Assembly: GCF_005954645.2 (NCBI RefSeq)
Contig: NZ_CP040695.2
Coordinates: forward strand, 3,596,001-3,660,000
Length of the DNA stretch: 64,000 nt
Origin: Nocardioides sp. S-1144
GTDB taxonomy: Bacteria; Actinomycetota; Actinomycetes; Propionibacteriales; Nocardioidaceae
Reading direction: 5' to 3'
Both the position numbers and the translations under genes were made by a program. This document shows positions 1 through 64,000 of the stretch, one piece after another; the first letter of the stretch is position 1, and every line of letters starts with the position of its first letter. The notes under the pieces were generated by a model. That model worked only from the letters and a program-made list of their open reading frames with translations. It was not told the origin of the DNA and made no database searches.

Positions 1-341
1 CGCCGGTCGGCCAGCAGCGTGGTGCGCCCGCTGTCGGTCAGGGCGACGACGACCTGGCGCCCGTCGGTCTCGTGGGCGCGACGGCTCACGTAGCCGTCGC
101 GCTCGAGGCAGTTCACGGTGCGGGTCATGCTCGGCGGCTGCACCCGCTCGTGGGCCGCGAGCTCGCCCACGGCCAGGTCGCCGGTGCGGTACAGCGCGCC
201 GAGCACCGCCATGGCGTTCATGCTCAGCTCGTTGTCGGGGTGCCGCTCGTTGGCGAGACGCCGGCGCAGCCGCATGACCGAGATGCGGAGCTCGGACGCG
301 AGCCCGGCATCGGTGCGGGCGGCCTTCTGGACGGTGGGCAT
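1..341 (-). CDS. MarR family transcriptional regulator (3' end outside window)
   Basis: This is the first 113 codons of a winged-helix MarR regulator whose C-terminus runs off the left edge. The recognition region shows GDLAVGELAAHERVQPPSMTRTVNCLERDGYVSR, written here only as family-typical order: helix, turn, recognition helix, then the wing around HETDGRQVVVALTDSG. The ATG at 341 is chosen because a -10 box TATGCT ends 6 nt before it, giving a leaderless transcript. An inverted repeat spans that -10 box, which suggests autoregulation. The nearest gene behind it is a purine permease, but separated by 300 bases of repeat, so a regulatory link is only a guess. In M. tuberculosis a MarR gene (Rv0880) sits beside the DUF2530 gene, as here. 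Confidence 0.85.
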   Translation of the reverse strand, partial: MPTVQKAARTDAGLASELRISVMRLRRRLANERHPDNELSMNAMAVLGALYRTGDLAVGELAAHERVQPPSMTRTVNCLERDGYVSRRAHETDGRQVVVALTDSGRTTLLADR

Positions 342-345
342 GTCG

Positions 346-371
346 TTAGCATAACTCATTACCCTTGCTAA
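346..371. promoter_or_regulatory. Candidate MarR operator over the MarR promoter
   Basis: An inverted repeat TTAGCA-N14-TGCTAA lies directly upstream of the MarR start. It covers the minus-strand -10 box TATGCT (348-353), which ends 6 nt from the ATG. MarR proteins usually bind such repeats over their own promoters, so autorepression is the simplest reading. The binding itself is inferred. Confidence 0.55.
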
Positions 372-395
372 GCATTCCGCCACACGCGCCCCGTC

Positions 396-567
396 GGAGG
401 TTGAGCAAGCGAGCGCCAGCGAGCGCCGACGAAACCGCCCGAGCCGCCCAGCCACCGGAGGTTGAGCAAGCGAGCGCCAGCGAGCGCCGACGAAACCGCC
501 CGAGCCGCCCAGCCACCGGAGGTTGAGCAAGCGAGCGCCAGCGAGCGCCGACGAAACCGCCCGAGCC
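396..567. repeat. 61-bp tandem repeat, 2.8 copies
   Basis: Units begin at 396, 457 and 518, a period of exactly 61 bp, and the third copy is truncated. Each unit contains a 38-nt core (399-436, 460-497, 521-558) that starts GGTTGAGC and ends GACGAAACC. A diverged core of the same length occurs at 38878-38915, so this is a dispersed family locally amplified. The 342-642 gap between the MarR and permease genes holds only this repeat and the MarR operator. Confidence 0.85.
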
Positions 568-642
568 TCCTCGCCAGCCCCGCCGAGCTCGCCCGACCAC
601 CGACGAGAAGGTCTCCTGGTCGCTGCGCGACGAGGACCCTCG

Positions 643-2091
643 TCAGGTCAGCAGGTCGGTGAGCGGGTTGATCGCGAAGTACAGGACGAACAGCCCGGCG
701 ACGACCCAGAGGATCGGGCCGACCTGGGAGGCCTTGCCGAGCACGAGCTTGAGCAGCACGTAGGTCAGGAAGCCGGCGCCGATGCCGACCGAGATCGAGT
801 ACGTGAAGGGCATCAGGACGATGGTGAGGAACGCCGGGAGGGCGATCTCGAGGTCGGTCCAGTCGATGTCGGTGACCTGCTGCATCATCAGGAAGCCGAC
901 CAGGACCAGCGCCGGGACGGCGGCCTCGGAGGGGATCACGGCCACGACGGGGGCGATGAAGATCGTGAGCAGGAAGCACAGCCCGGTGACGACCGAGGCC
1001 AGCCCGGTGCGCGCACCCTCGCCGACGCCGGAGGCCGACTCGATGTAGGACGTGTTCGACGAGACGCCGCCCAGCCCGCCGGCGGCCGCGGCGATCGAGT
1101 CGACGACGAGGATCTTCTGGGTGTTCGGCGGCATCGAGTCCTCGTCGAGCAGCCCGGCCTCGGCGCCGACGGCGGTCATCGTGCCGAGGGTGTCGAAGAA
1201 GTCGGCGAGCAGCAGCGTGAAGACGAAGAGCAGCGCCACCACGACGCCGGCGCGGTCGAAGCCGCCGAGCAGGTTGAACTCGCCCAGGGTGCCGAAGTCG
1301 GGCCCGCTCCACTCGTCCGGGAACGACGGCACGGTGAGCATCCAGCCGGTCGGGCTGTCGGCGCCGAACTCCCCGATCGCCTCGACCACGATGGCCAGCA
1401 CCGTGGTCACCACGATCGTGATGAGGATGGCACCGGGCACCTTGCGCACCCACAGCGCGACGAGCAGGAGCAGGCCGAGCGCGAAGACCAGCACGGGCCA
1501 GCCGTCGAGCTGGCCGGTCTGGCCGAGCTGCACGGGCACGGAGGTGTTGGCGACGTCGGGGATGCGCTGCACGAAGCCGGCGTCCACGAAGCCGATCAGG
1601 GCGATGAACAGGCCGATGCCGACCGAGATGGCCACCTTCAGCTGCTTCGGGACGGCGTGGAAGACCGCCTCCCGGAACCCGGTGAGCACCAGCACGAGGA
1701 TCACCACGCCCTCGATCACGACCAGGCCCATCGCGTCGGCCCAGGTCATCTGGGTGGCGACCGAGAAGGCCAGGAACGCGTTGAGCCCGAGGCCGGAGGC
1801 GATGGCGAGCGGGAAGTTCGCGACCGCACCCATCAGGATCGACATCACCCCGGCGACCAGCGCCGTGCCGGCGGCGATGGCCGCGATGTTGGGCTCCGCG
1901 CCGCCGCCGAGGAACTTGCCGTCGGCGTCGACGGCGTAGCCCAGGATCAGCGGGTTGAGCACGACGATGTAGGCCATCGTGAAGAACGTGACCACGCCGC
2001 CGCGGACCTCGCGCCCCACCGTGGAGCCCCGGTCGGAGATCTTGAAGTAGCCGTCGAGGCCCGCCGCGGAGGTGAGGTTCTTCTCGCTCAT
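643..2091 (-). CDS. NCS2 family purine permease (AzgA/PbuG type)
   Basis: This 482-residue inner-membrane protein should import a nucleobase such as adenine, guanine or hypoxanthine by cation symport. The family is recognised from the GLGLNAFLAF motif near the N-terminus, the DFFDTLGTMTAVG segment, the SNTSYIESASGVGEGARTGL signature and about 12-14 hydrophobic segments. The start at 2091 (MSEKNL) gives the usual length; an upstream in-frame ATG would add 52 arginine-rich residues unlike the family. It is transcribed divergently from the DUF2530 gene with a 123-bp gap. The exact substrate cannot be read from sequence. Confidence 0.9.
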   Translation of the reverse strand: MSEKNLTSAAGLDGYFKISDRGSTVGREVRGGVVTFFTMAYIVVLNPLILGYAVDADGKFLGGGAEPNIAAIAAGTALVAGVMSILMGAVANFPLAIASGLGLNAFLAFSVATQMTWADAMGLVVIEGVVILVLVLTGFREAVFHAVPKQLKVAISVGIGLFIALIGFVDAGFVQRIPDVANTSVPVQLGQTGQLDGWPVLVFALGLLLLVALWVRKVPGAILITIVVTTVLAIVVEAIGEFGADSPTGWMLTVPSFPDEWSGPDFGTLGEFNLLGGFDRAGVVVALLFVFTLLLADFFDTLGTMTAVGAEAGLLDEDSMPPNTQKILVVDSIAAAAGGLGGVSSNTSYIESASGVGEGARTGLASVVTGLCFLLTIFIAPVVAVIPSEAAVPALVLVGFLMMQQVTDIDWTDLEIALPAFLTIVLMPFTYSISVGIGAGFLTYVLLKLVLGKASQVGPILWVVAGLFVLYFAINPLTDLLT

Positions 2092-2202
2092 GGCGGCAGG
2101 ATGCCAGCACCCCGGCCGTCCCCGTGCACGGTGTCCGGCCCCGGGTCGAGACCGGCGCCGTCCCGGGGCGCCGGCGACCGCCGCGGCACCGGTCCGCGGG
2201 GG

Positions 2203-2208
2203 TACGGT
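2203..2208 (+). promoter_or_regulatory. -10 box TACGGT, leaderless start of DUF2530 gene
   Basis: TACGGT ends 6 nt before the GTG at 2215, leaving no room for a ribosome binding site. Confidence 0.55.
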
Positions 2209-2214
2209 GACGGC

Positions 2215-2514
2215 GTGGAGTTCCGCGACGACCAGCCGATGAAGCACGAGATCGGCAACCGCACCTACCTCCTCGCCGACGTCGAGCCGCTCGACCCCGA
2301 CGGCGTGCGCAGCGTCGAGGTCGGCACCGCGGTGTTCTTCCTCGGCTTCCTGGCGCTGCTGCCGTTCTACGGCCGGCTCGAGGAGAACGGCGAGCAGTGG
2401 TGGCTGTGGACCTGCCTGGTCGGCATGGGCCTGGGCCTGCTCGGCCTCGAGGTGTGCCGGCGCCGGCGCCGGGCCCGCCAGGAGCGCGCGGCGGCGGAGC
2501 CGAGCGCCGGGTAG
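2215..2514 (+). CDS. DUF2530 small membrane protein
   Basis: This 99-residue protein of unknown function has two hydrophobic helices (about residues 37-54 and 65-84) split by a short loop containing EQWWLW, and a basic C-terminal tail rich in arginine. The segment VEPLDPDGVRSVEVGTA leading into the first helix and the WWLWTCLVGMGLGLLGL second helix are what I recognise as DUF2530. The GTG at 2215 is chosen from the leaderless -10 box just upstream. It lies between the permease and a DUF3027 gene, an arrangement conserved in actinobacteria (compare Rv0879c). No biochemical role is known to me. Confidence 0.75.
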   Translation: MEFRDDQPMKHEIGNRTYLLADVEPLDPDGVRSVEVGTAVFFLGFLALLPFYGRLEENGEQWWLWTCLVGMGLGLLGLEVCRRRRRARQERAAAEPSAG

Positions 2515-2562
2515 CGACCGGGCGGCGGCGAGGGGCGCCGACCCGGGGGTCGGGCGCTGCGG

Positions 2563-3366
2563 CTAGAAGCTCTCGAACTCGTCGCGGCTGAGGGTGTCGA
2601 AGACGTGGTCGGGCATCGGAAGCGGCTCGAACTTCTTGGCCAGGCGCACCTCGGAGTGCGCGCCGCAGCCGTGCTGGAAGGCGACCACGCGGCCGTCGTC
2701 GTTGGCGTCGCCGTTGGCGCAGACGCCGAACGTCTGTGACAGGGGGCCGGCCAGGCGGAGCAGGAAGCCACAGCTCGAGCACGGCTCGGGCGCGGCCTGC
2801 GCGACTGGGGAGTCGGGGCCGGGCTCGCCCTCGTACCAGCGCTGGACGGCGAGGTCGCGGCCCTCCGGGGAGAGCGTGCGCACCCGGCCGAGGCCGAGCT
2901 CCTGCGCGACCTGGCGGACCTGGGCCTTGTCGTCGGCGTCGAGCGGGTCGTCGCCGAAGGAGTACGTCGGCACCAGCCGCGGGTCGTCGTCGTCGACCGG
3001 GAGGAGGTCGCCCGGCGACATGTCACCGGGCTGGATCCGTTCGCGGTAGGGCACCCAGGCGGGGGCGGTGATCGCGCTCGACCCGGGGAGCAGCACCACC
3101 TCGGCGACGGTGATCTGCTTCTGGCGGTAGGCCCGGACCACGGTGACGGCCCAGCGCCAGCCGACGTACCCGGGACGGCGGCACTCGAAGAGGTGGGTGA
3201 CGGTCCGCTCGGCCTCGACCTCGGCCTCGACGCCGAGGTGGTCGCCGACCTCGGAGGCGGGCACCTCCTCGACCAGGGCCGACCGCGCGACGTCGACGGC
3301 CTTGGCCGCGACGCTGTCGGGCTGCAGGGTCACCAGGGTCGTGGACGGGGTCACGGTCGCAAGCAT
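2563..3366 (-). CDS. DUF3027 domain protein
   Basis: This 267-residue cytoplasmic protein of unknown role matches the actinobacterial DUF3027 family (compare Rv0877). The N-terminal 120 residues are a mixed alpha/beta region with RRPGYVGWRWAVTVV. The C-terminal half carries CSSCGF around residue 195 and a later C/H cluster (FGVCANGDANDDG, FQHGCGAHSE), which could bind a metal, although that is inference. It is divergent from the MFS transporter and shares a 77-bp upstream region with it. The same pairing occurs in mycobacteria. Confidence 0.75.
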   Translation of the reverse strand: MLATVTPSTTLVTLQPDSVAAKAVDVARSALVEEVPASEVGDHLGVEAEVEAERTVTHLFECRRPGYVGWRWAVTVVRAYRQKQITVAEVVLLPGSSAITAPAWVPYRERIQPGDMSPGDLLPVDDDDPRLVPTYSFGDDPLDADDKAQVRQVAQELGLGRVRTLSPEGRDLAVQRWYEGEPGPDSPVAQAAPEPCSSCGFLLRLAGPLSQTFGVCANGDANDDGRVVAFQHGCGAHSEVRLAKKFEPLPMPDHVFDTLSRDEFESF

Positions 3367-3443
3367 GACTGATCGGGGCCGCCGATGTCAGGTCGGGGCG
3401 GGTCTGCCGCGTGCCGCCACCCGGAACGGGCAGGATGTGCCGC

Positions 3444-4910
3444 ATGACCTCCGGCCCCCCCGATCACGGGAGCGACCACCCGAACGCCGACCGGGCGCGG
3501 GCGGTCGGCCAGGGGCTGGGCACCGGCGCCAAGGTGACCGCGCGCGGGGTGCGGGCCACCGCCCGCGTCGGCGGTCGCTTCGGCAAGTACGCGGTCGGAC
3601 AGGCCAGGCGGGCCGCGAACGCCCAGGGTGCCGAGAAGTCCGGGCTGAACCGCCTCATCTACCTGCACGCCGCCAACGCGGCCGGCGACGCCGCCGTCGC
3701 GATCTCGCTCGCGACCACCGTGTTCTTCGCCGGCGCCACCAGCGAGGCCCGCGGCCAGGTCGCGCTCTTCCTCGGCCTGACGATGCTGCCGTTCGCGGTC
3801 GTGGCGCCGCTGATCGGGCCCTTCCTCGACCGGTTCAGCCACGGGCGCCGGTGGGCCATCGGGTCGACGTTCGCGATCCGGGCTTTCCTGTGCTGGGTGC
3901 TCGCCGGGGCGGTGGCGGCCGAGTCGGCGCTGCTCTACCCCGCGGCGCTCGGGGTCCTGGTCTCCTCCAAGGCCTACGGCGTCACGCGCGCCGCCGCCAT
4001 CCCGCGGCTGCTGCCGGAGGACTTCACCCTCGTCAAGGCCAACGGCCGCGTCTCCCTCGCCGGCCTGGTGGGCGGGGCGATCTCGGCACCGCTGGCCGGC
4101 GGCGCCGCCTACCTCGGCGCCCAGTGGTCGCTGCGCTACGCGTTCCTGGTCTTCGTGGTCGGCACCGTGGCGGCGATCCTGCTGCCCGCCAAGGTCGACT
4201 CCAGCGAGGGCGAGCAGTCGGTGTCGCTGCGCAAGCCCGAGCCGGGCGAGCCGCGCCGCGGCACCCAGATCCCCTCCCAGGTCGCCTACGCGCTGCGGGC
4301 CAACTGCGGCCCGCGCTGGCTCTCGGGCTTCCTCACCATGTACATGGCCTTCCTGCTGCGCGACAAACCGCTCGACGGGTGGGAGGACCGCCAGACGATC
4401 CTGCTCGGGATCGTCATCGGCGGGGCGGCCGCCGGCAACGCGATCGGGATCTTCCTGGCCTCCGTCCTCAAACGGATCAACCCGGCGGTCACCGTCACCT
4501 TCGCGCTGCTGGCCGACGCCGCGATGGTGCTCACCGGCGCCCTGTTCTACGGCGTGGTCGTGCTCGCCGGCCTCGGCCTGGTCGCCGGGCTGGCGCAGTC
4601 GCTGGCCAAGGTCTCGCTCGACTCCACCATCCAGAGCGGGGTGCCGGTGCACGTGCAGGCGAGCGCCTTCGCCCGCAGCGACACCACGTTGCAGCTGGCG
4701 TGGGTGATCGGCGGCTTCGTGGGCATCGCCCTGCCGCAGATCCCCCGCCTGGGGCTCGGCGTCGCGCTCGTCGTCCTCGTCGCGTGGACGCTGTTCGTGC
4801 TCTCGTCGACGCCACGCACCGGACGTCGTCCGGCCGGGCCTCCCCCGCCGCCCGCCGCCCCCCGCCCCGGCGGGTCCGACACCGCGCCGGTGTCGTTGGA
4901 GAAGGACTGA
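3444..4910 (+). CDS. MFS transporter
   Basis: This 488-residue protein has about 12 hydrophobic segments and an unusually long cytoplasmic N-terminus (about 65 residues, basic and glycine rich) before the first membrane helix. Motif-A-like LDRFSHGRRWAIG follows helix 2, as in the major facilitator superfamily. It corresponds in position to Rv0876c, an uncharacterised transporter. The ATG at 3444 was preferred over two upstream in-frame ATGs because it places AGG about 10 nt upstream; a -10-like CAGGAT 8 nt upstream is an alternative, leaderless reading. It ends convergently with csp across two hairpins. The substrate is unknown. Confidence 0.85.
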   Translation: MTSGPPDHGSDHPNADRARAVGQGLGTGAKVTARGVRATARVGGRFGKYAVGQARRAANAQGAEKSGLNRLIYLHAANAAGDAAVAISLATTVFFAGATSEARGQVALFLGLTMLPFAVVAPLIGPFLDRFSHGRRWAIGSTFAIRAFLCWVLAGAVAAESALLYPAALGVLVSSKAYGVTRAAAIPRLLPEDFTLVKANGRVSLAGLVGGAISAPLAGGAAYLGAQWSLRYAFLVFVVGTVAAILLPAKVDSSEGEQSVSLRKPEPGEPRRGTQIPSQVAYALRANCGPRWLSGFLTMYMAFLLRDKPLDGWEDRQTILLGIVIGGAAAGNAIGIFLASVLKRINPAVTVTFALLADAAMVLTGALFYGVVVLAGLGLVAGLAQSLAKVSLDSTIQSGVPVHVQASAFARSDTTLQLAWVIGGFVGIALPQIPRLGLGVALVVLVAWTLFVLSSTPRTGRRPAGPPPPPAAPRPGGSDTAPVSLEKD

Positions 4911-4925
4911 GGGCCTGACGTGCGG

Positions 4926-4953
4926 GAGTTTCACCGCTGGAGCGGTGAAACTC
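4926..4953. terminator. Hairpin GAGTTTCACCGC, 12-bp stem, 4-nt loop
   Basis: This perfect inverted repeat lies 15 nt past the MFS stop codon and partly overlaps the 71-nt dispersed element that follows. It could terminate the MFS transcript. No U-tract follows, which is common for actinobacterial terminators. Confidence 0.55.
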
Positions 4954-5017
4954 TCGCTCCCGTCACGAAACTTCACGACAGAAGCGTGAGTTTCACCGCC
5001 TCAGCGGTGAAACTCCT
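4947..5017. repeat. 71-nt dispersed palindromic element, copy A
   Basis: The unit starts GAAACTCTCGCTCC, has CGAAACTTCACG in the middle and ends in the perfect hairpin GAGTTTCACCGC-CTCA-GCGGTGAAACTC (4988-5015). Copies of identical length occur at 55846-55916 and 56030-56100. Here it sits between the convergent MFS and csp genes, where it may act as a bidirectional terminator. Confidence 0.8.
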
Positions 5018-5030
5018 GTACCGCGGTCGC

Positions 5031-5426
5031 CTACAGCTCGAGCTCGTCGGCGAGCACGCGCAACAGCTGTGCGACGGGGGCGGCGGCCTTGTTGTCGGGG
5101 TGCCGGCCGTGCCGGTAGGCCTCACCCATGCCGTCGAGCAGCCGGATCAGGTCCTCGACGATCGGGACCATCTCCTCGGGGCGCTTGCGGCGGGCCTGCG
5201 ACTGGTTGCGCGCGACCGAGGCGGGCTTCTCGAGCAGCCGCACCTGGAGCGCCTGGTCGCCCTTGCGTCCCTGGGCGATGCCGAACTCGACGCGCGCGCC
5301 GGGCTTGAGGGCCGTCGTGCCGGCCGGGAGCGCGTCGGCGTGCACGTAGACGTCGGGACCGCTCTCCTGGGACAGGAAGCCGAAGCCCTTGTCGACGTCG
5401 TACCACTTCACCTTGCCGTTCGGCAC
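5031..5426 (-). CDS. Cold-shock domain protein with C-terminal extension
   Basis: This 131-residue nucleic-acid-binding protein has an N-terminal cold-shock domain (residues 1-68) with RNP1-like KGFGFLS and RNP2-like VYVHADAL. A C-terminal extension of about 60 residues (VPIVEDLIRLLDGMGEAYRHGRHPDN onward) is absent from classical 67-residue Csp proteins but present in mycobacterial CspB (Rv0871, about 135 residues). The GTG at 5426 follows a good AGGGGAGA ribosome binding site. It probably acts as an RNA chaperone; the role of the extension is not known. Confidence 0.85.
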   Translation of the reverse strand: MPNGKVKWYDVDKGFGFLSQESGPDVYVHADALPAGTTALKPGARVEFGIAQGRKGDQALQVRLLEKPASVARNQSQARRKRPEEMVPIVEDLIRLLDGMGEAYRHGRHPDNKAAAPVAQLLRVLADELEL

Positions 5427-5493
5427 TGCTCTCCCCTGCTCCCTCTGCCCGGACGGACCGATCGTGCCCGAGGTCCCTCGAGCGAGCGTCACC

Positions 5494-6114
5494 CTATGCC
5501 ACGTGCGCGTCGAGCCACGACGGGAAATCCCGCAGGTCGTCGAGGACGACGTGGGTGCCGGCCGCGAGCAGCTCCTCGCGGCTGCATCCGCCGGTCAGCA
5601 CCGACACGCTGAGCGCGTCGGCGGCCAGCGCACCCTCGACGTCGTGCACGTGGTCGCCGACGTAGATCGAGGCCCCCTCGCGGCGCAGCGCGGCCGCCTT
5701 GCCGACGCCCCACACCCAGCCCTCGAGGACGTCGACCTCGACGCCGAGGTGGTCCAGGTGCAGCCGGGCGTTGGGCTCGTACTTGCCGGTGACGACGACG
5801 ACCTTGCCGCCGTGGCGCCGCACGGCGGCCAGGGCCTCGGCCGCGCCGGCCAGCAGCGGCACCGACGCCACGGCGTGGTCGGGGTAGAGCGCACGGAAGC
5901 GGTCGCCGGCCGAGGCGAGGTCGGCGGCGGGCAGGTAGGGCCCGAGGACGACGTCCAGCGGCGGGCCGAGGACGGCGGTCATCGCCTCGACGGGGAAGGT
6001 CACGCCGAGCTCGTCGCCCAGCGCGGTGAGCACCGAGGTGAACCCCGGAACGGTGTCGATGAGGGTCATGTCGAGGTCGAACCCGACGACGAGCGGGCCC
6101 TGCGGAGCAGTCAC
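5494..6114 (-). CDS. HAD family hydrolase
   Basis: This 206-residue cytoplasmic phosphatase-like protein has motif I DLDMTLID (nucleophile Asp13, acid Asp15), a motif II region VVVVTGKYEPNA and motif IV GDHVHDVEGA. The cap between motifs I and II is of the small helical type seen in phosphoglycolate phosphatase-like enzymes. The GTG at 6114 is supported by a -10 box TACCCT 6 nt upstream. The substrate is not predictable. Confidence 0.85.
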   Translation of the reverse strand: MTAPQGPLVVGFDLDMTLIDTVPGFTSVLTALGDELGVTFPVEAMTAVLGPPLDVVLGPYLPAADLASAGDRFRALYPDHAVASVPLLAGAAEALAAVRRHGGKVVVVTGKYEPNARLHLDHLGVEVDVLEGWVWGVGKAAALRREGASIYVGDHVHDVEGALAADALSVSVLTGGCSREELLAAGTHVVLDDLRDFPSWLDAHVA

Positions 6115-6120
6115 CGGGCC

Positions 6121-6126
6121 AGGGTA
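6121..6126 (-). promoter_or_regulatory. -10 box TACCCT, leaderless start of HAD gene
   Basis: TACCCT on the minus strand ends 6 nt before the GTG at 6114. Confidence 0.5.
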
Positions 6127-6223
6127 GGAGACGGGCGAAGGGACCGGACCCGTGCGCCGGGCGTTCCGGTGGGTCACAATGGACGGCTCGACCACCAGGA
6201 GACGACGAGGGCAGGGGGACGAC

Positions 6224-8293
6224 GTGACGCACCGACGACGGCGCCGGCACACCGCGGGGCGCACCGCCGCCCTGTGCGGCGCCCTCCTGGCGACGCTGCT
6301 CGTCCGGCCCGACGGCGCCGCGACCGCCGCCGAGGCACCCGCGGGACCCGCGCCCGAGGCAGTGCTGCACCTGGTCACGCTCCAGCCGGACGCCGACCAG
6401 GACGACGTCCTCGCCAGCCTCGACCTGCCCGACCCTGTCTACCGCTGGCACACCGCGTTGAACGGCTTCGCGGTCCGGCTCGACGCCGCGGGCGCCGCCG
6501 AGCTCGACGCCCTGCCCGACGTCGTCTCGGTCGAGGCCGACGAGGTGCGCGCGATGACGTCGGCGCCGGCGCTGCCCCCCTCGGGCCGGTTCGGCGACGG
6601 CCCGGCCACCGGCGGGTCGGGCGTCGTGATCGGCCTGGTCGACAGCGGCCTGGAACCCGACAGCCCGCTCTTCGCCCAGCGCAGCTCCGCGCGACGCCCC
6701 GCCGACTTCGACGGCGACTGCGCGGTGGCCGGCGACTGGGTCGCCGCCGAGTGCAACGGCAAGGTGGTCGCCGCGCGCTGGTACGTCGACGGGTTCGGCA
6801 CCGACCGGCTCCGCGCCGCGAGCACCCTGTCGCCGCGCGACTCCGACGGCCACGGCACCCAGATGGCCTCGGTCGCCGCCGGCAACCCCGGCGTCCCGGT
6901 CGAGGTCGGGGGCGAGCGGCTCGGTGAGTTCGGCGGCATGGCCCCCGACGCGAGCCTGGCCGTCTACAAGGCCTGCTGGAGCGCGCCCGACCCCGCCGAC
7001 GACGGCTGCTCGACCGCCGACGTGGTCACCGCCGTCGACGACGCCACCCGCGACGGCGTCGACGTCCTCAGCCTCGCCGTCGGCGGGACCGGGGTCCTCG
7101 ACACCGTCGAGCGCGCCCTGCTCGGCGCCACCGAGGCCGGCGTCGTGGTGGTCGCCGCCGCCGGCAACGACGGCGCGGGCGCGACCGCCCACGCCTCCCC
7201 CTGGGTCACCACCGTCGGCGGCACCACCGGCGAGGCCCGGCGCGGCCGGGTGCTGCTCCCCGGCGTCGGGGCCGTCGGCGGTGCGATGCTCGCGCGGACG
7301 ACGGTCGGCCCGGCCCGCGTCGTGCGCGCCGTCGACGTCGCCGCGCCCGGCGCCCGGCGCTCCGAGGCCCGCTACTGCACCCCCGGCAGCCTCGACGCCG
7401 CCCGCGTCGGCGGCGCCGTCGTGGTCTGCGACCGCGGCCGGGTCGGACGCGTCGACAAGTCCCGCGCTGTCGCGCTCGCCGACGGCGTCGCGATGGTGCT
7501 GCTCAACCGTCGCGCCGGGTCCGTCGACGCCGACGTCCACAGCGTGCCGACCGTGCACCTGCCGGTGCGCCACGCCGGCACCCTGCTGCGGTGGCTGCGC
7601 ACCCACCCGGCCGGCCGCGTCACCCTGACGTCGGGCGGGGTCGTCGAGCGTCGGGTCAGGGTGGCCGAGTTCTCTGCCTCCGGCGCCGGCAGCGGCGTCC
7701 TCAAGCCGGACGTCGTGGCGCCCGGCACCGGCGTGCTCACCGCGGTCCCCGGCGGCGAGGGCTGGACCTTCACCACCGGCACCTCCGTCGCCACCGCCCA
7801 CACCGCCGGCGTGGCCGCCACCCTGCTGGGCGACGGCCTGCGTCCCGCCGTGGTCCGCTCGGCCCTGGTCACCTCGGCCCGGCCCGTGCCCGGCACCCCG
7901 GTGCTGCGCAGCGGCGCCGGCCTCGTGCAGCCCGACCGGGCCCGCCGGCCCGGCCTGGCCTACCTCGTACCGCCGCAGGCCTACCGGTCCTGGCTCGACG
8001 GCCGGCGCACCGACCTGAACACCCCGACCCTCGTCCTCGCCGACGGCGACCGCGCCGCGCGCCGCACGATCACCAACGTCACCGGACGCCGGCTGTACTT
8101 CTCCTCCTCGGCGCGCGGGTTCCGACGCGACGTCAGCGTGCGCCCGGCCGCCGTCCGCCTCGGCCCGGGCGAGAGCGTCACCTTCCGGGTGCGCGTCTCC
8201 GGACCGGGCCGCAGCCGCCTCGACGACGGCGTCGTCGTCTGGCGCGGCGCGTCCGGCACGGTCACCCGCCTGCCCGTGGTGATCACCCGGTGA
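6224..8293 (+). CDS. Secreted subtilisin-like serine protease (S8)
   Basis: This 689-residue exported protease carries a twin-basic signal peptide (VTHRRRRRHTAGRTAALCGALLATLL region), an inhibitor-I9-like prodomain (about residues 45-112) and an S8 catalytic domain. The triad is visible as Asp140 in GLVDSGLEP, His210 in DGHGTQMASVA and Ser521 in TGTSVATAHTAG. The His-Ser spacing of about 310 residues is enlarged by a PA-like insertion (about 360-440, around AVVVCDRGRVGRVDKS). A fibronectin-III-like tail follows. The GTG at 6224 has AGGGGGA upstream; a longer ATG start at 6152 would bury the signal peptide. The gene overlaps the next by 4 nt. Confidence 0.93.
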   Translation: MTHRRRRRHTAGRTAALCGALLATLLVRPDGAATAAEAPAGPAPEAVLHLVTLQPDADQDDVLASLDLPDPVYRWHTALNGFAVRLDAAGAAELDALPDVVSVEADEVRAMTSAPALPPSGRFGDGPATGGSGVVIGLVDSGLEPDSPLFAQRSSARRPADFDGDCAVAGDWVAAECNGKVVAARWYVDGFGTDRLRAASTLSPRDSDGHGTQMASVAAGNPGVPVEVGGERLGEFGGMAPDASLAVYKACWSAPDPADDGCSTADVVTAVDDATRDGVDVLSLAVGGTGVLDTVERALLGATEAGVVVVAAAGNDGAGATAHASPWVTTVGGTTGEARRGRVLLPGVGAVGGAMLARTTVGPARVVRAVDVAAPGARRSEARYCTPGSLDAARVGGAVVVCDRGRVGRVDKSRAVALADGVAMVLLNRRAGSVDADVHSVPTVHLPVRHAGTLLRWLRTHPAGRVTLTSGGVVERRVRVAEFSASGAGSGVLKPDVVAPGTGVLTAVPGGEGWTFTTGTSVATAHTAGVAATLLGDGLRPAVVRSALVTSARPVPGTPVLRSGAGLVQPDRARRPGLAYLVPPQAYRSWLDGRRTDLNTPTLVLADGDRAARRTITNVTGRRLYFSSSARGFRRDVSVRPAAVRLGPGESVTFRVRVSGPGRSRLDDGVVVWRGASGTVTRLPVVITR

Positions 8294-8880
8294 CCGCCCG
8301 GCCCACGGCGCCGTCGCTCCCGCTGCGCACCGAGCGGCTCGTCCTGCGGCCCGCGCTGGAGTCCGACGTCGAGGCGCTGGTGGCCTACCGCGGTGACCCC
8401 GAGGTGTGTCGCTGGCTGCCCTTCGAACCGCAGGACGCAGGCGACGTCCGCGAGCGGGTGGCGGCCTGGCACCGGCACCTGGCCGCCGACCCCGCCGCCG
8501 ACCAGGACGCCGACTGGGCCCTCACGCTGGTCGCCGACCACGAGGGCGTCGTCGTCGGCGACGTGATGCTCCGGCTCAAGGGCGGCACGCAGCGCTCGAT
8601 CGCCGAGGTCGGCTACGTCTTCCACCCCGGCCACGGCGGCAGGGGCCTGGCCACCGAGGCCGCCCGCGCCGTCACCGGCCTGGCCTTCGACCACTTCGGC
8701 TGCCACCGCGTCCACGCCAACCTCGACCCCCGCAACGCCGCCTCGGCCCGCCTGTGCGAGCGGCTCGGCATGCGCCACGAGGCGCACCTGCGCCGCGACT
8801 GGTGGGACGACGGCGTCGGCGAGTGGACCGACTCAGCGATCTACGGCCTGCTCCGCGAGGAGTGGGACGCCGCGCGCTGA
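8290..8880 (+). CDS. GNAT acetyltransferase, RimJ/RimL type
   Basis: This 196-residue enzyme should transfer an acetyl group from acetyl-CoA to an amine. It has the RimJ-like N-terminus LPLRTERLVLRPALESD, the CoA-binding loop GYVFHPGHGGRGLATEA (about residues 113-130) and the following HRVHANLDPRNAASARLCERLGM. The GTG start overlaps the protease stop (GTGA), so translation is coupled. The reason for pairing with a secreted protease is unclear, and the acceptor is unknown. Confidence 0.88.
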   Translation: MTARPTAPSLPLRTERLVLRPALESDVEALVAYRGDPEVCRWLPFEPQDAGDVRERVAAWHRHLAADPAADQDADWALTLVADHEGVVVGDVMLRLKGGTQRSIAEVGYVFHPGHGGRGLATEAARAVTGLAFDHFGCHRVHANLDPRNAASARLCERLGMRHEAHLRRDWWDDGVGEWTDSAIYGLLREEWDAAR

Positions 8881-8908
8881 CGCAGTCCTCCGGGGACCCG
8901 CGCCCACC

Positions 8909-10525
8909 TCAGCCCAGCCCGAGCTCGGCGGTGGACCGCTCGCGCATCTCGACCTTGCGGACCTTGCCGGTCACGGTCATCGGGAACTCGTCGACGACCA
9001 GGACGTAGCGCGGGATCTTGTAGTGCGCCAGGCGGTCGGTGGCGAAGGCGCGGACGGCGTCCGCGTCGAGGGGTTCGGCCCCCGGGCGCATCCGGATCCA
9101 GGCACAGAGCTCCTCGCCGTACCTCGCGTCGGGGACGCCGACGACCTGGACGTCCTCGATGTCGTCGTGCTGGTAGAGGAACTCCTCGATCTCGCGGGGG
9201 TAGATGTTCTCGCCGCCGCGGATGACCATGTCCTTGATCCGCCCGACGACCACGCAGTAGCCGTCCTCGCGCATCACCGCGAGGTCGCCGGTGTGCATCC
9301 AGCCGTCGGCGTCGACCGCCTCGGCGGTCTTGTCGGGGTCGTCCCAGTAGCCGGTCATCACCGAGTAGCCGCGGGTGCAGAGCTCACCGGTGGTGTCGCG
9401 CTCGACGGTCTCGCCGCTCACCGGGTCGACCACCTTGATCTCGACGTGGGGGTGGACCCGCCCGATGGTCGTCGTGCGCCGGTCGAGGTCGTCGTCGACC
9501 CGGGTCTGGCACGACACCGGCGAGGTCTCGGTCATGCCGTAGGCGATCGAGACCTCCGCCATGTGCATGTCGTCGATGCAGCGCCGCATCACCTCGACCG
9601 GGCAGATCGAGCCGGCCATGATCCCGCTGCGCAGCGACGACAGGTCGCGCTCGCCGAACGACGCGGCGCCCTGCATCGCGATGAACATCGTCGGGACGCC
9701 GTAGAGCACCGTGCACCGCTCCTCCTCCACGGCGCGCAGGGTCACCTCGGGGTCGAAGGCCGGCCCGGGGATCACCATCGTCGCGCCGTGGCTGGTGCAG
9801 CCGAGGTTCGCCATCACCATCCCGAAGCAGTGGTAGAACGGCACCGGGATGCAGAGCCGGTCGGCGTGGGTCAGCCCGATCGTCTCGGTCGTGAAGTAGC
9901 CGTTGTTGAGGATGTTGCGGTGGCTCAGCGTCGCGCCCTTGGGGTAGCCGGTCGTGCCCGAGGTGTACTGGATGTTGATCGGGTCGGACGGCGCCAGCCC
10001 GGCCCGCCGCGCGGCCATCGTGTCCTCGGCGACGTCCGCGCCGGCCGCGACCAGCGCGGCCCAGTCGTCGGTGTCGACGAAGACCGTGCGCTCCAGCCGG
10101 GGGCAGTCGCCGCGGACGGCCTCGACCATCGAGCGGTAGTCGCTGGTCTTGAACGCCGAGGCGGCCAGCAGCAGCCGCAGCCCGCTCTGGTTGACGGCGT
10201 AGGCGAGCTCGTGGGTGCGGTAGGCGGGGTTGACGTTGACCAGCACGATCCCGACGTCGGCGCAGGCGTACTGGGCGATCGTCCACTCGGCGCAGTTGGG
10301 CGACCAGATCCCGACCCGGTCGCCGGCGGCCAGCCCGGCCGCGACGAGGCCGCGGGCGACGGCGTCGACGTCGCGGGCCAGCTCGGTCCAGGTCCAGCGC
10401 CGGCCGCTGGCCACCTCGACCAGCGCCTCGCCGTCCGGCCAGGACGCGACGGTGCGCGCCAGGTTGGCGCCGATGGTCTCGTCGAGCAGCGGCTGGTCGG
10501 TCTCCCCGCGGGCGTAGGACTCCAT
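8909..10525 (-). CDS. AMP-forming acyl-CoA ligase
   Basis: This 538-residue enzyme activates a carboxylic acid, probably a fatty or branched acid, to its acyl-CoA through an acyl-adenylate. Visible ANL motifs are the P-loop [13 protein letters not shown] (about 187-199), [32 protein letters not shown] and the catalytic lysine region [13 protein letters not shown] at the C-terminus. The last 40 residues are complete. The ATG at 10525 has a -10 box TACGTT 6 nt upstream. It ends convergently with the acetyltransferase. No neighbouring pathway genes reveal the substrate. Confidence 0.9.
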
Positions 10526-10531
10526 GGGCAG

Positions 10532-10537
10532 AACGTA
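10532..10537 (-). promoter_or_regulatory. -10 box TACGTT, leaderless start of acyl-CoA ligase
   Basis: TACGTT on the minus strand ends 6 nt before the ATG at 10525. Confidence 0.55.
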
Positions 10538-10557
10538 ACCTGCGTCACGCCGCGCGG

Positions 10558-10974
10558 TCAGTGCCCCGCGACGAGCAGGCAGAACGGGTGCCCGGCCGGG
10601 TCGGCCAGCACGTAGAGCGGCTCGTCGTCGTCGGTGCGGTCGAGCCGCAGCGTCGCGCCGAGCTCCTCGGCGCGGCGGCGGTGCCGCTCGAGCGCGTCGA
10701 CGTCGGGGACCCGGAAGTCGTGGTGCATCTGCTTCGGGACGTCGTCGCTGGGCCAGGTGGCCGGCTCGAGCCGGTCGACGCGCTGCACGGCGAGCACCCG
10801 GCGTCCGGCCGCGTCGAGCAGCACGAGCCAGTCGGCGTCGTCCTCGGGCGCGTCGGCGACCGGCTCGTCGCCCGGGCGGTAGTGCAGGCCGAGCAGGCGC
10901 CGGTAGAACTCCGCGAGCCCGCGGGCGTCGACCGCGTCGATCGCGGTGTGCATCAGGACGGGGTGGTCGGCCAC
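10558..10974 (-). CDS. VOC superfamily (glyoxalase/dioxygenase-fold) protein
   Basis: This 138-residue protein has two beta-alpha-beta-beta-beta halves: [22 protein letters not shown] at the start and [25 protein letters not shown] in the second half, ending [10 protein letters not shown]. This layout matches glyoxalase-like proteins that use a metal held by His and Glu. The GTG at 10974 is supported by a -10 box TACGGT 6 nt upstream; an ATG at 10953 would be too close to the conserved first strand. It is divergent from lepB. Substrate unknown; bleomycin-resistance-like binding is possible. Confidence 0.8.
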
Positions 10975-10980
10975 GCCCTC

Positions 10981-10986
10981 ACCGTA
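10981..10986 (-). promoter_or_regulatory. -10 box TACGGT, leaderless start of VOC gene
   Basis: TACGGT on the minus strand ends 6 nt before the GTG at 10974. It stands back to back with the lepB promoter. Confidence 0.55.
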
Positions 10987-11010
10987 CGTCGGCGACGACG
11001 GGGCCTGGCG

Positions 11011-11016
11011 TACATT
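11011..11016 (+). promoter_or_regulatory. -10 box TACATT, leaderless start of lepB
   Basis: TACATT ends 7 nt before the GTG at 11024. Confidence 0.6.
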
Positions 11017-11023
11017 CCCTGTC

Positions 11024-11872
11024 GTGCCAGATGACGACGAGCCGCGCCGACCCGACCTCGGGAAGACCGAACCCGCCGAGCCCGTCGCGACGCCCGCGCC
11101 CGAGCCGACCGCCGCGGCCGACCCCGACGACGGCGGCGCCACCGCCGCCGAGCGCGACACCCCCAAGCGGCGCGCGCCGCTGTGGCTGGAGACGGTCGTG
11201 CTGCTCGTCGTCGCGCTCGTGATGGCGCTGGTCATCAAGACCTTCCTCGTGCAGGCCTTCTACATCCCCTCGGCCTCGATGGAGCCGGGCCTGGTGAAGA
11301 ACGACCGGATCCTGGTGCAGAAGGTGTCGTACTGGTTCGGCGGCTCGCCCTCGCGGGGCGACGTCATCGTCTTCGAGGACCCGGGCGGGTGGCTGACGGG
11401 CCCCGAGATCGGCCCGACGACGCTGCTGTCGAAGGGGCTGGCCAAGGTCGGGCTCTACCCGACCGGCGGCCACCTGGTGAAGCGGGTCATCGGCGTGCCC
11501 GGTGACACGGTCGTGTGCTGCGACGCCGACGGCCTGCTCGAGGTCAACGGCGTCGCGCTCGACGAGGACGAGTTCATCGCGCCGCAGCAGGACTGCGACG
11601 GCCCGATGCCCTACGGCCAGCGCGGCTGCCAGCGGGGCTGGGAGGTCACGGTGCCCGACGACCGGCTGTTCGTGATGGGCGACAACCGGGCCGCCTCGGC
11701 GGACTCCTCGGCGCGGCTGTGCGGGCCGAAGGAGCAGGGCTGCGCCCCCGACCGGCCGTTCGTGCCGCTCGACAACGTCGTGGGCAAGGTGTTCTCGCTG
11801 GTCTGGCCGATGGACCACGTGCGCTTCGTCGGGCGTCCCGACGTCTTCGACTCGGTGCCCGACGCCCCGTAG
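11024..11872 (+). CDS. lepB: Signal peptidase I
   Basis: This 282-residue membrane protease removes signal peptides from exported proteins. An acidic, proline-rich cytoplasmic tail of about 50 residues precedes one membrane helix (about 54-76). Box B SASMEP holds the nucleophile Ser85, box D KRVIGVPGD holds the general base Lys153, and box E MGDNRAASADS is complete. Two cysteine pairs between boxes D and E (CC and CDG..GC) are an actinobacterial elaboration. The GTG start is set by the -10 box 7 nt upstream. It serves the many secreted proteins in the window. Confidence 0.95.
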   Translation: MPDDDEPRRPDLGKTEPAEPVATPAPEPTAAADPDDGGATAAERDTPKRRAPLWLETVVLLVVALVMALVIKTFLVQAFYIPSASMEPGLVKNDRILVQKVSYWFGGSPSRGDVIVFEDPGGWLTGPEIGPTTLLSKGLAKVGLYPTGGHLVKRVIGVPGDTVVCCDADGLLEVNGVALDEDEFIAPQQDCDGPMPYGQRGCQRGWEVTVPDDRLFVMGDNRAASADSSARLCGPKEQGCAPDRPFVPLDNVVGKVFSLVWPMDHVRFVGRPDVFDSVPDAP

Positions 11873-11878
11873 GCGCCC

Positions 11879-13030
11879 TCAGGCGTCCTTGGCGACCGTC
11901 ATGGTGCGGTCGCCGAAGCGGACCGTGTCACCGTCGACCAGCGTCGAGGGGCGCCCGGCCGTGAGCGACTTCGACACGCCCTGACGCACCACGACCGACC
12001 CGTTGGTCGACCCGCGGTCCATCACGACCAGCGCACCGTCGGGGACGACCTGGAACTGCGCGTGGGTCTTCGACAGCGACATGTCGGAGGAGCGCAGCGG
12101 CACCAGGTGGGTCACCGGCTCGCCGGCGCGAGCCTCCGGACGGCGTCCGACCAGCGCGAGACCGTCGACGACGAACGTCTCCCCCGTGTCGAAGGTGACC
12201 CGCCAGCGCGGCGCCGGTGGCGTCGCCGAGGTGGCGCGGTGCGAGCGCGGCGGCGCGGCCGGCGGGCCCGGCACCGGGACCGGCGCGGGCGGCGGGGCGG
12301 CGGGGCGCGCGGCCGGCGTCGGGACGACGGCCGGCGCGGGCGCGGGCGTGGGCGCAGCAGCCGGGGTGCGCACCGGTGCCGGCGCGGGCGCGGGCGCCGG
12401 GGGCGGTGCGGGGGCCGGCTCGGGCCGGCCGGACGGGGCGGGGCGACCGCTCGGCGCCGGCACGGGCACCGGCGGGGCCACCGGTGGCGCGGGCCGCAGC
12501 CGCATCGCGGTGAGGTTCACGATCGCGTGCGGACGGTCGTCCTCGGCCTCGACGACCGGCGCCGGCCGGACGTCGACCACGACGGCGCCGCTCATCCGGT
12601 CGTGGCCGCCGCGACGGCGTCCGCCGGGGTCCATGACGGCGGTCCAGGCCAGGGTGGCCAGCCCGAGCCCGAGGGTCGGGAGGGTGAACATGCCGAGGAC
12701 GGCGGTGCGCACCAGCGCCTTGGAGACGCCGATCGGGCGTCCGTCGCCGTCGCGGACCACGCGCAGACCGACCAGGGCCTTGCCCGGCGAGGTGCCGGCG
12801 ACGCCGAGGAGCACGGCGAAGACCAGCGAGACGAGGAGCACCGTGCCGACCACCGCGCCGATGCCGGCGCCGACCTTGTCGTCGTCGAAGAGGTAGCGCC
12901 ACGCGAGGTAGCCGGCACCGACGAACAGTCCCCACGCCACGACACGGTCGATGGCGAAGGCGTAGAACCGTCGGTCGAGCTCGGCAGCGGGGTAGCTGAC
13001 CGCCTCCGGAGGAGGAGCGGGGTGGTTCAT
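11879..13030 (-). CDS. RDD membrane protein fused to an FHA domain
   Basis: This 383-residue protein has an N-terminal RDD domain (about 15-160) with several hydrophobic helices and the family pair DRRFYAFAIDR. A Pro/Ala-rich linker (about 180-285) follows, then a C-terminal FHA domain (about 290-383) with LVGRRPEA, SDMSLSKTHAQF and DRGSTNGS. FHA domains bind phosphothreonine, so the protein could tether a kinase substrate at the membrane. It is last in an operon after a PP2C phosphatase and another FHA protein. GGAGAGGG precedes the ATG. The role is inferred from domains only. Confidence 0.87.
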   Translation of the reverse strand: MNHPAPPPEAVSYPAAELDRRFYAFAIDRVVAWGLFVGAGYLAWRYLFDDDKVGAGIGAVVGTVLLVSLVFAVLLGVAGTSPGKALVGLRVVRDGDGRPIGVSKALVRTAVLGMFTLPTLGLGLATLAWTAVMDPGGRRRGGHDRMSGAVVVDVRPAPVVEAEDDRPHAIVNLTAMRLRPAPPVAPPVPVPAPSGRPAPSGRPEPAPAPPPAPAPAPAPVRTPAAAPTPAPAPAVVPTPAARPAAPPPAPVPVPGPPAAPPRSHRATSATPPAPRWRVTFDTGETFVVDGLALVGRRPEARAGEPVTHLVPLRSSDMSLSKTHAQFQVVPDGALVVMDRGSTNGSVVVRQGVSKSLTAGRPSTLVDGDTVRFGDRTMTVAKDA

Positions 13031-13047
13031 CGGGCCCTCTCCAGGGA

Positions 13048-14511
13048 TCAGGGGTGTGCGACCTGGATGGTGACGCCGTCACCGAGGTTGACCGTCGCGC
13101 CGGGAAGGACCTGCACGGCGATGCCGGGCTTGAGCTCCTCGGGGCCGAGGCCGGGCTGCACCAGCACGGTGCCGTTGGTCGAGCCCATGTCGGTCACGAC
13201 GGCGCTGCCGTGGTCGGCGCCCGACCCGGGCCGGAACTCGACGTGGGTCGAGGAGATCTCGTGCAGCGGGCTCGGGACGGTGACCAGCGTCGGCTGGTCG
13301 GTGGTGGTGAAGCGCCGCGCCTCGGGGGCCCGGCCGACCAGGACCACGCGGTCGACGTCGACGACGTCGCCGTTGGAGATCATCAGCCGGGCCACCGAGC
13401 GACCGATGCTCGGCGCCATCGGCTGCCCGGCGATCCCGGGCTGCGAGCGCGCGAACTCGCCGCCGTCGACGCCGGCCTGGGTGAGCCCGTCGTGGTCGAC
13501 GGGCACCACGGGTCCGGGGTCGGACAGGGCGTCGTGGGCGGGGGCCTCGTCGGCGGTCGGCGGCGCCGGCGGCACGAACGCCGGCGGCGGGGGCGGCGGG
13601 GTCGACCCGGGCCAGGCCGGCGGGGCCGGCGGCGAGGGCGGCGCCGGCGGCCAGGACGGCGCGGCGTCGGCCGGGTCCACCGGCTCGACCGGGTCGGCGT
13701 CGGCGGCGGGCTCCGGGCTGCCCATGTTGGTGGTGTCGCCGTCGTCGTCGAGCGGGGACGACTCGGCCTCGGCGAGGTCGAGCAGCTCGGTCGCCGGGGG
13801 CTCCTCGGGCTCGGGCTCGGGCTCGGGCTCCGGCTCCGGCTCCGGCTCCGGCTCGGGCTCGGGCTCCGGCTCGGCGGGCTTCTCGAGGGGCGGGCCCACG
13901 GGCGGGATGATCGTGTCGGGGTCGCCGGCGTACGGCGCCGGCACGGCGGCGGCCTCGACGACGGGCTCCGGCTCCGGCTCCGGCTCGGGCTCCGGCTCCG
14001 GCTCGGGCTCCGCGGCGACCGGCGCCAGCTCCTCCGGCTCCGCGGCGGGCGACGCCACCGACGTGGTGTGCGGCGGCAGGTCGACGCGGCCGACGCGGAC
14101 CAGGCCGCCGTGGATCGGGAGGTCGTCGGCGTCGGGGTCGCCGCCGTCGACGACGACGCTCAGCGCGGTCACCTCGGCGAGCGTGCGCTCGACCCACGTG
14201 GAGACCGTGGAGCCGTCGAGCTCGAAGGTCTCACCGCCGGCGGTCACGCTCGCGTGCACCGAGGCGCCGCGGACCAGGATCTTGGTCGGGCCGTCGCCGC
14301 TGCCCACCAGCACGAAGCCCGAGAGCGCACCGAGCCCGGACTGCAGGAGGGCGTCGAGGACGTCGTCGAAGCCGGCGCCGTCGTCGATGCGCGACCACAG
14401 CTCGGCGACCCGTGCCTTCTCGGTCGCCGGCAGCACCAGGGTCGTCGCGGCCCCGAAGACGCCGAACCACGATCCGGGTCGGTAGGACCAGGTGCCCGGG
14501 TGCTCGCTCAT
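13048..14511 (-). CDS. FHA domain protein with Glu-Pro repeats
   Basis: This 487-residue protein begins with an uncharacterised 150-residue domain (SYRPGSWFGVFGAATTLVLP at its start). A long acidic linker has two (Glu-Pro)n runs, encoded at about 13806-13873 and 13965-14013, then a proline-rich stretch and a C-terminal FHA domain (about 385-487) with VGRAPEA, ISSTHVEF and DMGSTNGT. It is translationally coupled to the phosphatase upstream by an ATGA overlap. The repeats are encoded by GGCTCG/GGCTCC hexamers and should vary in length between strains. Its partner is probably a phosphorylated protein; no function is established. Confidence 0.83.
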   Translation of the reverse strand: MSEHPGTWSYRPGSWFGVFGAATTLVLPATEKARVAELWSRIDDGAGFDDVLDALLQSGLGALSGFVLVGSGDGPTKILVRGASVHASVTAGGETFELDGSTVSTWVERTLAEVTALSVVVDGGDPDADDLPIHGGLVRVGRVDLPPHTTSVASPAAEPEELAPVAAEPEPEPEPEPEPEPEPVVEAAAVPAPYAGDPDTIIPPVGPPLEKPAEPEPEPEPEPEPEPEPEPEPEPEEPPATELLDLAEAESSPLDDDGDTTNMGSPEPAADADPVEPVDPADAAPSWPPAPPSPPAPPAWPGSTPPPPPPAFVPPAPPTADEAPAHDALSDPGPVVPVDHDGLTQAGVDGGEFARSQPGIAGQPMAPSIGRSVARLMISNGDVVDVDRVVLVGRAPEARRFTTTDQPTLVTVPSPLHEISSTHVEFRPGSGADHGSAVVTDMGSTNGTVLVQPGLGPEELKPGIAVQVLPGATVNLGDGVTIQVAHP

Positions 14512-15329
14512 GGCAGCGCTCCCAACTTCTGCTCGAGACTCTCGCGCTGCGCGTCGGAGTCGTACGGTCGATCGTCGGCCAATCCCACCACATCGACGAC
14601 GACGGCCGTCGCGTTGTCACGTCCACCGGCCGCCACGGCGGCCGCGACGACCCGGTCGGCGGCGTCACGCGGATCGGAGGTGCTGAGCAGGATCTCGGCG
14701 ATCGCGGCGTCGTCGATCATGCCGCTGACGCCGTCGGAGCACAGCATCAGCCGCTCCGCCCCCGACAGCGGCAGCACGAAGTAGTCGGCCTCGGCACTGC
14801 CCCCGCCCCCGAGCGCGCGGGTGATGATGTGCCGCTCCGGGTGCACGGCGGCGTCGTCGGCGGTGATCACCCCGGCCTCGACGAGCTCCTGGACGACGCT
14901 GTGGTCGACGCTGACCTGGTCGAGGACGCCGTCGTTGATGCGGTAGATGCGGGAGTCGCCGAGGTTGGCCAGCAGCCACTTCGGCTCGGTCGACTGCTCG
15001 ATGAGCAGCGCCACGACGGCCGTGGTGCCGGCGGCGAAGTCGTGGGCACCGGCGGCGCGCTGCCCGGCGTCGTACTCGCCGATACGGGCCTGGGCGGTGC
15101 GCAGGGTCTCGGCGATGATGTCGGGGCCCCGGTTCGGGTCGTAGCCGGCGTCGGCCAGCCGGCCGAACTCCTCCACCACGAGGCGGCTCGCGACGTCGCC
15201 GCGGTCGTGGCCGCCCATGCCGTCGGCGACGACGAAGACCGGTGGGGCGACGAGGAAGGAGTCCTCGTTGACCTGGCGCACCAGTCCGACGTCGGTGGCC
15301 GCGCCGTGGTGCAGCTCGACGCCGGTCAC
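14508..15329 (-). CDS. PP2C family Ser/Thr protein phosphatase
   Basis: This 273-residue cytoplasmic phosphatase removes phosphate from Ser/Thr residues using two metal ions. All hallmark motifs are present: VGLVRQVNEDS, VADGMGGHDRGDVAS, LANLGDSRIYRI, DHSVVQELVEAG, LCSDGVSGMI and GGRDNATAVVVD. It has no membrane segment, unlike PstP. The GTG at 15329 has GGGGA about 7 nt upstream; far longer readings in the same frame run antisense through the helicase-associated gene. It leads an operon with two FHA proteins. The nearest kinase is 39 kb away. Confidence 0.92.
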   Translation of the reverse strand: MTGVELHHGAATDVGLVRQVNEDSFLVAPPVFVVADGMGGHDRGDVASRLVVEEFGRLADAGYDPNRGPDIIAETLRTAQARIGEYDAGQRAAGAHDFAAGTTAVVALLIEQSTEPKWLLANLGDSRIYRINDGVLDQVSVDHSVVQELVEAGVITADDAAVHPERHIITRALGGGGSAEADYFVLPLSGAERLMLCSDGVSGMIDDAAIAEILLSTSDPRDAADRVVAAAVAAGGRDNATAVVVDVVGLADDRPYDSDAQRESLEQKLGALP

Positions 15330-15361
15330 GAGACGTCCCCGGACGCCGCGAGGCGCCCTTG

Positions 15362-15367
15362 TAGCGT
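15362..15367 (+). promoter_or_regulatory. -10 box TAGCGT, leaderless start of helicase-associated gene
   Basis: TAGCGT ends 7 nt before the ATG at 15375. Confidence 0.6.
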
Positions 15368-15374
15368 TGAGCAG

Positions 15375-17648
15375 ATGGCCACCAGGGACGACGCGGGGTT
15401 CCGCACGCTCGCCGACCAGCTGCGCAGCTGGAGCGACGAGCGCGTCGCACGACTGCTCACCGCCCGACCCGACCTGACCACACCCGCCCCTCACGACTTC
15501 GGACAACTGGCGTCTCGTGCCGCGGTCCGTGCGTCGCTCTCGCGCGCACTCGACACCCTGACCCGACTCGAGCTCTCCGTGCTTGATGCCCTCGTGGTCG
15601 CCGGTCAAACCACGGCCGCCGACGTGCGCTCCATCATCCTCGCCGAGCCGGCCGCTGTCGACGCGACGCTCGGGCGACTGGTCGACCTGGCGCTGGTGTG
15701 GCACACGCGCGACGGCGGGCTCCGCGTGCTCTCCGGCGTGGCCGACGCCCTGGCGTCGGGTCCCGGCGCCAGCGGGCTGCGGCCGCGCTCGGCCGACGCC
15801 CCCGCTCCCGAGGTCGTCGCGGCCCGGCTGGCGGAGGTCTCCCCCGCCGCCCGGGCGATGCTCGAGCACGTCGTGGACGCCGGCGGCGAGGCCACCGGCG
15901 GCTCGGCCCGGCTCACCGTCCTCCCCGAGGACGCCGCCACCCCGGCCGAGGAGCTCATCGCCCGCCGTCTCCTCCTCCCCCGCACCGGCGGCGGCCTGCT
16001 GGTCGCACCCGGCGAGGTCGGGCTGGCCCTGCGCGGGGGCCGCACGACGACCGAGCCGGTCGACGTCGTCCCGCCGATCGCGGTGGCCGAGCGGTCGGCG
16101 GCGCTGGTCGACCGCACCGCGGCCGGCGCGGCGTTCGAGATCGTCCGGCAGGTCGAGCTGCTGCTCGACCAGTGGGGCGCGCACCCACCGCACGTGCTGC
16201 GCAGCGGCGGGCTGGGCGTCCGCGACCTCAAGGCGGCGACCTCCCTCCTGGCCGTCGACGAGCAGCGCGCGGCGCTGGTCGTCGAGACGGCGTCGGTCGC
16301 CGGGCTGCTGGGCCACCGTGCCGACGCCGACGGCAACTCGGTCTGGGTCCCCACCGACGCCTTCGACGCCTGGATCGCCGAGGCCCCGGCCGCGCGCTGG
16401 GCGACCCTGGTGCGGGCGTGGCTCGAGAGCCCACGCCTGCCGGGGATGGTCGGCACCCGCGACCCGGCCGGCAAGACGTGGAACGCCCTCGCGCCCGAGC
16501 TGGCGTCGTACGCGATGGCCGAGGCGCGCGCCGGGACGCTCGAGGCCCTCGCCTCGCTGCCCCCGGGCCAGGTCCTGGCCGCCGGCACCGGGTTGCCGTC
16601 GCTGGTCGAGCAGGTGGCGTGGCACCGGCCGCGCCGGCCGCGCTCGCGCGCCCAGCAGGTCGCGTGGGCGATGTCGGAGGCGGCGGCGTTCGGCGTGGTC
16701 GGGCTCGACGCGCTGGCGTCCTACGCCCGGGTGCTCGTGGCCGGCGACGACCCCGTGCCGGCGCTCGCCGGGCTGCTGCCCGAGCCGGTCGACCACGTGC
16801 TGATCCAGGCCGACCTGACCGCCGTCGCGCCCGGCCCGCTCGAGGCGGCGCTGGCGCGGCAGCTCCAGCTCGTCGCCGACGTCGAGTCCCGCGGCGGCGC
16901 GACGGTCTACCGCTTCACGCCCGGCTCGGTGCGCCGCGCGCTCGACGTCGGCTGGACCGCCGTCGAGGTGCACGCCTTCCTCGACGAGGTCTCCCGCACG
17001 CCGGTCCCGCAACCGCTGACCTACCTCGTCGACGACACCGTGCGCACCTTCGGCACGGTGCGCGTCGGGCACGCCGAGGCGTTCCTGCGCGCCGACGACG
17101 AGTCGGCGCTGAGCGAGCTGCTCCACCACCCGCAGTCGCGCGGGCTCGGGCTGCGGCGGATCGCCCCGACCGTGCTCATCAGCACCATCCCGGTCGAGGT
17201 GCTGCTCCCCCGCCTCCGCGACCTCGGGGTCGCTCCCGTCGTCGAGTCGCCCGACGGCACGGTCCAGGTGCTGCGGCCCGACGTGCTCCGGGCCCGCACC
17301 CCCAAGGACCGCGGCCCGTCGCTGCGGTCGGTGCGCGGCTCGGCCCGGGTCGCCTCGGTGGTCGCCGCGATCCGCTCCGGCGACCGGGTCGCCGCGGTCC
17401 GGCCGACCACCCCGACGACGCCGCTGACGCCGTCCGGAGCGCTGGCGGCGCTGCGCGAGGCGATCGAGGCCCGCGTCACCGTCCTGATCGGCTACGTCGA
17501 CAACCAGGGCGTCTCCTCCGAGCGGGTCGTCGACCCCCGCACGATCGAGGGCGGGTCGCTGCAGGCCTACGACCACCGCGCCGACGACGTCCGCGCGTTC
17601 GCGGTGCACCGGATCACGACCGTGCGCCCGCTGTCGCCGTCGGCCTGA
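15375..17648 (+). CDS. Helicase-associated protein with C-terminal WYL-like domain
   Basis: This 757-residue protein corresponds to Rv0862c, annotated as an XPB/Ssl2-like helicase C-terminal domain protein although it has no Walker motifs. The N-terminus (LADQLRSWSDERVARLLTARPDL) and repeated winged-helix segments suggest nucleic-acid binding. The last 70 residues (LREAIEARVTVLIGYVDNQG onward) look like a WYL domain, which often senses nucleic acid or ligand in DNA-repair regulators. It is co-oriented with xpb 1.3 kb downstream, separated by one inverted gene. The start is fixed by a leaderless -10 box. A shared repair role with XPB is inferred from context. Confidence 0.85.
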   Translation: MATRDDAGFRTLADQLRSWSDERVARLLTARPDLTTPAPHDFGQLASRAAVRASLSRALDTLTRLELSVLDALVVAGQTTAADVRSIILAEPAAVDATLGRLVDLALVWHTRDGGLRVLSGVADALASGPGASGLRPRSADAPAPEVVAARLAEVSPAARAMLEHVVDAGGEATGGSARLTVLPEDAATPAEELIARRLLLPRTGGGLLVAPGEVGLALRGGRTTTEPVDVVPPIAVAERSAALVDRTAAGAAFEIVRQVELLLDQWGAHPPHVLRSGGLGVRDLKAATSLLAVDEQRAALVVETASVAGLLGHRADADGNSVWVPTDAFDAWIAEAPAARWATLVRAWLESPRLPGMVGTRDPAGKTWNALAPELASYAMAEARAGTLEALASLPPGQVLAAGTGLPSLVEQVAWHRPRRPRSRAQQVAWAMSEAAAFGVVGLDALASYARVLVAGDDPVPALAGLLPEPVDHVLIQADLTAVAPGPLEAALARQLQLVADVESRGGATVYRFTPGSVRRALDVGWTAVEVHAFLDEVSRTPVPQPLTYLVDDTVRTFGTVRVGHAEAFLRADDESALSELLHHPQSRGLGLRRIAPTVLISTIPVEVLLPRLRDLGVAPVVESPDGTVQVLRPDVLRARTPKDRGPSLRSVRGSARVASVVAAIRSGDRVAAVRPTTPTTPLTPSGALAALREAIEARVTVLIGYVDNQGVSSERVVDPRTIEGGSLQAYDHRADDVRAFAVHRITTVRPLSPSA

Positions 17649-17660
17649 GCGCCCCGGGGC

Positions 17661-18938
17661 CTAGAACCCGGTCGTGCACCAGGGCTCGGGGCCGACGTCG
17701 GCCATCCGGGCCCACCGCTGCACCGCGGACGACTCGCCGAGCAGGCGCCCGGCCGCGGCCAGCACGTCGGTGGTGACGCCGCCGAGGTAGAGCGCACCGA
17801 GGGTGTCGGCGGACAGCCGGAGGTCGGCGGCGTCCTCGGTGGCCCCGACCCGGGCGACGCCGTCCACGACCTCGACCCGCCACCGCCCGGCGGCGTGGCC
17901 GAGCGCGTCGTCGACGTCGAGCACGACCGAGCCGTCGGCACCCCACGCGCGGGCGCCGAGGGCCGCGGGGACGTCGAGCACCCGCACCCAGAGCAGGTCC
18001 GCGACCTTCGTCGTGGTCACGACGCGCGGGTCGGTGAGCGCCCAGTCGAGGACGCCGGACAGCGGGGCGCGCCGCCAGCGCGCCTGCTCGACCAGGTCGA
18101 TGTCGGCCAGCTGCCGCCACAGCGCCAGCTGCACCTCCGGGGTCAGCCCGACCAGGTCGACCACGTCGATGGTCTCGCGGCCCTCGACCTGGCCGGCCAG
18201 GCTCCACAGCGCGTAGCCGTCGGCGGCGCCGCCGGCGTCGAGGTGGAGGACGGCGCGCAGCTTGCGGTTCTCGCTGCCGGACTCCCAGTCGAAGGCGCCG
18301 GTGAGGATGGACTCGTAGAACTGCGGGCGGCCCACCGCCCCGCGCGTGGCCGCGGCGTGGGCGGCGAAGACCCGCCGCACGTGCGGCCAGGCCGTCGCGG
18401 GGTCGACGAGCGTGAAGGTGCCCGGCGGCGCGGGCTCACGGCGCAGGGCGAAGCGGGCGCCGAGGTCGACGACGACGTGGCGCAGCCGGGTGCCGAGGCC
18501 GAAGCCGAAGCGGCCGTAGATGCTGCCCTCGGACACGGTGAGCGCGGCCAGCGGTCGCCCCTGGGCCACCGCGTGGGCCAGGTCGTCGGTCATCAGCCGG
18601 CGGGCCAGGCCGCGGCGCCGGTGGGTGGGCGCGACGGTCACGTCGGTGATCATGTGCAGCGGCAGCGACCGGCCCGGCGCCACCGTGATCTCCCCCTGCC
18701 AGCTCGCCAGGGTCCCGACCGGCACCTCGGCGCCGGGCAGCGTGGTCTCGGGACGCCAGGCCCCGGCGACGCGGGCGGACTGGGCGACGGCGTTGTCGAC
18801 CAGGCGCCGGGTGCGGCCGTCGTCGGGGCGGGCCTCGAGGAAGCTGCGGTGCACGGCCTCGCTCCAGGCCTCCACCCGCGCGCGACCGGCCTCGGACTCG
18901 TCACCGACGTCGAGGACGCCGTGCAGCAGCTCGGACAT
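17661..18938 (-). CDS. Eis-like GNAT N-acetyltransferase with SCP2-like C-domain
   Basis: This 425-residue enzyme has the three-part layout of Eis: two GNAT-fold lobes and a C-terminal sterol-carrier-like domain. The CoA loop is VAPTHRRRGLARRL (about 102-115), a tyrosine in SEGSIYGRFGFG (Tyr141) matches the general acid of Eis, and the protein ends in Phe, whose terminal carboxylate is catalytic in Eis. Such enzymes acetylate amines, including aminoglycosides. The ATG is set by a -10 box TAGGGT 7 nt upstream. It is divergent from xpb with only 44 bp between starts. Confidence 0.88.
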   Translation of the reverse strand: MSELLHGVLDVGDESEAGRARVEAWSEAVHRSFLEARPDDGRTRRLVDNAVAQSARVAGAWRPETTLPGAEVPVGTLASWQGEITVAPGRSLPLHMITDVTVAPTHRRRGLARRLMTDDLAHAVAQGRPLAALTVSEGSIYGRFGFGLGTRLRHVVVDLGARFALRREPAPPGTFTLVDPATAWPHVRRVFAAHAAATRGAVGRPQFYESILTGAFDWESGSENRKLRAVLHLDAGGAADGYALWSLAGQVEGRETIDVVDLVGLTPEVQLALWRQLADIDLVEQARWRRAPLSGVLDWALTDPRVVTTTKVADLLWVRVLDVPAALGARAWGADGSVVLDVDDALGHAAGRWRVEVVDGVARVGATEDAADLRLSADTLGALYLGGVTTDVLAAAGRLLGESSAVQRWARMADVGPEPWCTTGF

Positions 18939-18945
18939 GCCGTCG

Positions 18946-18951
18946 ACCCTA
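18946..18951 (-). promoter_or_regulatory. -10 box TAGGGT, leaderless start of Eis-like gene
   Basis: TAGGGT on the minus strand ends 7 nt before the ATG at 18938. Confidence 0.6.
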
Positions 18952-18970
18952 CGGCCGCCCGCCGCCTCCG

Positions 18971-18976
18971 TAGACT
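18971..18976 (+). promoter_or_regulatory. xpb: -10 box TAGACT, leaderless start of xpb
   Basis: TAGACT ends 6 nt before the GTG at 18983. Only 19 bp separate it from the opposing Eis-like -10 box. Confidence 0.6.
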
Positions 18977-18982
18977 CGTGCG

Positions 18983-20623
18983 GTGAACACCGGCCCGCTC
19001 ATCGTCCAGTCGGACAAGACCCTCCTGCTCGAGATCGACCACGAGCAGGCGGCCGACTGCCGCAAGGCGATCGCGCCGTTCGCCGAGCTCGAGCGCTCCC
19101 CCGAGCACGTCCACACCTACCGGCTGACGCCGCTGGGGCTGTGGAACGCCCGCGCGGCCGGGCACGACGCCGAGCAGGTCGTCGACATCCTGCTCACCTA
19201 CAGCCGCTACGCCGTCCCGCACTCGCTGCTCGTCGACGTCGCCGAGACGATGGCGCGCTACGGCCGGCTGCGCCTGGAGAAGCACCCGGTGCACGGCCTG
19301 GTGCTCGCCAGCAACGACCGGCCGGTGCTCGAGGAGGTGCTGCGCGCCAAGAAGATCGCCGGGATGCTCGGCAACCGGATCGACGACGACACCGTCGCCG
19401 TCCACGCCTCCGAGCGCGGCAACCTCAAGCAGGCGCTGCTCAAGCTGGGGTGGCCGGCGGAGGACTTCGCCGGCTACGTCGACGGCGAGGCCCACGCGAT
19501 CGCGCTCGACGAGACCGAGTGGCACCTGCGCGACTACCAGCGCCAGGCGGCCGACTCGTTCTGGCACGGGGGCTCGGGCGTCGTCGTCCTGCCCTGTGGC
19601 GCCGGCAAGACCCTGGTCGGCGCCGCGGCCATGGCCCACGCCCAGGCGACCACGCTGATCCTGGTCACCAACACCGTGAGCGCGCGGCAGTGGAAGGACG
19701 AGCTGATCAAGCGCACCTCGTTGACCGAGGACGAGATCGGCGAGTACTCCGGCACCGTCAAGGAGATCCGGCCGGTCACCATCGCGACCTACCAGGTGAT
19801 GACGACCAAGCGCGGCGGCGCCTACCGCCACCTCGAGCTGCTCGACGCCCGCGACTGGGGCCTCATCGTCTACGACGAGGTGCACCTGCTGCCCGCGCCG
19901 ATCTTCCGGATGACGGCCAACCTCCAGGCGCGGCGCCGGATCGGGCTGACCGCGACCCTGGTGCGCGAGGACGGCCGCGAGGGCGACGTGTTCTCGCTGA
20001 TCGGGCCGAAGCGGTTCGACGCCCCGTGGAAGGACATCGAGGCGCAGGGCTGGATCGCCCCGGCCGACTGCGTCGAGGTCCGGGTGACCCTGCCGACGTC
20101 GGAGCGGCTGGTCTACGCCGTCGCCGAGCCCGAGGAGCGCTACCGCCTCGCCTCCTGCACCCACGAGAAGATCCAGGTGGTCCGCGACCTCGTCGCCGCC
20201 CACGGTGACCAGCCGACGCTGGTCATCGGGCAGTACATCGACCAGCTCGACGAGCTCGCCGAGAAGCTCGACGCCCCGGTCATCAAGGGCGAGACCCCGG
20301 TCAAGGAGCGCCAGCGCCTCTTCGAGGCGTTCCGCTCCGGCGAGATCGGCCTGCTCGTGGTGTCGAAGGTCGCGAACTTCTCCATCGACCTGCCCTCGGC
20401 CGAGGTCGCGATCCAGGTGTCCGGCTCGTTCGGCTCGCGCCAGGAGGAGGCCCAGCGTCTGGGCCGGCTGCTGCGTCCCAAGGACGACGGCAAGACCGCG
20501 CACTTCTACACGATCGTCTCCCGCGACACCGTCGACGCCGACTTCGCCCAGAACCGGCAGCGCTTCCTCGCCGAGCAGGGCTACGCCTACCGGATCGTCG
20601 ACGCCGAGGACCTGCCGGCCTGA
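18983..20623 (+). CDS. xpb: DNA repair helicase, XPB/ERCC3 type
   Basis: This 546-residue superfamily 2 helicase is the bacterial counterpart of the TFIIH subunit XPB (compare Rv0861c). Visible are the damage-recognition-like N-terminal domain (1-190), Walker A PCGAGKT (about 203), the DEVH box (about 297), motif III LTATL followed by the RED motif LVREDGREGD, and motif VI QRLGRLLR. It should unwind DNA 3' to 5' with ATP during repair, although the bacterial role is poorly defined. The GTG follows a leaderless -10 box. It ends convergently with the next gene across two perfect palindromes. Confidence 0.95.
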   Translation: MNTGPLIVQSDKTLLLEIDHEQAADCRKAIAPFAELERSPEHVHTYRLTPLGLWNARAAGHDAEQVVDILLTYSRYAVPHSLLVDVAETMARYGRLRLEKHPVHGLVLASNDRPVLEEVLRAKKIAGMLGNRIDDDTVAVHASERGNLKQALLKLGWPAEDFAGYVDGEAHAIALDETEWHLRDYQRQAADSFWHGGSGVVVLPCGAGKTLVGAAAMAHAQATTLILVTNTVSARQWKDELIKRTSLTEDEIGEYSGTVKEIRPVTIATYQVMTTKRGGAYRHLELLDARDWGLIVYDEVHLLPAPIFRMTANLQARRRIGLTATLVREDGREGDVFSLIGPKRFDAPWKDIEAQGWIAPADCVEVRVTLPTSERLVYAVAEPEERYRLASCTHEKIQVVRDLVAAHGDQPTLVIGQYIDQLDELAEKLDAPVIKGETPVKERQRLFEAFRSGEIGLLVVSKVANFSIDLPSAEVAIQVSGSFGSRQEEAQRLGRLLRPKDDGKTAHFYTIVSRDTVDADFAQNRQRFLAEQGYAYRIVDAEDLPA

Positions 20624-20635
20624 CCGGGCCGGGAT

Positions 20636-20655
20636 TTCCCCGGTCGACCGGGGAA
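20636..20655. terminator. 20-bp perfect palindrome after xpb
   Basis: The sequence TTCCCCGGTCGACCGGGGAA is a perfect palindrome 12 nt past the xpb stop. It is the first of two adjacent palindromes between convergent genes. Confidence 0.55.
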
Positions 20656-20657
20656 GT

Positions 20658-20695
20658 CTGAACTTGTCGGCCGGGATCCCGGCCGACAAGTTCAG
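20658..20695. terminator. 38-bp perfect palindrome, likely bidirectional terminator
   Basis: The arms CTGAACTTGTCGGCCGGGA and its exact complement meet at 20676/20677 with no unpaired loop. It lies between the stops of xpb and the secreted hydrolase, the expected place for a shared terminator. It is uncommonly long and perfect, and so could also be a protein-binding site or a mobile palindrome. Confidence 0.6.
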
Positions 20696-20717
20696 GTTTG
20701 AGCCGTCCAGTCGGGCC

Positions 20718-23474
20718 TCAGCGGTCGCGGACGACGACGGTGGCCCGGCGCGAGCGGCCCACCCCGCTGGCGTACCGGATCGTCAGCCGCTCGACGCCCT
20801 CGCGTCGGGCGTCGGCGCGGACCGGGATCACGATCCGTGCCGTCGTCCCGCCGGCCCGGATCCGGGTGCCGAGGGTGATCTGGCACCGGTGGAGCGCCTG
20901 CGTGCAGCTCCCGTCGGGCGTCACCCGGCGCAGCCACGCGGCCGGCACGTCGGCTCCGCTCAGCAGCGGGCCCGGCCCCCGCACGACCGTGAGGTTCGGG
21001 TACAGGTCGTCCCCGAGCGGCGCGGAGAGCCGGACGGTCAGCACGACCGAGGCCCCCTCCCGCACCGAGCGGGTCAGGCGGACCCGGACCTTCGGCAGCG
21101 GGTCGTCATCACGGACGGTGAGGCTGCCCTGGTAGACGTCGGTGGCGAGGTTGCGCGCGGGCCAGGCGGTGATCTGCACCGGGCCACCCCCACCGTGGAC
21201 GTCGTCGACGAGGTACGGGACCGGGATCGTGCCCGAGGTCTGCCCCGGGGCGACGTCGACGGAGAACCGCTGGCGGCTCTCGAGCGTCTGGCCGGTGGTG
21301 ACGACGGTCATCCGGGCCGGCGCGGTGACGTCGCCGGTGATCGTGAACGGGACCCGGGCGATCCGGCGGACGGTCCGGCGCCCCGGCGGGTCGCCCTCGT
21401 CGATCCTCAGCCGGCCGAGGCTCACCTGCGGAGCCCGGGTCGCGGGGACGGCGGCCAGGACGGCGGGCGCGGCCGCGACGTCGGCGACCCAGACCCGGCC
21501 CCGGGTGGAGCGTCCGACGAGCTCGACGGAGCGGACGTCGGTGAGGTCGATCCCGGTGGCGCCGGCGGCGTCCACGAGCACGGCCTGGGCCCACAGCTTG
21601 GTCGCCTCGCCGGCGTCCAGCAGCGGCGCGAGGCGCCGGCCGCCGTCCGGGTCGAGGGTGACGGTGCCGCCCGCGCCGTCGGTGAGCCGGACCTGCAGGT
21701 CCACCGTCCCGCGCCGCGGGTCGACGATCGTGCGGAGCGCGAGCCGGTCGGTGCTCAGGTCGAGCGGCCGGTCGAAGCGCAGGCCGCCGACCGCACCGGC
21801 GCGGGACCAGTCGAGCTCGAGGAAGGCACGGGTCGGGATGGGCTCGTAGGACGAGGACCAGTGCGGCGCGACGAACCTGCGGATGCCGGAGCCGCAGTCG
21901 GCGACCGGGCCGGTGGCCTCCGAGACGCGCCCGGTGCAGATCCGGGTCCGCGCGCCGCCGCCGGCCAGCGTCGGGGTGGCCTCAATCCCCGGACGACGCA
22001 CGTCGCGGCCGCCGCCGAGGGCGTGGCTGCGGACGACGGCGTCCCCGGTCGACGGCACCGACACCGCCGAGCCGTCGAAGAGGGGCAGGTAGGCGTCGTC
22101 GCCGGTGAACAACCGGACGGCGGCCGCGACGTAGGCCTTGCCGACGTCGCGCTGCCCGCGGGCCGAGAGCCGGTCGGGCGCGCGTCGTCCGCAGGCCGCG
22201 TCGGGGTCGGCACCCCAGTCGTCGTTGGCCGGGGCCACCGCGGTGCCCGGCGTCCACTCGGTGTTGAAGAAGTTGTGGTTGGCGCCCATCACCAGCAGCG
22301 AGCTCTTCAGGGAGGTGTCGTCGGTGGCGAGGTCGCGGGCGGTGTCGGTGAACTTCTGGCCCTGGATGTCGAACACGTCGCCGTCGCAGTAGGGCAGCAC
22401 CGTCGCGGTCGGCACGTAGGGCGCGGTGTGCGAGGCGAAGTCGGTCGGCGCGATGAGCACCTGCCCGGCAACCCGGTACGGCGCGGAGAGCGGGATCTCG
22501 ATCGAGGCGCGGTCGACGCCCTCCCCGCCACGGCTGTGACCGACCAGGACGACCTGGTCGAGGTCGACCTGGTGCGCGGCCGCGAGCGTCGTCCAGTGGT
22601 CGAGGTGCTCGCGGACGATCCGGGCGCGGGCGTCGGCGCCGCCGTCGTCGAGCCCGCCGTCCTGGGCGTTGATGCCGTTGACCCGGACCGAGACCGTGGC
22701 GTAGCCCTGCGAGGCGAGCAGCTGCTGCACGTAGACGTAGCCCAGGTGGCTCGGGATCTCCTCGAACCGGCCGCGGCACGGCCAGCGCCGGGCATAGGCG
22801 TCGTCGTCGTCGGGGTCGTAGCAGACCTCGTGCCGCCCGTGCAGGAACACGACGAGCGGACGCGGTCCGGTCGCGGCCGAGGCGGCCGGCTCGACGACGT
22901 GGCCGACCATCTCGATCGGCTGGGGCATGCCGGGCACCCGCACGCCGGGCAGCCGGTAGTCGCTGCTGACCGTGGGGAACGGACCGGCGGCGCCGGGGTC
23001 GGGCGCGTCGAGCGGGGTGGCGCGCGGTGCGGCCAGCGGTCTGCCGGACGCCGGGCCGGCCGGGTCGGAGCCGGCCTCGTCGAGCCGGTCGCCGGACAGG
23101 ACGACGTCCAGGTCGGCGGGGTCGGGCGCGGCCTCGGCGGTGACGACCGCCCGCACCGTGCGGCCGTCGGCCGCCGTCGTCGTCGGGCCGAACGTGAGTC
23201 CGGCGCCGCTGATCGTGGGGCGGTCGGAGTTCAGCGGCAGGACGTCGGGCGCGGTCCACGACACCGTGAACCGGCCGTCGCCGAGCGCGGTGACCCCCCA
23301 CTCGCCCACCTCCCCCGCGTCCGGCTCGGCGGCCGAGGACGCGGGGGCCGGGGCCGCGGACGTCGGGGCCGCGAGAGTCGGAGACGCGGACGCCGGGCTC
23401 GCGGACGCCGGGGCGAGGGTCACGCCGAGCGCTGCGGCGGCGACGACGGCGAGCAGGCGGCGGGTGGTGGTCAT
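20718..23474 (-). CDS. Large secreted alpha/beta hydrolase with Calx-beta-like repeats
   Basis: This 918-residue exported protein has a signal peptide (MTTTRRLLAVVAAAALGVTL) and an Ala/Pro/Ser stretch. A hydrolase domain (about 170-460) follows, with VFLHGRHEVCY, the nucleophile elbow GHSRGG (Ser314) and a likely His in GANHNFFNTEW. Then come a beta-rich module and two Calx-beta-like modules (LGRLRIDEGDP to SLTVRDDDP; KVRVRLTRSVREGAS to end). Calx-beta modules bind calcium and mediate adhesion. The ATG at 23474 is supported by a -10 box TATGGT 6 nt upstream. It could be an esterase or lipase; the substrate is unknown. Confidence 0.82.
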   Translation of the reverse strand: MTTTRRLLAVVAAAALGVTLAPASASPASASPTLAAPTSAAPAPASSAAEPDAGEVGEWGVTALGDGRFTVSWTAPDVLPLNSDRPTISGAGLTFGPTTTAADGRTVRAVVTAEAAPDPADLDVVLSGDRLDEAGSDPAGPASGRPLAAPRATPLDAPDPGAAGPFPTVSSDYRLPGVRVPGMPQPIEMVGHVVEPAASAATGPRPLVVFLHGRHEVCYDPDDDDAYARRWPCRGRFEEIPSHLGYVYVQQLLASQGYATVSVRVNGINAQDGGLDDGGADARARIVREHLDHWTTLAAAHQVDLDQVVLVGHSRGGEGVDRASIEIPLSAPYRVAGQVLIAPTDFASHTAPYVPTATVLPYCDGDVFDIQGQKFTDTARDLATDDTSLKSSLLVMGANHNFFNTEWTPGTAVAPANDDWGADPDAACGRRAPDRLSARGQRDVGKAYVAAAVRLFTGDDAYLPLFDGSAVSVPSTGDAVVRSHALGGGRDVRRPGIEATPTLAGGGARTRICTGRVSEATGPVADCGSGIRRFVAPHWSSSYEPIPTRAFLELDWSRAGAVGGLRFDRPLDLSTDRLALRTIVDPRRGTVDLQVRLTDGAGGTVTLDPDGGRRLAPLLDAGEATKLWAQAVLVDAAGATGIDLTDVRSVELVGRSTRGRVWVADVAAAPAVLAAVPATRAPQVSLGRLRIDEGDPPGRRTVRRIARVPFTITGDVTAPARMTVVTTGQTLESRQRFSVDVAPGQTSGTIPVPYLVDDVHGGGGPVQITAWPARNLATDVYQGSLTVRDDDPLPKVRVRLTRSVREGASVVLTVRLSAPLGDDLYPNLTVVRGPGPLLSGADVPAAWLRRVTPDGSCTQALHRCQITLGTRIRAGGTTARIVIPVRADARREGVERLTIRYASGVGRSRRATVVVRDR

Positions 23475-23480
23475 GCCGGG

Positions 23481-23486
23481 ACCATA
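23481..23486 (-). promoter_or_regulatory. -10 box TATGGT, leaderless start of secreted hydrolase
   Basis: TATGGT on the minus strand ends 6 nt before the ATG at 23474 and decides that start over an ATG seven codons upstream. Confidence 0.6.
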
Positions 23487-23618
23487 GGTCTTCACGACCG
23501 GGAGACGCGCTGGCCGGCCGAAAGGTTGCGCGCCCGCGGCGCCCGTCCGCCCGCGGCCCGTCGGCCGGCCGCCGTCTCGCCGACGCCACGGCCGGTGCGG
23601 GGCCGTCCCGCGCCGCCG

Positions 23619-23624
23619 TAGGCT
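23619..23624 (+). promoter_or_regulatory. serA: -10 box TAGGCT, leaderless start of serA
   Basis: TAGGCT ends 8 nt before the GTG at 23633. Confidence 0.5.
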
Positions 23625-23632
23625 GGTGGCAC

Positions 23633-24832
23633 GTGAAGGCCCTCCTGCTCGAGAACATCCACCCGGTCGCCGTCGAGACCCTCGAACGACGTGGCTTCGA
23701 GGTCGAGCTCCGCTCGGCAGCGATGAGCCAGGACGAGCTGGTGGCGACCCTGCCCGGCGTCCACCTCCTCGGCATCCGCTCGAACACCACGATCACCCCG
23801 CGGGTCCTGGACGCCGCGACCGACCTGGTCGCCGTCGGGTGCTTCTGCATCGGCACCAACCAGGTCGACCTCGCCGCCGCCGCCGACCGCGGCGTGGCGG
23901 TCTTCAACGCGCCGTACTCCAACACCCGCAGCGTCGTCGAGCTCGTGATCGGCGAGATCATCGCGCTGGGCCGCCGGCTCTCGGAGAAGACCCAGCGCAT
24001 GCACGAGGGCATCTGGGACAAGTCGGCCAAGGGCAGCCACGAGGTGCGCGGGCGCACGCTCGGCATCGTGGGCTACGGCAACATCGGCACCCAGCTGTCC
24101 AACCTCGCCGAGGCGCTCGGCATGCGGGTCGTCTTCTTCGACACCGCCGACCGCCTCGCGCACGGCAACGCCCGCCGGATGGCGACGCTCGACGACCTGC
24201 TCGCCGAGGCCGACGTCGTGTCGCTGCACGTCGACGGCCGCCCCGGCAACGCCGGCTTCTTCGGCGACGAGCAGTTCAAGAAGATGAAGCCCCGCTCGCT
24301 GTTCATCAACGCCGCGCGCGGCATGGTCGTCGACGACGTCTCGCTGCGCGAGCACATCCTGTCCGGCCACATCGCCGGCGCCGCGCTCGACGTCTTCCCG
24401 GTCGAACCGAAGGCCCAGGGCGACGAGTTCATGTCGGTGCTGCGCGGCCTCGACAACGTCATCCTGACCCCGCACGTCGGCGGCTCCACCCAGGAGGCGC
24501 AGGAGGAGATCGGCTGGTTCGTCTCGGGCAAGCTCGCGGCGTTCGCCCTCGAGGGCCGCACCGAGCTGTCGGTCAACCTGCCCGCCGTCCTGGCTCCGCG
24601 CCTCGGCCTGGGGTCGCGCGTCGGCTTCCTGCACGTCAACGTCCCCGGCGTCCTGGCCGACCTCAACGCGCGCCTGGCCGAGCAGGGGCTCAACGTCACC
24701 GCCCAGTACCTCGCCACCCGTGGCGAGCAGGGCTACGTCGCCACCGACGTCGCCGGCCCGGTCACCGACACCGTCCTGGCCGCCCTCGGCCACTCCGAGC
24801 AGACCATCTGGGTCCGTTCCTGGGACTCCTGA
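23633..24832 (+). CDS. serA: D-3-phosphoglycerate dehydrogenase
   Basis: This 399-residue cytoplasmic enzyme oxidises 3-phosphoglycerate with NAD to start serine synthesis. It has the NAD-binding GYGNIGTQLSNLAEALGM (about 147), the catalytic Arg in NAARGMVVDD, and His281 in TPHVGGSTQEAQEEIG. A C-terminal ACT domain (GFLHVNVPGVLADLNARLAEQG onward) binds serine for feedback inhibition. The length and the absence of an intervening ASB domain make it the E. coli type rather than the longer mycobacterial type. It stands alone, with a leaderless promoter and its own terminator. Confidence 0.93.
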   Translation: MKALLLENIHPVAVETLERRGFEVELRSAAMSQDELVATLPGVHLLGIRSNTTITPRVLDAATDLVAVGCFCIGTNQVDLAAAADRGVAVFNAPYSNTRSVVELVIGEIIALGRRLSEKTQRMHEGIWDKSAKGSHEVRGRTLGIVGYGNIGTQLSNLAEALGMRVVFFDTADRLAHGNARRMATLDDLLAEADVVSLHVDGRPGNAGFFGDEQFKKMKPRSLFINAARGMVVDDVSLREHILSGHIAGAALDVFPVEPKAQGDEFMSVLRGLDNVILTPHVGGSTQEAQEEIGWFVSGKLAAFALEGRTELSVNLPAVLAPRLGLGSRVGFLHVNVPGVLADLNARLAEQGLNVTAQYLATRGEQGYVATDVAGPVTDTVLAALGHSEQTIWVRSWDS

Positions 24833-24835
24833 CCC

Positions 24836-24876
24836 GCCGAGTCGGCGTTCGTGCTCAACGCGAACGCCGACTCGGC
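24836..24876 (+). terminator. serA terminator, 16-bp perfect stem
   Basis: GCCGAGTCGGCGTTCG and its exact complement are separated by 9 nt and lie 4 nt after the serA stop. There is no U-tract, as is usual in actinobacteria. Confidence 0.8.
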
Positions 24877-24934
24877 CCGTCTGCACTTGAACTTCACGCC
24901 GACTCGCCACCCTTCTGGGTCGTGGGGTGCTGCG

Positions 24935-24940
24935 TAGGGT
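24935..24940 (+). promoter_or_regulatory. -10 box TAGGGT upstream of the MpaB gene
   Basis: TAGGGT ends 7 nt before a GTG at 24948 that opens a four-codon reading frame, not the main gene. The main ATG is 11 nt further on. Confidence 0.5.
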
Positions 24941-24947
24941 CGACCTC

Positions 24948-24962
24948 GTGATGGGGACATGA
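24948..24962 (+). other. Candidate minimal upstream ORF (GTG ATG GGG ACA TGA)
   Basis: This four-codon frame sits exactly where a leaderless start is expected after the -10 box. Its stop overlaps the main ATG at 24959 as ATGA. It could couple termination and re-initiation to translate the MpaB gene. It may equally be chance, with GGGGA serving as a very close ribosome binding site. Confidence 0.3.
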
Positions 24963-25804
24963 TCAACGACGTCCGGGGACGCCTCGGCGAGGCGCTGTTC
25001 CTGCGCGTCGCGGGGCCGGAGGGGCCGGCCCAGCGGGACCGGATCCACGGCGCCGAGGGGCCGCGCTGGTTCGAGCCGGGCAGCCCGATCACCGAGGTGC
25101 ACGGCGACGCCTCGATGTTCGTCGGCGGGATCCGGGCCCTGCTGCTGCAGACCCTGCACCCGGCCGCGATGCGCGCCGTCGCGGAGCACTCCGGCTACCG
25201 CGGCGACATGTGGGGACGACTGCACCGCACCAGCACCTTCCTCGCGACCACCACCTTCGGCGCGGCCGACGACGCCCAGCGCTCGGTCGACATCGTCCGG
25301 GCGATCCACCGCCGGGTCGTCGGCACGATGCCCGACGGCAGCGCCTACGCCGCCTCCGACCCGCACCTGCTGCGCTGGGTGCACGTCGCGGAGGTCGACA
25401 GCTTCCTGCGCGCCCACACCGTCTACGGCCAGCGCGCGCTCGACCAGGACGAGCGCGACGAGTACGTCGCCCAGGCCGGGCTGGTGGCCCGGCGGCTGGG
25501 CGCGAGCGACGTCCCCGCGAACGAGGCCGAGCTCGTCGACGCGCTGGCGTCCTACCGACCCGAGCTGCGCGGCACGCCCGAGGCCCGCGAGGCGGTGCGC
25601 CACGTGCTGGTCCACCCGCCGCTGCCGCTGCTCGCCCGGGCTCCGTACGGCGTGCTGGTGGCCGCCGCGGTGGGCCTGATGCCGGCCTGGACCCGCCCCC
25701 AGCTGCGGCTGCCCTGGCTCCCGGTCACCGAGCGGACCGTCGTGCGCGGGCTCGGCTCGGCGGCGACCGGCACCATTCGCTGGGCGATGCGCCCGCCCGC
25801 CTGA
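24959..25804 (+). CDS. MpaB/DUF2236 oxygenase-family protein
   Basis: This 281-residue mostly helical protein belongs to the family of MpaB and the rubber oxygenase Lcp, which use a b-type haem in some members. Family segments visible are EVHGDASMFVGGIRALLLQTLHPAAMRAVAEHSGYRGD, split here by family order, and the central WVHVAEVDSFLRAHTVYG. I see no signal peptide, so it should be cytoplasmic, unlike Lcp. Most actinobacteria carry several such genes with no known substrate. It is followed after 13 nt by an HD-domain gene on the same strand. Confidence 0.8.
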   Translation: MINDVRGRLGEALFLRVAGPEGPAQRDRIHGAEGPRWFEPGSPITEVHGDASMFVGGIRALLLQTLHPAAMRAVAEHSGYRGDMWGRLHRTSTFLATTTFGAADDAQRSVDIVRAIHRRVVGTMPDGSAYAASDPHLLRWVHVAEVDSFLRAHTVYGQRALDQDERDEYVAQAGLVARRLGASDVPANEAELVDALASYRPELRGTPEAREAVRHVLVHPPLPLLARAPYGVLVAAAVGLMPAWTRPQLRLPWLPVTERTVVRGLGSAATGTIRWAMRPPA

Positions 25805-25817
25805 GGAGGTCCTGGGT

Positions 25818-26450
25818 TTGAATGGGACGGTGCCCCCACCTGCCGATCCCGCAGACCCCAGCCACCCCTGGCCGCTGGCCGACGGCGTCGACGTCCGCGA
25901 CGAGCTCCTCGCGGCCTACGCCGACCCGACCCGCGGCTACCACGACACCACCCACCTGGCCGAGGTGCTGGCCCGCGTCGAGGAGCTGGCCGCGGCCGGG
26001 GTCGGCTTCGACCGGACGCCGGTGCGGCTCGCCGCCTGGTTCCACGACAGCGTCTACGACGGCGAGCGGGACGCCGAGGAGCGCTCCGCCGCGTGGGCCG
26101 AGGACGCCCTGCCCGGCCTGGTCGACGACGCCACCGTCGCCGAGGTGGCCCGGCTGATCCGGCTCACCGAGACCCACCGGCCCGACGACGGCGACCTCAA
26201 CGGCTGCGTGCTCTCCGACGCCGACCTCGGCATCCTGGCCGCCCCCGACGCCCGCTACGCCTCCTACGTCGCCGCCGTGCGTGCCGAGTACGGCCACCTC
26301 GACGACGCGACGTTCGACGCCGGGCGGCGCCGCGTCCTGGAGGACCTGCTCGCCAAGCCGCGGCTCTTCCACACCGCCTACGCGCACGACCGGTGGGAGC
26401 AGCGCGCCCGCGCCAACGTGACCGCCGAGCTCGGCGCCGGTCCGGCCTAG
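25818..26450 (+). CDS. HD-domain-like predicted metal phosphohydrolase
   Basis: This 210-residue protein has the metal-ligand pattern of small HD proteins: GYHDTTHL (His), AAWFHDSVYD (the HD pair) and LSDADLGIL (last Asp). The start is a rare TTG at 25818, chosen because a full GAGGAGGT ribosome binding site lies 7 nt upstream; a GTG at 25830 would be 19 nt away. It probably hydrolyses a nucleotide or phosphate ester; the substrate is unknown. Its stop codon overlaps that of the convergent DUF4031 gene (CTAG). Confidence 0.8.
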   Translation: MNGTVPPPADPADPSHPWPLADGVDVRDELLAAYADPTRGYHDTTHLAEVLARVEELAAAGVGFDRTPVRLAAWFHDSVYDGERDAEERSAAWAEDALPGLVDDATVAEVARLIRLTETHRPDDGDLNGCVLSDADLGILAAPDARYASYVAAVRAEYGHLDDATFDAGRRRVLEDLLAKPRLFHTAYAHDRWEQRARANVTAELGAGPA

Positions 26451-26707
26451 CGGCCCTTGCGGCGCCGCAGGCCCGAGGCGACCAGGCGGCGGACCAGCTC
26501 GCGCGAGCTGACCGGCAGCGCGCCGGCGGCCACCACGTCGTCGTACCACTCCGACGGGACGTCGTAGTGGTCGCGGTCGAAGCCGCGCCCGGGGATGCCG
26601 AGCGTGCGGGCGAAGGCGTGCAGCTCGTCGTAGGAGGTGTCGCTCACCAGGTGCGACCACAGCCGGCCGTGGCCCTCGACGGTCGGCGGGTCGATCAGCA
26701 CGCTCAC
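26447..26707 (-). CDS. DUF4031 small protein
   Basis: This 86-residue protein of unknown function matches DUF4031: VSVLIDPPTVEGHGRLWSHLVSD at the start, then YDELHAFARTLGIPGRGFDRDHYDVP and a basic tail. The N-terminal strand with DPP and the D-H-Y-D motif suggest a small metal- or nucleotide-binding fold, which is inference. The GTG overlaps the cutC stop (GTGA), so the two are translationally coupled. The pairing with cutC is the only hint of a role. Confidence 0.75.
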   Translation of the reverse strand: MSVLIDPPTVEGHGRLWSHLVSDTSYDELHAFARTLGIPGRGFDRDHYDVPSEWYDDVVAAGALPVSSRELVRRLVASGLRRRKGR

Positions 26708-27408
26708 CCGCTGCGCTCCCGCCCGGCGACCGGCGCGCTGTCGAGCAGCAGCCGCCACGAGCGGACCAGGCCGGCGTCGACGTAGGCGCGGTCGGAGCCG
26801 CCCGGCCGGACCTGCGGGCCCACGTGGAACTGCCGGACGCCGGCGCGCACGAACCACGGCACCTGCTCGGCCGCGAGTCCCCCGGCCGGCATCAGCAGCC
26901 GGGCGACCGCGGGGTCGGCGGCGGCCAGGGCCAGCAGGTCGTCGTAGCCGTGGTCGAGGCCCTGCGGCGAGCCGCCGCTGGCGACGGCGGTCAACCCGGG
27001 CAGCGTCAGCAGCCGGCGCCAGGACCGGCGCAGGTCGAGGGTGGCGTCGACGGCGCGGTGGAAGGTCCACCCGACACCGGGCAGGGCCTCCACGAGCGCC
27101 CGGGTGGTCGCGACGTCGACCTCGAGGTCGGCGTCGAGGAAGCCCAGGCAGACGCCCTCGGCGCCGACGGCGACGTACTCGCGACCCAGGGCGACCAGCC
27201 GCGCCAGGTCGTCCGCACGGGCGGTGAAGGTCTCGTCGAGGCGGAGCAGCACCCGGACCGGCAGGTCGCCGGCGCGCACGACGGCCGCGGCCGTCGCGAC
27301 GTCGGGCGAGCGGCCGTCGACGTCGAGCGCGAGCCGGTCGGCGCCGCCCTCGACGCAGCCGGGCACGTCGCGGGCCTGCCGTACCGCGACCTCCAGCACC
27401 GTCGTCAT
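26704..27408 (-). CDS. cutC: CutC family protein
   Basis: This 234-residue TIM-barrel protein is named for copper homeostasis in E. coli, but its direct role in copper handling is disputed. Family segments are LEVAVRQARDVPGCVEGGADRLAL, VLLRLDETF, GAEGVCLGFLDADLEVD, FHRAVDATLD, LTAVASGGSPQG and LLMPAGGL. The ATG is fixed by a -10 box TAACGT 7 nt upstream, which overlaps the stop codon of the preceding broken small gene. It is coupled to the DUF4031 gene by a 4-nt overlap. Confidence 0.88.
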   Translation of the reverse strand: MTTVLEVAVRQARDVPGCVEGGADRLALDVDGRSPDVATAAAVVRAGDLPVRVLLRLDETFTARADDLARLVALGREYVAVGAEGVCLGFLDADLEVDVATTRALVEALPGVGWTFHRAVDATLDLRRSWRRLLTLPGLTAVASGGSPQGLDHGYDDLLALAAADPAVARLLMPAGGLAAEQVPWFVRAGVRQFHVGPQVRPGGSDRAYVDAGLVRSWRLLLDSAPVAGRERSG

Positions 27409-27415
27409 GGACCCG

Positions 27416-27421
27416 ACGTTA
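27416..27421 (-). promoter_or_regulatory. cutC: -10 box TAACGT, leaderless start of cutC
   Basis: TAACGT on the minus strand ends 7 nt before the ATG at 27408. Confidence 0.55.
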
Positions 27422-27622
27422 GGCGATCGCGCGCAGCATCTCCGGGAGGTCGGGGTAGCGCCGCCCGGCGCCCGCGAACGCGCCGGCGACGAGGTCCATC
27501 ACCTCGGCCAGCGGCTGCAGCACGCAGGACCGGGCTGGTGGCGAGGCCGTCGCGGTCGAGGTCGACCCCGTCCTCGACCGTGATCTCGGGCGTGATCTCG
27601 GGCGTGATCTCGGGGGTCTCAT
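27419..27622 (-). pseudogene. Small gene with two compensating frameshifts
   Basis: An ATG at 27622 with a strong GGAGGAG site 6 nt upstream opens 67 codons, but the first 30 use rare AGA/TCA/CCA codons. In the next frame the same stretch reads ETPEITPEITPEITVED with all codons ending in G or C. The end of the open frame (QPLAEVMDLVAGAF to LPEMLRAIA) returns to normal codon use. One extra C in the five-base run near 27612-27616 and one base fewer near 27525-27535 would give a single coherent protein. Either the gene is decayed or the sequence carries two errors. I do not recognise the family. Three perfect 12-bp repeats (27579-27614) encode ITPE. Confidence 0.5.
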
Positions 27623-27701
27623 GAGGTGCTCCTCCGGGTCGTGGGTGGGCCCGGGACGTGCCCCGGGAGGCCGTCGCTTGAAACGCCCGCACAATGGACC
27701 T

Positions 27702-28055
27702 GTGGACGACCGCCTGCTGATCGACGCCCGAGCCCGCGTGCTGGCCGACCTCTCCGCACGGCACCAGGCGACGGCGAGTGCCGTGTCGGCCCTCGAGGAC
27801 GCCTGCTCGGCCCGGCACTGGTGGGCCGAGCAGTGGCCCGAGGGCACCGTGTACGTCGCCGGGCTGGTCGCCCAGGACGTCCAGGACGCCCTCTTCGAGA
27901 ACGCCGGGCGGTGGCCGCTGTGCCTGCACTGCACCGACGGCCCGGTGCACTCGCTCTACATCCAGCCCGACCTCGGCGGGCCGGACCCGGTGTGGGTCTG
28001 CGAGGAGACCGGCGAGGTCGCGGCCGCCCTCGGGTTCCTCGGCGCCGAGCGCTGA
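27702..28055 (+). CDS. Hypothetical protein, 117 residues
   Basis: I do not recognise this protein. It is soluble, begins with a helical segment (LLIDARARVLADLSARHQATASAVSALEDACSARHWW, described by position 5-41) and continues into a beta-rich part with LCLHCTDG, an acidic LGGPDPVWVCEETG and a final hydrophobic helix. The CxxC and a later Cys could bind zinc, but the fourth ligand is not obvious. The GTG is 6 nt after CACAAT, a weak -10. It stands alone between a broken small gene and a GntR regulator facing it. Confidence 0.65.
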   Translation: MDDRLLIDARARVLADLSARHQATASAVSALEDACSARHWWAEQWPEGTVYVAGLVAQDVQDALFENAGRWPLCLHCTDGPVHSLYIQPDLGGPDPVWVCEETGEVAAALGFLGAER

Positions 28056-28106
28056 GCAACCGGACCGGCGCTGAGCAGCCGGACCGGCCGGACGTGGACG
28101 GAGCGG

Positions 28107-28826
28107 CTAGGAGTCCGAGCCGAGCTGGATCCACATCGTGAAGCGGTCGGCACGGTAGACCGAGCGCGACACGTTCACGATCTTCTCGCCCACCATGCCG
28201 CGGCGCGAGTGCCGCAGCACGACGGTGCCCGGTTCGATCTCGAGCAGGGCGGCCTCCTCGTCGCCGGCGGTGTCGGCGGAGATGGAGTCCTCGGCCCACG
28301 TCGGACGCAGCCCGCGCCGCGCGAGGGCGTCGTACAGGCTGGTCGGCATGCCGGTCTGCAGGAAGCCCGGCAGCAGGATCTCGTTGAGGTAGTTGTCCTC
28401 GATGCACACCGGTGTGCCGTCGCCGCGGCGCAGCCGCCGCCAGTGGATCACGGCGTCGCCCTCGGTCAGCGACAGCGCACGGGCCACGCCGGGGCCGGCC
28501 TGCTCGCGCCGCGCCAGCAGCGTCTGGGACTCGGCGAGGAGCCCGCGACGGGTCATCTCCTCGGTGTAGCCGTTGATCCGGGTGGCCTCGCGGCGCGGCC
28601 GCGCGACGAAGGTGCCGCGCCCGGGGATCCGCTCGAGCAGCCCCTCGGTGACCAGCGCGTCGAGGGCCTGGCGCACCGTCATCCGGGCGACGCCGAAGCG
28701 GTGCACGAGCTCGCGCTCCGAGGGCGCCGGCGACCCGGGCGCGTTGTCGCCGACCAGGGCGCGGACGTACTCGCGCACGACGACGTGCTTGAGCGCACGA
28801 CCATCCCTGAGCAGCACGTCCTCCAC
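28107..28826 (-). CDS. GntR/HutC family transcriptional regulator
   Basis: This 239-residue repressor-type protein has an N-terminal winged helix (about 12-75; PSERELVHRFGVARMTVRQALDALVTEGLLER in family order) and a C-terminal UTRA ligand-binding domain (about 90-239) ending VYRADRFTMWIQL. HutC-type members usually sense sugars, amino acids or fatty-acid derivatives. The GTG at 28826 is set by a -10 box TACTGT 7 nt upstream; an earlier GTG at 28835 would lie inside that box. No adjacent catabolic genes indicate its ligand. An ABC exporter follows behind it on the same strand. Confidence 0.88.
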   Translation of the reverse strand: MEDVLLRDGRALKHVVVREYVRALVGDNAPGSPAPSERELVHRFGVARMTVRQALDALVTEGLLERIPGRGTFVARPRREATRINGYTEEMTRRGLLAESQTLLARREQAGPGVARALSLTEGDAVIHWRRLRRGDGTPVCIEDNYLNEILLPGFLQTGMPTSLYDALARRGLRPTWAEDSISADTAGDEEAALLEIEPGTVVLRHSRRGMVGEKIVNVSRSVYRADRFTMWIQLGSDS

Positions 28827-28833
28827 GCGAGCC

Positions 28834-28839
28834 ACAGTA
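28834..28839 (-). promoter_or_regulatory. -10 box TACTGT, leaderless start of GntR gene
   Basis: TACTGT on the minus strand ends 7 nt before the GTG at 28826. Confidence 0.55.
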
Positions 28840-28885
28840 GGGAAAGCCGGCCGCCCCGTCAGGCGAATGGCCGACTTGGCGGGCC

Positions 28886-31432
28886 TCACTCGGTCGAGAT
28901 CGCCTCCAGGACGTCGAGGCGCGCGGCGCGCCGCGCGGGCAGGACCGCGGACAGCACCCCCACGACGACGGCCAGCAGCAGGAACACGCCGAGCTGCCCG
29001 AACGGGACGCTGATCACCTCCAGCCCCTCGTCGCGGACCGCCCGCATCAGCGCGACACCGAACCCGGTGCCGAGCACCAGTCCGAGCACCGCGCCCAGGA
29101 CCGCGATCACCACCGACTCCAGCGTGATCATCAGCCGCAGCTGCGCCCGGGTGACGCCGATGGCCCGCAGCAGCCCGACCTCGCGGGTCCGCTCGATCAC
29201 CGACAGGGCCAGCGTGTTGACGATGCCCAGGACGGCGATCAGCAGCGCCAGCCCGAGCAGCGCGTAGATGATGAGCACGAACTGGTCGATCGGCTCGCGC
29301 TGCTCGGCCGCGAAGGCCGCCTGGTCCTTGGCGGTCACGATGGGCTGGTCGGCCAGCACCTCGTCGAGGCGCTCCTGCAGGCCGGACGCCGCGTCGTCGG
29401 CGTAGACCACCAGCAGCGAGTCCTCCGCCGGGTAGCCCGCGGCCTCGTAGGTCGGGATCGACACGATGGCGCCGCCGGCCAGCAGGGCCCCGGTCTCCAC
29501 CGTGCCGGCGACGGTCCACGTCACCGGGCCGCCGGCGGCGTCGAGCTCGTAGTCGTCGCCGACTGCGAGGCCGCGCTCGGCGGCGTAGGAGTCGCCGAGC
29601 AGGACCGTGCCGGTCGTCAGGTCGGCCGGGCCGCCCTCGACGAAGCTGACACCGAGCCGCTCGAGGGAGTCGGGGTCGGTGGCGACCACGACGGTGAAGT
29701 CCCCGTCGGCCTCGGCGAAGCCGGAGCGCTGGCGCACGACGGCGTCGACGCCCTCGACGCCGTCGACCCGCTCGGCGACCGTGGCGGAGAAGGAGCCGCC
29801 GAAGATGCTGCTCACCACGAAGTCGCCGGTGAAGCTCTCCTCGATGGTCTGGTCGACCGAGGCCTTGGCGGAGTCGCCGACGATCGCCATCGTGCAGGCG
29901 AGCGTGAGGCCGATCATGAGCGCCGAGGCCGTCGCGGCGGTGCGCCGCGGGTTGCGCAGCGAGTTCTGGCCGGCGAGGTTGCCGATCGACCCGAACAGCC
30001 GCGCGAAGAGGGCGCGGGCCGCCCGCAGGAACGGCCCCGCGAGCACCGGGGCCATCGCGGTGACACCGAGCAGCACGGCGAGCACGCCGCCGCCGACGAG
30101 CCAGCCGGTGTACCCGATCCCGAGGACGTCGGTGAGCCCCGCGGCCAGCAGCGCGCCGCCGGCCAGCGCCAGCAGGAGCCCGTAGCGGAACCGGTTGCGC
30201 AGCGACGCCTCCGGCAGCGCGACGTCGTCGCGCATCGCCTGGACCGGCGCGATCCGCGACGTCCGCCGGGCCGGGAGGTAGGCCGCCGCCATCGTGACGA
30301 GGATGCCGACCACGTAGGCCGCGAGGAACGAGCGCGGCCGGTAGACCAGCGGCTGGCCGGACAGGTCGAGCCCGAAGGTCGCGAACAGCGCCCGCAGCCC
30401 GATCGCGAGCACGATGCCGAGCAGCACGCCGAGGGTGGCGCCCAGGAAGCCGAGCACGAACGCCTCGAGCTGCACCGAGCGCACCACCTGCCGCTTCGAG
30501 GCGCCGAGCGCCCGCAGCAGGGCCAGCTCGCGGCTGCGCTGGGCGACCAGGATGGAGAAGGTGTTGACGATGATGAAGGAGCCCACGACCAGCGCGATCC
30601 CGGCGAAGATCAGCAGGAAGGTGGTGAGGAACGAGATCGCCTCGAGCAGGTCGCTCGCCGACTCGTCGGCGGCCTCGTCGCCGGTCACCGCCTCGTAGCC
30701 GTCGGGCAGTGCGGCCTCGACGTCGGCGAGCAGCTGCTCCTGGGTGACGCCGTCGGCGGCGGTGACCCAGATCGACTCGTACTCGTCCGCGCCCCCGTGG
30801 AAGAGCCGCTGCGCCTCGCTGGTCTCGAACGCGGCGTAGGTGGCGCCGTTGAGGGAGCCGCCCTCGGCGAAGTCGGCGATCCCGACCAGCGTCGGCGCGA
30901 GGTTGGCGGTCTCGTCGGTGGTGATCAGCGGGACGGTGTCGCCGACGTCGTAGCCGGACTTCTCCGCCGTGGCGGCGTCGAGCACGACCTCGTCGGGTCC
31001 CTCGGGCGCACGCCCCTCGGCGATCTGCAGGCCCTCGAGCCCGTTGCCGGCGGGGGCGTCGGACCAGCTGGCGCCCAGCGACGGCGGCCCGAACCCGCCG
31101 ATCGGCTTGCCCTCGTCGTCGACGACGTAGACGCCGAGGGCGTTGACCATCCCGTCGGCGCGCGCGGCTCCCGGGACCTCGGCCAGCGTGTCGGCGAGGT
31201 CACCGGGGACGGTGCGGGTCGACAGCGCCCCGCCGGGGGCGTCGCCGCCGCCCTCGGGCCGCACGACGACGTCGCCCACGGTCGAGGCGAACAGCGAGGT
31301 GAAGCTGCGGTTCAGGGTGTCGGAGAAGATCAGCGTGCCGACCACGAACGCCACGCCGAGCACGATCGCGAAGGTGCTCATCACCAGGCGCAGCTTGCGC
31401 CCGAGCAGGCTCTTGAGGGCCGCGCGGATCAT
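28886..31432 (-). CDS. FtsX-like ABC transporter permease
   Basis: This 848-residue membrane protein has the duplicated MacB/FtsX layout of Gram-positive exporters. A first membrane helix near residue 20 is followed by a large extracellular domain, three helices (about 255-385), a second pair around a second extracellular domain, and three C-terminal helices ending LPARRAARLDVLEAISTE. The ARRTSRIAPVQAMRD and ARRAARLDVLEAI coupling segments contact the ATPase. It is translated in an ATGA overlap with the ATPase gene. The likely role is lipoprotein or peptide export or mechanotransmission; the substrate is unknown. Confidence 0.9.
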   Translation of the reverse strand: MIRAALKSLLGRKLRLVMSTFAIVLGVAFVVGTLIFSDTLNRSFTSLFASTVGDVVVRPEGGGDAPGGALSTRTVPGDLADTLAEVPGAARADGMVNALGVYVVDDEGKPIGGFGPPSLGASWSDAPAGNGLEGLQIAEGRAPEGPDEVVLDAATAEKSGYDVGDTVPLITTDETANLAPTLVGIADFAEGGSLNGATYAAFETSEAQRLFHGGADEYESIWVTAADGVTQEQLLADVEAALPDGYEAVTGDEAADESASDLLEAISFLTTFLLIFAGIALVVGSFIIVNTFSILVAQRSRELALLRALGASKRQVVRSVQLEAFVLGFLGATLGVLLGIVLAIGLRALFATFGLDLSGQPLVYRPRSFLAAYVVGILVTMAAAYLPARRTSRIAPVQAMRDDVALPEASLRNRFRYGLLLALAGGALLAAGLTDVLGIGYTGWLVGGGVLAVLLGVTAMAPVLAGPFLRAARALFARLFGSIGNLAGQNSLRNPRRTAATASALMIGLTLACTMAIVGDSAKASVDQTIEESFTGDFVVSSIFGGSFSATVAERVDGVEGVDAVVRQRSGFAEADGDFTVVVATDPDSLERLGVSFVEGGPADLTTGTVLLGDSYAAERGLAVGDDYELDAAGGPVTWTVAGTVETGALLAGGAIVSIPTYEAAGYPAEDSLLVVYADDAASGLQERLDEVLADQPIVTAKDQAAFAAEQREPIDQFVLIIYALLGLALLIAVLGIVNTLALSVIERTREVGLLRAIGVTRAQLRLMITLESVVIAVLGAVLGLVLGTGFGVALMRAVRDEGLEVISVPFGQLGVFLLLAVVVGVLSAVLPARRAARLDVLEAISTE

Positions 31433-32208
31433 CCCGGGCCGCCGGGCCCGGCGTCGGACATCCGCGCCATGATCGCGAGCACCTGGTCGCGGTCGGGCCG
31501 GCGCAGCTCGTCGACGACCTTGCCGTCGGCGAGGAAGACGACGCGGTCGGTGTAGGCCGCCGCGACCGGGTCGTGGGTCACCATCACCACGGTCTGGCCG
31601 TGGGTGTCGACACTGGCGCGCAGCAGCTCGAGCACCTCGGCCCCCGAGCGCGAGTCGAGGTTGCCGGTGGGCTCGTCGGCGAAGACGATCCGCGGGCGGC
31701 TCACGAGCGCCCGGGCGACCGCGACCCGCTGCTGCTGGCCGCCGGAGAGCTGGTTGGGCTTGTGGTCGAGCCGGTCGCCGAGGCCGACGGTGCCGATGAC
31801 CGAGTCGAACCAGGCGCGGTCGGGCTTGCGGCCGGCGATGGCCAGCGGCAGCACGATGTTCTCCTCCGCGGTCAGCGTCGGGACCAGGTTGAACGACTGG
31901 AACACGAAGCCGATCTCCTCGCGGCGCAGGAGGGTCAGGGCCTTGTCGTGGAGCCGGCCGATCTCGCGGTCGCCGATCAGCACCTGGCCGGACGTCGCGC
32001 TGTCGAGCGCCGCGCAGACGTGCATCAGCGTCGACTTGCCCGACCCGCTCGGGCCCATCACGGCGGTGAACTCCCCGGCGTACAGGTCGAGGGTGACGTC
32101 GTCGAGGGCGCGGACGACCGCCTCGCCCTGGCCGTAGGTCTTGGAGAGGCCGACCACGCGGGCGGCCACCTCGCGGCCGGCCGTCGCGCTGGTGCTGGGG
32201 GTCGTCAT
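31429..32208 (-). CDS. ABC transporter ATP-binding protein, MacB/LolD type
   Basis: This 259-residue ATPase drives the adjacent FtsX-like permease. It has Walker A GPSGSGKST (about 57-65), the Q-loop FVFQSFNLVPTLTAEEN, signature LSGGQQQR, Walker B IVFADEPTGNLDSRS and the H-loop VTHDP. The LVPTLTAEENI and PTGNLDS segments are typical of the LolD/MacB group. The ATG at 32208 has a -10-like CAGGCT 6 nt upstream. It is divergent from the SOS-controlled dioxygenase gene. Confidence 0.93.
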   Translation of the reverse strand: MTTPSTSATAGREVAARVVGLSKTYGQGEAVVRALDDVTLDLYAGEFTAVMGPSGSGKSTLMHVCAALDSATSGQVLIGDREIGRLHDKALTLLRREEIGFVFQSFNLVPTLTAEENIVLPLAIAGRKPDRAWFDSVIGTVGLGDRLDHKPNQLSGGQQQRVAVARALVSRPRIVFADEPTGNLDSRSGAEVLELLRASVDTHGQTVVMVTHDPVAAAYTDRVVFLADGKVVDELRRPDRDQVLAIMARMSDAGPGGPG

Positions 32209-32305
32209 GGCCCCAGCCTGACCGGTCGGGCAACCCCGGCGCCACCGGGATGCCCCCGACCCGACCCCGAGCCCGGCGAGGGGTGGCCGACGCGCCGCGA
32301 GGTCG

Positions 32306-32321
32306 TCGAACACCTGTTCGA
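32306..32321. promoter_or_regulatory. LexA SOS box TCGAACACCTGTTCGA
   Basis: The site is a perfect match to the actinobacterial/Bacillus-type LexA palindrome TCGAAC-N4-GTTCGA. It covers the -35 region of the AlkB-like gene, ending 9 nt before its -10 box. LexA bound here would block that promoter until DNA damage. The site also lies about 100 bp from the divergent ABC start, where an effect is less likely. Confidence 0.85.
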
Positions 32322-32330
32322 CCACGGGTC

Positions 32331-32336
32331 TATGAT
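32331..32336 (+). promoter_or_regulatory. -10 box TATGAT, leaderless start of AlkB-like gene
   Basis: TATGAT ends 6 nt before the ATG at 32343 and follows the SOS box. Confidence 0.7.
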
Positions 32337-32342
32337 CGGGGG

Positions 32343-32975
32343 ATGGACTTCCAGGGAACCCTCTTCCAGGCGCCCGCGTCCGGGGTGGGCGACCTCGGCC
32401 GCACCGAGCGCCGTCCCCTCGCCGGGGGCGCGTGGCTCGACGTCCTGCGGTCGTGGCTGCCGGCGCCCGACGAGGTGTTCGAGACGCTGGTGCGCGACGT
32501 GCCGTGGCGCGCCGAGCGCCGTCAGATGTACGACCGGGTCGTCGACGTCCCGCGCCTGCTGCACACCTACATGATCGGCGAGCCGCTCCCCCACCCGCTG
32601 CTCGCGGAGGCCCGCGACGCGCTGTCGGCGCACTACGCCGACGAGCTGGGCGAGCCGTTCCGCACCGCGGGCTGCTGCTACTACCGCGACGGCCGCGACT
32701 CGGTCGCGTGGCACGGCGACACCATCGGCCGGGGCTCCAGCCACGACACGATGGTCGCGATCGTCTCCCTCGGCGACCCCCGCCGGCTCCACCTGCGGCC
32801 CCGGGCCGGCACCGCCGCCGCCGACGGCGGCGAGCCGCTGGCCGTCGAGATGGGCCACGGCGACCTGGTCGTGATGGGCGGCTCGTGCCAGCGCACGTGG
32901 GAGCACGCCGTCCCGAAGGTCGCGCACGCCGGCCCGCGCATCTCGGTCCAGTACCGCCCGTTCAACGTCTTCTGA
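32343..32975 (+). CDS. alkB: AlkB-like 2-oxoglutarate/Fe(II) DNA dioxygenase
   Basis: This 210-residue enzyme should remove alkyl groups from bases by oxidative demethylation. Iron ligands are His124 and Asp126 in WHGD and His187 in TWEHAVPK; Arg198 and Arg204 in RISVQYR fit the 2-oxoglutarate site. The N-terminal DFQGTLFQ resembles the start of ALKBH2/3-like bacterial homologues. The upstream LexA box makes it a likely SOS gene, unlike E. coli alkB, which is in the Ada response. It stands alone on the plus strand. Confidence 0.9.
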   Translation: MDFQGTLFQAPASGVGDLGRTERRPLAGGAWLDVLRSWLPAPDEVFETLVRDVPWRAERRQMYDRVVDVPRLLHTYMIGEPLPHPLLAEARDALSAHYADELGEPFRTAGCCYYRDGRDSVAWHGDTIGRGSSHDTMVAIVSLGDPRRLHLRPRAGTAAADGGEPLAVEMGHGDLVVMGGSCQRTWEHAVPKVAHAGPRISVQYRPFNVF

Positions 32976-33039
32976 GCCGCCGCGCCGCCCGGCGTCCGGG
33001 TCGGTCCGCGGGGGTGGACCGCCCCGGCGCCGACGGGGC

Positions 33040-33045
33040 TAGGTT
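33040..33045 (+). promoter_or_regulatory. -10 box TAGGTT, leaderless start of LapA-like gene
   Basis: TAGGTT ends 6 nt before the ATG at 33052. Confidence 0.55.
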
Positions 33046-33051
33046 CGCGCC

Positions 33052-33441
33052 ATGACCGACACCCCGGCGCCGTACGACCCCACCCGACCTGCCGGACCGA
33101 GCACCCCTCCGTCCGGGGGGCCGACCCCCGACCGCGCCCCCGACCGGGCCCCCGAGCCGACCCCGCCGGCGCGCGAGCACCAGGACCCGCTGCGCGGCTC
33201 CCGCACCAGCGGCGCGTGGGCCGGGGTGATCGCGGCGGCGGTGCTGCTGATCCTGCTGGTCATCTTCATCGCCCAGAACACCGAGTCGACCGACATCCAG
33301 TTCCTCGGCTTCGACGGCTCCCTGCCGCTCGCGGTCGCCCTGCTGGTCGCCACCGTCGTGGGCATGGTGGTCGCCGGCGCGGTCGGGTCGCTGAGGATCC
33401 TGCAGCTGCGCCGGCGCATCAAGCGCGAGCGCAAGGGCTGA
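33052..33441 (+). CDS. LapA/DUF1049 family small membrane protein
   Basis: This 129-residue protein has a proline-rich cytoplasmic N-terminus (about 1-48) and two membrane helices (about 55-78 and 90-112) flanking IAQNTESTDIQFLGFDGSLPLA. The segment FIAQNTESTDIQFLG is the typical DUF1049 pattern between the helices. A basic tail RRRIKRERKG ends the protein. In E. coli LapA helps assemble lipopolysaccharide, but in actinobacteria, which lack it, the role is unknown. Confidence 0.82.
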   Translation: MTDTPAPYDPTRPAGPSTPPSGGPTPDRAPDRAPEPTPPAREHQDPLRGSRTSGAWAGVIAAAVLLILLVIFIAQNTESTDIQFLGFDGSLPLAVALLVATVVGMVVAGAVGSLRILQLRRRIKRERKG

Positions 33442-33483
33442 GACCCCCCGGCGCGGTTTGGTCCGACGGGGTTGGGTGGGGCC

Positions 33484-34950
33484 ATGGAGTCGAACCCGCC
33501 TGCCCCGTCCGCCACGATCGGCCTGACCGGCCTGGCGGTGATGGGGCGCAACCTGGCCCGCAACATCGCCCGCCACGGCCACGCCATCGCCGTCCACAAC
33601 CGGACGACCGCCCGCACCACCAGCTTGCTCGAGGAGCACGGTGACGAGGGCGCCGACAGCGGCGGCCGGCTGATCGGCACCGAGAGCCTCGAGGAGTTCG
33701 TGGCCGCCATCGAGAAGCCGCGCGTCGTGCTGGTGATGGTCAAGGCCGGCGAGGGCACCGACGCGGTCATCGACGACCTCGTGCCGCTGCTGGAGGAGGG
33801 CGACATCGTCGTCGACTGCGGCAACGCCCACTTCACCGACACCATCCGCCGCACCGAGCAGCTCGAGGCCCACGGCCTGCACTTCGTCGGCACCGGCGTC
33901 TCCGGCGGCGAGGAGGGCGCCCTCAACGGCCCCTCGATCATGGTCGGCGGCAGCGACCGGGCCTACGAGCGGCTGGGGCCGATCATGGAGTCGATCGCGG
34001 CCCACGTCGACGGCGAGCCGTGCTGCGCCCACGTCGGCGAGGGCGGCGCCGGCCACTTCGTGAAGATGGTGCACAACGGCATCGAGTACGCCGACATGCA
34101 GCTGATCGCCGAGTCCTACGACCTGCTGCGCTCGGTCGCGGGCCTCGAGCCGGCCGCCATCGCCGACGTCTTCGAGGAGTGGAACAAGGGCGAGCTGGAG
34201 TCGTTCCTCATCCAGATGACCGCCGACGTCCTGCGCCACACCGACGCCGGCGGCCACCCGTTCGTCGACGTCGTCCAGGACGCCGCCGAGCAGAAGGGCA
34301 CCGGCCGCTGGACCGTCCAGTCGGCCCTCGACCTCGGCGTCCCGATCACCGGGATCGCGGAGGCGACGTTCGCCCGCAGCCTGTCGGGCCACACCGCCCA
34401 GCGGGCCGCGGCCCGCACGATGTTCTCCACCAGCCCCGACGAGCAGCGCGTCGAGGTCGACCGCGACACCTTCGTCGACCAGGTGCGCGCGGCGCTGTAC
34501 GCCTCCAAGGTGGTCGCCTACGCCCAGGGCTTCGACCAGGTCGCCGCGGGCGCCGAGGAGCACGGCTGGGACGTCGACCTCGGCCAGGTCGCCAAGATCT
34601 GGCGCGACGGCTGCATCATCCGGGCCCGGTTCCTCGGCCGGATCACCGAGGCCTACACCGACGAGCCCGACCTCACCACGCTGCTGACCACGCCGTTCTT
34701 CGCCGAGGCCGTCCAGGACGGCGTGGACGCCTGGCGCGAGGTCGTGGCCACCGCCGCCCGGGCGGGTGTGCCGGTGCCGGCGTTCGGGTCGTCACTGTCG
34801 TACTTCGACGGGTTGCGCCGCGAGCGCCTGCCCGCCGCCCTCATCCAGGCCCTGCGCGACAACTTCGGGGCCCACACCTACCAGCGCGTCGACCGGCCGG
34901 GCACGTTCCACACCGCCTGGGCCGGCGACCTCAGCGAGAGCGAGCAGTGA
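33484..34950 (+). CDS. gnd: 6-phosphogluconate dehydrogenase (decarboxylating)
   Basis: This 488-residue enzyme oxidises 6-phosphogluconate to ribulose 5-phosphate, giving NADPH in the pentose phosphate pathway. The N-terminal Rossmann fold has [14 protein letters not shown] and HNRTT, whose Arg/Thr fit NADP preference. The substrate signature [18 protein letters not shown], the catalytic [16 protein letters not shown] and the C-terminal tail [14 protein letters not shown] are intact. The ATG at 33484 follows GGGTGGGG closely. It forms an operon with the aldo/keto reductase, 4 nt downstream. Confidence 0.95.
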
Positions 34951-34954
34951 CCCC

Positions 34955-35839
34955 ATGAGCACCCACCCCACGACGACCGGCGACACCACCGCGGCACCGT
35001 CCGGCACCTACGCGATCGGCGGCGACCTGCCCGTCGTCCGACTCGGCTACGGCACCATGCAGCTCACCGGCGAGGGGGTCTGGGGTCCCCCGCGGGACCA
35101 CGACACCGCCGTCGCGGTGCTCCGGCGCGCGGTCGAGCTGGGCGTCACGTTCTTCGACACCGCCGACTCCTACGGCCCGGTCGTCGCCGAGCAGCTCCTC
35201 AAGGAGGCGCTGCACCCCTACGCCGACGACGTGGTGATCGCGACCAAGGCGGGGCTGACGCGCCAGGGCCCGGGCGTCTGGACGCCGGTCGGCCGGCCCG
35301 CCTACCTGCGCCAGCAGTGCGAGATGTCGCTGCGCAACCTCGGCGTCGAGCGGATCGACCTGTTCCAGCTGCACCGGATCGACCCGGCCGTCGACCTCGA
35401 GGACCAGGTCGGCGAGCTGGTGGCGCTGCGCGACGAGGGCAAGATCCGCCACATCGGGCTGTCGGAGGTCTCGGTGGAGCAGCTGGAGATGGCCCAGGCG
35501 ATGGCGCCGATCGCCACCGTGCAGAACCTCTACAACCTCGCCCACCGCGACGCCCAGGAGCTGCTCGACTTCTGCGAGCAGCACGACATCGGGTTCATCC
35601 CGTGGTTCCCGCTCGCGACCGGCGAGCTGTCGGCCGAGGACGGCGTCCTCGGCGCCGCCGCGAAGGACCACGACGCGACGCCGTCCCAGCTCGCGCTGGC
35701 CTGGCTGCTGCGCCGCTCGCCGGTGATGCTTCCGATCCCGGGCACCTCGTCGCTGGACCACCTCGAGTCCAACACGGCCGCGGCCGGGATCGAGCTGACC
35801 GACGAGGAGTACGCCGCGCTGACCGCGCTCGGCGACTGA
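34955..35839 (+). CDS. Aldo/keto reductase
   Basis: This 294-residue TIM-barrel oxidoreductase probably reduces aldehydes or ketones with NADPH. The catalytic tetrad is visible as Asp and Tyr in FFDTADSYG, Lys in ATKAG and His in QLHRID. The C-terminal SLDHLESN is the NADPH-phosphate region. It lies 4 nt after gnd, so NADPH supply and use are co-expressed. The substrate is not predictable. A strong hairpin follows. Confidence 0.9.
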
Positions 35840-35872
35840 CCACGCACCGCGACCGACCCCGCACCGCCGCCC

Positions 35873-35904
35873 ACGCCGCCGCGCCCACCCGGGCGCGGCG
35901 GCGT
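35873..35904. terminator. 14-bp perfect hairpin between convergent operons
   Basis: ACGCCGCCGCGCCC and its exact complement are separated by 4 nt. It lies between the aldo/keto reductase and scoB stops and should terminate both transcripts. Confidence 0.8.
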
Positions 35905-35909
35905 CTGCG

Positions 35910-36542
35910 TCAGGGGGTGAGCAGCGCGGGCTCGGTCTTCTCCCGGACCTCGTCCTCGGTGACGCCGGGGGCGACCTCCACGAGCAGCAGCCCGTCGGGC
36001 GTGACGTCGACGACGGCCAGGTCGGTGATGATGCGCTGCACGACCCGCTTGCCGGTGTAGGGCAGCGAGCACTCCTCGACGATCTTGTAGGAGCCGTCCC
36101 GGGCCACGTGCTCCATCAGCACGATCACCCGCTTCGCGCCGTGGACGAGGTCCATCGCCCCGCCCATGCCCTTGACCATCTTGCCGGGGATCATCCAGTT
36201 GGCGATGTCGCCGGCCGCGCTGACCTGCATCGCGCCGAGGATCGCGGCGTCGATCTTGCCGCCGCGGATCATCCCGAAGCTGGTCGCGGAGTCGAAGAAC
36301 GACGCGCCCGCGCGCAGGGTGACGGTCTCCTTGCCGGCGTTGATGAGGTCGGCGTCCTCCTCGCCCTCCCACGGGTAGGCACCGGTGCCGAGGACGCCGT
36401 TCTCGGACTGCAGCACCAGCTCGACGTCGTCGGCGACGTAGTTGGGCACCAGCGTCGGCAGCCCGATCCCGAGGTTCACGTAGGACCCGTCGGTCAGCTC
36501 GGCCGCCGCCCGGGCGGCCATCTCCTCGCGTGTCCAGCTCAT
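35910..36542 (-). CDS. scoB: 3-oxoacid CoA-transferase subunit B
   Basis: This 210-residue subunit carries the catalytic glutamate in [11 protein letters not shown] (about residue 47). The segment [14 protein letters not shown] near the start and [24 protein letters not shown] (CoA contact) are typical. With subunit A it moves CoA between succinyl-CoA and a 3-oxoacid such as acetoacetate or 3-oxoadipate; the two cannot be told apart here. The ATG at 36542 has GGAAGG 8 nt upstream and lies 1 nt past the scoA stop. Confidence 0.9.
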
Positions 36543-36543
36543 G

Positions 36544-37323
36544 TCAGGCACCTTCCCGCGTGCGCACGGTGCGCTTCTCGATCGGCTTGTCGGCCGCCTG
36601 CTCCGGGGTCAGCACGACGACGCGCTGCACGAACACGCCGGGCGTGTGGATGGTGTCGGGGTCGAGCTCGCCGGGCTCGACGAGGTGCTCGACCTCGGCG
36701 AGGGTGACCCGGCCGCACATGGCGGCGAGCGGGTTGAAGTTGCGCGCCGACCGGCGGTAGACGAGGTTGCCGTGCCGGTCGCCCTTCCAGGCGCGCACCA
36801 GGCCGAAGTCGGCGGTGATGCCCTCCTCCAGCACGAACTCGCGCGGCTCGCCGTCGACGTCGAAGACCCGGGTCTCCTTGGGGGGCGAGGCGAGCGTCAC
36901 GTTGCCCTCGGAGTCGTAGCGCCACGGCAGCCCGCCCTCGGCGACCTGCGTGCCGCCGCCGGTGGCGGTGAAGAACGCCGCGATCCCGCTGCCGCCGGCG
37001 CGCATCCGCTCGGCGAGCGTGCCCTGCGGGGTCAGCTCGACCTCGAGCTCGCCGGAGAGGTACTGCCGGGCGAACTCCTTGTTCTCCCCCACGTAGGAGG
37101 CCACCATCCGCCGCAGCCGTCCGGCCGCGAGCAGCCGCCCGAGCCCCTTGTCGTCGACGCCGGCGTTGTTGGAGAACGCCTCGAGGTCGCCGACGCCGGC
37201 CGCGAGCAGCGCGTCGATGAGGGTCGACGGCACGCCGCACAACCCGAAGCCGCCGACCGCGATGGTCGATCCCGATCCGATGTCGGCGACCGCGTCGGCC
37301 GCCGAGCCCACCACCTTGTCCAT
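36544..37323 (-). CDS. scoA: 3-oxoacid CoA-transferase subunit A
   Basis: This 259-residue subunit has the glycine-rich CoA loop [17 protein letters not shown] (about 23-39) and the pattern [20 protein letters not shown]. Later segments [37 protein letters not shown] follow the family in order. It partners scoB directly downstream. The divergent IclR gene resembles PcaR-type regulators next to 3-oxoadipate CoA-transferase, so aromatic degradation is as likely as ketone-body use. Confidence 0.9.
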
Positions 37324-37411
37324 GCCCCGACCTCACCCGAGCCGGACGCCGTCGTCAACCGCGCACGGCCGCGGGAGCGGGATCAGTCACCCAGCGAACC
37401 GCGGTGGACGC

Positions 37412-37417
37412 TAGCGT
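37412..37417 (+). promoter_or_regulatory. -10 box TAGCGT, leaderless start of IclR gene
   Basis: TAGCGT ends 7 nt before the GTG at 37425. Confidence 0.55.
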
Positions 37418-37424
37418 TCACCAG

Positions 37425-38189
37425 GTGGACACCCCCGTCAGCGTCGTCGGGCGCGTCGGCGCGACCCTGCGCGAGGTCGCCGCCCACGAGCCGGACGGCG
37501 CGACGACGTCCGAGCTGGCCCGCGGCACCGGGCTGGCCCGCCCGACGGTGCACCGGCTGCTGACGTCGCTGCTGGCCGAGGGGCTGCTCGACCGCGACGG
37601 CGACACCGGGCGCTGGCTGCTCGGCCCCGAGCTGTACCTGCTCGGCGGCGCGGCGCGGGCCCGCTACGACGTCACCGCGCTCGCCCGGCCCGTCGTCCGG
37701 CGGCTGTCGGTGGCGACCGGTGAGAGTGCCTTCCTCTCCGCCCGGCGCGGCGACGAGACGATCTGCCTGGTCCGCGAGGACGGCAGCTTCCCGATCCGGT
37801 CGCACGTGCTGCACGAGGGCATCCGGTTCCCGCTCGGCGTCGCCTCGGCCGGGCTGGTGATCCTGGCCCACCTCCCGGACGCCGAGGCCCGCGACTACCT
37901 CGCCCGCACCGACCTGACGGTGGAGCACGGCCCGGGACACTCCGCGCGGGCGCTGCGCGCGCGAGTCAGCGCCACCCGCGAGACCGGGTACGCCGTCAAC
38001 CCGGGCCTCCTCGTCGAGGGCAGCTGGGGCATGGGCGCGGCCGTCTTCGACCGCGACGGGCGCCCGCAGTGGGCGCTGAGCCTGACCGGCATCGAGCAGC
38101 GCTTCGGCGAGGTCCGCCGCCGCGAGCTCGGCGAGCTGCTGCTGCGCGCCGCCCACGACCTGTCACGGGCGCTGCGCGACCGGTCGTGA
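37425..38189 (+). CDS. IclR family transcriptional regulator
   Basis: This 254-residue regulator has an N-terminal winged helix (about 5-65; GATTSELARGTGLARPTVHRLLTSL in family order) and a C-terminal effector-binding domain with ETICLVREDGSFPIRS and the late GYAVNPGLLVEGSWGMGAAVFD. It is divergent from scoAB and probably controls it. The GTG is fixed by a leaderless -10 box. Its last 22 codons and stop are the first unit of a long tandem repeat running 0.7 kb downstream, without damage to the gene. Confidence 0.88.
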   Translation: MDTPVSVVGRVGATLREVAAHEPDGATTSELARGTGLARPTVHRLLTSLLAEGLLDRDGDTGRWLLGPELYLLGGAARARYDVTALARPVVRRLSVATGESAFLSARRGDETICLVREDGSFPIRSHVLHEGIRFPLGVASAGLVILAHLPDAEARDYLARTDLTVEHGPGHSARALRARVSATRETGYAVNPGLLVEGSWGMGAAVFDRDGRPQWALSLTGIEQRFGEVRRRELGELLLRAAHDLSRALRDRS

Positions 38190-38877
38190 CCGGCCGGTCT
38201 CGACTCGCGGTGACTCCGTCCCCGCGGCTCGACCACCGGACGCCGCCGCAGCTCGGCGAGCTGCTGCTGCGCGCCGCCCACGACCTGTCACGGGCGCTGC
38301 GCGACCGGTCGTGACCGGCCGGTCTCGACTCGCGGTGACTCCGTCCCCGCGGCTCGACCACCGGACGCCCCCGCGAGCTCGGCGAGCTGCTGCTGCGCGC
38401 CGCCCACGACCTGTCGCGGGCGCTGCGCGACCGGTCGTGACCGGCCGGTCTCGACTCGCGGTGACTCCGTCCCCGCGGCTCGACCACCGGACGCCCCCGC
38501 GAGCTCGGCGAGCTGTGCTGCGCGCCGCCCACGACCTGTCGCGGGCGCTGCGCGACCGGTCGTGACCGGCCGGTCTCGACTCGCGGTGACTCCGTCCCCG
38601 CGGCTCGACCACCGGCCGCCCCCGCGAGCTCGGCGAGCTGCTGCTGCGCGCCGCCCACGACCTGTCGCGGGCGCTGCGCGACCGGTCGTGACCGGCCGGT
38701 CTCGACTCGCGGTGACTCCCTCCCCGCGGCTCGACCACCGGACGCCCCCGCAACTCGGCGAGCTGCTGCTGCGCGCCGCCCACGACCTGTCGCGGTCGCT
38801 CCGCGACCGGTCGTGACCGGCCGGTCTCGACTCGCGGCGACTCCGTCCCCGCGGCTCGACCACCGGACGCCCCCGCT
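38117..38877. repeat. 125-bp tandem repeat seeded by the 3' end of the IclR gene
   Basis: The segment coding the last ~22 residues of the IclR protein plus ~55 bp beyond is repeated six times. The anchor CGGTCGTGAC recurs at 38181, 38306, 38432, 38557, 38683 and 38808, so the period alternates 125/126 bp. Each unit carries a 39-nt piece (GGTCTCGAC to GCTCGACC) related to the dispersed 38-nt family in reverse. The copies are nearly identical, suggesting recent expansion. With the element below it fills the gene-free stretch 38190-38949. Confidence 0.9.
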
Positions 38878-38915
38878 GGTCGAGCCGGCGAGCGTCAGCG
38901 AGCCGAGTCGAGACC
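38878..38915. repeat. Dispersed 38-nt repeat (GGTCGAGC to GTCGAGACC)
   Basis: This element has the same length as the core units at 399-436, 460-497 and 521-558 and shares the GCGAGCG-CAGCGAGC centre. It closes the tandem array at the IclR end. A truncated copy begins at 38932. Confidence 0.7.
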
Positions 38916-38949
38916 ACCGGGCCACCCCCGTAGGTCGAGCCGGCGGGTG

Positions 38950-40038
38950 CTAGACGTCGACGCCGAACTCGAGGGCGATGCCGTGCAGGCCGGAGGCGTA
39001 GCCCTGGCCGACCGCGCGGAACTTCCACTCGCCGTCGCGGCGGTAGACCTCGCCGAAGATCATCGCGGTCTCGACCGAGGCGTCCTCGGAGAGGTCGTAG
39101 CGGGCGATCTCGCGGTGCTCGGCGGCGTCGACCAGGCGGATGAAGGCGTTGTGGACCTGGCCGAAGCTCTGCCGGCGGGCGTCGGCGTCGTAGATCGAGA
39201 CCGGGAAGACGATCCGGTCGACCTCGGCGGCCATCCGCGCGAGGTCGACCTCGATCACCTCGTCGTCGCCGTCGCCCTCGCCGGTGAGGTTGTCGCCGGT
39301 GTGGCGCACCGTGCCGTCGGGCGAGGCGAGGTTGTTGAAGAACACGAAGTGCTGGTCGGAGAGCACCCGGCCCGAGGAGCCGCACATGATCGCCGAGGCG
39401 TCGAGGTCGTAGCCCGGCCCGGAGCCGTCGGCGACGTCCCAGCCGAGGCCGACGCTGATCGTCGACAGCTCGGCGACCTCCTTGGTCAGCGACACGTTGC
39501 CGCCCTTGCGCAGGCTCACCACCCGCCCCGGCCCACCGGCGGGCGCCGGGGCGGATGAGCTGGCCGGCGGCGGGGCCGGCGGTGGGGGCGGGGCGAGGAT
39601 CGGGACGACGTCGGCGTCCTCGACCACGCCGAGCACCGGCGAGCCCTCGAAGTCGGGGCGGACCGCTCCACCGACGAGCGGCGCCCAGCGCGCGTGGGCG
39701 GCGTTCGTGGCCTGCTCGCCGCGGTTGAAGGCCGCCATCATCGCGTGCGACTCCCGGTTCAGCGCTTCGGTGACCCGGGTGGCGCCGGCCGGTGCGTCGC
39801 TCCACACCGAGCAGGCGGCGCCGTGCGGGCCGGCGACGGCGGTCAGCCGCAGCGACCCGTCGGTCGTGGCGACGCCGCCGCCGTGGGGCGTCGGGCGCAG
39901 GTCGGTGCGTCGGAGGTCGAGCAGTCCGAGGACGTGGTCGACCAGGGCGTCGGGGGGCGCCTGCTGGGTGAACCAGGTGATGTTGTCGCTGGCCAGGTCG
40001 GCACGGTAGGCACCGCGGGGGTCGGTCACGCCGCTCAT
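38950..40038 (-). CDS. TerD family protein with N-terminal extension
   Basis: This 362-residue cytoplasmic protein has a C-terminal TerD domain (about 170-362) with GGNVSLTKE, the calcium-site region GYDLDASAIMC and QSFGQVHNAFIRLVD. A proline-rich linker (about 147-167) joins it to a 145-residue N-terminal domain, ADLASDNITWFTQQAPPDALVDHVLGLL, that is not TerD. TerD proteins bind calcium and serve tellurite or general stress responses. The ATG has a -10 box TAGGGT 6 nt upstream. No other ter genes are nearby. Confidence 0.87.
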   Translation of the reverse strand: MSGVTDPRGAYRADLASDNITWFTQQAPPDALVDHVLGLLDLRRTDLRPTPHGGGVATTDGSLRLTAVAGPHGAACSVWSDAPAGATRVTEALNRESHAMMAAFNRGEQATNAAHARWAPLVGGAVRPDFEGSPVLGVVEDADVVPILAPPPPPAPPPASSSAPAPAGGPGRVVSLRKGGNVSLTKEVAELSTISVGLGWDVADGSGPGYDLDASAIMCGSSGRVLSDQHFVFFNNLASPDGTVRHTGDNLTGEGDGDDEVIEVDLARMAAEVDRIVFPVSIYDADARRQSFGQVHNAFIRLVDAAEHREIARYDLSEDASVETAMIFGEVYRRDGEWKFRAVGQGYASGLHGIALEFGVDV

Positions 40039-40044
40039 GCTCGG

Positions 40045-40050
40045 ACCCTA
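40045..40050 (-). promoter_or_regulatory. -10 box TAGGGT, leaderless start of TerD gene
   Basis: TAGGGT on the minus strand ends 6 nt before the ATG at 40038. Confidence 0.6.
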
Positions 40051-40060
40051 CCCAGGCCGA

Positions 40061-41149
40061 TCACAGGTGACGCTCGAAGAACCGGTCGGTGCGCCGGATG
40101 GAGTCCTCCCAGCGGCTGTAGAACGTGTGGTCCTCCCCGTCGTACAGCTCGAGGGTGGCGTCGACGCCGGCGCGGGTCATCAGCCGCTGGGTGTCGCGGG
40201 CCCACCGCGGCGGGCAGGTCGCGTCGACCGCGCCGTGCAGCGACAGCACCGGCTCGGTGATCCGGTCGAAGTAGGTGCGCGGGGAGAGCCCGTCGTAGAA
40301 CTCCGGCGCGCTGCGCGGTGTCCCGAACTGGTCGTGGTAGCCCTGCGCCGCCTCGGGCCGGTTGGGCTCGGTGAACTGGCGGACATTCTCGACGAAGTCC
40401 GAGCTCACCGACGCGTAGACCACCGCGGCGTCGACGAGGCCCGGGTAGGCGACGAGCACGTTCTGGGTGACCCCGCCGCCCATCGACCGGCCGAGCATGC
40501 CGACCCGCTCGCCGTCGACGTAGGGCTGCTGCCGCAGCGCCCGGACGGCGTTCGCGGCGTCGCGCGCGTAGCCGAGCCGGGACTCGAGGTCGACCTGGGG
40601 GACGTCGTCGGACGTCGCGTGGCCGCGGTAGTCGGTGTGCAGGACGACGTAGCCGGCCTGGACCAGCCACAGCTGCTCGCGGGCCAGGCCCTGGCCGGTC
40701 TCGTAGTAGGCGGGGTCGATGTAGCCGTGGTTGAGCACGATCGCCGGGAACGGGCCGCGCCCGGTCGGGCGGAAGAGCTCACCGGAGATCGTGAGGTCGT
40801 CGCTGCGGTAGGTGATCTCCTGCTGGGTGTAGCCCGGCTGCTCGGTGACCGTGCGGGTGACCCGCAGGCCGCGGCCGGTCAGCGGCTCGCGCATCAGCGC
40901 CGGCAGCGACAGCTCGTTCGTGACCGGTGGCAGCGGGTCCTCGGCGGGCTCGGCCGGCGCGGTCGGCGTGGTCGGCGTGGTCGGCGCCGACGGCTCGGCG
41001 GCCTCGGACGGCTCGGACGGGCCCGACTCGCTGGGCGACGGCGCCGCCGGCGAGGACGACGTCGGTCCGGCATCGGGCTCCTCGTCGCCCGCCGAGCAGC
41101 CGACGAGGGTCAGGGACGCGACGAGCAGCAACGAGAAGGTGCGGCGCAT
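40061..41149 (-). CDS. Lipoprotein alpha/beta hydrolase (S9-like)
   Basis: This 362-residue protein is a predicted membrane-anchored lipoprotein with lipobox TLVGC (Cys18) and a Ser/Pro/Glu-rich linker. The hydrolase domain has PAIVLNHGYID, the nucleophile elbow GRSMGGG, Asp in SLHGAVDATCP and His in GEDHTFYSRWEDS. The closest type is prolyl-oligopeptidase-like or dienelactone-hydrolase-like enzymes acting outside the membrane. The ATG has a -10 box TAGCGT 6 nt upstream. The substrate is unknown. Confidence 0.88.
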   Translation of the reverse strand: MRRTFSLLLVASLTLVGCSAGDEEPDAGPTSSSPAAPSPSESGPSEPSEAAEPSAPTTPTTPTAPAEPAEDPLPPVTNELSLPALMREPLTGRGLRVTRTVTEQPGYTQQEITYRSDDLTISGELFRPTGRGPFPAIVLNHGYIDPAYYETGQGLAREQLWLVQAGYVVLHTDYRGHATSDDVPQVDLESRLGYARDAANAVRALRQQPYVDGERVGMLGRSMGGGVTQNVLVAYPGLVDAAVVYASVSSDFVENVRQFTEPNRPEAAQGYHDQFGTPRSAPEFYDGLSPRTYFDRITEPVLSLHGAVDATCPPRWARDTQRLMTRAGVDATLELYDGEDHTFYSRWEDSIRRTDRFFERHL

Positions 41150-41155
41150 GCTGCG

Positions 41156-41161
41156 ACGCTA
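41156..41161 (-). promoter_or_regulatory. -10 box TAGCGT, leaderless start of lipoprotein hydrolase
   Basis: TAGCGT on the minus strand ends 6 nt before the ATG at 41149. Confidence 0.6.
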
Positions 41162-41178
41162 CGGGCACCATGGGAGGC

Positions 41179-41442
41179 GTGGACCGTACCGACCGTGCCC
41201 TCGAGGCCTCGATCCTCGCGCTGCTCGACGCCCGCGACCACGGCAGGACGATCTGCCCGTCGGAGGCGGCGCGGGCCGTGGCCGCCGACCTAGGCCGCGA
41301 CGACTGGCGCGCCCTGATGGACGCCGCCCGCCGCGCCGCCGGCCGGCTGGTCACGGCCGGCCGGGTCGTCGTCACCCAGCGCGGCGAGCCCGTCGACCCG
41401 CTGACGGCGTCCGGGCCGATCCGGGTCGGCCACGCTCGCTGA
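41179..41442 (+). CDS. DUF3253 small protein
   Basis: This 87-residue protein of unknown function matches DUF3253: a helical start (ALEASILALLDAR), the conserved TICPSEAARAVA segment and LMDAARRAAGRLVTAGRVVVTQRGEPVDP. The fold is likely a winged helix and could bind DNA. The GTG at 41179 follows CACCAT by 7 nt; an ATG at 41170 would add three residues. It is divergent from the lipoprotein hydrolase with overlapping upstream regions. Confidence 0.75.
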   Translation: MDRTDRALEASILALLDARDHGRTICPSEAARAVAADLGRDDWRALMDAARRAAGRLVTAGRVVVTQRGEPVDPLTASGPIRVGHAR

Positions 41443-41539
41443 GCACTCGTCAAGACCCGTCCGGGCCATGGCCACGGGACCGGCCGCGGGATCGAATGTC
41501 CGGGACCCGGACCATCCGCTCCCACCCCCAGGACACCCC

Positions 41540-42142
41540 ATGCCCGTCACCGCCGGCCGCTACGCCGCTGTCACCTCGACCCTCGCTCTCGTCGTCGCCC
41601 TGGGCGGCACCGGTTACGCCGCCACCAAGATCGGGACGAAGGACATCAAGAACAACGCGGTGACGACCTCGAAGGTCAAGAACGACACGCTCACCGGCCA
41701 GGACGTCCGGGAGAGCGCACTCGGAACGGTCCCAGGTGCGGCGAGGGTGAACGGACAGAGCGTGACCAAGGTCCGCTACAAGGTGCCGCCGTCCACGCCC
41801 GCCCGGGTCATCTACAACCAGGGCGGGCTCTCGCTCACCGCGACCTGTTCCGCCGTCTACGACACCCGGCTGGTCGCCCGCACGACCCGCTCCGGCGGCT
41901 TCATCTCGACCTTCGTGTTCGGCGACTCCAGCCCACTCCCGGACGACCCGATCGAGGACGACATCGAGGACGCGGCCTTCGACCCGAGCGACACCTTCGA
42001 CCTCATCCCCGCCGCGGCGAACGCCAACGTCAACCTGGTGCTGTTCGACTACGTCGGCGACGACGGCACCGTGGTGTCCGGCCGGCTCGTCGCCGACGAG
42101 ACCAACAACTGTCAGCTCCACGGGCACGTCGTCGCCGGCTGA
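41540..42142 (+). CDS. Secreted protein of unknown function
   Basis: This 200-residue exported protein has a signal peptide (MPVTAGRYAAVTSTLALVVALGGTGYA) followed by IGTKDIKNNAVTTSKVKNDTLTGQDVRESALG. This lysine/asparagine repeat-like segment is common at the start of actinobacterial surface proteins. The rest is beta-rich with two cysteines that could pair. AGGA lies 6 nt before the ATG. I cannot assign a role. It ends convergently with coxG. Confidence 0.72.
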   Translation: MPVTAGRYAAVTSTLALVVALGGTGYAATKIGTKDIKNNAVTTSKVKNDTLTGQDVRESALGTVPGAARVNGQSVTKVRYKVPPSTPARVIYNQGGLSLTATCSAVYDTRLVARTTRSGGFISTFVFGDSSPLPDDPIEDDIEDAAFDPSDTFDLIPAAANANVNLVLFDYVGDDGTVVSGRLVADETNNCQLHGHVVAG

Positions 42143-42155
42143 CCGCTCCGGCCTC

Positions 42156-42944
42156 TCAGCGGCGCAGGACCCGCCACACCAGCAGCACCGCGACCAGCCC
42201 GGCGAGGCCCTGCTTCCAGTAGCTCCTCGCCAGCACCGGGAGCACCGCCGCCCCGAGGTTGAGCGCGTCGTCGTCCGGCGGCCGGTTCGGGACGGCGCGC
42301 GGCGGCGGTACCGCCCGCGGCGCGGGGGCCGGTGCCGCCGGTTGGGCCGCGGGCTGGGGAGCGGCCGCCGCGGCGTCCGCGATCGGGGTGGGCTCGAGGT
42401 CGGGCGCGAACGTCGTCGGCGTCGCCTCGAGCTCGGACGCCGGCTCGGACGCCGGCTCGGGCGCGGGCGGGTCCGGCTCCGGCTCGGGCGGCGCCGTGAG
42501 GCGCTGCTCGAGGCAGGCCACGAACTGGCCGAGCAGCTTGTCGGAGACGTCCTGCATGACGCCGCGCCCGAACTGGGCCGGCTTGCCGGTGATCGCGAGG
42601 TCGGTGACCACCTCGACGTCGGTGGCCGGCCCGCTCGCGCCGGCGTGCTCGACCATCGACAGCGCCACCTTCGCCCCGGCGGTGCCGTTGCCGCGCTTGT
42701 CCTTGCCCTTGGCGTCGACCAGGAACCGGTGCGCGGCGTCGTCCTTCTCGACGAAGGTGCCGGAGCCGTTGTAGACCAGCGCGATCGGGCCGAGCTTGAC
42801 CTTGACCGAGCCGGCGAAGGTGGCGCCGTCGGCCGAGGTGACCTGGGCACCCGGGAAGCACTCGGCGAGCGCTGCGATGTCCTGGAAGGCCGCCCACGTC
42901 TCCTCGACGCCGATCGGGACGGTGAACCGGTGGGTGAGGTCCAT
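42156..42944 (-). CDS. coxG: CoxG-like SRPBCC protein
   Basis: This 262-residue protein has an SRPBCC domain (about 1-150; FTVPIGVEETWAAFQDIAALAECFPGA at the start and GKPAQFGRGVMQDVSDKL near its end). A Pro/Ala/Glu linker follows, then a C-terminal hydrophobic helix (LAGLVAVLLVWRVL) that should anchor it in the membrane. CoxG recruits CO dehydrogenase to the membrane in Afipia. Here it is the last gene of coxSLMG, 10 nt after coxM, and may tether this hydroxylase. Confidence 0.88.
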   Translation of the reverse strand: MDLTHRFTVPIGVEETWAAFQDIAALAECFPGAQVTSADGATFAGSVKVKLGPIALVYNGSGTFVEKDDAAHRFLVDAKGKDKRGNGTAGAKVALSMVEHAGASGPATDVEVVTDLAITGKPAQFGRGVMQDVSDKLLGQFVACLEQRLTAPPEPEPDPPAPEPASEPASELEATPTTFAPDLEPTPIADAAAAAPQPAAQPAAPAPAPRAVPPPRAVPNRPPDDDALNLGAAVLPVLARSYWKQGLAGLVAVLLVWRVLRR

Positions 42945-42954
42945 CGGCGTCCCC

Positions 42955-43809
42955 TCAGCCCCCGGCCGCGGCGAGCACCGCGCGCCGGGTCAGCACCGTC
43001 GACAGGTGCCGCCGGTAGTCGGCGGCGCCGTTGAGGTCGGACGGCGGGTTGGCGCCGTCGGCCGCGTGCGCGGCGGCCGCGCGGACGGCGTCGTCGGTGA
43101 CGGGCTGCCCCGCGAGCGCGTCCTCGACGGTGCGGGCCCGCAGCGGCGTGTTGCCCATGTTGGTGAGCCCGATCCGCGCCTCCGCGATGGTGGCGCCGTC
43201 GACCCGCACGGCCGCGGCCACCGCCACGATCGGCCACTGGTGCGCCACCCGCACGAACTTCTCGTAGTGCGCGCCCCACCCGGTGTGCTTGGGCACCCGG
43301 ACCTCGGTGAGGATCTCGTCCTCGCCGATCGCGGTCTCGAAGAGGTCGACGAAGAACTCCTCGGCCGGGACCGTGCGGCTGCCGCCGGGTCCCGCGATCA
43401 CGAACTCGGCGCCGAGGGCGAGCGTGGGAGCCCCCAGGTCCCCGGCCGGGTCGGCGTGGGCGAGGGCGCCGCCGAAGGTGCCGCGGTGCCGGATCTGGGC
43501 GTCGGCGAGGTGCTCGACCGCCTTGCTGATCAGCGCCGCGTGCTCGGCGACCAGCGGGTCGGACCCGACCACCGCGTGCGGCGTCATCGCCCCGATGACG
43601 ATCGCGTCGCCGTCGTCGCGGACGCCGCGCAGCGAGGCGATCTTGCCGAGGTCGATGACGACCTCGGGGGCGTTGAGACGCATCCGCAGCACCGGCAGCA
43701 GGCTCTGCCCACCGGCGATGATCTTCGCGTCGTCGCCGTGCTCGGCGAGGGCCGCCAGCGCGTCCTCGACGGACGTCGGCGCCAGGTAGTCGAACTGCGC
43801 GGGGATCAT
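42955..43809 (-). CDS. coxM: Molybdenum hydroxylase FAD-binding (medium) subunit
   Basis: This 284-residue subunit passes electrons from the iron-sulfur subunit to FAD. The FAD pyrophosphate loop is KIIAGGQSLLP (about 29-39), the second is HRGTFGGALAHADPAGD, and a C-terminal four-helix/beta domain follows. The order S-L-M, with M after L, is the form II arrangement. The ATG overlaps the coxL stop (ATGA), so translation is coupled. Confidence 0.92.
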   Translation of the reverse strand: MIPAQFDYLAPTSVEDALAALAEHGDDAKIIAGGQSLLPVLRMRLNAPEVVIDLGKIASLRGVRDDGDAIVIGAMTPHAVVGSDPLVAEHAALISKAVEHLADAQIRHRGTFGGALAHADPAGDLGAPTLALGAEFVIAGPGGSRTVPAEEFFVDLFETAIGEDEILTEVRVPKHTGWGAHYEKFVRVAHQWPIVAVAAAVRVDGATIAEARIGLTNMGNTPLRARTVEDALAGQPVTDDAVRAAAAHAADGANPPSDLNGAADYRRHLSTVLTRRAVLAAAGG

Positions 43810-46289
43810 GAGCCCGCTCCTTCCGTGCTGCTCGGGCCGGGTTCGGCGTCGGGGTCGAAGTGCGGCATCGCCGCCTCCTGCGTCGCGGGTCCGCCGTCGT
43901 GGCCGTGGCCGGGTGCGTTGATCGCCATCCAGACCCGCTCGGGCGTGCACGGCATCTGGACGTCGGTCACGCCGAGGTGCCGCACGGCGTCGACGACGGC
44001 GTTCACCACGGCCGGGGTCGAGGCGATCGTGCCGGCCTCGCCCACGCCCTTGGTGCCGAGCGAGTTGGTCGTCGCCGGCGTCGTGGTGTGGTCGATCTCG
44101 AAGCTGAGCGTGTCGGCCGCCGTCGGGAGCAGGTAGTCGACGAACGACCCGGACACCAGGGTGCCGGCGTCGTCGTGGACCGCCTCCTCCCACAGCGCCT
44201 GCGCGATGCCCTGCACCAGGCCGCCGTGCATCTGCCCGGCCACGATCAGCGGGTTGACGATGTTGCCGATGTCGTCGCAGCACACGTACTTGCGGATGTT
44301 GACCGCACCGGTCTCGGTGTCGACCTCCATCGCGCACAGGTGCGTGCCGTGGGGGTAGTTGAAGTTCACCGGGTCGAAGGTCGCCTCGGCGTCGATCGAC
44401 GGCTCGGCCCCGTCGGGCAGGTTGTGCGCGGCGAAGGCCGCCGTGGCGATCTCCGTCAGGCCGATGCCCTGGTCGGTGCCGACGACCTGGAATCGCCCCT
44501 CGTGGAACTTCAGGTCGTCCTCGCTGGCCTCCAGGAGGTGGGCGGCGAACGGGAGCGCCTTCTCGATCACCTTGTCGGCCGCGCGGACCAGCGCCTCGCC
44601 GCCGACGACCAGCGACCGCGAGCCGTAGGTGTCGAGACCCTTGTGCGCGATCTGGGTGTCGCCGTGCAGCACCTCGACGTTCTCGAACGGGACGCCGAGC
44701 CGGTCGGCGACGATCTGGCTGAACGCCGTCTCGTGGCCCTGCCCGTGCGAGCTCGCGCCGGTGACGACCTCGACCGTGCCGGTGGCCAGCATCCGCACGC
44801 TCGCGTGCTCCCAGCCGCCGGCGCCGTAGTCGAGCGAGCCCAGCACCCGGCTCGGCGCGAGGCCGCACATCTCGGTGAACGTCGAGATGCCGAGACCGAG
44901 CTGGACGGTGTCGCCGGACTCCCGGCGCCGCTTCTGCTCGGCCCGCAGCTCGTCGTACCCGAACATCTCCATGGCCCGCGCGGTGGCGGCCTCGTAGTTG
45001 CCGGAGTCGTACTCGAGGCCGGCCACCGTGGTGAAGGGGAACTCCTCGTGGGTGATCCAGTTCTGCTGGCGGATCTGCATCGGGTCGACCCCGACCTCGG
45101 CGGCCAGCTCGTCCATCATCCGCTCGACGCCGAAGGTCGCCTCGGGCCGGCCGGCGCCGCGGTAGGCGTCGGTCCACGTGGTGTTGGTGAGCACCGTCTG
45201 GCAGTTGAACTGGTAGGCGGGGAACTTGTAGATCGCGTTGAACATGAACGCGCCGAGCACCGGGACGCCGCCGCCGACGATGGCGACGTAGGCGCCGAGG
45301 TCGGCGAGGAGCTCGACCTTGAAGCCGGTGACGGTGCCGTCCTTCTCGGCCGACATGGTCAGCTTCTGCCACTGGTCGCGACCGTGGTGGCCGCTGACGA
45401 GGCTCTCGCTGCGGGTCTCGGTGTACTTGACCGGCTTGCCGAGCCGCCGTCCGACGGCGAAGGCGATCATCTCCTCCGGCGTCTGCTGCAGCTTGCCGCC
45501 GAACCCGCCGCCGACGTCGGGCGCGATCACCCGGATCTTCGACTCGGGGACGCCGGTCGTCGCGGCCAGCGCGAAGCGCAGGATGTGCGGGATCTGGGTG
45601 GCCGACCAGATGGTGATCTGCTCGCCGGTGGGGTCCACGACCACCGAGCGCGGCTCCATGAACGCCGGGATGAGCCGCTGCTGGCGGTACTCGCGCTCGA
45701 TGACGACGCCGTCGGTGCGCGCCTTGGCGATGGCCTCGTCGACGTTGCCGCCGGTGCCGGCCTCCTCGGAGTCGAAGCGCCAGAACGCCGACTTGTTGGT
45801 GCCGAGGTCGGGGTGGGCCAGCACCTCGTCCTTGATGGCGTTCTTGAGCCCCACGACGGCGGGCAGCTCCTCGTAGTCGACGTCGACCAGCTCGGCGGCG
45901 TCGCGCGCCTCGGCGGCGGTCCGCGCCACGACGACCGCGACGATCTCGCCGGCGAAGGCGACCCGGTCGCTGGGCATCGGCAGGTGCGTGGGCGTGACCT
46001 GCTCCGGCGTGATCGGCCAGGCGTTGATGCAGGCGCCCTGCGTCTCGCCGAGGTCGGCGCCGGTGAGCACGGCCACGACGTTGGTGGACGCCGTCGCCTC
46101 GGCGGTGTCGATGCCGTTGATCCGGGCGTGCGCGAAGGGGCTGCGGACCATCGCGAGGTGCAGCATCCCGGGGAGGGTGATGTTGTCGGTCCACCGGGTG
46201 CGACCGGTGATGAGGCGCTGGTCCTCCTTGCGCCGGCGGTCGCGGCCGATCTCCTTCTGCGCCTCGGGGGCGTCCTGGACGGCGGTCAC
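43806..46289 (-). CDS. coxL: Molybdenum hydroxylase large subunit (form II CoxL-like)
   Basis: This 827-residue subunit carries the molybdopterin cofactor. The active-site loop reads AYRGAGR (375-381), the form II signature, instead of AYXCSFR of true form I CO dehydrogenase; the copper-binding Cys is absent. The catalytic Glu lies in KGVGEAGT near the C-terminus, and [15 protein letters not shown] and [11 protein letters not shown] are conserved. Substrate could be CO, an aromatic, a purine or another heterocycle. The GTG overlaps the coxS stop (GTGA). Confidence 0.93.
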
Positions 46290-46777
46290 GAGCTGACCCC
46301 CTCGGACCGGCCCTGCGCCGCCGCGTGCTGCACGGCCTTGACGATGTTGTGGTAGCCGGTGCAGCGGCACAGGTTGCCCTCGAGCCCGAGCCGGATCTCC
46401 TCCTCGGACGGGTCCGGGTTCTCGGCCAGCAGCGCCGTCGTCTGCATGATCATCCCCGGGGTGCAGAAGCCGCACTGCAGGCCGTGGCACTCGCGGAAGG
46501 CCTCCTGCACCGGGTGCAGCTCGCCGCCGTCGTGCGTGGCGGCGAGGCCCTCGATGGTGGTGACCTGGGCCCCGTCGGCCTGCACCGCGAGCACGTTGCA
46601 CGACTTCACGCTGGTGCCGTCGAGGTGCACGGTGCACGCGCCGCAGTTGCTGGTGTCGCACCCGATGACGGTGCCGGTCTTGCCGAGCTTCTCCCGCAGG
46701 TACTGCACCAGCAGCATCCGCGGTTCGACGTCGTCGGCCACCTTGGCGCCGTCGACGGTGAGGTTGATCCGGGTCAT
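46286..46777 (-). CDS. coxS: Molybdenum hydroxylase [2Fe-2S] small subunit
   Basis: This 163-residue subunit holds two iron-sulfur clusters. The plant-ferredoxin-like one uses CDTSNCGAC and a later Cys in VKSCNVL; the second uses CHGLQCGFC and CRCTG. It receives electrons from the molybdenum centre. The ATG at 46777 has GGGAGAG upstream. It is first in the coxSLMG operon, with a palindrome at the promoter. Confidence 0.94.
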
Positions 46778-46803
46778 GTCTCTCCCTTGGCACGAGGACG
46801 CTG

Positions 46804-46817
46804 CGCGCAGCTGCGCG
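46804..46817. promoter_or_regulatory. 14-bp palindrome in the coxS 5' leader
   Basis: CGCGCAGCTGCGCG is a perfect palindrome 27 bp upstream of the coxS ATG, adjacent to the GTGAC-N4-GTCAC site. It could be a second operator or an RNA hairpin in the leader. Confidence 0.35.
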
Positions 46818-46831
46818 TGACCCACGTCACG
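46816..46831. promoter_or_regulatory. Candidate operator GTGAC-N4-GTCAC at the cox promoter
   Basis: The palindrome CGTGAC-CCAC-GTCACG overlaps the minus-strand -10 box TAGCGT (46829-46834) and the expected transcription start. The same GTGAC-N4-GTCAC core occurs at 48712-48725, upstream of the GAF/SARP-like regulator gene. A shared binding protein is inferred. Confidence 0.5.
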
Positions 46832-46929
46832 CTAGGCGGGGAGGGTTGGCCGGGGGTTGGCGAGCGCGTCGGGCCGGCGCCGGGGGCCCGGCCACGTTTG
46901 CGGGTCCGTGCGCCGGAGACAGTCGGCAC

Positions 46930-47436
46930 ATGACCTACCTCCTCGTCGCGTCGTGGACCCTGGTCGCGGTGCTGGCCGCGATCGCCCTCACCGGGTCGCG
47001 CCGCTGGCACCGCAACGTCACCGCCTGGACCCGCCCCGGGGCGGCGGAGCCGGCCCCGGAGGGCCACACCCTGCTCGACGTGCGCAACTGGGCCGCGCTG
47101 GTCGTCGTGGGCGGCTTCCTGCTGGTCGTCACCCTCGACCACGTGCGGTTGAGCGAGGAGGAGCTGGAGGAGGCGACCGACCTCGCCGTCGGCCTGGCCT
47201 CCGGCCCGGGGGTCACGGCGCAGCGGATCGCCGCCGAGGCCGCCGTCCTGCTCGACCGCGACCTGGAGGCCGTCGACGTGAGCGACGAGGTCGACCCGGA
47301 GGGCGAGGACTCGAACACCTGGTACGAGGTCCGCCCGGCGCGCGACTCCGACTCCGACGACCTCCTCGAGCCGGTCGTGTGCGTGCAGCTCTACTCCGAC
47401 ACGGCGAGCGCGAACGCCGGGCCGTGCCTCGACTGA
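46930..47436 (+). CDS. Membrane protein of unknown function
   Basis: This 168-residue protein has two membrane helices (about 2-20 and 55-74) and an acidic C-terminal domain of about 90 residues with two cysteines, probably outside the membrane. I recognise no family. It lies on the opposite strand within the cox locus, between coxS and the GAF regulator, so it might be transcribed from the cox promoter region in the other direction. The ATG at 46930 (MTYLLVASW) is the only sensible start. Confidence 0.65.
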   Translation: MTYLLVASWTLVAVLAAIALTGSRRWHRNVTAWTRPGAAEPAPEGHTLLDVRNWAALVVVGGFLLVVTLDHVRLSEEELEEATDLAVGLASGPGVTAQRIAAEAAVLLDRDLEAVDVSDEVDPEGEDSNTWYEVRPARDSDSDDLLEPVVCVQLYSDTASANAGPCLD

Positions 47437-47457
47437 CCCGTCGTGGACCGGCCGGCG

Positions 47458-48687
47458 TCAGTGGGCGGCGGCCAGCCGCGCCTTGAGCAGCGGCTTGGCC
47501 CGGTGTGCGCTCTCGCCCAGGACGGCGAGGCAGTGCTCGACCACGGCGGTGTCGTAGGGCGAGCGCTCGGCGTAGGTGAGCACGGCGTCCGGGTCGGGCT
47601 CGGCCAGCAGCGCCTCGCGGACGGCGACGGCGACGTACTCCCCCAGCTCGGCCAGCGCGGGCGAGTTGGTGCCGGGCAGGAGGTCGCCGCCGTAGCACTC
47701 GACGGCCTCGGCGACCCGTCCGCGACGCAGCAGCCCGAGCACGTGGTCGACGTCGGTGTCGATCGGCATCAGCAGCTTGTAGGGGCGCGAGGAGAGCTGG
47801 CCGCCGAGGGCGGCGCGCAGGTGGGACACCTCGGCCTTGAGGGTCGAGAACGTGACCGCCTGGTCGCCGTACACCAGGGCGTGGAGCTGCTCGAGGCTGA
47901 GCCCGCCGGGGTGCAGCGCGAGCAGCGCGAGCACCTCGGTCTGCCGGCGGTTGAGCAGCAGCCGCTGGCCGTCGAGGCGCACCTCGGCGGTGCCGAGGAG
48001 GGTGAGCACGAGGCCCGGGTCGCCGGTGTCGTCGAGCGCGCGGGCCGAGGGGTGGTGGCTGGAGTGCGGCAGCGCGGTCTCGATCAGCCGGGCCATCACC
48101 CGTGCCGTCGCCAGGCCGATGGGGTGGGTGCGGTCCCAGGTCGTCGACAGGTCGAGGACGCCGAGCTGGCGGCCGCTGACGGGGTCGTGGACCGGCGCGG
48201 CCCAGCAGACCCAGTTGTGCACGATCGAGGCGTAGTGCTCGGCGCTGAAGACCATCGACGGCGCGTCGGTGCGGTTGGCCAGGTCGAGGGCGTTGGTGCC
48301 GATCGACTCGTCGTCCCAGCGCCCGCCGGGGACGAAGTTGACCGTCTCGGCCTTGCGGCGCATCACCCGGCCGCCGTAGGTCCACAGGATGCGGGTGTCG
48401 GCGTCGGTGACGGCGAGCACGAGGTCGCCGTCCTGGGCGGTGCGGCGCAGCTCCTCCTCGACCCGCTCGACCGCGACCTGCAGCGGCGAGTCGCGCCAGA
48501 TCGCGGCGGTCTCGGACTCGTCGGCCAGCGGCGCCGCCGTCAGCTCGCTGTCGATCGCGGCGCCGGAGCGCGCCCAGCTGGTGAGGATCTCGGGCCGCAC
48601 GAGGGGTGCCACCTGGTCGCCGTGCTCGACGAACGTCGTCCACGCGTGGTGGCACTCTCGCTTGCGGGCGTCCAGCTCCGACTGCAT
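47458..48687 (-). CDS. GAF-domain regulator with SARP-like winged helix
   Basis: This 409-residue protein has an AcoR-like N-terminus (TSWARSGAAIDSEL and the GAF region VLAVTDADTRILWTYGG to HDPVSGRQLGVLDLS, about 30-210). Its C-terminal winged helix is of the OmpR/SARP type (LTLLGTAEVRLDGQRLLLNRRQTEVLALLALHPGG, about 230-330). The usual AcoR partner domains are Fis-type helices, so this fusion is unusual. It lies between coxS and xdhC and probably controls the hydroxylase. The ATG at 48687 is fixed by a -10 box TACCGT 7 nt upstream, with a palindrome over the -35 region. Confidence 0.85.
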   Translation of the reverse strand: MQSELDARKRECHHAWTTFVEHGDQVAPLVRPEILTSWARSGAAIDSELTAAPLADESETAAIWRDSPLQVAVERVEEELRRTAQDGDLVLAVTDADTRILWTYGGRVMRRKAETVNFVPGGRWDDESIGTNALDLANRTDAPSMVFSAEHYASIVHNWVCWAAPVHDPVSGRQLGVLDLSTTWDRTHPIGLATARVMARLIETALPHSSHHPSARALDDTGDPGLVLTLLGTAEVRLDGQRLLLNRRQTEVLALLALHPGGLSLEQLHALVYGDQAVTFSTLKAEVSHLRAALGGQLSSRPYKLLMPIDTDVDHVLGLLRRGRVAEAVECYGGDLLPGTNSPALAELGEYVAVAVREALLAEPDPDAVLTYAERSPYDTAVVEHCLAVLGESAHRAKPLLKARLAAAH

Positions 48688-48694
48688 GTCGTGC

Positions 48695-48700
48695 ACGGTA
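48695..48700 (-). promoter_or_regulatory. -10 box TACCGT, leaderless start of GAF regulator
   Basis: TACCGT on the minus strand ends 7 nt before the ATG at 48687. Confidence 0.55.
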
Positions 48701-48711
48701 CAACGCCGCGT

Positions 48712-48725
48712 GTGACCGGGGTCAC
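48712..48725. promoter_or_regulatory. Candidate operator GTGACC-GG-GGTCAC
   Basis: This perfect palindrome lies 12 nt upstream of the GAF regulator -10 box, over its -35 region. It shares the GTGAC-N4-GTCAC core with the coxS promoter site, which suggests that one protein, perhaps the regulator itself, binds both. Confidence 0.5.
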
Positions 48726-48750
48726 CCCTCGACCCAGGCCGGCGGGCGGG

Positions 48751-49875
48751 TCAGCCGTGGATGCGACCCTCCCGCGTCGCCAGCGGCTGCCCGCTGCCAC
48801 CCCAGCGGCCGGCGATGAACTCCGCGGCGATGCTGATCGCGGTCTCCTCGGGGGTCCGGGCGCCGAGGTCGAGGCCGATCGGGCTGGACAGTCCGGCCAG
48901 CTCGGCCTCGGTGAGCCCGGCCTCGCGCAGCCGGGCCATCCGGTCGTCGTGGGTGCGCCGGGAGCCCATCGCGCCGACGTAGGCCACCTCGGGCAGCCGC
49001 AGCGCCACCTCGAGCAGGGGGACGTCGAACTTCGGGTCGTGGGTCAGCACGGTCACCACCGTCCGGCCGTCGACGGCGCCGGCCTCCTGCTCGGCCGCGA
49101 GGTAGCGGTGCGGCCAGTCGACGACGACCCGGTCGGCGTCCGGGAAGCGGCTGGCGGTGGCGAAGACCGGACGCGCGTCGCAGACCGTCACGTCGTAGCC
49201 GAGGAAGGCCCCGACCCGGGCCACCGCGGCGGCGAAGTCGATCGCGCCGAACACGAGCAGGCGCGGCTTGGGCGCGAAGGCCCACACGAACACCCGCATC
49301 CCCTCGCCGCGGCGCTCGCCGTCGGGCCCGTAGGTGAGCGTCGCGTTCGCCCCCTGCGCCAGCAACCCCAGGGCGTCGTCGCCCACGGCGTCCGTGGCGC
49401 GGTCGGACCAGAGGGGCGAGGACGCCGGCGACTCCGTTCCCGGGCGGACGACGAGCCGGGTGCCGAGCCGGGCGGGGTCGGGGTGCTCGATGACGGTGGC
49501 GAGGGCGACCGGTCGGCCGGCCTCCACGTCGGCGGCGATCTCGGCGAGCTCGGGGAAGGTGTCGCGCGAGACCTCCTCGACCCAGACGTCGAGGATGCCG
49601 CCGCAGGTCAGCCCGACGGCGAAGGCGTCGTCGTCGGAGACGCCGTAGCGGTGCAGCACCGGCTCGCCGGAGGCCACCACCTCCTGGGCGAGGTCGTAGA
49701 CGGCGCCCTCGACGCAGCCGCCGCTGACCGAGCCCACGGCGGTGTCGTCGGGACCGACCAGCATCGAGGCGCCGGGCGGCCGCGGGGCCGAGCGGAACGT
49801 CGCCACGACGGTGCCGACGCCGACGGTCTCGCCGGCCTCCCACCACCGCAGCAGCTCCGGGAGCACGTCACGCAC
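48751..49875 (-). CDS. XdhC/CoxF-type molybdenum hydroxylase maturation protein
   Basis: This 374-residue protein binds the molybdenum cofactor during insertion into the hydroxylase large subunit. The N-terminal XdhC domain has ATFRSAPRPPGASMLV and SGGCVEGAVYD with the conserved Cys, and later GLTCGGILDVWVE. The C-terminal Rossmann domain has LLVFGAIDFAAAVARVGAFLGYDVTVCDARP and AYVGAMGSRRTHDDR. The GTG overlaps the coxE stop by 8 nt. It follows coxD and coxE, the usual maturation set. Confidence 0.9.
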   Translation of the reverse strand: MRDVLPELLRWWEAGETVGVGTVVATFRSAPRPPGASMLVGPDDTAVGSVSGGCVEGAVYDLAQEVVASGEPVLHRYGVSDDDAFAVGLTCGGILDVWVEEVSRDTFPELAEIAADVEAGRPVALATVIEHPDPARLGTRLVVRPGTESPASSPLWSDRATDAVGDDALGLLAQGANATLTYGPDGERRGEGMRVFVWAFAPKPRLLVFGAIDFAAAVARVGAFLGYDVTVCDARPVFATASRFPDADRVVVDWPHRYLAAEQEAGAVDGRTVVTVLTHDPKFDVPLLEVALRLPEVAYVGAMGSRRTHDDRMARLREAGLTEAELAGLSSPIGLDLGARTPEETAISIAAEFIAGRWGGSGQPLATREGRIHG

Positions 49876-51010
49876 GGGCCACCACCTCCACCAGCTCCTC
49901 GTAGGTCGCGAGCGTGTGCCCGGCGACCAGCGCGTCGACGTGCGGCAGCACCGCCAGGATGCCCTGCTGCACCGGCTCGTAGCCGGTCTTGCCGCGGTGC
50001 GGGTTGACCCACACGACGCGGTGCGCCACCGCGCGCAGCCGGCGCACCTGCTCGCCGAGGAGCACGGCGTCGCCGCGCTCCCAGCCGTCGCTGAACACCA
50101 CGACGACCGCGCCGCGAGCCGTGCCCCGCCGGCCCCAGCGGTCGAGGAAGACCTTCAGCGTCTCGCCCAGGCGGGTGCCGCCGGACCAGTCGGGGACCGC
50201 CTCGCCGGCCGCGACCAGGGCGCGCTCGACGTCGTGGGTGCGCAGCGCGCGGGTGAGGTGGGTCAGCCGGGTGCCGACGGTGAACGTCTCGACCCGGCCC
50301 CCGCGGACCGCGAGGGCCCGGGTGAGCGTGTGGGCCAGGCGGAGCAGCGCGTCGGCGTAGCCGCTCATCGACCCGGAGACGTCGACGAGCAGCACCACGC
50401 GACGCGGGCGCAGCCGGCGGTGCCGCCACTGGATCGGCGCCGGCTCCCCGTGCAGGCGCAGGCTCGCCCGGATCGTGCGCGCGGCGTCGACCTGCCCGCG
50501 CCGCCACGGCTCCTGCCGCACGGTGCGGCGCATCGGCGGCCGGGGCCGCAGCGTCGAGAACAGCCCGGCAAGGCGGTGCTTCTCGGCGGCCGTCATCGCC
50601 GCGACGTCACGGTGCCGCAGGGTCTCCAGGTCGCTGGCCAGCGCCCGGACGACGTCCTCGCGCTCCTCACCGTCACCGTCGCCGTCCTGCTCGTCGAGGG
50701 CGAGGTCGGCGGGCACCGGCTGCTCGCGCGGCGCGGCCGGACGCTCCCGCGGGAGTCCGCTGCGGTGGTCGAAGAACGCCTCGAAGACCTGGTCGTGGCG
50801 CAACAGGTCGTCGGGCGAGGAGCAGAGCGTCGCGCGGCCCGCCACGTAGGTCGCCCGTCGGTCCGCGAGCCCCACGGTCGCGACGGCGGCGAGGAAGCCG
50901 GCGGCGCGGTCGTGGGTGACCGGGACGCCGGCGGCGCGCAGCGCGCGGGTGAAGGCGAGCAGGACCTCGTCGACCTCGTGGGTGGTTCCCGGCGCGGACG
51001 GGGTGCTCAT
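49868..51010 (-). CDS. coxE: CoxE-like von Willebrand factor A protein
   Basis: This 380-residue protein pairs with a MoxR ATPase in maturation of the active site. The C-terminal VWA domain has the MIDAS motif DVSGSMSGYAD and a later TRLTHLTRAL and VFSDGWERGD. The N-terminal half is helical with EVLLAFTRALRAAGVPVTHDRAAGF. In Afipia, CoxD and CoxE mature the Cu-Mo centre of CO dehydrogenase; here the CoxL lacks the copper Cys, so its task may differ. The ATG overlaps the coxD stop. Confidence 0.9.
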   Translation of the reverse strand: MSTPSAPGTTHEVDEVLLAFTRALRAAGVPVTHDRAAGFLAAVATVGLADRRATYVAGRATLCSSPDDLLRHDQVFEAFFDHRSGLPRERPAAPREQPVPADLALDEQDGDGDGEEREDVVRALASDLETLRHRDVAAMTAAEKHRLAGLFSTLRPRPPMRRTVRQEPWRRGQVDAARTIRASLRLHGEPAPIQWRHRRLRPRRVVLLVDVSGSMSGYADALLRLAHTLTRALAVRGGRVETFTVGTRLTHLTRALRTHDVERALVAAGEAVPDWSGGTRLGETLKVFLDRWGRRGTARGAVVVVFSDGWERGDAVLLGEQVRRLRAVAHRVVWVNPHRGKTGYEPVQQGILAVLPHVDALVAGHTLATYEELVEVVARA

Positions 51011-51894
51011 GCCCGCAGCATCTGGTCGAGGGCCTGCTTCACCCGCTCGCCGTCCTCGCGGTACTTGACCAGCGCGCCGAGGGTGCGCGACGCGGTCTCG
51101 AGGTCGAGCTCGGTGGTGCCCAGCTGGTGCAGGGCGCGGGCCCAGTCGAGGGTCTCGGCGACGCCGGGCGGCTTCTCGAGGTCGCCGCGCTCGCGCAGCC
51201 CCTGGACGACGCCGACGACCTGCTCGGCGAGGGCCGCGGACACCTGGGGTGCCCGGGACCGCACGATCGCCACCTCACGGGCCAGCGCGGGGTGGTCGAT
51301 CCAGTGGTAGAGGCAGCGCCGCTTGGTGGCGTCGTGCAGCTCGCGGGTCCGGTTGGAGGTGAGGACGACGACCGGGGGCGTCGCCGCGCGGATCGTCCCG
51401 AGCTCGGGGATGCTCACCTGGTAGGTCGAGAGCACCTCGAGCAGGAACGCCTCGAACTCGTCGTCGGCGCGGTCGACCTCGTCGACGAGCAGCACCGCCG
51501 GGCTCCGCAGCGCGGTCAGCACCGGCCGAGCGAGCAGGAACCGCTCGTCGTACAGCGACTTCTCGGCCTCGGCCAGGCCGCCGTCGGCGTCCGCGTCGCC
51601 GCGGCCGACCGCCTCCAGCGCGCGCAGGTGCAGGACCTGGCGCGGGAAGTCCCAGTCGTAGAGCGCCTGCGTCACGTCGATGCCCTCGTAGCACTGCAGC
51701 CGCACCAGCGGGACGTCGAGCGCCTCCGCCAGCGCCTCCGCCAGCGCGGTCTTGCCCGTGCCGGGCTCGCCCTCCAGCAGCAGCGGCCGCTGCATCGCGA
51801 GCGCGAGGTAGGCGACGGTGGCCAGGTCGTCGTCGCACAGGTAGCCGGTCGCCGCGAGTCGTTCGGCGGTCTCCGCAGTCGACGTCGGGGTCAC
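51007..51894 (-). CDS. coxD: MoxR-family AAA+ ATPase (CoxD-like)
   Basis: This 295-residue ATPase acts as a chaperone in metal-centre maturation. Walker A GEPGTGKT (about 41-48), Walker B VLLVDEVDRAD, sensor I VVLTSNRTRELHDATKRRCLYHWIDHP and the arginine region are intact. The RLQCYEGIDVTQALYDWDFPRQ segment is typical of CoxD. The GTG is set by a -10 box TAGCCT 6 nt upstream, so coxD-coxE-xdhC has its own leaderless promoter apart from the sigma/MobA-like genes behind it. Confidence 0.92.
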   Translation of the reverse strand: MTPTSTAETAERLAATGYLCDDDLATVAYLALAMQRPLLLEGEPGTGKTALAEALAEALDVPLVRLQCYEGIDVTQALYDWDFPRQVLHLRALEAVGRGDADADGGLAEAEKSLYDERFLLARPVLTALRSPAVLLVDEVDRADDEFEAFLLEVLSTYQVSIPELGTIRAATPPVVVLTSNRTRELHDATKRRCLYHWIDHPALAREVAIVRSRAPQVSAALAEQVVGVVQGLRERGDLEKPPGVAETLDWARALHQLGTTELDLETASRTLGALVKYREDGERVKQALDQMLRA

Positions 51895-51900
51895 CGTGCC

Positions 51901-51906
51901 AGGCTA
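51901..51906 (-). promoter_or_regulatory. coxD: -10 box TAGCCT, leaderless start of coxD
   Basis: TAGCCT on the minus strand ends 6 nt before the GTG at 51894. Confidence 0.55.
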
Positions 51907-51939
51907 GTCACCGCCCTGTTGGCGGGAGGTTGGGCGCGG

Positions 51940-52578
51940 TCAGCCGCCCGGGACGGCGGGCGGGGAGTCGACGTCGTGGCCGCGGGCCAGGTCGCCGCAC
52001 TCCACCAGCGCCACGTCGTGGGCGGCGAGGTAGGGCTTGGCGCCGGCGTCGCCGACGGCGGCCGCGGCGACGCCGGCCCAGTGCTCGCGGCCGAGCACGA
52101 CGGGGTGACCCGGCACGCCGTCGTACGACGCCCGCGCCAGGGTGGCCGGGCCGGCGCCGGCCGCGACGCGGCGGACCACGTCGGCGGTCACGTCGGGCAG
52201 GTCGACGAGGTGGACGACGACCGCGTCGCCGGCAGCCCCGTCGGCCGCCCCGTCGGCCGCCCCGTCGGCTGCCCCGTCGTCCGCCCCGTCGGCAGCCCTG
52301 TCGGCAGCCCTGTCGAGGGCGGCCAGTCCGGCGCGCAGCGACGCCGCCATGCCGGTCGCCCAGTCGCCCGCGACCACGACCGGCACGCCGGCGGGCACGA
52401 GGCGGGCGGCGTCGTCGGCGGCCGCGCCGAGCACCACCGTGACGCGCTCGCACCCGCCGTCGCGCAGCACGCCGAGCGACCGGACCAGCCACGACGTGCC
52501 GTCGGCGTCGTGCACCAGGGCCTTCGGCCGGCCCATCCGGGAGCCGGCCCCGGCGGCGAGCAGCAGTCCGGCAGTCAC
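51940..52578 (-). CDS. MobA/MocA-like nucleotidyltransferase with Ala-Asp repeat insert
   Basis: This 212-residue protein should attach CMP or GMP to molybdopterin to make the dinucleotide cofactor of the hydroxylase. The NTP loop LLLAAGAGSRMGRPKAL (about 5-21) and metal-site region HLVDLPDV are intact. Between them, the stretch about 91-118 is a low-complexity DRAADGAADG repeat encoded by about seven imperfect 12-bp units (52234-52320), an insert in a surface loop. It lies 3 nt after the anti-sigma-like gene, ahead of coxD. Confidence 0.86.
   Translation of the reverse strand: MTAGLLLAAGAGSRMGRPKALVHDADGTSWLVRSLGVLRDGGCERVTVVLGAAADDAARLVPAGVPVVVAGDWATGMAASLRAGLAALDRAADRAADGADDGAADGAADGAADGAAGDAVVVHLVDLPDVTADVVRRVAAGAGPATLARASYDGVPGHPVVLGREHWAGVAAAAVGDAGAKPYLAAHDVALVECGDLARGHDVDSPPAVPGG
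52234..52320. repeat. 12-bp coding repeat inside the MobA-like gene
   Basis: About seven imperfect 12-bp units (GCCCCGTCGGCC and variants) encode AADG repeats. They preserve the reading frame and are prone to length change. Confidence 0.7.
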
Positions 52579-52581
52579 GAC

Positions 52582-53289
52582 TCAGCCCGGGAAGGCCTCG
52601 GCGTACACCGCGGCCAGGCCCTCGCTGTAGGGCGCGGTGAAGCCGCACAGGGTGACCCGGTCGTCGGTCGCCGAGACCAGGTAGCGCCCACCCTCCTCGA
52701 ACGTCACGCCGGCCAGCAGGGCCGCCATGTCGTCGCTGGGCGCGGTGACGGTAACCAGGTCGGTCTCCTCGCCGGTGTAGTACCGCGTCGGCTCGAGGGT
52801 CACCTTGTCGCCGCTGATCGCGGTGACGGTGCCCTCGAAGGCCAGCGACTGGGCGGCCACGACCTGCGGCGACTCCGCGGGCGGCAGGCAGCGCCCGCTC
52901 GCGCCGGCGGTGTCGACGCCGAGCCGGGTGACGCTCTGGGCGGCCTCCGACGTCGGCGGGCTCGCCGCGGGCTCACCGGCGACCGGGGGCGTCTCCTCGT
53001 CGTTGCCCACCGTCGCCCAGAGGATCCCGCCGCCGATGAGCACGAGGGCCGCGGCGGCGACCAGCCAGGTCAGGCGGCTGCGGTGGCGGGTGCCGTCGGT
53101 GCGCGACTCGTCGGTGTGCACGTCGGTCATGGTGTCCTCCAGGAGTCGGGCCACCCGGGACGGGTCGGCCGGTGGCAGGGAGGCGGCCGGGTCGTGCGCG
53201 GCGAGCAGGGCGCGCAGGTCGTCGTCGTGCTGGTCGTGCTGGTCGTCCTGCTGGTCGTGCTGGTCGTCCTGCTGGTGGTGCTCGTTCAC
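52582..53289 (-). CDS. Membrane protein, likely anti-sigma partner
   Basis: This 235-residue protein has a His/Gln/Asp-rich N-terminal tail (residues 5-24), a helical region, one membrane helix (about 75-96; WLVAAAALVLIGGGILWATVG) and an extracytoplasmic domain of about 135 residues with three cysteines (RCLPPAE and TLCGFTAPY). It lacks the zinc-binding HxxxCxxC of classical anti-sigma factors. Its coupling to the ECF gene (GTGA overlap) suggests the same role, which is inference. Confidence 0.7.
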   Translation of the reverse strand: MNEHHQQDDQHDQQDDQHDQHDDDLRALLAAHDPAASLPPADPSRVARLLEDTMTDVHTDESRTDGTRHRSRLTWLVAAAALVLIGGGILWATVGNDEETPPVAGEPAASPPTSEAAQSVTRLGVDTAGASGRCLPPAESPQVVAAQSLAFEGTVTAISGDKVTLEPTRYYTGEETDLVTVTAPSDDMAALLAGVTFEEGGRYLVSATDDRVTLCGFTAPYSEGLAAVYAEAFPG

Positions 53290-53831
53290 GGCTTCCTCCC
53301 TTCCGTCGACCCCTCATGTCCGGCACCGACGCCGATCTTTCGCAGCTCCTCGCGCAGCCGGCCGCGGGCGCGGTGCAGCCGGATGCTCACGGCGTTCGGC
53401 GTCACGTCGAGGACCACCGCGATCTCCGAGGGCGTGAGCTGCTCCCACGCCCACAGCCGCAGCAGCTCGGCGTCGGACGCCGGGAGCGCGGCCAGGGCCT
53501 CGCCGACCGCGTCGTCGGCCGCGTCGCCGGCCGCGCCGGGCGGCGTGGTGGCGGCGGCCGGCGGGTCGACGACGGCGATCCGGCTGGCGACCCGGCGCTG
53601 GCGGCGGTCGCCCCGCTCGGCGTTGGCCAGGCAGTGGCGGGCGACGCCGTAGGCCCAGGGCAGGGCGTCGTCGGGCACCTCGTCGATCCGCCGCCAGCAC
53701 ACCAGCAGCGTGTCGGCGAGGACGTCGTCGGCGGTCGCGGCGTCGGTCCGGCGCGCGAGGTAGCGTCGCAGCGGCTCGACGATCTCGGCCGCGACGTCCT
53801 CGAGCCGGTCGCGGCGTCCCTCCGAAGTCAC
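53286..53831 (-). CDS. ECF RNA polymerase sigma factor
   Basis: This 181-residue sigma factor has region 2 (LRRYLARRTDAATADDVLADTLLVCWRRIDEVPDDALPWAYGVARHCLAN, about 20-70) and region 4 (LPASDAELLRLWAWEQLTPSEIAVVLDVTPNAVSIRLHRARGRLREEL, about 112-160). It heads a run sigma, membrane partner, MobA-like, coxD, coxE, xdhC. It could therefore link an envelope signal to molybdenum-enzyme maturation. The GTG at 53831 follows GGTGGGG closely, and the choice is moderate. Confidence 0.88.
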   Translation of the reverse strand: MTSEGRRDRLEDVAAEIVEPLRRYLARRTDAATADDVLADTLLVCWRRIDEVPDDALPWAYGVARHCLANAERGDRRQRRVASRIAVVDPPAAATTPPGAAGDAADDAVGEALAALPASDAELLRLWAWEQLTPSEIAVVLDVTPNAVSIRLHRARGRLREELRKIGVGAGHEGSTEGRKP

Positions 53832-53918
53832 CCCACCACCGTGTCACACGCCCGGGTTTCGGCCCGCCCGCCACGGGATAGGTTCCGCACGTCCCTCAGG
53901 CCTTCAGTAGGAGTCATC

Positions 53919-55769
53919 GTGGCGCACTTCCCCTCGGTGGGCGAGGAGTTCGGCGGGTACCGGATCACCCGCCAGCTCGGCCGGGGTGGCATGGGCGTCG
54001 TGTTCGCCGCCGAGCAGCGCGGCCTGGGCCGCACGGTCGCCCTCAAGGTGCTCTCCCCCGAGTTCGCCGAGCAGCCCGACTACCGGGCCCGGTTCGCCCG
54101 CGAGGCCACCGTGCTGGCCCGCCTGGACTCCCCGCACGTCATCGCGATCTTCGACCACGGCGAGCAGGACGGCTGCCTCTACATCGCCACCCAGTACGTC
54201 GGCGGCGGCGACCTGAGCGACGCGATCCGCCGCCACGGACCGGTGCCCGCGGTCGAGGCCGCGACGATCGCCGAGCAGATGGCCTGGGCGCTGCGCGACT
54301 CGCACGCGGCCGGCGTCGTCCACCGCGACCTCAAGCCCAGCAACGTGCTGCTGCGCGGCGTCGGCTCGGAGACCTACGCCTACCTGTGCGACTTCGGCAT
54401 CGCCCAGGACCGCACCCCCGGCAACACGGTCACCGGCGCGGTCGCCGGCACCTTCGCCTACCTGGCCCCGGAGCGGCTGCGCGGCGAGCCCGCCACCGCC
54501 GCCGCCGACATCTACGCCCTCGGCTGCGTGCTCTGGACGATGGTGGTCGGGTCCGCGCCGTACGCCGGCAGCGACGTCCAGATCGGCATGAGCCACCTCA
54601 ACGCACCGGTCCCGCGGCTGGTCGACGACTCCCCCGTGGCCCGCGCCGTCAACGACGTCCTGCAGCGCGCGCTCGCCAAGGAGCCGGGCCGCCGCTACCC
54701 CGACGCCGGCGCGATGCGCGCCGACCTGCGCGAGCTCGCGCGGGTCGCCGGGGCGCCGCACCCGCCGCTGCGTCCGTTCCCGACCGCCGCCCCGTCCTGG
54801 CCGCCGGCGCCACCCTCGGCTCCGTCCTCGGCTCCGGCCGCGGCGGCGGCCGCGGCGGCGGCCGCGGCGGCGGCGAGGCCGAGCCACCCCGGTCCGCCGA
54901 GCCACCCCAGCCGGCCGAGCCAGCCGAGCCTGGCCAGCCAGTCGTCGGCGCCGGGTGCGCCGTGGCTGCCGCCGCCCCCGTCCTTCGCCGGCCCGCCGCC
55001 GCCCCGCAAGCGCCGCACCGGCCTCATCGTGGCCGGCGTGGTGGCCGCCGTCGTCACGGTGGTCGGCGGCGTCGCCGTGGCCGTGGTGGCCAACGGCGGT
55101 GGCGGCGACCCGGTGGCGGACCCGACCGGGTCGACCTCGACCAGCACGACCAGCTCGACCGCCCCGACGTCGCCCACGACCACCGCCCCCACCACGCCGG
55201 TCGCCCCGACCACGACGGAGACGGTCGACCCGCCGGAGCCGCCGCCGGAGCCGAGGAAGACCCCGACCCCGACCTACCCCGACGTGCCCGCCGCCTCCGG
55301 CGTGCAGATCGAGCTCGGGGCGGCGTCGCTGCGGGCGCCCTCGGGGTGGGGCACCATCGACCGGGGCATCGTGCAGGACGGCGTCGGCGCGCGCGACTAC
55401 GGCGACACCGAGGGCTACTACTCCTCGGTCTTCATCCGGCGCAGCGAGCCCGTCATCCCCATCACCTCGCCCGAGCTGCTCGAGATCGCGGCCGAGGCAG
55501 CCGTCGAGAACCTCGACGAGGCCGACGACACCATCGAGCTCAAGTTCAGCGGTCTCATGCCGCGGGCCTGGCTCGACGGCGAGCGCGCGGTGCGCATCCG
55601 CGCGTCGTACTTCTCGACCAAGGACAACCTGTCGTTCACCGAGGAGACGTGGTTCGCCCAGCGCGGCACGTACCTCTACCGCGTGACCTTCCAGCACAGC
55701 CGGTCGGACTCGCAGGCCGCCCGCCGCGGCCAGATCGACCCGATGGTCGTCTCCTTCCGCTGGCGCTGA
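53919..55769 (+). CDS. Membrane Ser/Thr protein kinase (PknB-like)
   Basis: This 616-residue receptor-type kinase has a cytoplasmic kinase domain (about 12-275) with GRGGMGVVF, the ATP-binding Lys in VALKVL, HRDLKPSN (catalytic Asp137) and DFGIA (Asp158). A Pro/Ala/Ser juxtamembrane stretch with a poly-Ala run, one membrane helix (about 368-391), a Thr/Ser/Pro stalk and a 160-residue outer domain of unknown type follow. There are no PASTA repeats. AGGAG precedes the GTG by 5 nt. It could phosphorylate partners of the FHA proteins at 11.9-14.5 kb, but that is speculative. Confidence 0.92.
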   Translation: MAHFPSVGEEFGGYRITRQLGRGGMGVVFAAEQRGLGRTVALKVLSPEFAEQPDYRARFAREATVLARLDSPHVIAIFDHGEQDGCLYIATQYVGGGDLSDAIRRHGPVPAVEAATIAEQMAWALRDSHAAGVVHRDLKPSNVLLRGVGSETYAYLCDFGIAQDRTPGNTVTGAVAGTFAYLAPERLRGEPATAAADIYALGCVLWTMVVGSAPYAGSDVQIGMSHLNAPVPRLVDDSPVARAVNDVLQRALAKEPGRRYPDAGAMRADLRELARVAGAPHPPLRPFPTAAPSWPPAPPSAPSSAPAAAAAAAAAAAAARPSHPGPPSHPSRPSQPSLASQSSAPGAPWLPPPPSFAGPPPPRKRRTGLIVAGVVAAVVTVVGGVAVAVVANGGGGDPVADPTGSTSTSTTSSTAPTSPTTTAPTTPVAPTTTETVDPPEPPPEPRKTPTPTYPDVPAASGVQIELGAASLRAPSGWGTIDRGIVQDGVGARDYGDTEGYYSSVFIRRSEPVIPITSPELLEIAAEAAVENLDEADDTIELKFSGLMPRAWLDGERAVRIRASYFSTKDNLSFTEETWFAQRGTYLYRVTFQHSRSDSQAARRGQIDPMVVSFRWR

Positions 55770-55845
55770 CGCCCCCAGCCGACGGGGCGGCGTCCGGGCG
55801 GCGTCGTCCTCGACGTCTATCGCCCCACCCGTCACTCCGTCGCAC

Positions 55846-55916
55846 GAAACTCACGCTCCTTGGCCGAAACTTCGTGCCAGGAAAGGGAGTTTCACCGCCT
55901 CAGCGGTGAAACTCCC
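55846..55916. repeat. 71-nt dispersed palindromic element, copy B
   Basis: This copy ends in a perfect 14-bp hairpin (55885-55916) with loop CTCA. It lies 76 nt past the kinase stop, in the gene-free stretch 55770-56203, which holds copies B and C, the groEL terminator and nothing else that I can see. Confidence 0.8.
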
Positions 55917-56029
55917 GGCAGGTGCGGGCCGCGCGTCGATGAGGGCGCAAGCGCGCCGGAGCTCGACATCCGTCATCGCTCTGCACGACGTCACCAACCC
56001 CCTCAGCCCCACGGGGCACACCGGCGGAC

Positions 56030-56100
56030 GGAACTCCCGCTCCTGGGCCGAAACTTCATGCAAGGAGCGGGAGATTCACCGCTTCAGCGGTGAAACTCCC
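56030..56100. repeat. 71-nt dispersed palindromic element, copy C
   Basis: This copy has an outer stem GAACTCCCGCTCC / GGAGCGGGAG and a 3' hairpin (56069-56100) with one mismatch. All three copies are 71 nt and share CGAAACTTC in the loop. Confidence 0.8.
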
Positions 56101-56142
56101 GCCAGGTCCCGCGGCGGACGCGCGCAGGAACCGGACGAACGA

Positions 56143-56176
56143 CACCGGCCCGCCCCCAGGAGGGGACGGGCCGGTG
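56143..56176 (-). terminator. groEL terminator hairpin
   Basis: CACCGGCCCG pairs exactly with CGGGCCGGTG across a loop that itself pairs CCCC with GGGG. It lies 27 nt past the groEL stop codon. Confidence 0.75.
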
Positions 56177-56203
56177 GTGGTGCGGGTCAGGCAGCGGCGG
56201 GAC

Positions 56204-58072
<1,869 letters not shown>

Positions 58073-58915
58073 TCAGAGGCGCGTGGCGAGCGCCGCGGCG
58101 AGCGCGGTCGCGTTGACCGGGAGGATCGGGAGGTACAGGCCCGGCTCGGTGACCTCGACCTCGCTGACGACGAGGCGGCCGTCGAGGTGGAGCAGGTCGA
58201 CCCGGGCGTAGACCAGGTCGGCGCCGGTGCGCGTGGACGCCGCCGCGACGGCGTCGACGGCGAGCCGGGCGGCAGCGTCGTCGAGCGGCACGGCGGTGGT
58301 GGTGCCTCCGTGCCGCTCGTGCACCCGGACGTCGTGACCACCGGTGCGCTTCACGGCCTGCGACACCGGCCGGCCGCCGAGGACGAAGACCGACTGCTCG
58401 CCCTCGGTGTGCACCGAGTCGACGAGCGGCTGGACCAGCCACGGGCCGGCGCTGCCGGACCCGCCGGGACGCCAGGCGGCGGCGTCCGCGACGACCTCGA
58501 CACCGACCCCGGACGCCCCGACCCGGGGCTTGACCACGGCGGTGCCGAACCGCGCGACCGCGGTCCGGACGGCGTCCGCGTCGCCGGCGAGCACGCTCGG
58601 CACGACGGGCAGGTCGGTGTGCCCCGCGAGGTCGAGCAGGTAGCTCTTGTCGGTGTTCCACCGGAACGCCGCCGCCCCGTTGATGAGGGCCGGCCCGATC
58701 CGTTCGGCCCAGTCGAGGAACTCCCGGCGTCGGTCCTGGTAGTCCCAGGTGGAGCGCACCGCGACGAGGCGGGCGCCGGCCCAGTCGACGGACGGGTCGT
58801 CCCACACGGCCCAGCGGCTGCTCAGGCCGAGCCCGGCCAGGGCGGCGTCGAGGAGCTCGTGACCGGGCTCGCCGAACGGGCGGCCGGCCGAGGTCACCAG
58901 CAGGACGTCGAGCAC
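58073..58915 (-). CDS. ATP-grasp family protein
   Basis: This 280-residue protein looks like a ligase of the ATP-grasp fold, of the glutathione-synthetase or cycloserine DcsG type. The N-terminal domain has LVTSAGRPFGEPGHELLDAAL and RSTWDYQDRRREFLDWAERIG; the ATP-binding part has VVKPRVGASGVGVEVV and LVQPLVD. The metal-site region VSEVEVTEPGLYL lies near the end. It should join a carboxylate to an amine or similar; the product is unknown. The GTG has a -10 box TAGGCT 6 nt upstream. Confidence 0.8.
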   Translation of the reverse strand: MLDVLLVTSAGRPFGEPGHELLDAALAGLGLSSRWAVWDDPSVDWAGARLVAVRSTWDYQDRRREFLDWAERIGPALINGAAAFRWNTDKSYLLDLAGHTDLPVVPSVLAGDADAVRTAVARFGTAVVKPRVGASGVGVEVVADAAAWRPGGSGSAGPWLVQPLVDSVHTEGEQSVFVLGGRPVSQAVKRTGGHDVRVHERHGGTTTAVPLDDAAARLAVDAVAAASTRTGADLVYARVDLLHLDGRLVVSEVEVTEPGLYLPILPVNATALAAALATRL

Positions 58916-58921
58916 CCGCCC

Positions 58922-58927
58922 AGCCTA
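58922..58927 (-). promoter_or_regulatory. -10 box TAGGCT, leaderless start of ATP-grasp gene
   Basis: TAGGCT on the minus strand ends 6 nt before the GTG at 58915. Confidence 0.6.
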
Positions 58928-58961
58928 GGCAGCCGGTCCGGCGACCGGCCGGCGCTCCGGG

Positions 58962-59783
58962 TCAGGGCGGCGTCGGCGCGTGGTGGCCGAACGGCACCCG
59001 GTCGTGCAGGCCGAGCGCGGTGAGCACCGAGGGCAGCAGCGCGGCCGCCGTGCGCCGGTAGCCGAGCGCGCTGGGGTGGAACCGGTCGAGGCTGAACATC
59101 TCGTCGGGGTTGGTGATGAAGAACGGCCCCACCACCCGCGCGAGCGACACCGCGTGCGCCCCCGTGCGGACGGCGGCGGCGGCCTGCGCCGTCGCGAGCT
59201 GGCGTGACGCGCGCGAGCCGAGCGCGCGCAGCGGCTGCGGCACCGGCCGCAGCGCGCCGAGGTCTGGGCAGGTGCCGACGACCACCTCGGCGCCGCGCTC
59301 GCGCAGCCGGCGGACGGCGTCCTCCAGGTGACGCACCGACACCGCGACCGGCACCCGGTGGGTGACGTCGTTGCCGCCGACCACGACGACGGCGACGTCG
59401 GGGCGGTAGCCGTCCGGGAGCGTGGCGAGCTGCGCGGCGAGCATCGAGCTCTCCGAGCCGACCACGGCCACCGTGCGCAGCCGCACCGCACGGTGGGTCC
59501 GCTTGGCCAGTCCCTTCGCGAGCCGGCCGCCCAGGGTGTCCTTGCGGCGCTCGGCCCCGAGCCCGGCCGCGATGGAGTCGCCGACGAGGAGCAGGTCGAG
59601 CGGGTCCCCGTACGACGAGCGCCAGATCCGGTCGGCGTCGGGCGGGCTCTCCCCCAGCGGCTTGCCGATCAGCCGGCGCGCGGTCGCGGCCTGCCGGGCG
59701 AGCAGCCCGCGGGCGCCGTACGCACCGCCGAGGACACCGGCGGCGCCCGTGGCGGCGAGGAGGGTCAGTGGTCGGGACGGCAT
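58962..59783 (-). CDS. SGNH/GDSL-type esterase
   Basis: This 273-residue hydrolase has an N-terminal hydrophobic signal or anchor (LTLLAATGAAGVLGGAYGARGLL). Block I LLVGDSIAAGLGAE holds the Ser nucleophile, block III VVVGGNDVTH the Gly/Asn, and block V SLDRFHPSALGY the Asp and His. Such enzymes release acyl groups from lipids or polysaccharides at the cell envelope. The ATG is preceded by TGAGAT at 6 nt, a weak -10. It lies behind the ATP-grasp gene but with its own upstream region. Confidence 0.88.
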   Translation of the reverse strand: MPSRPLTLLAATGAAGVLGGAYGARGLLARQAATARRLIGKPLGESPPDADRIWRSSYGDPLDLLLVGDSIAAGLGAERRKDTLGGRLAKGLAKRTHRAVRLRTVAVVGSESSMLAAQLATLPDGYRPDVAVVVVGGNDVTHRVPVAVSVRHLEDAVRRLRERGAEVVVGTCPDLGALRPVPQPLRALGSRASRQLATAQAAAAVRTGAHAVSLARVVGPFFITNPDEMFSLDRFHPSALGYRRTAAALLPSVLTALGLHDRVPFGHHAPTPP

Positions 59784-59886
59784 GGCCCCATCTCACGCAC
59801 GGGTCGTTGAACGGACGGTGTCGATCTCGGGGGTGCCCGCGCGTCATCTCGGTGACAGACTTCCCACGACCCAGAAAGAGGACGCC

Positions 59887-60267
59887 ATGACGACGACCTA
59901 CGCCATCCTGCTGCCCGGCGACGAGAACGCCTGGGAGGCCCTCTCCCCCGACGAGCAGGCCGCCGTGTTCGCCCGGCACGACGCCTTCTCGACCGCCCTC
60001 GAGGCCCGCGGCCACCGGATCACCGGAGGCGCCGAGCTCACCCACTCCCGCGAGACCCGGCAGGTGCGTCGCGTCGGCGGTGAGGTCGTCGTCACCGACG
60101 GGCCCTACGCCGAGACCGTCGAGCAGCTCTCGGGCTTCTACCTCGTCGAGTCCGACGACGTCGACGACCTGGTCGAGGTGGCCGCGATGCTGGCCGACGA
60201 CGGCGACGGTGCCGTCGAGGTCCGCGCCTGCCAGCCCGGGCCCGACGCGGGCGCGGCGGACGCATGA
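59887..60267 (+). CDS. YciI-like (DGPF) protein
   Basis: This 126-residue small cytoplasmic protein has the YCII fold with TDGPYAETVEQLSGFYLVE, the DGPF-type signature, and a conserved His in ARHDAFS. AAAGAGG precedes the ATG by 5 nt. It is the first gene of an operon with a second YciI protein (ATGA overlap) and an ECF42 sigma factor, a combination well known in actinobacteria. Its role toward the sigma factor is not understood. Confidence 0.9.
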   Translation: MTTTYAILLPGDENAWEALSPDEQAAVFARHDAFSTALEARGHRITGGAELTHSRETRQVRRVGGEVVVTDGPYAETVEQLSGFYLVESDDVDDLVEVAAMLADDGDGAVEVRACQPGPDAGAADA

Positions 60268-60629
60268 GCCGCTTCCTGCTGCTGATGGCCGAGGCCGGGC
60301 ACTTCGACGCGTGGGACGCCGCCGACGACGCGCTGCGCGACCGGGTCGTGGCCGACTTCCAGGCCTTCGACCGGGCCGTCCGCGAGCGGGGCGCGGTGGT
60401 CGGCGGCGAGGCGTTGAGCCGGCCGGAGACCGCTCGCACCGTCCGGCCGGCCGGGGCGGACGACGTCCGCCCGGTGACGGCCGGCCCGTTCGCCGAGACC
60501 GTCGAGCAGCTCGGCGGCTTCTACCTGGTCGACGTCCCCGACCTCGCCGCCGCGGTCGAGCTCGCGACGCTGCTGCCGCGCGAGTACGCCGTCGAGGTGC
60601 GCGAGTGCGTCGACGTCCCGGACTTCTGA
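60264..60629 (+). CDS. YciI-like protein, second copy
   Basis: This 121-residue paralogue of the preceding gene has AGPFAETVEQLGGFYLVD in place of DGPF, and aligns along its whole length. Duplication of the YciI gene beside an ECF42 sigma factor is common. It is translated with a 4-nt overlap from the first copy. Confidence 0.9.
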   Translation: MSRFLLLMAEAGHFDAWDAADDALRDRVVADFQAFDRAVRERGAVVGGEALSRPETARTVRPAGADDVRPVTAGPFAETVEQLGGFYLVDVPDLAAAVELATLLPREYAVEVRECVDVPDF

Positions 60630-60654
60630 CCGGGCGCCCGCCCCGCGACCCGAC

Positions 60655-61911
60655 GTGACCCTCGAGCGGCTGTTGCGCGAGGAGTGGGGCCGTCTCCTCG
60701 CCCTGCTCGTCGCGCAGTTCCGCCGCCTCGACCTGGCCGAGGACGCCCTCGGCGACGCCTTCGAGGCCGCGGCCCGGCGCTGGCCCGACGACGGCGAGCC
60801 GGCCAACCCCCCGGCGTGGCTGCTCGTCACCGCCCGACGGCGGGTCCTCGACCGGCTGCGGGCCGAGGCCGTCGCCCACCGGTCCCTGCCGCTGCTGGCC
60901 GTCGAGACCGACCTGGTCGAGGAGGCCGGGCGCGTGCTCGCCGACGGGTCGGCCCCCGGCGAGGCCGGGGCGGTCGACGAGCGGCTCCGCCTCGTGCTGC
61001 TCTGCGCCCACCCGACCCTCCCGGCCGAGCACGCCGCCGCGCTCACCCTGCGGCTGGTGCTCGGCGTCCCGACCGCCGACGTCGCCCGGCTGTTCCTCGT
61101 GCCGACCGCCACGATGGCCGCCCGGCTCACCCGGGCCCGCAAGCGGCTGGCGGGCGCGTCGTTCGCCGTGCCGACCGGCGCGGCGCTGCTGCACCGGGTC
61201 GCGGACGTCGCCGACATCGCCTACCTCGCCTTCACCGCCGGGTACGCGCCCGGGTCGGGCGCCGACGTCGTGCGGTCCGAGGAGGCCGGCGAGGCGCTCC
61301 GGCTGGTCCGCGTGCTGCGCGAGGTGGCCCCCGACGCGGCCCGGCCCGACCTCGACGCCCTCCTCGCGCTCATGCTGCTGCAGCACTCGCGGCGCGACGC
61401 GCGGGTGGCCGGCGGCGCGCTGGTGCTGCTGCCCGACCAGGACCGCAGCCGGTGGAAGGGGGCGGAGATCGCCGAGGCGCTCGACCTGCTGACCCCGCTG
61501 GCCGCGGGGACGACGTCGACGCCGTACCTGCTCCAGGCGCTGATCGCCGCCGAGCACGCGATCGCGCCCACCGCCGCCGCCACCGACTGGGCGCGCATCA
61601 CCGGGTGGTACGCCGAGCTCGAGGACCTCACCGGCTCGCCGGTCGTGCGACTCAACCGGGCGGTCGCCGTCGCCGAGGCCGACGGGCCGGAGGCCGCGCT
61701 GGCCCTCCTCGCCGGGCTCGACCTCCCGGGCCACCGGCTGCCCGCGGTCCGGGCCGAGCTGCTGGCTCGGGCCGGACGGCGCGCCGAGGCGCGCACGGCC
61801 TACGACGCCGCCATCGGGGCGTGCGAGAACGCCGCCGAGCGCGAGCACCTCCTGGGCCGTCGCGACCGCCTCGACCACGACGCCCGGCCCCCCGGGGCCG
61901 CCGGCGCGTAA
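60655..61911 (+). CDS. ECF42-type sigma factor with C-terminal extension
   Basis: This 418-residue sigma factor has region 2 (LLALLVAQFRRLDLAEDALGDAFEAAARRWPDDGEPANPPAWLLVTARRRVLDRL, about 13-68), region 4 (LTLRLVLGVPTADVARLFLVPTATMAARLTRARKRL, about 125-165), and a large helical C-terminal domain of DUF6596/TPR type (about 185-418). ECF42 factors have no anti-sigma; the C-terminal extension and YciI partners are thought to control them. The GTG starts 26 nt past the second YciI stop. Confidence 0.9.
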   Translation: MTLERLLREEWGRLLALLVAQFRRLDLAEDALGDAFEAAARRWPDDGEPANPPAWLLVTARRRVLDRLRAEAVAHRSLPLLAVETDLVEEAGRVLADGSAPGEAGAVDERLRLVLLCAHPTLPAEHAAALTLRLVLGVPTADVARLFLVPTATMAARLTRARKRLAGASFAVPTGAALLHRVADVADIAYLAFTAGYAPGSGADVVRSEEAGEALRLVRVLREVAPDAARPDLDALLALMLLQHSRRDARVAGGALVLLPDQDRSRWKGAEIAEALDLLTPLAAGTTSTPYLLQALIAAEHAIAPTAAATDWARITGWYAELEDLTGSPVVRLNRAVAVAEADGPEAALALLAGLDLPGHRLPAVRAELLARAGRRAEARTAYDAAIGACENAAEREHLLGRRDRLDHDARPPGAAGA

Positions 61912-61940
61912 CGCGCGGTCGCGGCCGTCGTTGTGACGTC

Positions 61941-63245
61941 GTGCACCCCGGAGACCGCGCGACCCGCCGCCCGCTCGCCCCTCACGGCGTCCTCGCCCGT
62001 CTCGGCATCCTCGGCGTCGCCGGCGGGCTGGTCCTGCTCACCGCGGCCCCCGGTACCGCCGCCGGCCCGGTCGCCCAGGCGACCGCGACGGCCCTGACCG
62101 TGAGCCTGGCCGGCACCCCGGCGGGGTCGGAGACCTACGCGGTCACCCACGACGGCACCCGCGAGTCCGCGACCGGCACCCGGACCCCGGTGGTCTCCCT
62201 GCTGGGCGGCCAGTCGTCGGCGTCCGGGAGCGTGCTGACCCAGGACGCGACCGCCGGCGTCGTCGACGGCGCCGGCCGGTCCGCCGCGTGCGCCGGACTC
62301 GCCGGCCGGGGCGCCGGCGTGGGCTCGGTCGGTGACGGCAGCTGCCTGACCCCCGGCGACGCGCTGAGGATCGACGCCGGCACCCTCGACCTCAGCGGCG
62401 TCACCCTCGTGCGCTCCGACCTGCTCCAGGGGCTCGACGCCGAGCTGCAGGACGCCCTGGCCCCGCTCCTGGACGCCGCCCTGCCGGCCGCCCAGGACGG
62501 ACTCGCCACGGCGCTGACCTCGCTCGGCGACCTCGGCCTCACCCTCGACCTGGACGCCGTGCAGAGCTGGTGCAGCGCGACGACCACCTCGGCCGAGGGC
62601 GACTCCCGCCTGGCCGGCGCCGCACTCGCGGTCGAGGTCGCCGGCGAGCGCGTCGAGGTGCTGGCGCTGCCCGCCGACCCGGCCCCGAACACCCGGCTCG
62701 CGACCGGGCTCGACGAGGTCGTGGCCACCCTGACCGCCGCGCTCACCACCCAGCTGGAGACCGGCTTCGACGGCGTCCTCGCGCCGGCCGGCGTCCTGCT
62801 CGACGAGCTCGAGTCCGCGTTGCAGGAGAACGTGCTCTCCGTCGTCGCCGAGCAGCTCGCCCCGCTCGAGGAGAACCTGCTGGACGCCGTCCTGAACAAG
62901 CAGGTCCGGGCCGGCAGGGACAGCATCGAGGTGACCGCCCTCGACGTCGAGGTGCTGCCGGCCGCCCGCCAGTTCGGCTTCGAGCCCCTCGCCCTCGAGG
63001 TCGGTCGCTCCACGTGCGGTCCGGGCGGACGCGTCGTCGCCCCGCCGGTCGAGCAGACGCCGTCCGCGGAGCCGAGGCCCGAGCCGACCGTCCCGACGTC
63101 GGTCCCGGCGGGGCTGGACGGCGTCCCGGCCGCCGCGCCGGCCGACGGCGCCGCCGGTGGTCGCGGCACCGGGCCCGCCCTCCTGGCGCTCGGGGTGCTC
63201 GCGCTCGCCGCCGGCCTGGCGTCCTACCGCCGTGTCCTCCGCTAG
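61941..63245 (+). CDS. Secreted, C-terminally anchored protein
   Basis: This 434-residue exported protein has a signal peptide (LARLGILGVAGGLVLLTAAPGTAAG), an Ala/Gly/Leu-rich helical body with four cysteines, and a Pro/Glu-rich segment. It ends in a hydrophobic helix (ALLALGVLALAAGLASY) and the short basic tail RRVLR. This layout is that of a sortase substrate, yet no LPXTG is visible before the helix. It overlaps a class F sortase gene by 14 nt. The function of the body is unknown. The GTG at 61941 is the only start giving a clean signal peptide. Confidence 0.75.
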   Translation: MHPGDRATRRPLAPHGVLARLGILGVAGGLVLLTAAPGTAAGPVAQATATALTVSLAGTPAGSETYAVTHDGTRESATGTRTPVVSLLGGQSSASGSVLTQDATAGVVDGAGRSAACAGLAGRGAGVGSVGDGSCLTPGDALRIDAGTLDLSGVTLVRSDLLQGLDAELQDALAPLLDAALPAAQDGLATALTSLGDLGLTLDLDAVQSWCSATTTSAEGDSRLAGAALAVEVAGERVEVLALPADPAPNTRLATGLDEVVATLTAALTTQLETGFDGVLAPAGVLLDELESALQENVLSVVAEQLAPLEENLLDAVLNKQVRAGRDSIEVTALDVEVLPAARQFGFEPLALEVGRSTCGPGGRVVAPPVEQTPSAEPRPEPTVPTSVPAGLDGVPAAAPADGAAGGRGTGPALLALGVLALAAGLASYRRVLR

Positions 63246-63840
63246 CAGCAGCGGCCCGGGGCCGCGGCTGGACGGGATGCTCGCGGCGGCGACCACCACC
63301 CTGCTCGTGCTCTGCGTCGGCCTCGTGGCGTGGGGCGCGGTCGGCCCGGGCCCCGGCGCGGCGTCGGCGGACCGACCCGTCGTCCCCGCCGCCGCACCGG
63401 TGCGCCTGGTGGTGCCCTCACTCGGCATCGAGGCCTCCGTGGTCCCGGTCGGGCTGAGCGCGGACGCCGTCCTCGACCCGCCCGCGGACGCCACCACCGT
63501 CGGGTGGTGGGACGACAGCGCCCGCCCGGGCGCCGCCCGCGGCCAGGTCGTCATCACCGGCCACACCGTCCACACCGGCGGCGGTGCCCTCGACGCGGTG
63601 AGCACCACCCCGGGCCTGCGCGGCCGGCGCATCGACGTGCGGACCCGCGCCGGCGTCCAGCACTACCGGGTCGTGCGGCGCGAGGTGCTCAGCCGCGACG
63701 AGCTCGCCGCGGGCGCCCAGGGCCTCTTCGGTCAGGACCGTCGCGACGACGGCGGTGCCCGGTTGGTGCTGGTCACCTGCACCGACTGGAACGGCAGCTC
63801 CTACGACAGCAACGTCGTGGTCGTCGCCGAGCCGGTCTGA
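63232..63840 (+). CDS. Class F sortase
   Basis: This 202-residue membrane transpeptidase has one N-terminal helix (about 17-36), the conserved VRLVVPSLGIEASVVPVGL start of class F, the catalytic His in VITGHTVHTG and Cys in LVLVTCTDW. The catalytic Arg expected near the last strand (SSYDSNVVVV) is not visible. It overlaps the preceding gene by 14 nt, so the pair is probably co-translated. GTG 63232 is preferred; an ATG at 63274 would remove the positively charged start. Confidence 0.87.
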   Translation: MSSASSSGPGPRLDGMLAAATTTLLVLCVGLVAWGAVGPGPGAASADRPVVPAAAPVRLVVPSLGIEASVVPVGLSADAVLDPPADATTVGWWDDSARPGAARGQVVITGHTVHTGGGALDAVSTTPGLRGRRIDVRTRAGVQHYRVVRREVLSRDELAAGAQGLFGQDRRDDGGARLVLVTCTDWNGSSYDSNVVVVAEPV

Positions 63841-63866
63841 GCCCGTCGCTCAGGCCTGCCCGTCCC

Positions 63867-63978
63867 GCGCAGTTGCCGCGAATTGGCCAGCTCCCGGACC
63901 GGGAACCGAGCCGATCGCGGCAATTGCCCCGAATTGGCCAGCTCCCGGGCCGGGAACCGAGCCGATCGCGGCAATTGC
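63867..63978. repeat. Two tandem copies of a 51-bp palindromic repeat
   Basis: The segment from AATTGGCCAGCTCCCGG to GCGGCAATTGC recurs at 63881 and 63932, period 51 bp. Outer CAGTTGCCGCGA/TCGCGGCAATTG and inner CCCGG/CCGGG arms can pair, so it may terminate the sortase transcript. It runs close to the right window edge and no gene is seen in 63841-64000. Confidence 0.7.
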
Positions 63979-64000
63979 GCGGATCTGGCAGGCGGACCGG

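Follow-up and report, generated by a model that had tools for sequence, protein, structure and literature searches.

SARP activators and CRP-type regulators are the described systems closest to the locus analyzed here. The available part of PMC10936776 describes SARP targets as carrying direct repeats that are 11 or 22 bp apart, with 8 bp between the 3′ repeat and the −10 element, and places activating CAP boxes at −61.5 and −41.5. The motif of S. coelicolor Crp is GTG(N)6GNCAC, as cited in the accessible text of PMC10033298, and the GlxR consensus is TGTGA-N6-TCACA (accessible parts of PMC7999487 and PMC4254451). In the portion of PMC13098282 at hand, Crp1 and Crp2 are described as not binding the huc promoter. 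Our literature search on mycobacterial CRP found no treatment of cox promoters, and that on GAF/coxL regulators found nothing on point. DhaR, the regulator of dihydroxyacetone kinase in E. coli, is a sigma-54-type activator.

We analyzed a window of 64 kb, which holds a cox-type gene cluster, a regulator gene, a pair of palindromes, and a pair of direct repeats. We consider it likely that the local activator uses the repeats, and that CRP palindromes over the coxS start site and at the regulator promoter probably serve to repress both genes. This reading draws on the elements themselves, their conservation, positions, and genome-wide distribution, together with the predicted fold of the regulator, and from these we infer the binders and the sign of regulation.

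The cox-type operons and the neighboring regulator gene

All genes of the cluster lie on the minus strand. The first gene of the proposed target operon encodes a coxS-like [2Fe-2S] subunit (46286..46777) and is followed by genes for a coxL-like molybdopterin subunit with an AYRGAGR site (43806..46289), a coxM-like subunit named from its position and the conserved neighborhood (42955..43809), and a coxG-like protein (42156..42944), giving the order S-L-M-G. The maturation genes encode a CoxD/MadB-like AAA ATPase (51007..51894), a CoxE-like VWA protein (49868..51010), and an XdhC/CoxI-family protein (48751..49875). The gene order, the AYRGAGR site, and the NCBIfam scores are in line with the family of molybdenum hydroxylases that often goes by the name of form II CO dehydrogenase. 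The operon scored below every NCBIfam cut-off, with glyceraldehyde dehydrogenase alpha as the top match (660 versus a cut-off of 790 bits) and the CO dehydrogenase model TIGR02416 at 628.5 versus 991 bits. Because no CO dehydrogenase model reaches its cut-off, the cox gene names are kept as labels only. Order, site, and scores do not support CO oxidation by this operon, and its identity as an aerobic CO dehydrogenase is unproven. A divergent open reading frame of 168 amino acids (46930-47436, plus strand) lies between coxS and the regulator gene; it has no Pfam or NCBIfam match, and among 80 relatives of the locus it was found in that of Nocardioides sp. 1609 alone (L044, 77%).

The regulator gene (47458..48687, minus strand) was listed from a GTG at 48696, while we prefer the ATG at 48687. 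Its closest named relative comes from Nocardioides sp. 1609 (98%). The product had been described as GAF/SARP-like in the initial annotation, and the predicted structure bears this out. An AlphaFold2 model based on 53 aligned homologues reached a mean pLDDT of 79.9 and a pTM of only 0.48, so the packing of its domains is unreliable. In fold comparisons, which included Foldseek, model residues 34-221 matched DhaR (Z 20.9), whose sequence also matched the GAF half with an E value of 1e-7. Residues 221-412 matched the SARP domain of AfsR, taken from its promoter complex (Z 14.6, 192 residues, rmsd 4.7), and EmbR (Z 12.9). Trans_reg_C was found in 53 of 53 sequences at E ≤1, with the window regulator at 22.2 bits, below the cut-off of 26.2. 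BTAD had no Pfam match at E ≤1; the alignment of the model nonetheless covers the SARP domain of AfsR in full, up to residue 412. By its predicted fold, the regulator is a DhaR-like GAF sensor fused to an AfsR-like SARP DNA-binding half. At L164 (439-1434) and similar loci of genus g7, regulator homologues stand tail to tail with a gene for Dak1 (dihydroxyacetone kinase), which recalls the DhaR-like sensor half. The window's genome carries a second GAF plus winged-helix regulator (L035, 976-2157, minus strand) that by eye is divergent from a flavin-monooxygenase-like gene.

Promoter elements and their conservation

GTGAC-N4-GTCAC has exactly two copies in the window, where dinucleotide shuffles lead one to expect 0.18; none of 100 shuffles reproduced the pair. 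Palindrome 1, GTGACCCACGTCAC (46817..46830), is a predicted CRP-type box that covers the −10 and the start site of coxS, and palindrome 2, GTGACCGGGGTCAC (48712..48725), is a predicted CRP-type box upstream of the regulator −10. Both had been recognized in the initial annotation, which gave the first as 46816-46831, thereby adding one symmetric base pair, and which placed them at the coxS −10/start and in the regulator −35 region, as we also find relative to TAGCGT and TACCGT. Read on the minus strand, the promoter of coxS is CCAACC-N5-CCAACC-N9-TAGCGTGACGTGGGTCAC, with the −10-like TAGCGT (46829..46834) 9 bp past the second CCAACC and its final two bases within palindrome 1. Because this hexamer runs into the left half-site, the start site of coxS is expected under the palindrome. 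The regulator promoter reads GTGACCCCGGTCAC-N11-TACCGT on the same strand, followed by the ATG at 48687; the palindrome is centered about 31 bp before this codon, upstream of TACCGT (48695..48700), in the spacer/−35 region. The start codons of the regulator (48687) and of coxD (51894) lie 7 to 8 bp past −10-like hexamers, which suggests leaderless transcripts.

Both palindromes fit GTG(N)6GNCAC. The full TGTGA-N6-TCACA has two perfect sites in the genome, neither of them in this cluster; its outer T/A pair is absent at coxS and half present at the regulator, where one of the two bases is found. Judged from the −10 positions, the palindrome centers fall near +1 at coxS and at about −31 at the regulator. 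Activation instead of repression by CRP, at either promoter or at both, would agree with the account of GlxR as mostly an activator in the available part of PMC4254451; however, we regard it as unlikely, since the centers match neither of the activating CAP positions given in the accessible text of PMC10936776. Repression by occlusion is therefore the likelier outcome, and with boxes on the coxS −10/start and the regulator spacer/−35, cAMP-CRP would most likely repress the enzyme operon as well as the production of its activator.

The direct repeats came to light when sequences upstream of coxS were screened for over-represented gapped words; this returned CCAACC repeats preceding CCTAGC that were then aligned. 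The coxS copy, CCAACC-N5-CCAACC (46844..46860, minus strand), is the sole exact copy in the genome and the proposed GAF-SARP operator. A second proposed operator, CCAACC-N5-CCAACA (51917..51933, minus strand), precedes coxD, the first gene of coxD-coxE-xdhC, with a −10-like TAGCCT (51901..51906, minus strand) 10 bp past it and 6 bp before the GTG start. Across the 4.43-Mb genome, the combination of two repeats and a −10 has exactly two occurrences (46829-46860 and 51901-51933), as compared to 0 for the reversed control. The gap of 9 to 10 bp between repeat and −10 is counted from hexamers and becomes 8 at coxS if heptamers are counted.

The comparison with orthologous cox loci covered 80 loci carrying regulator relatives, most of which keep the cluster order. 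For the promoter counts, the near-duplicates L044 and L048 were dropped, leaving 64 of 66 coxS and 79 of 81 regulator promoters, each of at least 130 bases. L046 and L048 come from different contigs of a single assembly (Nocardioides lijunqiniae S-531) and have the same cluster with identical promoter matches, either a duplication or an assembly artifact. The conserved core of the palindrome is GTGA-N6-TCAC, found exactly in 33 of 64 coxS and 55 of 79 regulator promoters, counts that come from relatives with common ancestry and are not independent observations. Shuffles predict 0.2 and 0.1 exact matches, respectively, and five controls with altered spacing or letters gave 0 of 64 and 0 to 2 of 79. 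When one mismatch was allowed, the core was found in 54 of 64 and 66 of 79 promoters, compared to 0 to 4 for the five control arrangements. Exact matches occupied both promoters in 23 of the 64 loci, one in 30, and neither in 11. In contrast to these promoters, no palindrome was found upstream of xdhC, coxE, or coxD (0/70, 0/67, and 0/66 relatives) or in the coxD promoters selected for the repeat count (0/62). The placement is also kept: TANNNT starts 4 bp ahead of the box in 46 of the relatives' coxS promoters and lies 22 to 25 bp past the first base of the box in 44 regulator promoters.

Conservation of the repeats at coxS was complete at one mismatch. Among 66 coxS promoters, 43 carried the exact 11-bp direct repeat and all carried it with at most one mismatch, with TANNNT 9 or 10 bp downstream in 64. 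In the reduced set, CCAACC-N5-CCAACC with at most one mismatch was present in 64 of 64 promoters versus 0 to 3 for four control arrangements, those with altered spacing giving 0, 1, and 3; the reversed control is uninformative because the motif reads the same backward. At coxD, the repeat was found with at most two mismatches in 58 of 62 promoters, kept from 81 sequences after loci without a usable start had been skipped. The regulator's own promoter lacked the repeats (0/79 at one mismatch or fewer; 1/81 at two). In 20 genomes with an orthologous regulator, 14 of 19 exact repeat copies lay within 6 kb of the orthologue.

The palindrome beyond the cluster

The initial annotation had offered, as its simplest model, that the palindrome is a shared, autoregulated operator, through which the GAF-SARP regulator would control its own gene and coxS. 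That the element is shared, conserved, and placed where it should affect initiation at both promoters holds, but binding by the neighboring regulator appears quite improbable. A third copy, of which the initial annotation saw none by eye, is indeed absent from the window; 20 further exact copies lie elsewhere in the genome, bringing the total to 22, far from any such regulator. All but one of the 22 are outside called genes (both window copies and 19 of the other 20), the exception overlapping the first bases of a gene, and the stretches that hold them are 89% coding. Gene calls were made by a codon-usage script trained on eight window genes. This distribution, brought out by the genome search that had been suggested as a check, speaks against a private operator. 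The looser GTGA-N6-TCAC has 64 sites in the genome versus 10 for the reversed pattern, and 40 of the 57 examined lie outside called genes. None was present in the 3.6-kb stretch of the paralogue at G000:C1:1636-1637 kb.

A scan of ten genes adjoining seven palindrome sites identified an SSF symporter with its DUF485 partner, an H+-PPase, a sugar-type binding protein, a dicarboxylate symporter, glutamine synthetase III, a MIP channel with a divergent IclR regulator, a GntP permease, and an AMP-binding (acyl-CoA-synthetase-like) enzyme. Transporter and carbon-metabolism genes of this sort are typical members of CRP/GlxR regulons. At one site (L017 4674-4708, G000:C1:382173-382207), two palindromes 21 bp apart with CTAG between them sit between the DUF485/SSF symporter pair and a divergent MFS-type transporter.

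The frequency of the palindrome did not depend on the regulator. Within the Nocardioidaceae, 20 genomes with an orthologous regulator averaged 13.9 copies and 17 genomes without one averaged 15.4 (p 0.40), although 14 of the latter retain more distant homologues. The three genomes with no homologue (G017, G021, and G073) had 8, 14, and 9 copies versus 4, 2, and 0 for the control. A search across the order, using 117 genomes drawn from a larger group, found 36 genomes without any regulator homologue, which together held 319 palindrome copies versus 107 for the control. Across genus g7 (37 genomes), the palindrome was barely above the reversed control (431 versus 354).

Autoregulation finds support in the conservation of the palindrome at both promoters and in its recurrence in paralogous systems. 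We compared 26 regulator homologues at 35-39%, leaving out L155, whose regulator start was uncalled; an aldehyde dehydrogenase gene begins within 16 of the 26 stretches, and one of these genes was checked by Pfam. CAAC at an 11-bp period, usually as GCAACG, was present in 14 of the 16 aldehyde dehydrogenase promoters against a shuffle expectation of 0.025, in 9 of 11 within the Nocardioidaceae and 5 of 5 in other families. The palindrome was found at 11/11 aldehyde dehydrogenase promoters in the Nocardioidaceae but 0/5 outside, and at 11/12 versus 1/13 of the corresponding regulator genes. At L154, L157, L159, L161, L162, L167, and L174, the aldehyde dehydrogenase promoters carry the palindrome GTGACTAGCGTCAC, a CRP-type box that encloses the whole −10-like TAGCGT. 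It is mainly because the pairing of regulator and target palindromes recurs in this second system, among Nocardioidaceae homologues at 36-39%, that we keep autoregulation as a small possibility. Against it stand the genome-wide spread of a motif that fits CRP/GlxR boxes and its regulator-independent frequency, the repeats at coxD in promoters without the palindrome, the absence of repeats at the regulator's promoter, and the fact that SARPs bind direct repeats. Moreover, outside the family the repeats persist with the regulator and the palindrome does not. Thus, the repeats track the regulator and the palindrome tracks the host lineage, which is what a palindrome read by CRP should show.

A CRP of 225 residues is encoded in the window's own genome. 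Over its C-terminal part, the protein is almost the same as M. tuberculosis CRP (3mzh, 3d0s; E 3e-77) and is also related to GlxR chains; it carries GASRETVNKALADFA, the recognition helix as in those M. tuberculosis structures. Slightly less probable again than autoregulation is that some other global factor reads GTGA-N6-TCAC-like sites, for example, Rex or a further CRP/FNR relative: the genome does encode a Rex-type DNA-binding domain and a second short cNMP-binding frame of 139 amino acids, but the Rex box, although GTGA-N6-TCAC-like, has A/T inside its half-sites (GTGAA-N4-TTCAC), where C/G is preferred here, and the neighboring genes fit carbon control better. That the two palindromes are functionless products of chance is ruled out by their conservation, far above the shuffle expectation, even with the exact box missing from 31 of 64 coxS and 24 of 79 regulator promoters.

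Regulatory model and relation to known systems

In the model with a local activator and CRP, the GAF-SARP regulator would bind CCAACC-N5-CCAACC ending 9 to 10 bp upstream of the −10 and would recruit RNA polymerase as AfsR does. It is predicted to act on two operons, coxS-coxL-coxM-coxG and, for maturation, coxD-coxE-xdhC. The cell's global cAMP receptor protein, of the CRP/GlxR type, would occupy the palindromes at the coxS −10/start site and in the regulator spacer/−35 region, and full expression would depend both on an inducer that the GAF domain senses and on CRP leaving its boxes. We lean, with less assurance, toward a broader view of this arrangement as a recurrent two-key promoter. GAF-SARP activators, a little-described family, would read subfamily-specific 11-bp repeats, CCAACC at molybdenum hydroxylase genes and GCAACG-like at aldehyde dehydrogenase genes; in the Nocardioidaceae, cAMP-CRP boxes would overlie the target start and precede the activator gene so that CRP shuts both, and this wiring would have been acquired in two paralogous systems.

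These results yield a regulatory map, open to testing, for a molybdenum hydroxylase cluster (form II “cox”) that is widespread but whose function is unproven. They move the proposed site of the regulator from the palindrome to the repeats, which can be searched for in other genomes. The model would also carry SARP-type activation beyond antibiotic genes, to catabolic operons equipped with a small-molecule sensor, and the suggested link to cAMP control hints at the conditions that call for the enzyme, as well as at its substrate.

The regulator resembles SARP activators such as AfsR in the fold predicted for its C-terminal 190 residues and in the 11-bp-spaced direct repeats close upstream of the −10. 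It differs from them in that its SARP half forms the C terminus, preceded by a GAF sensor, and has no BTAD match in Pfam, and in that its predicted targets are molybdenum hydroxylase rather than antibiotic genes. The SARP-LAL protein PimR, as described in the accessible part of PMC5930380, likewise uses heptamers with 4-bp spacers in 11-bp units, but its repeat sequence is CGGCAAG and its protein architecture is different. With DhaR, the regulator shares the N-terminal GAF half; unlike DhaR, it continues into a SARP half. Last, the palindromes resemble the boxes of S. coelicolor Crp, C. glutamicum GlxR, and M. tuberculosis CRP in their two-fold motif, promoter position, and carbon-metabolism neighbors, and the recognition helix of the genome's CRP is identical. 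In contrast to those boxes, they prefer inner C/G, have weak outer T and A, and are placed over the transcription start of a SARP-type promoter in one case and ahead of the activator gene in the other.
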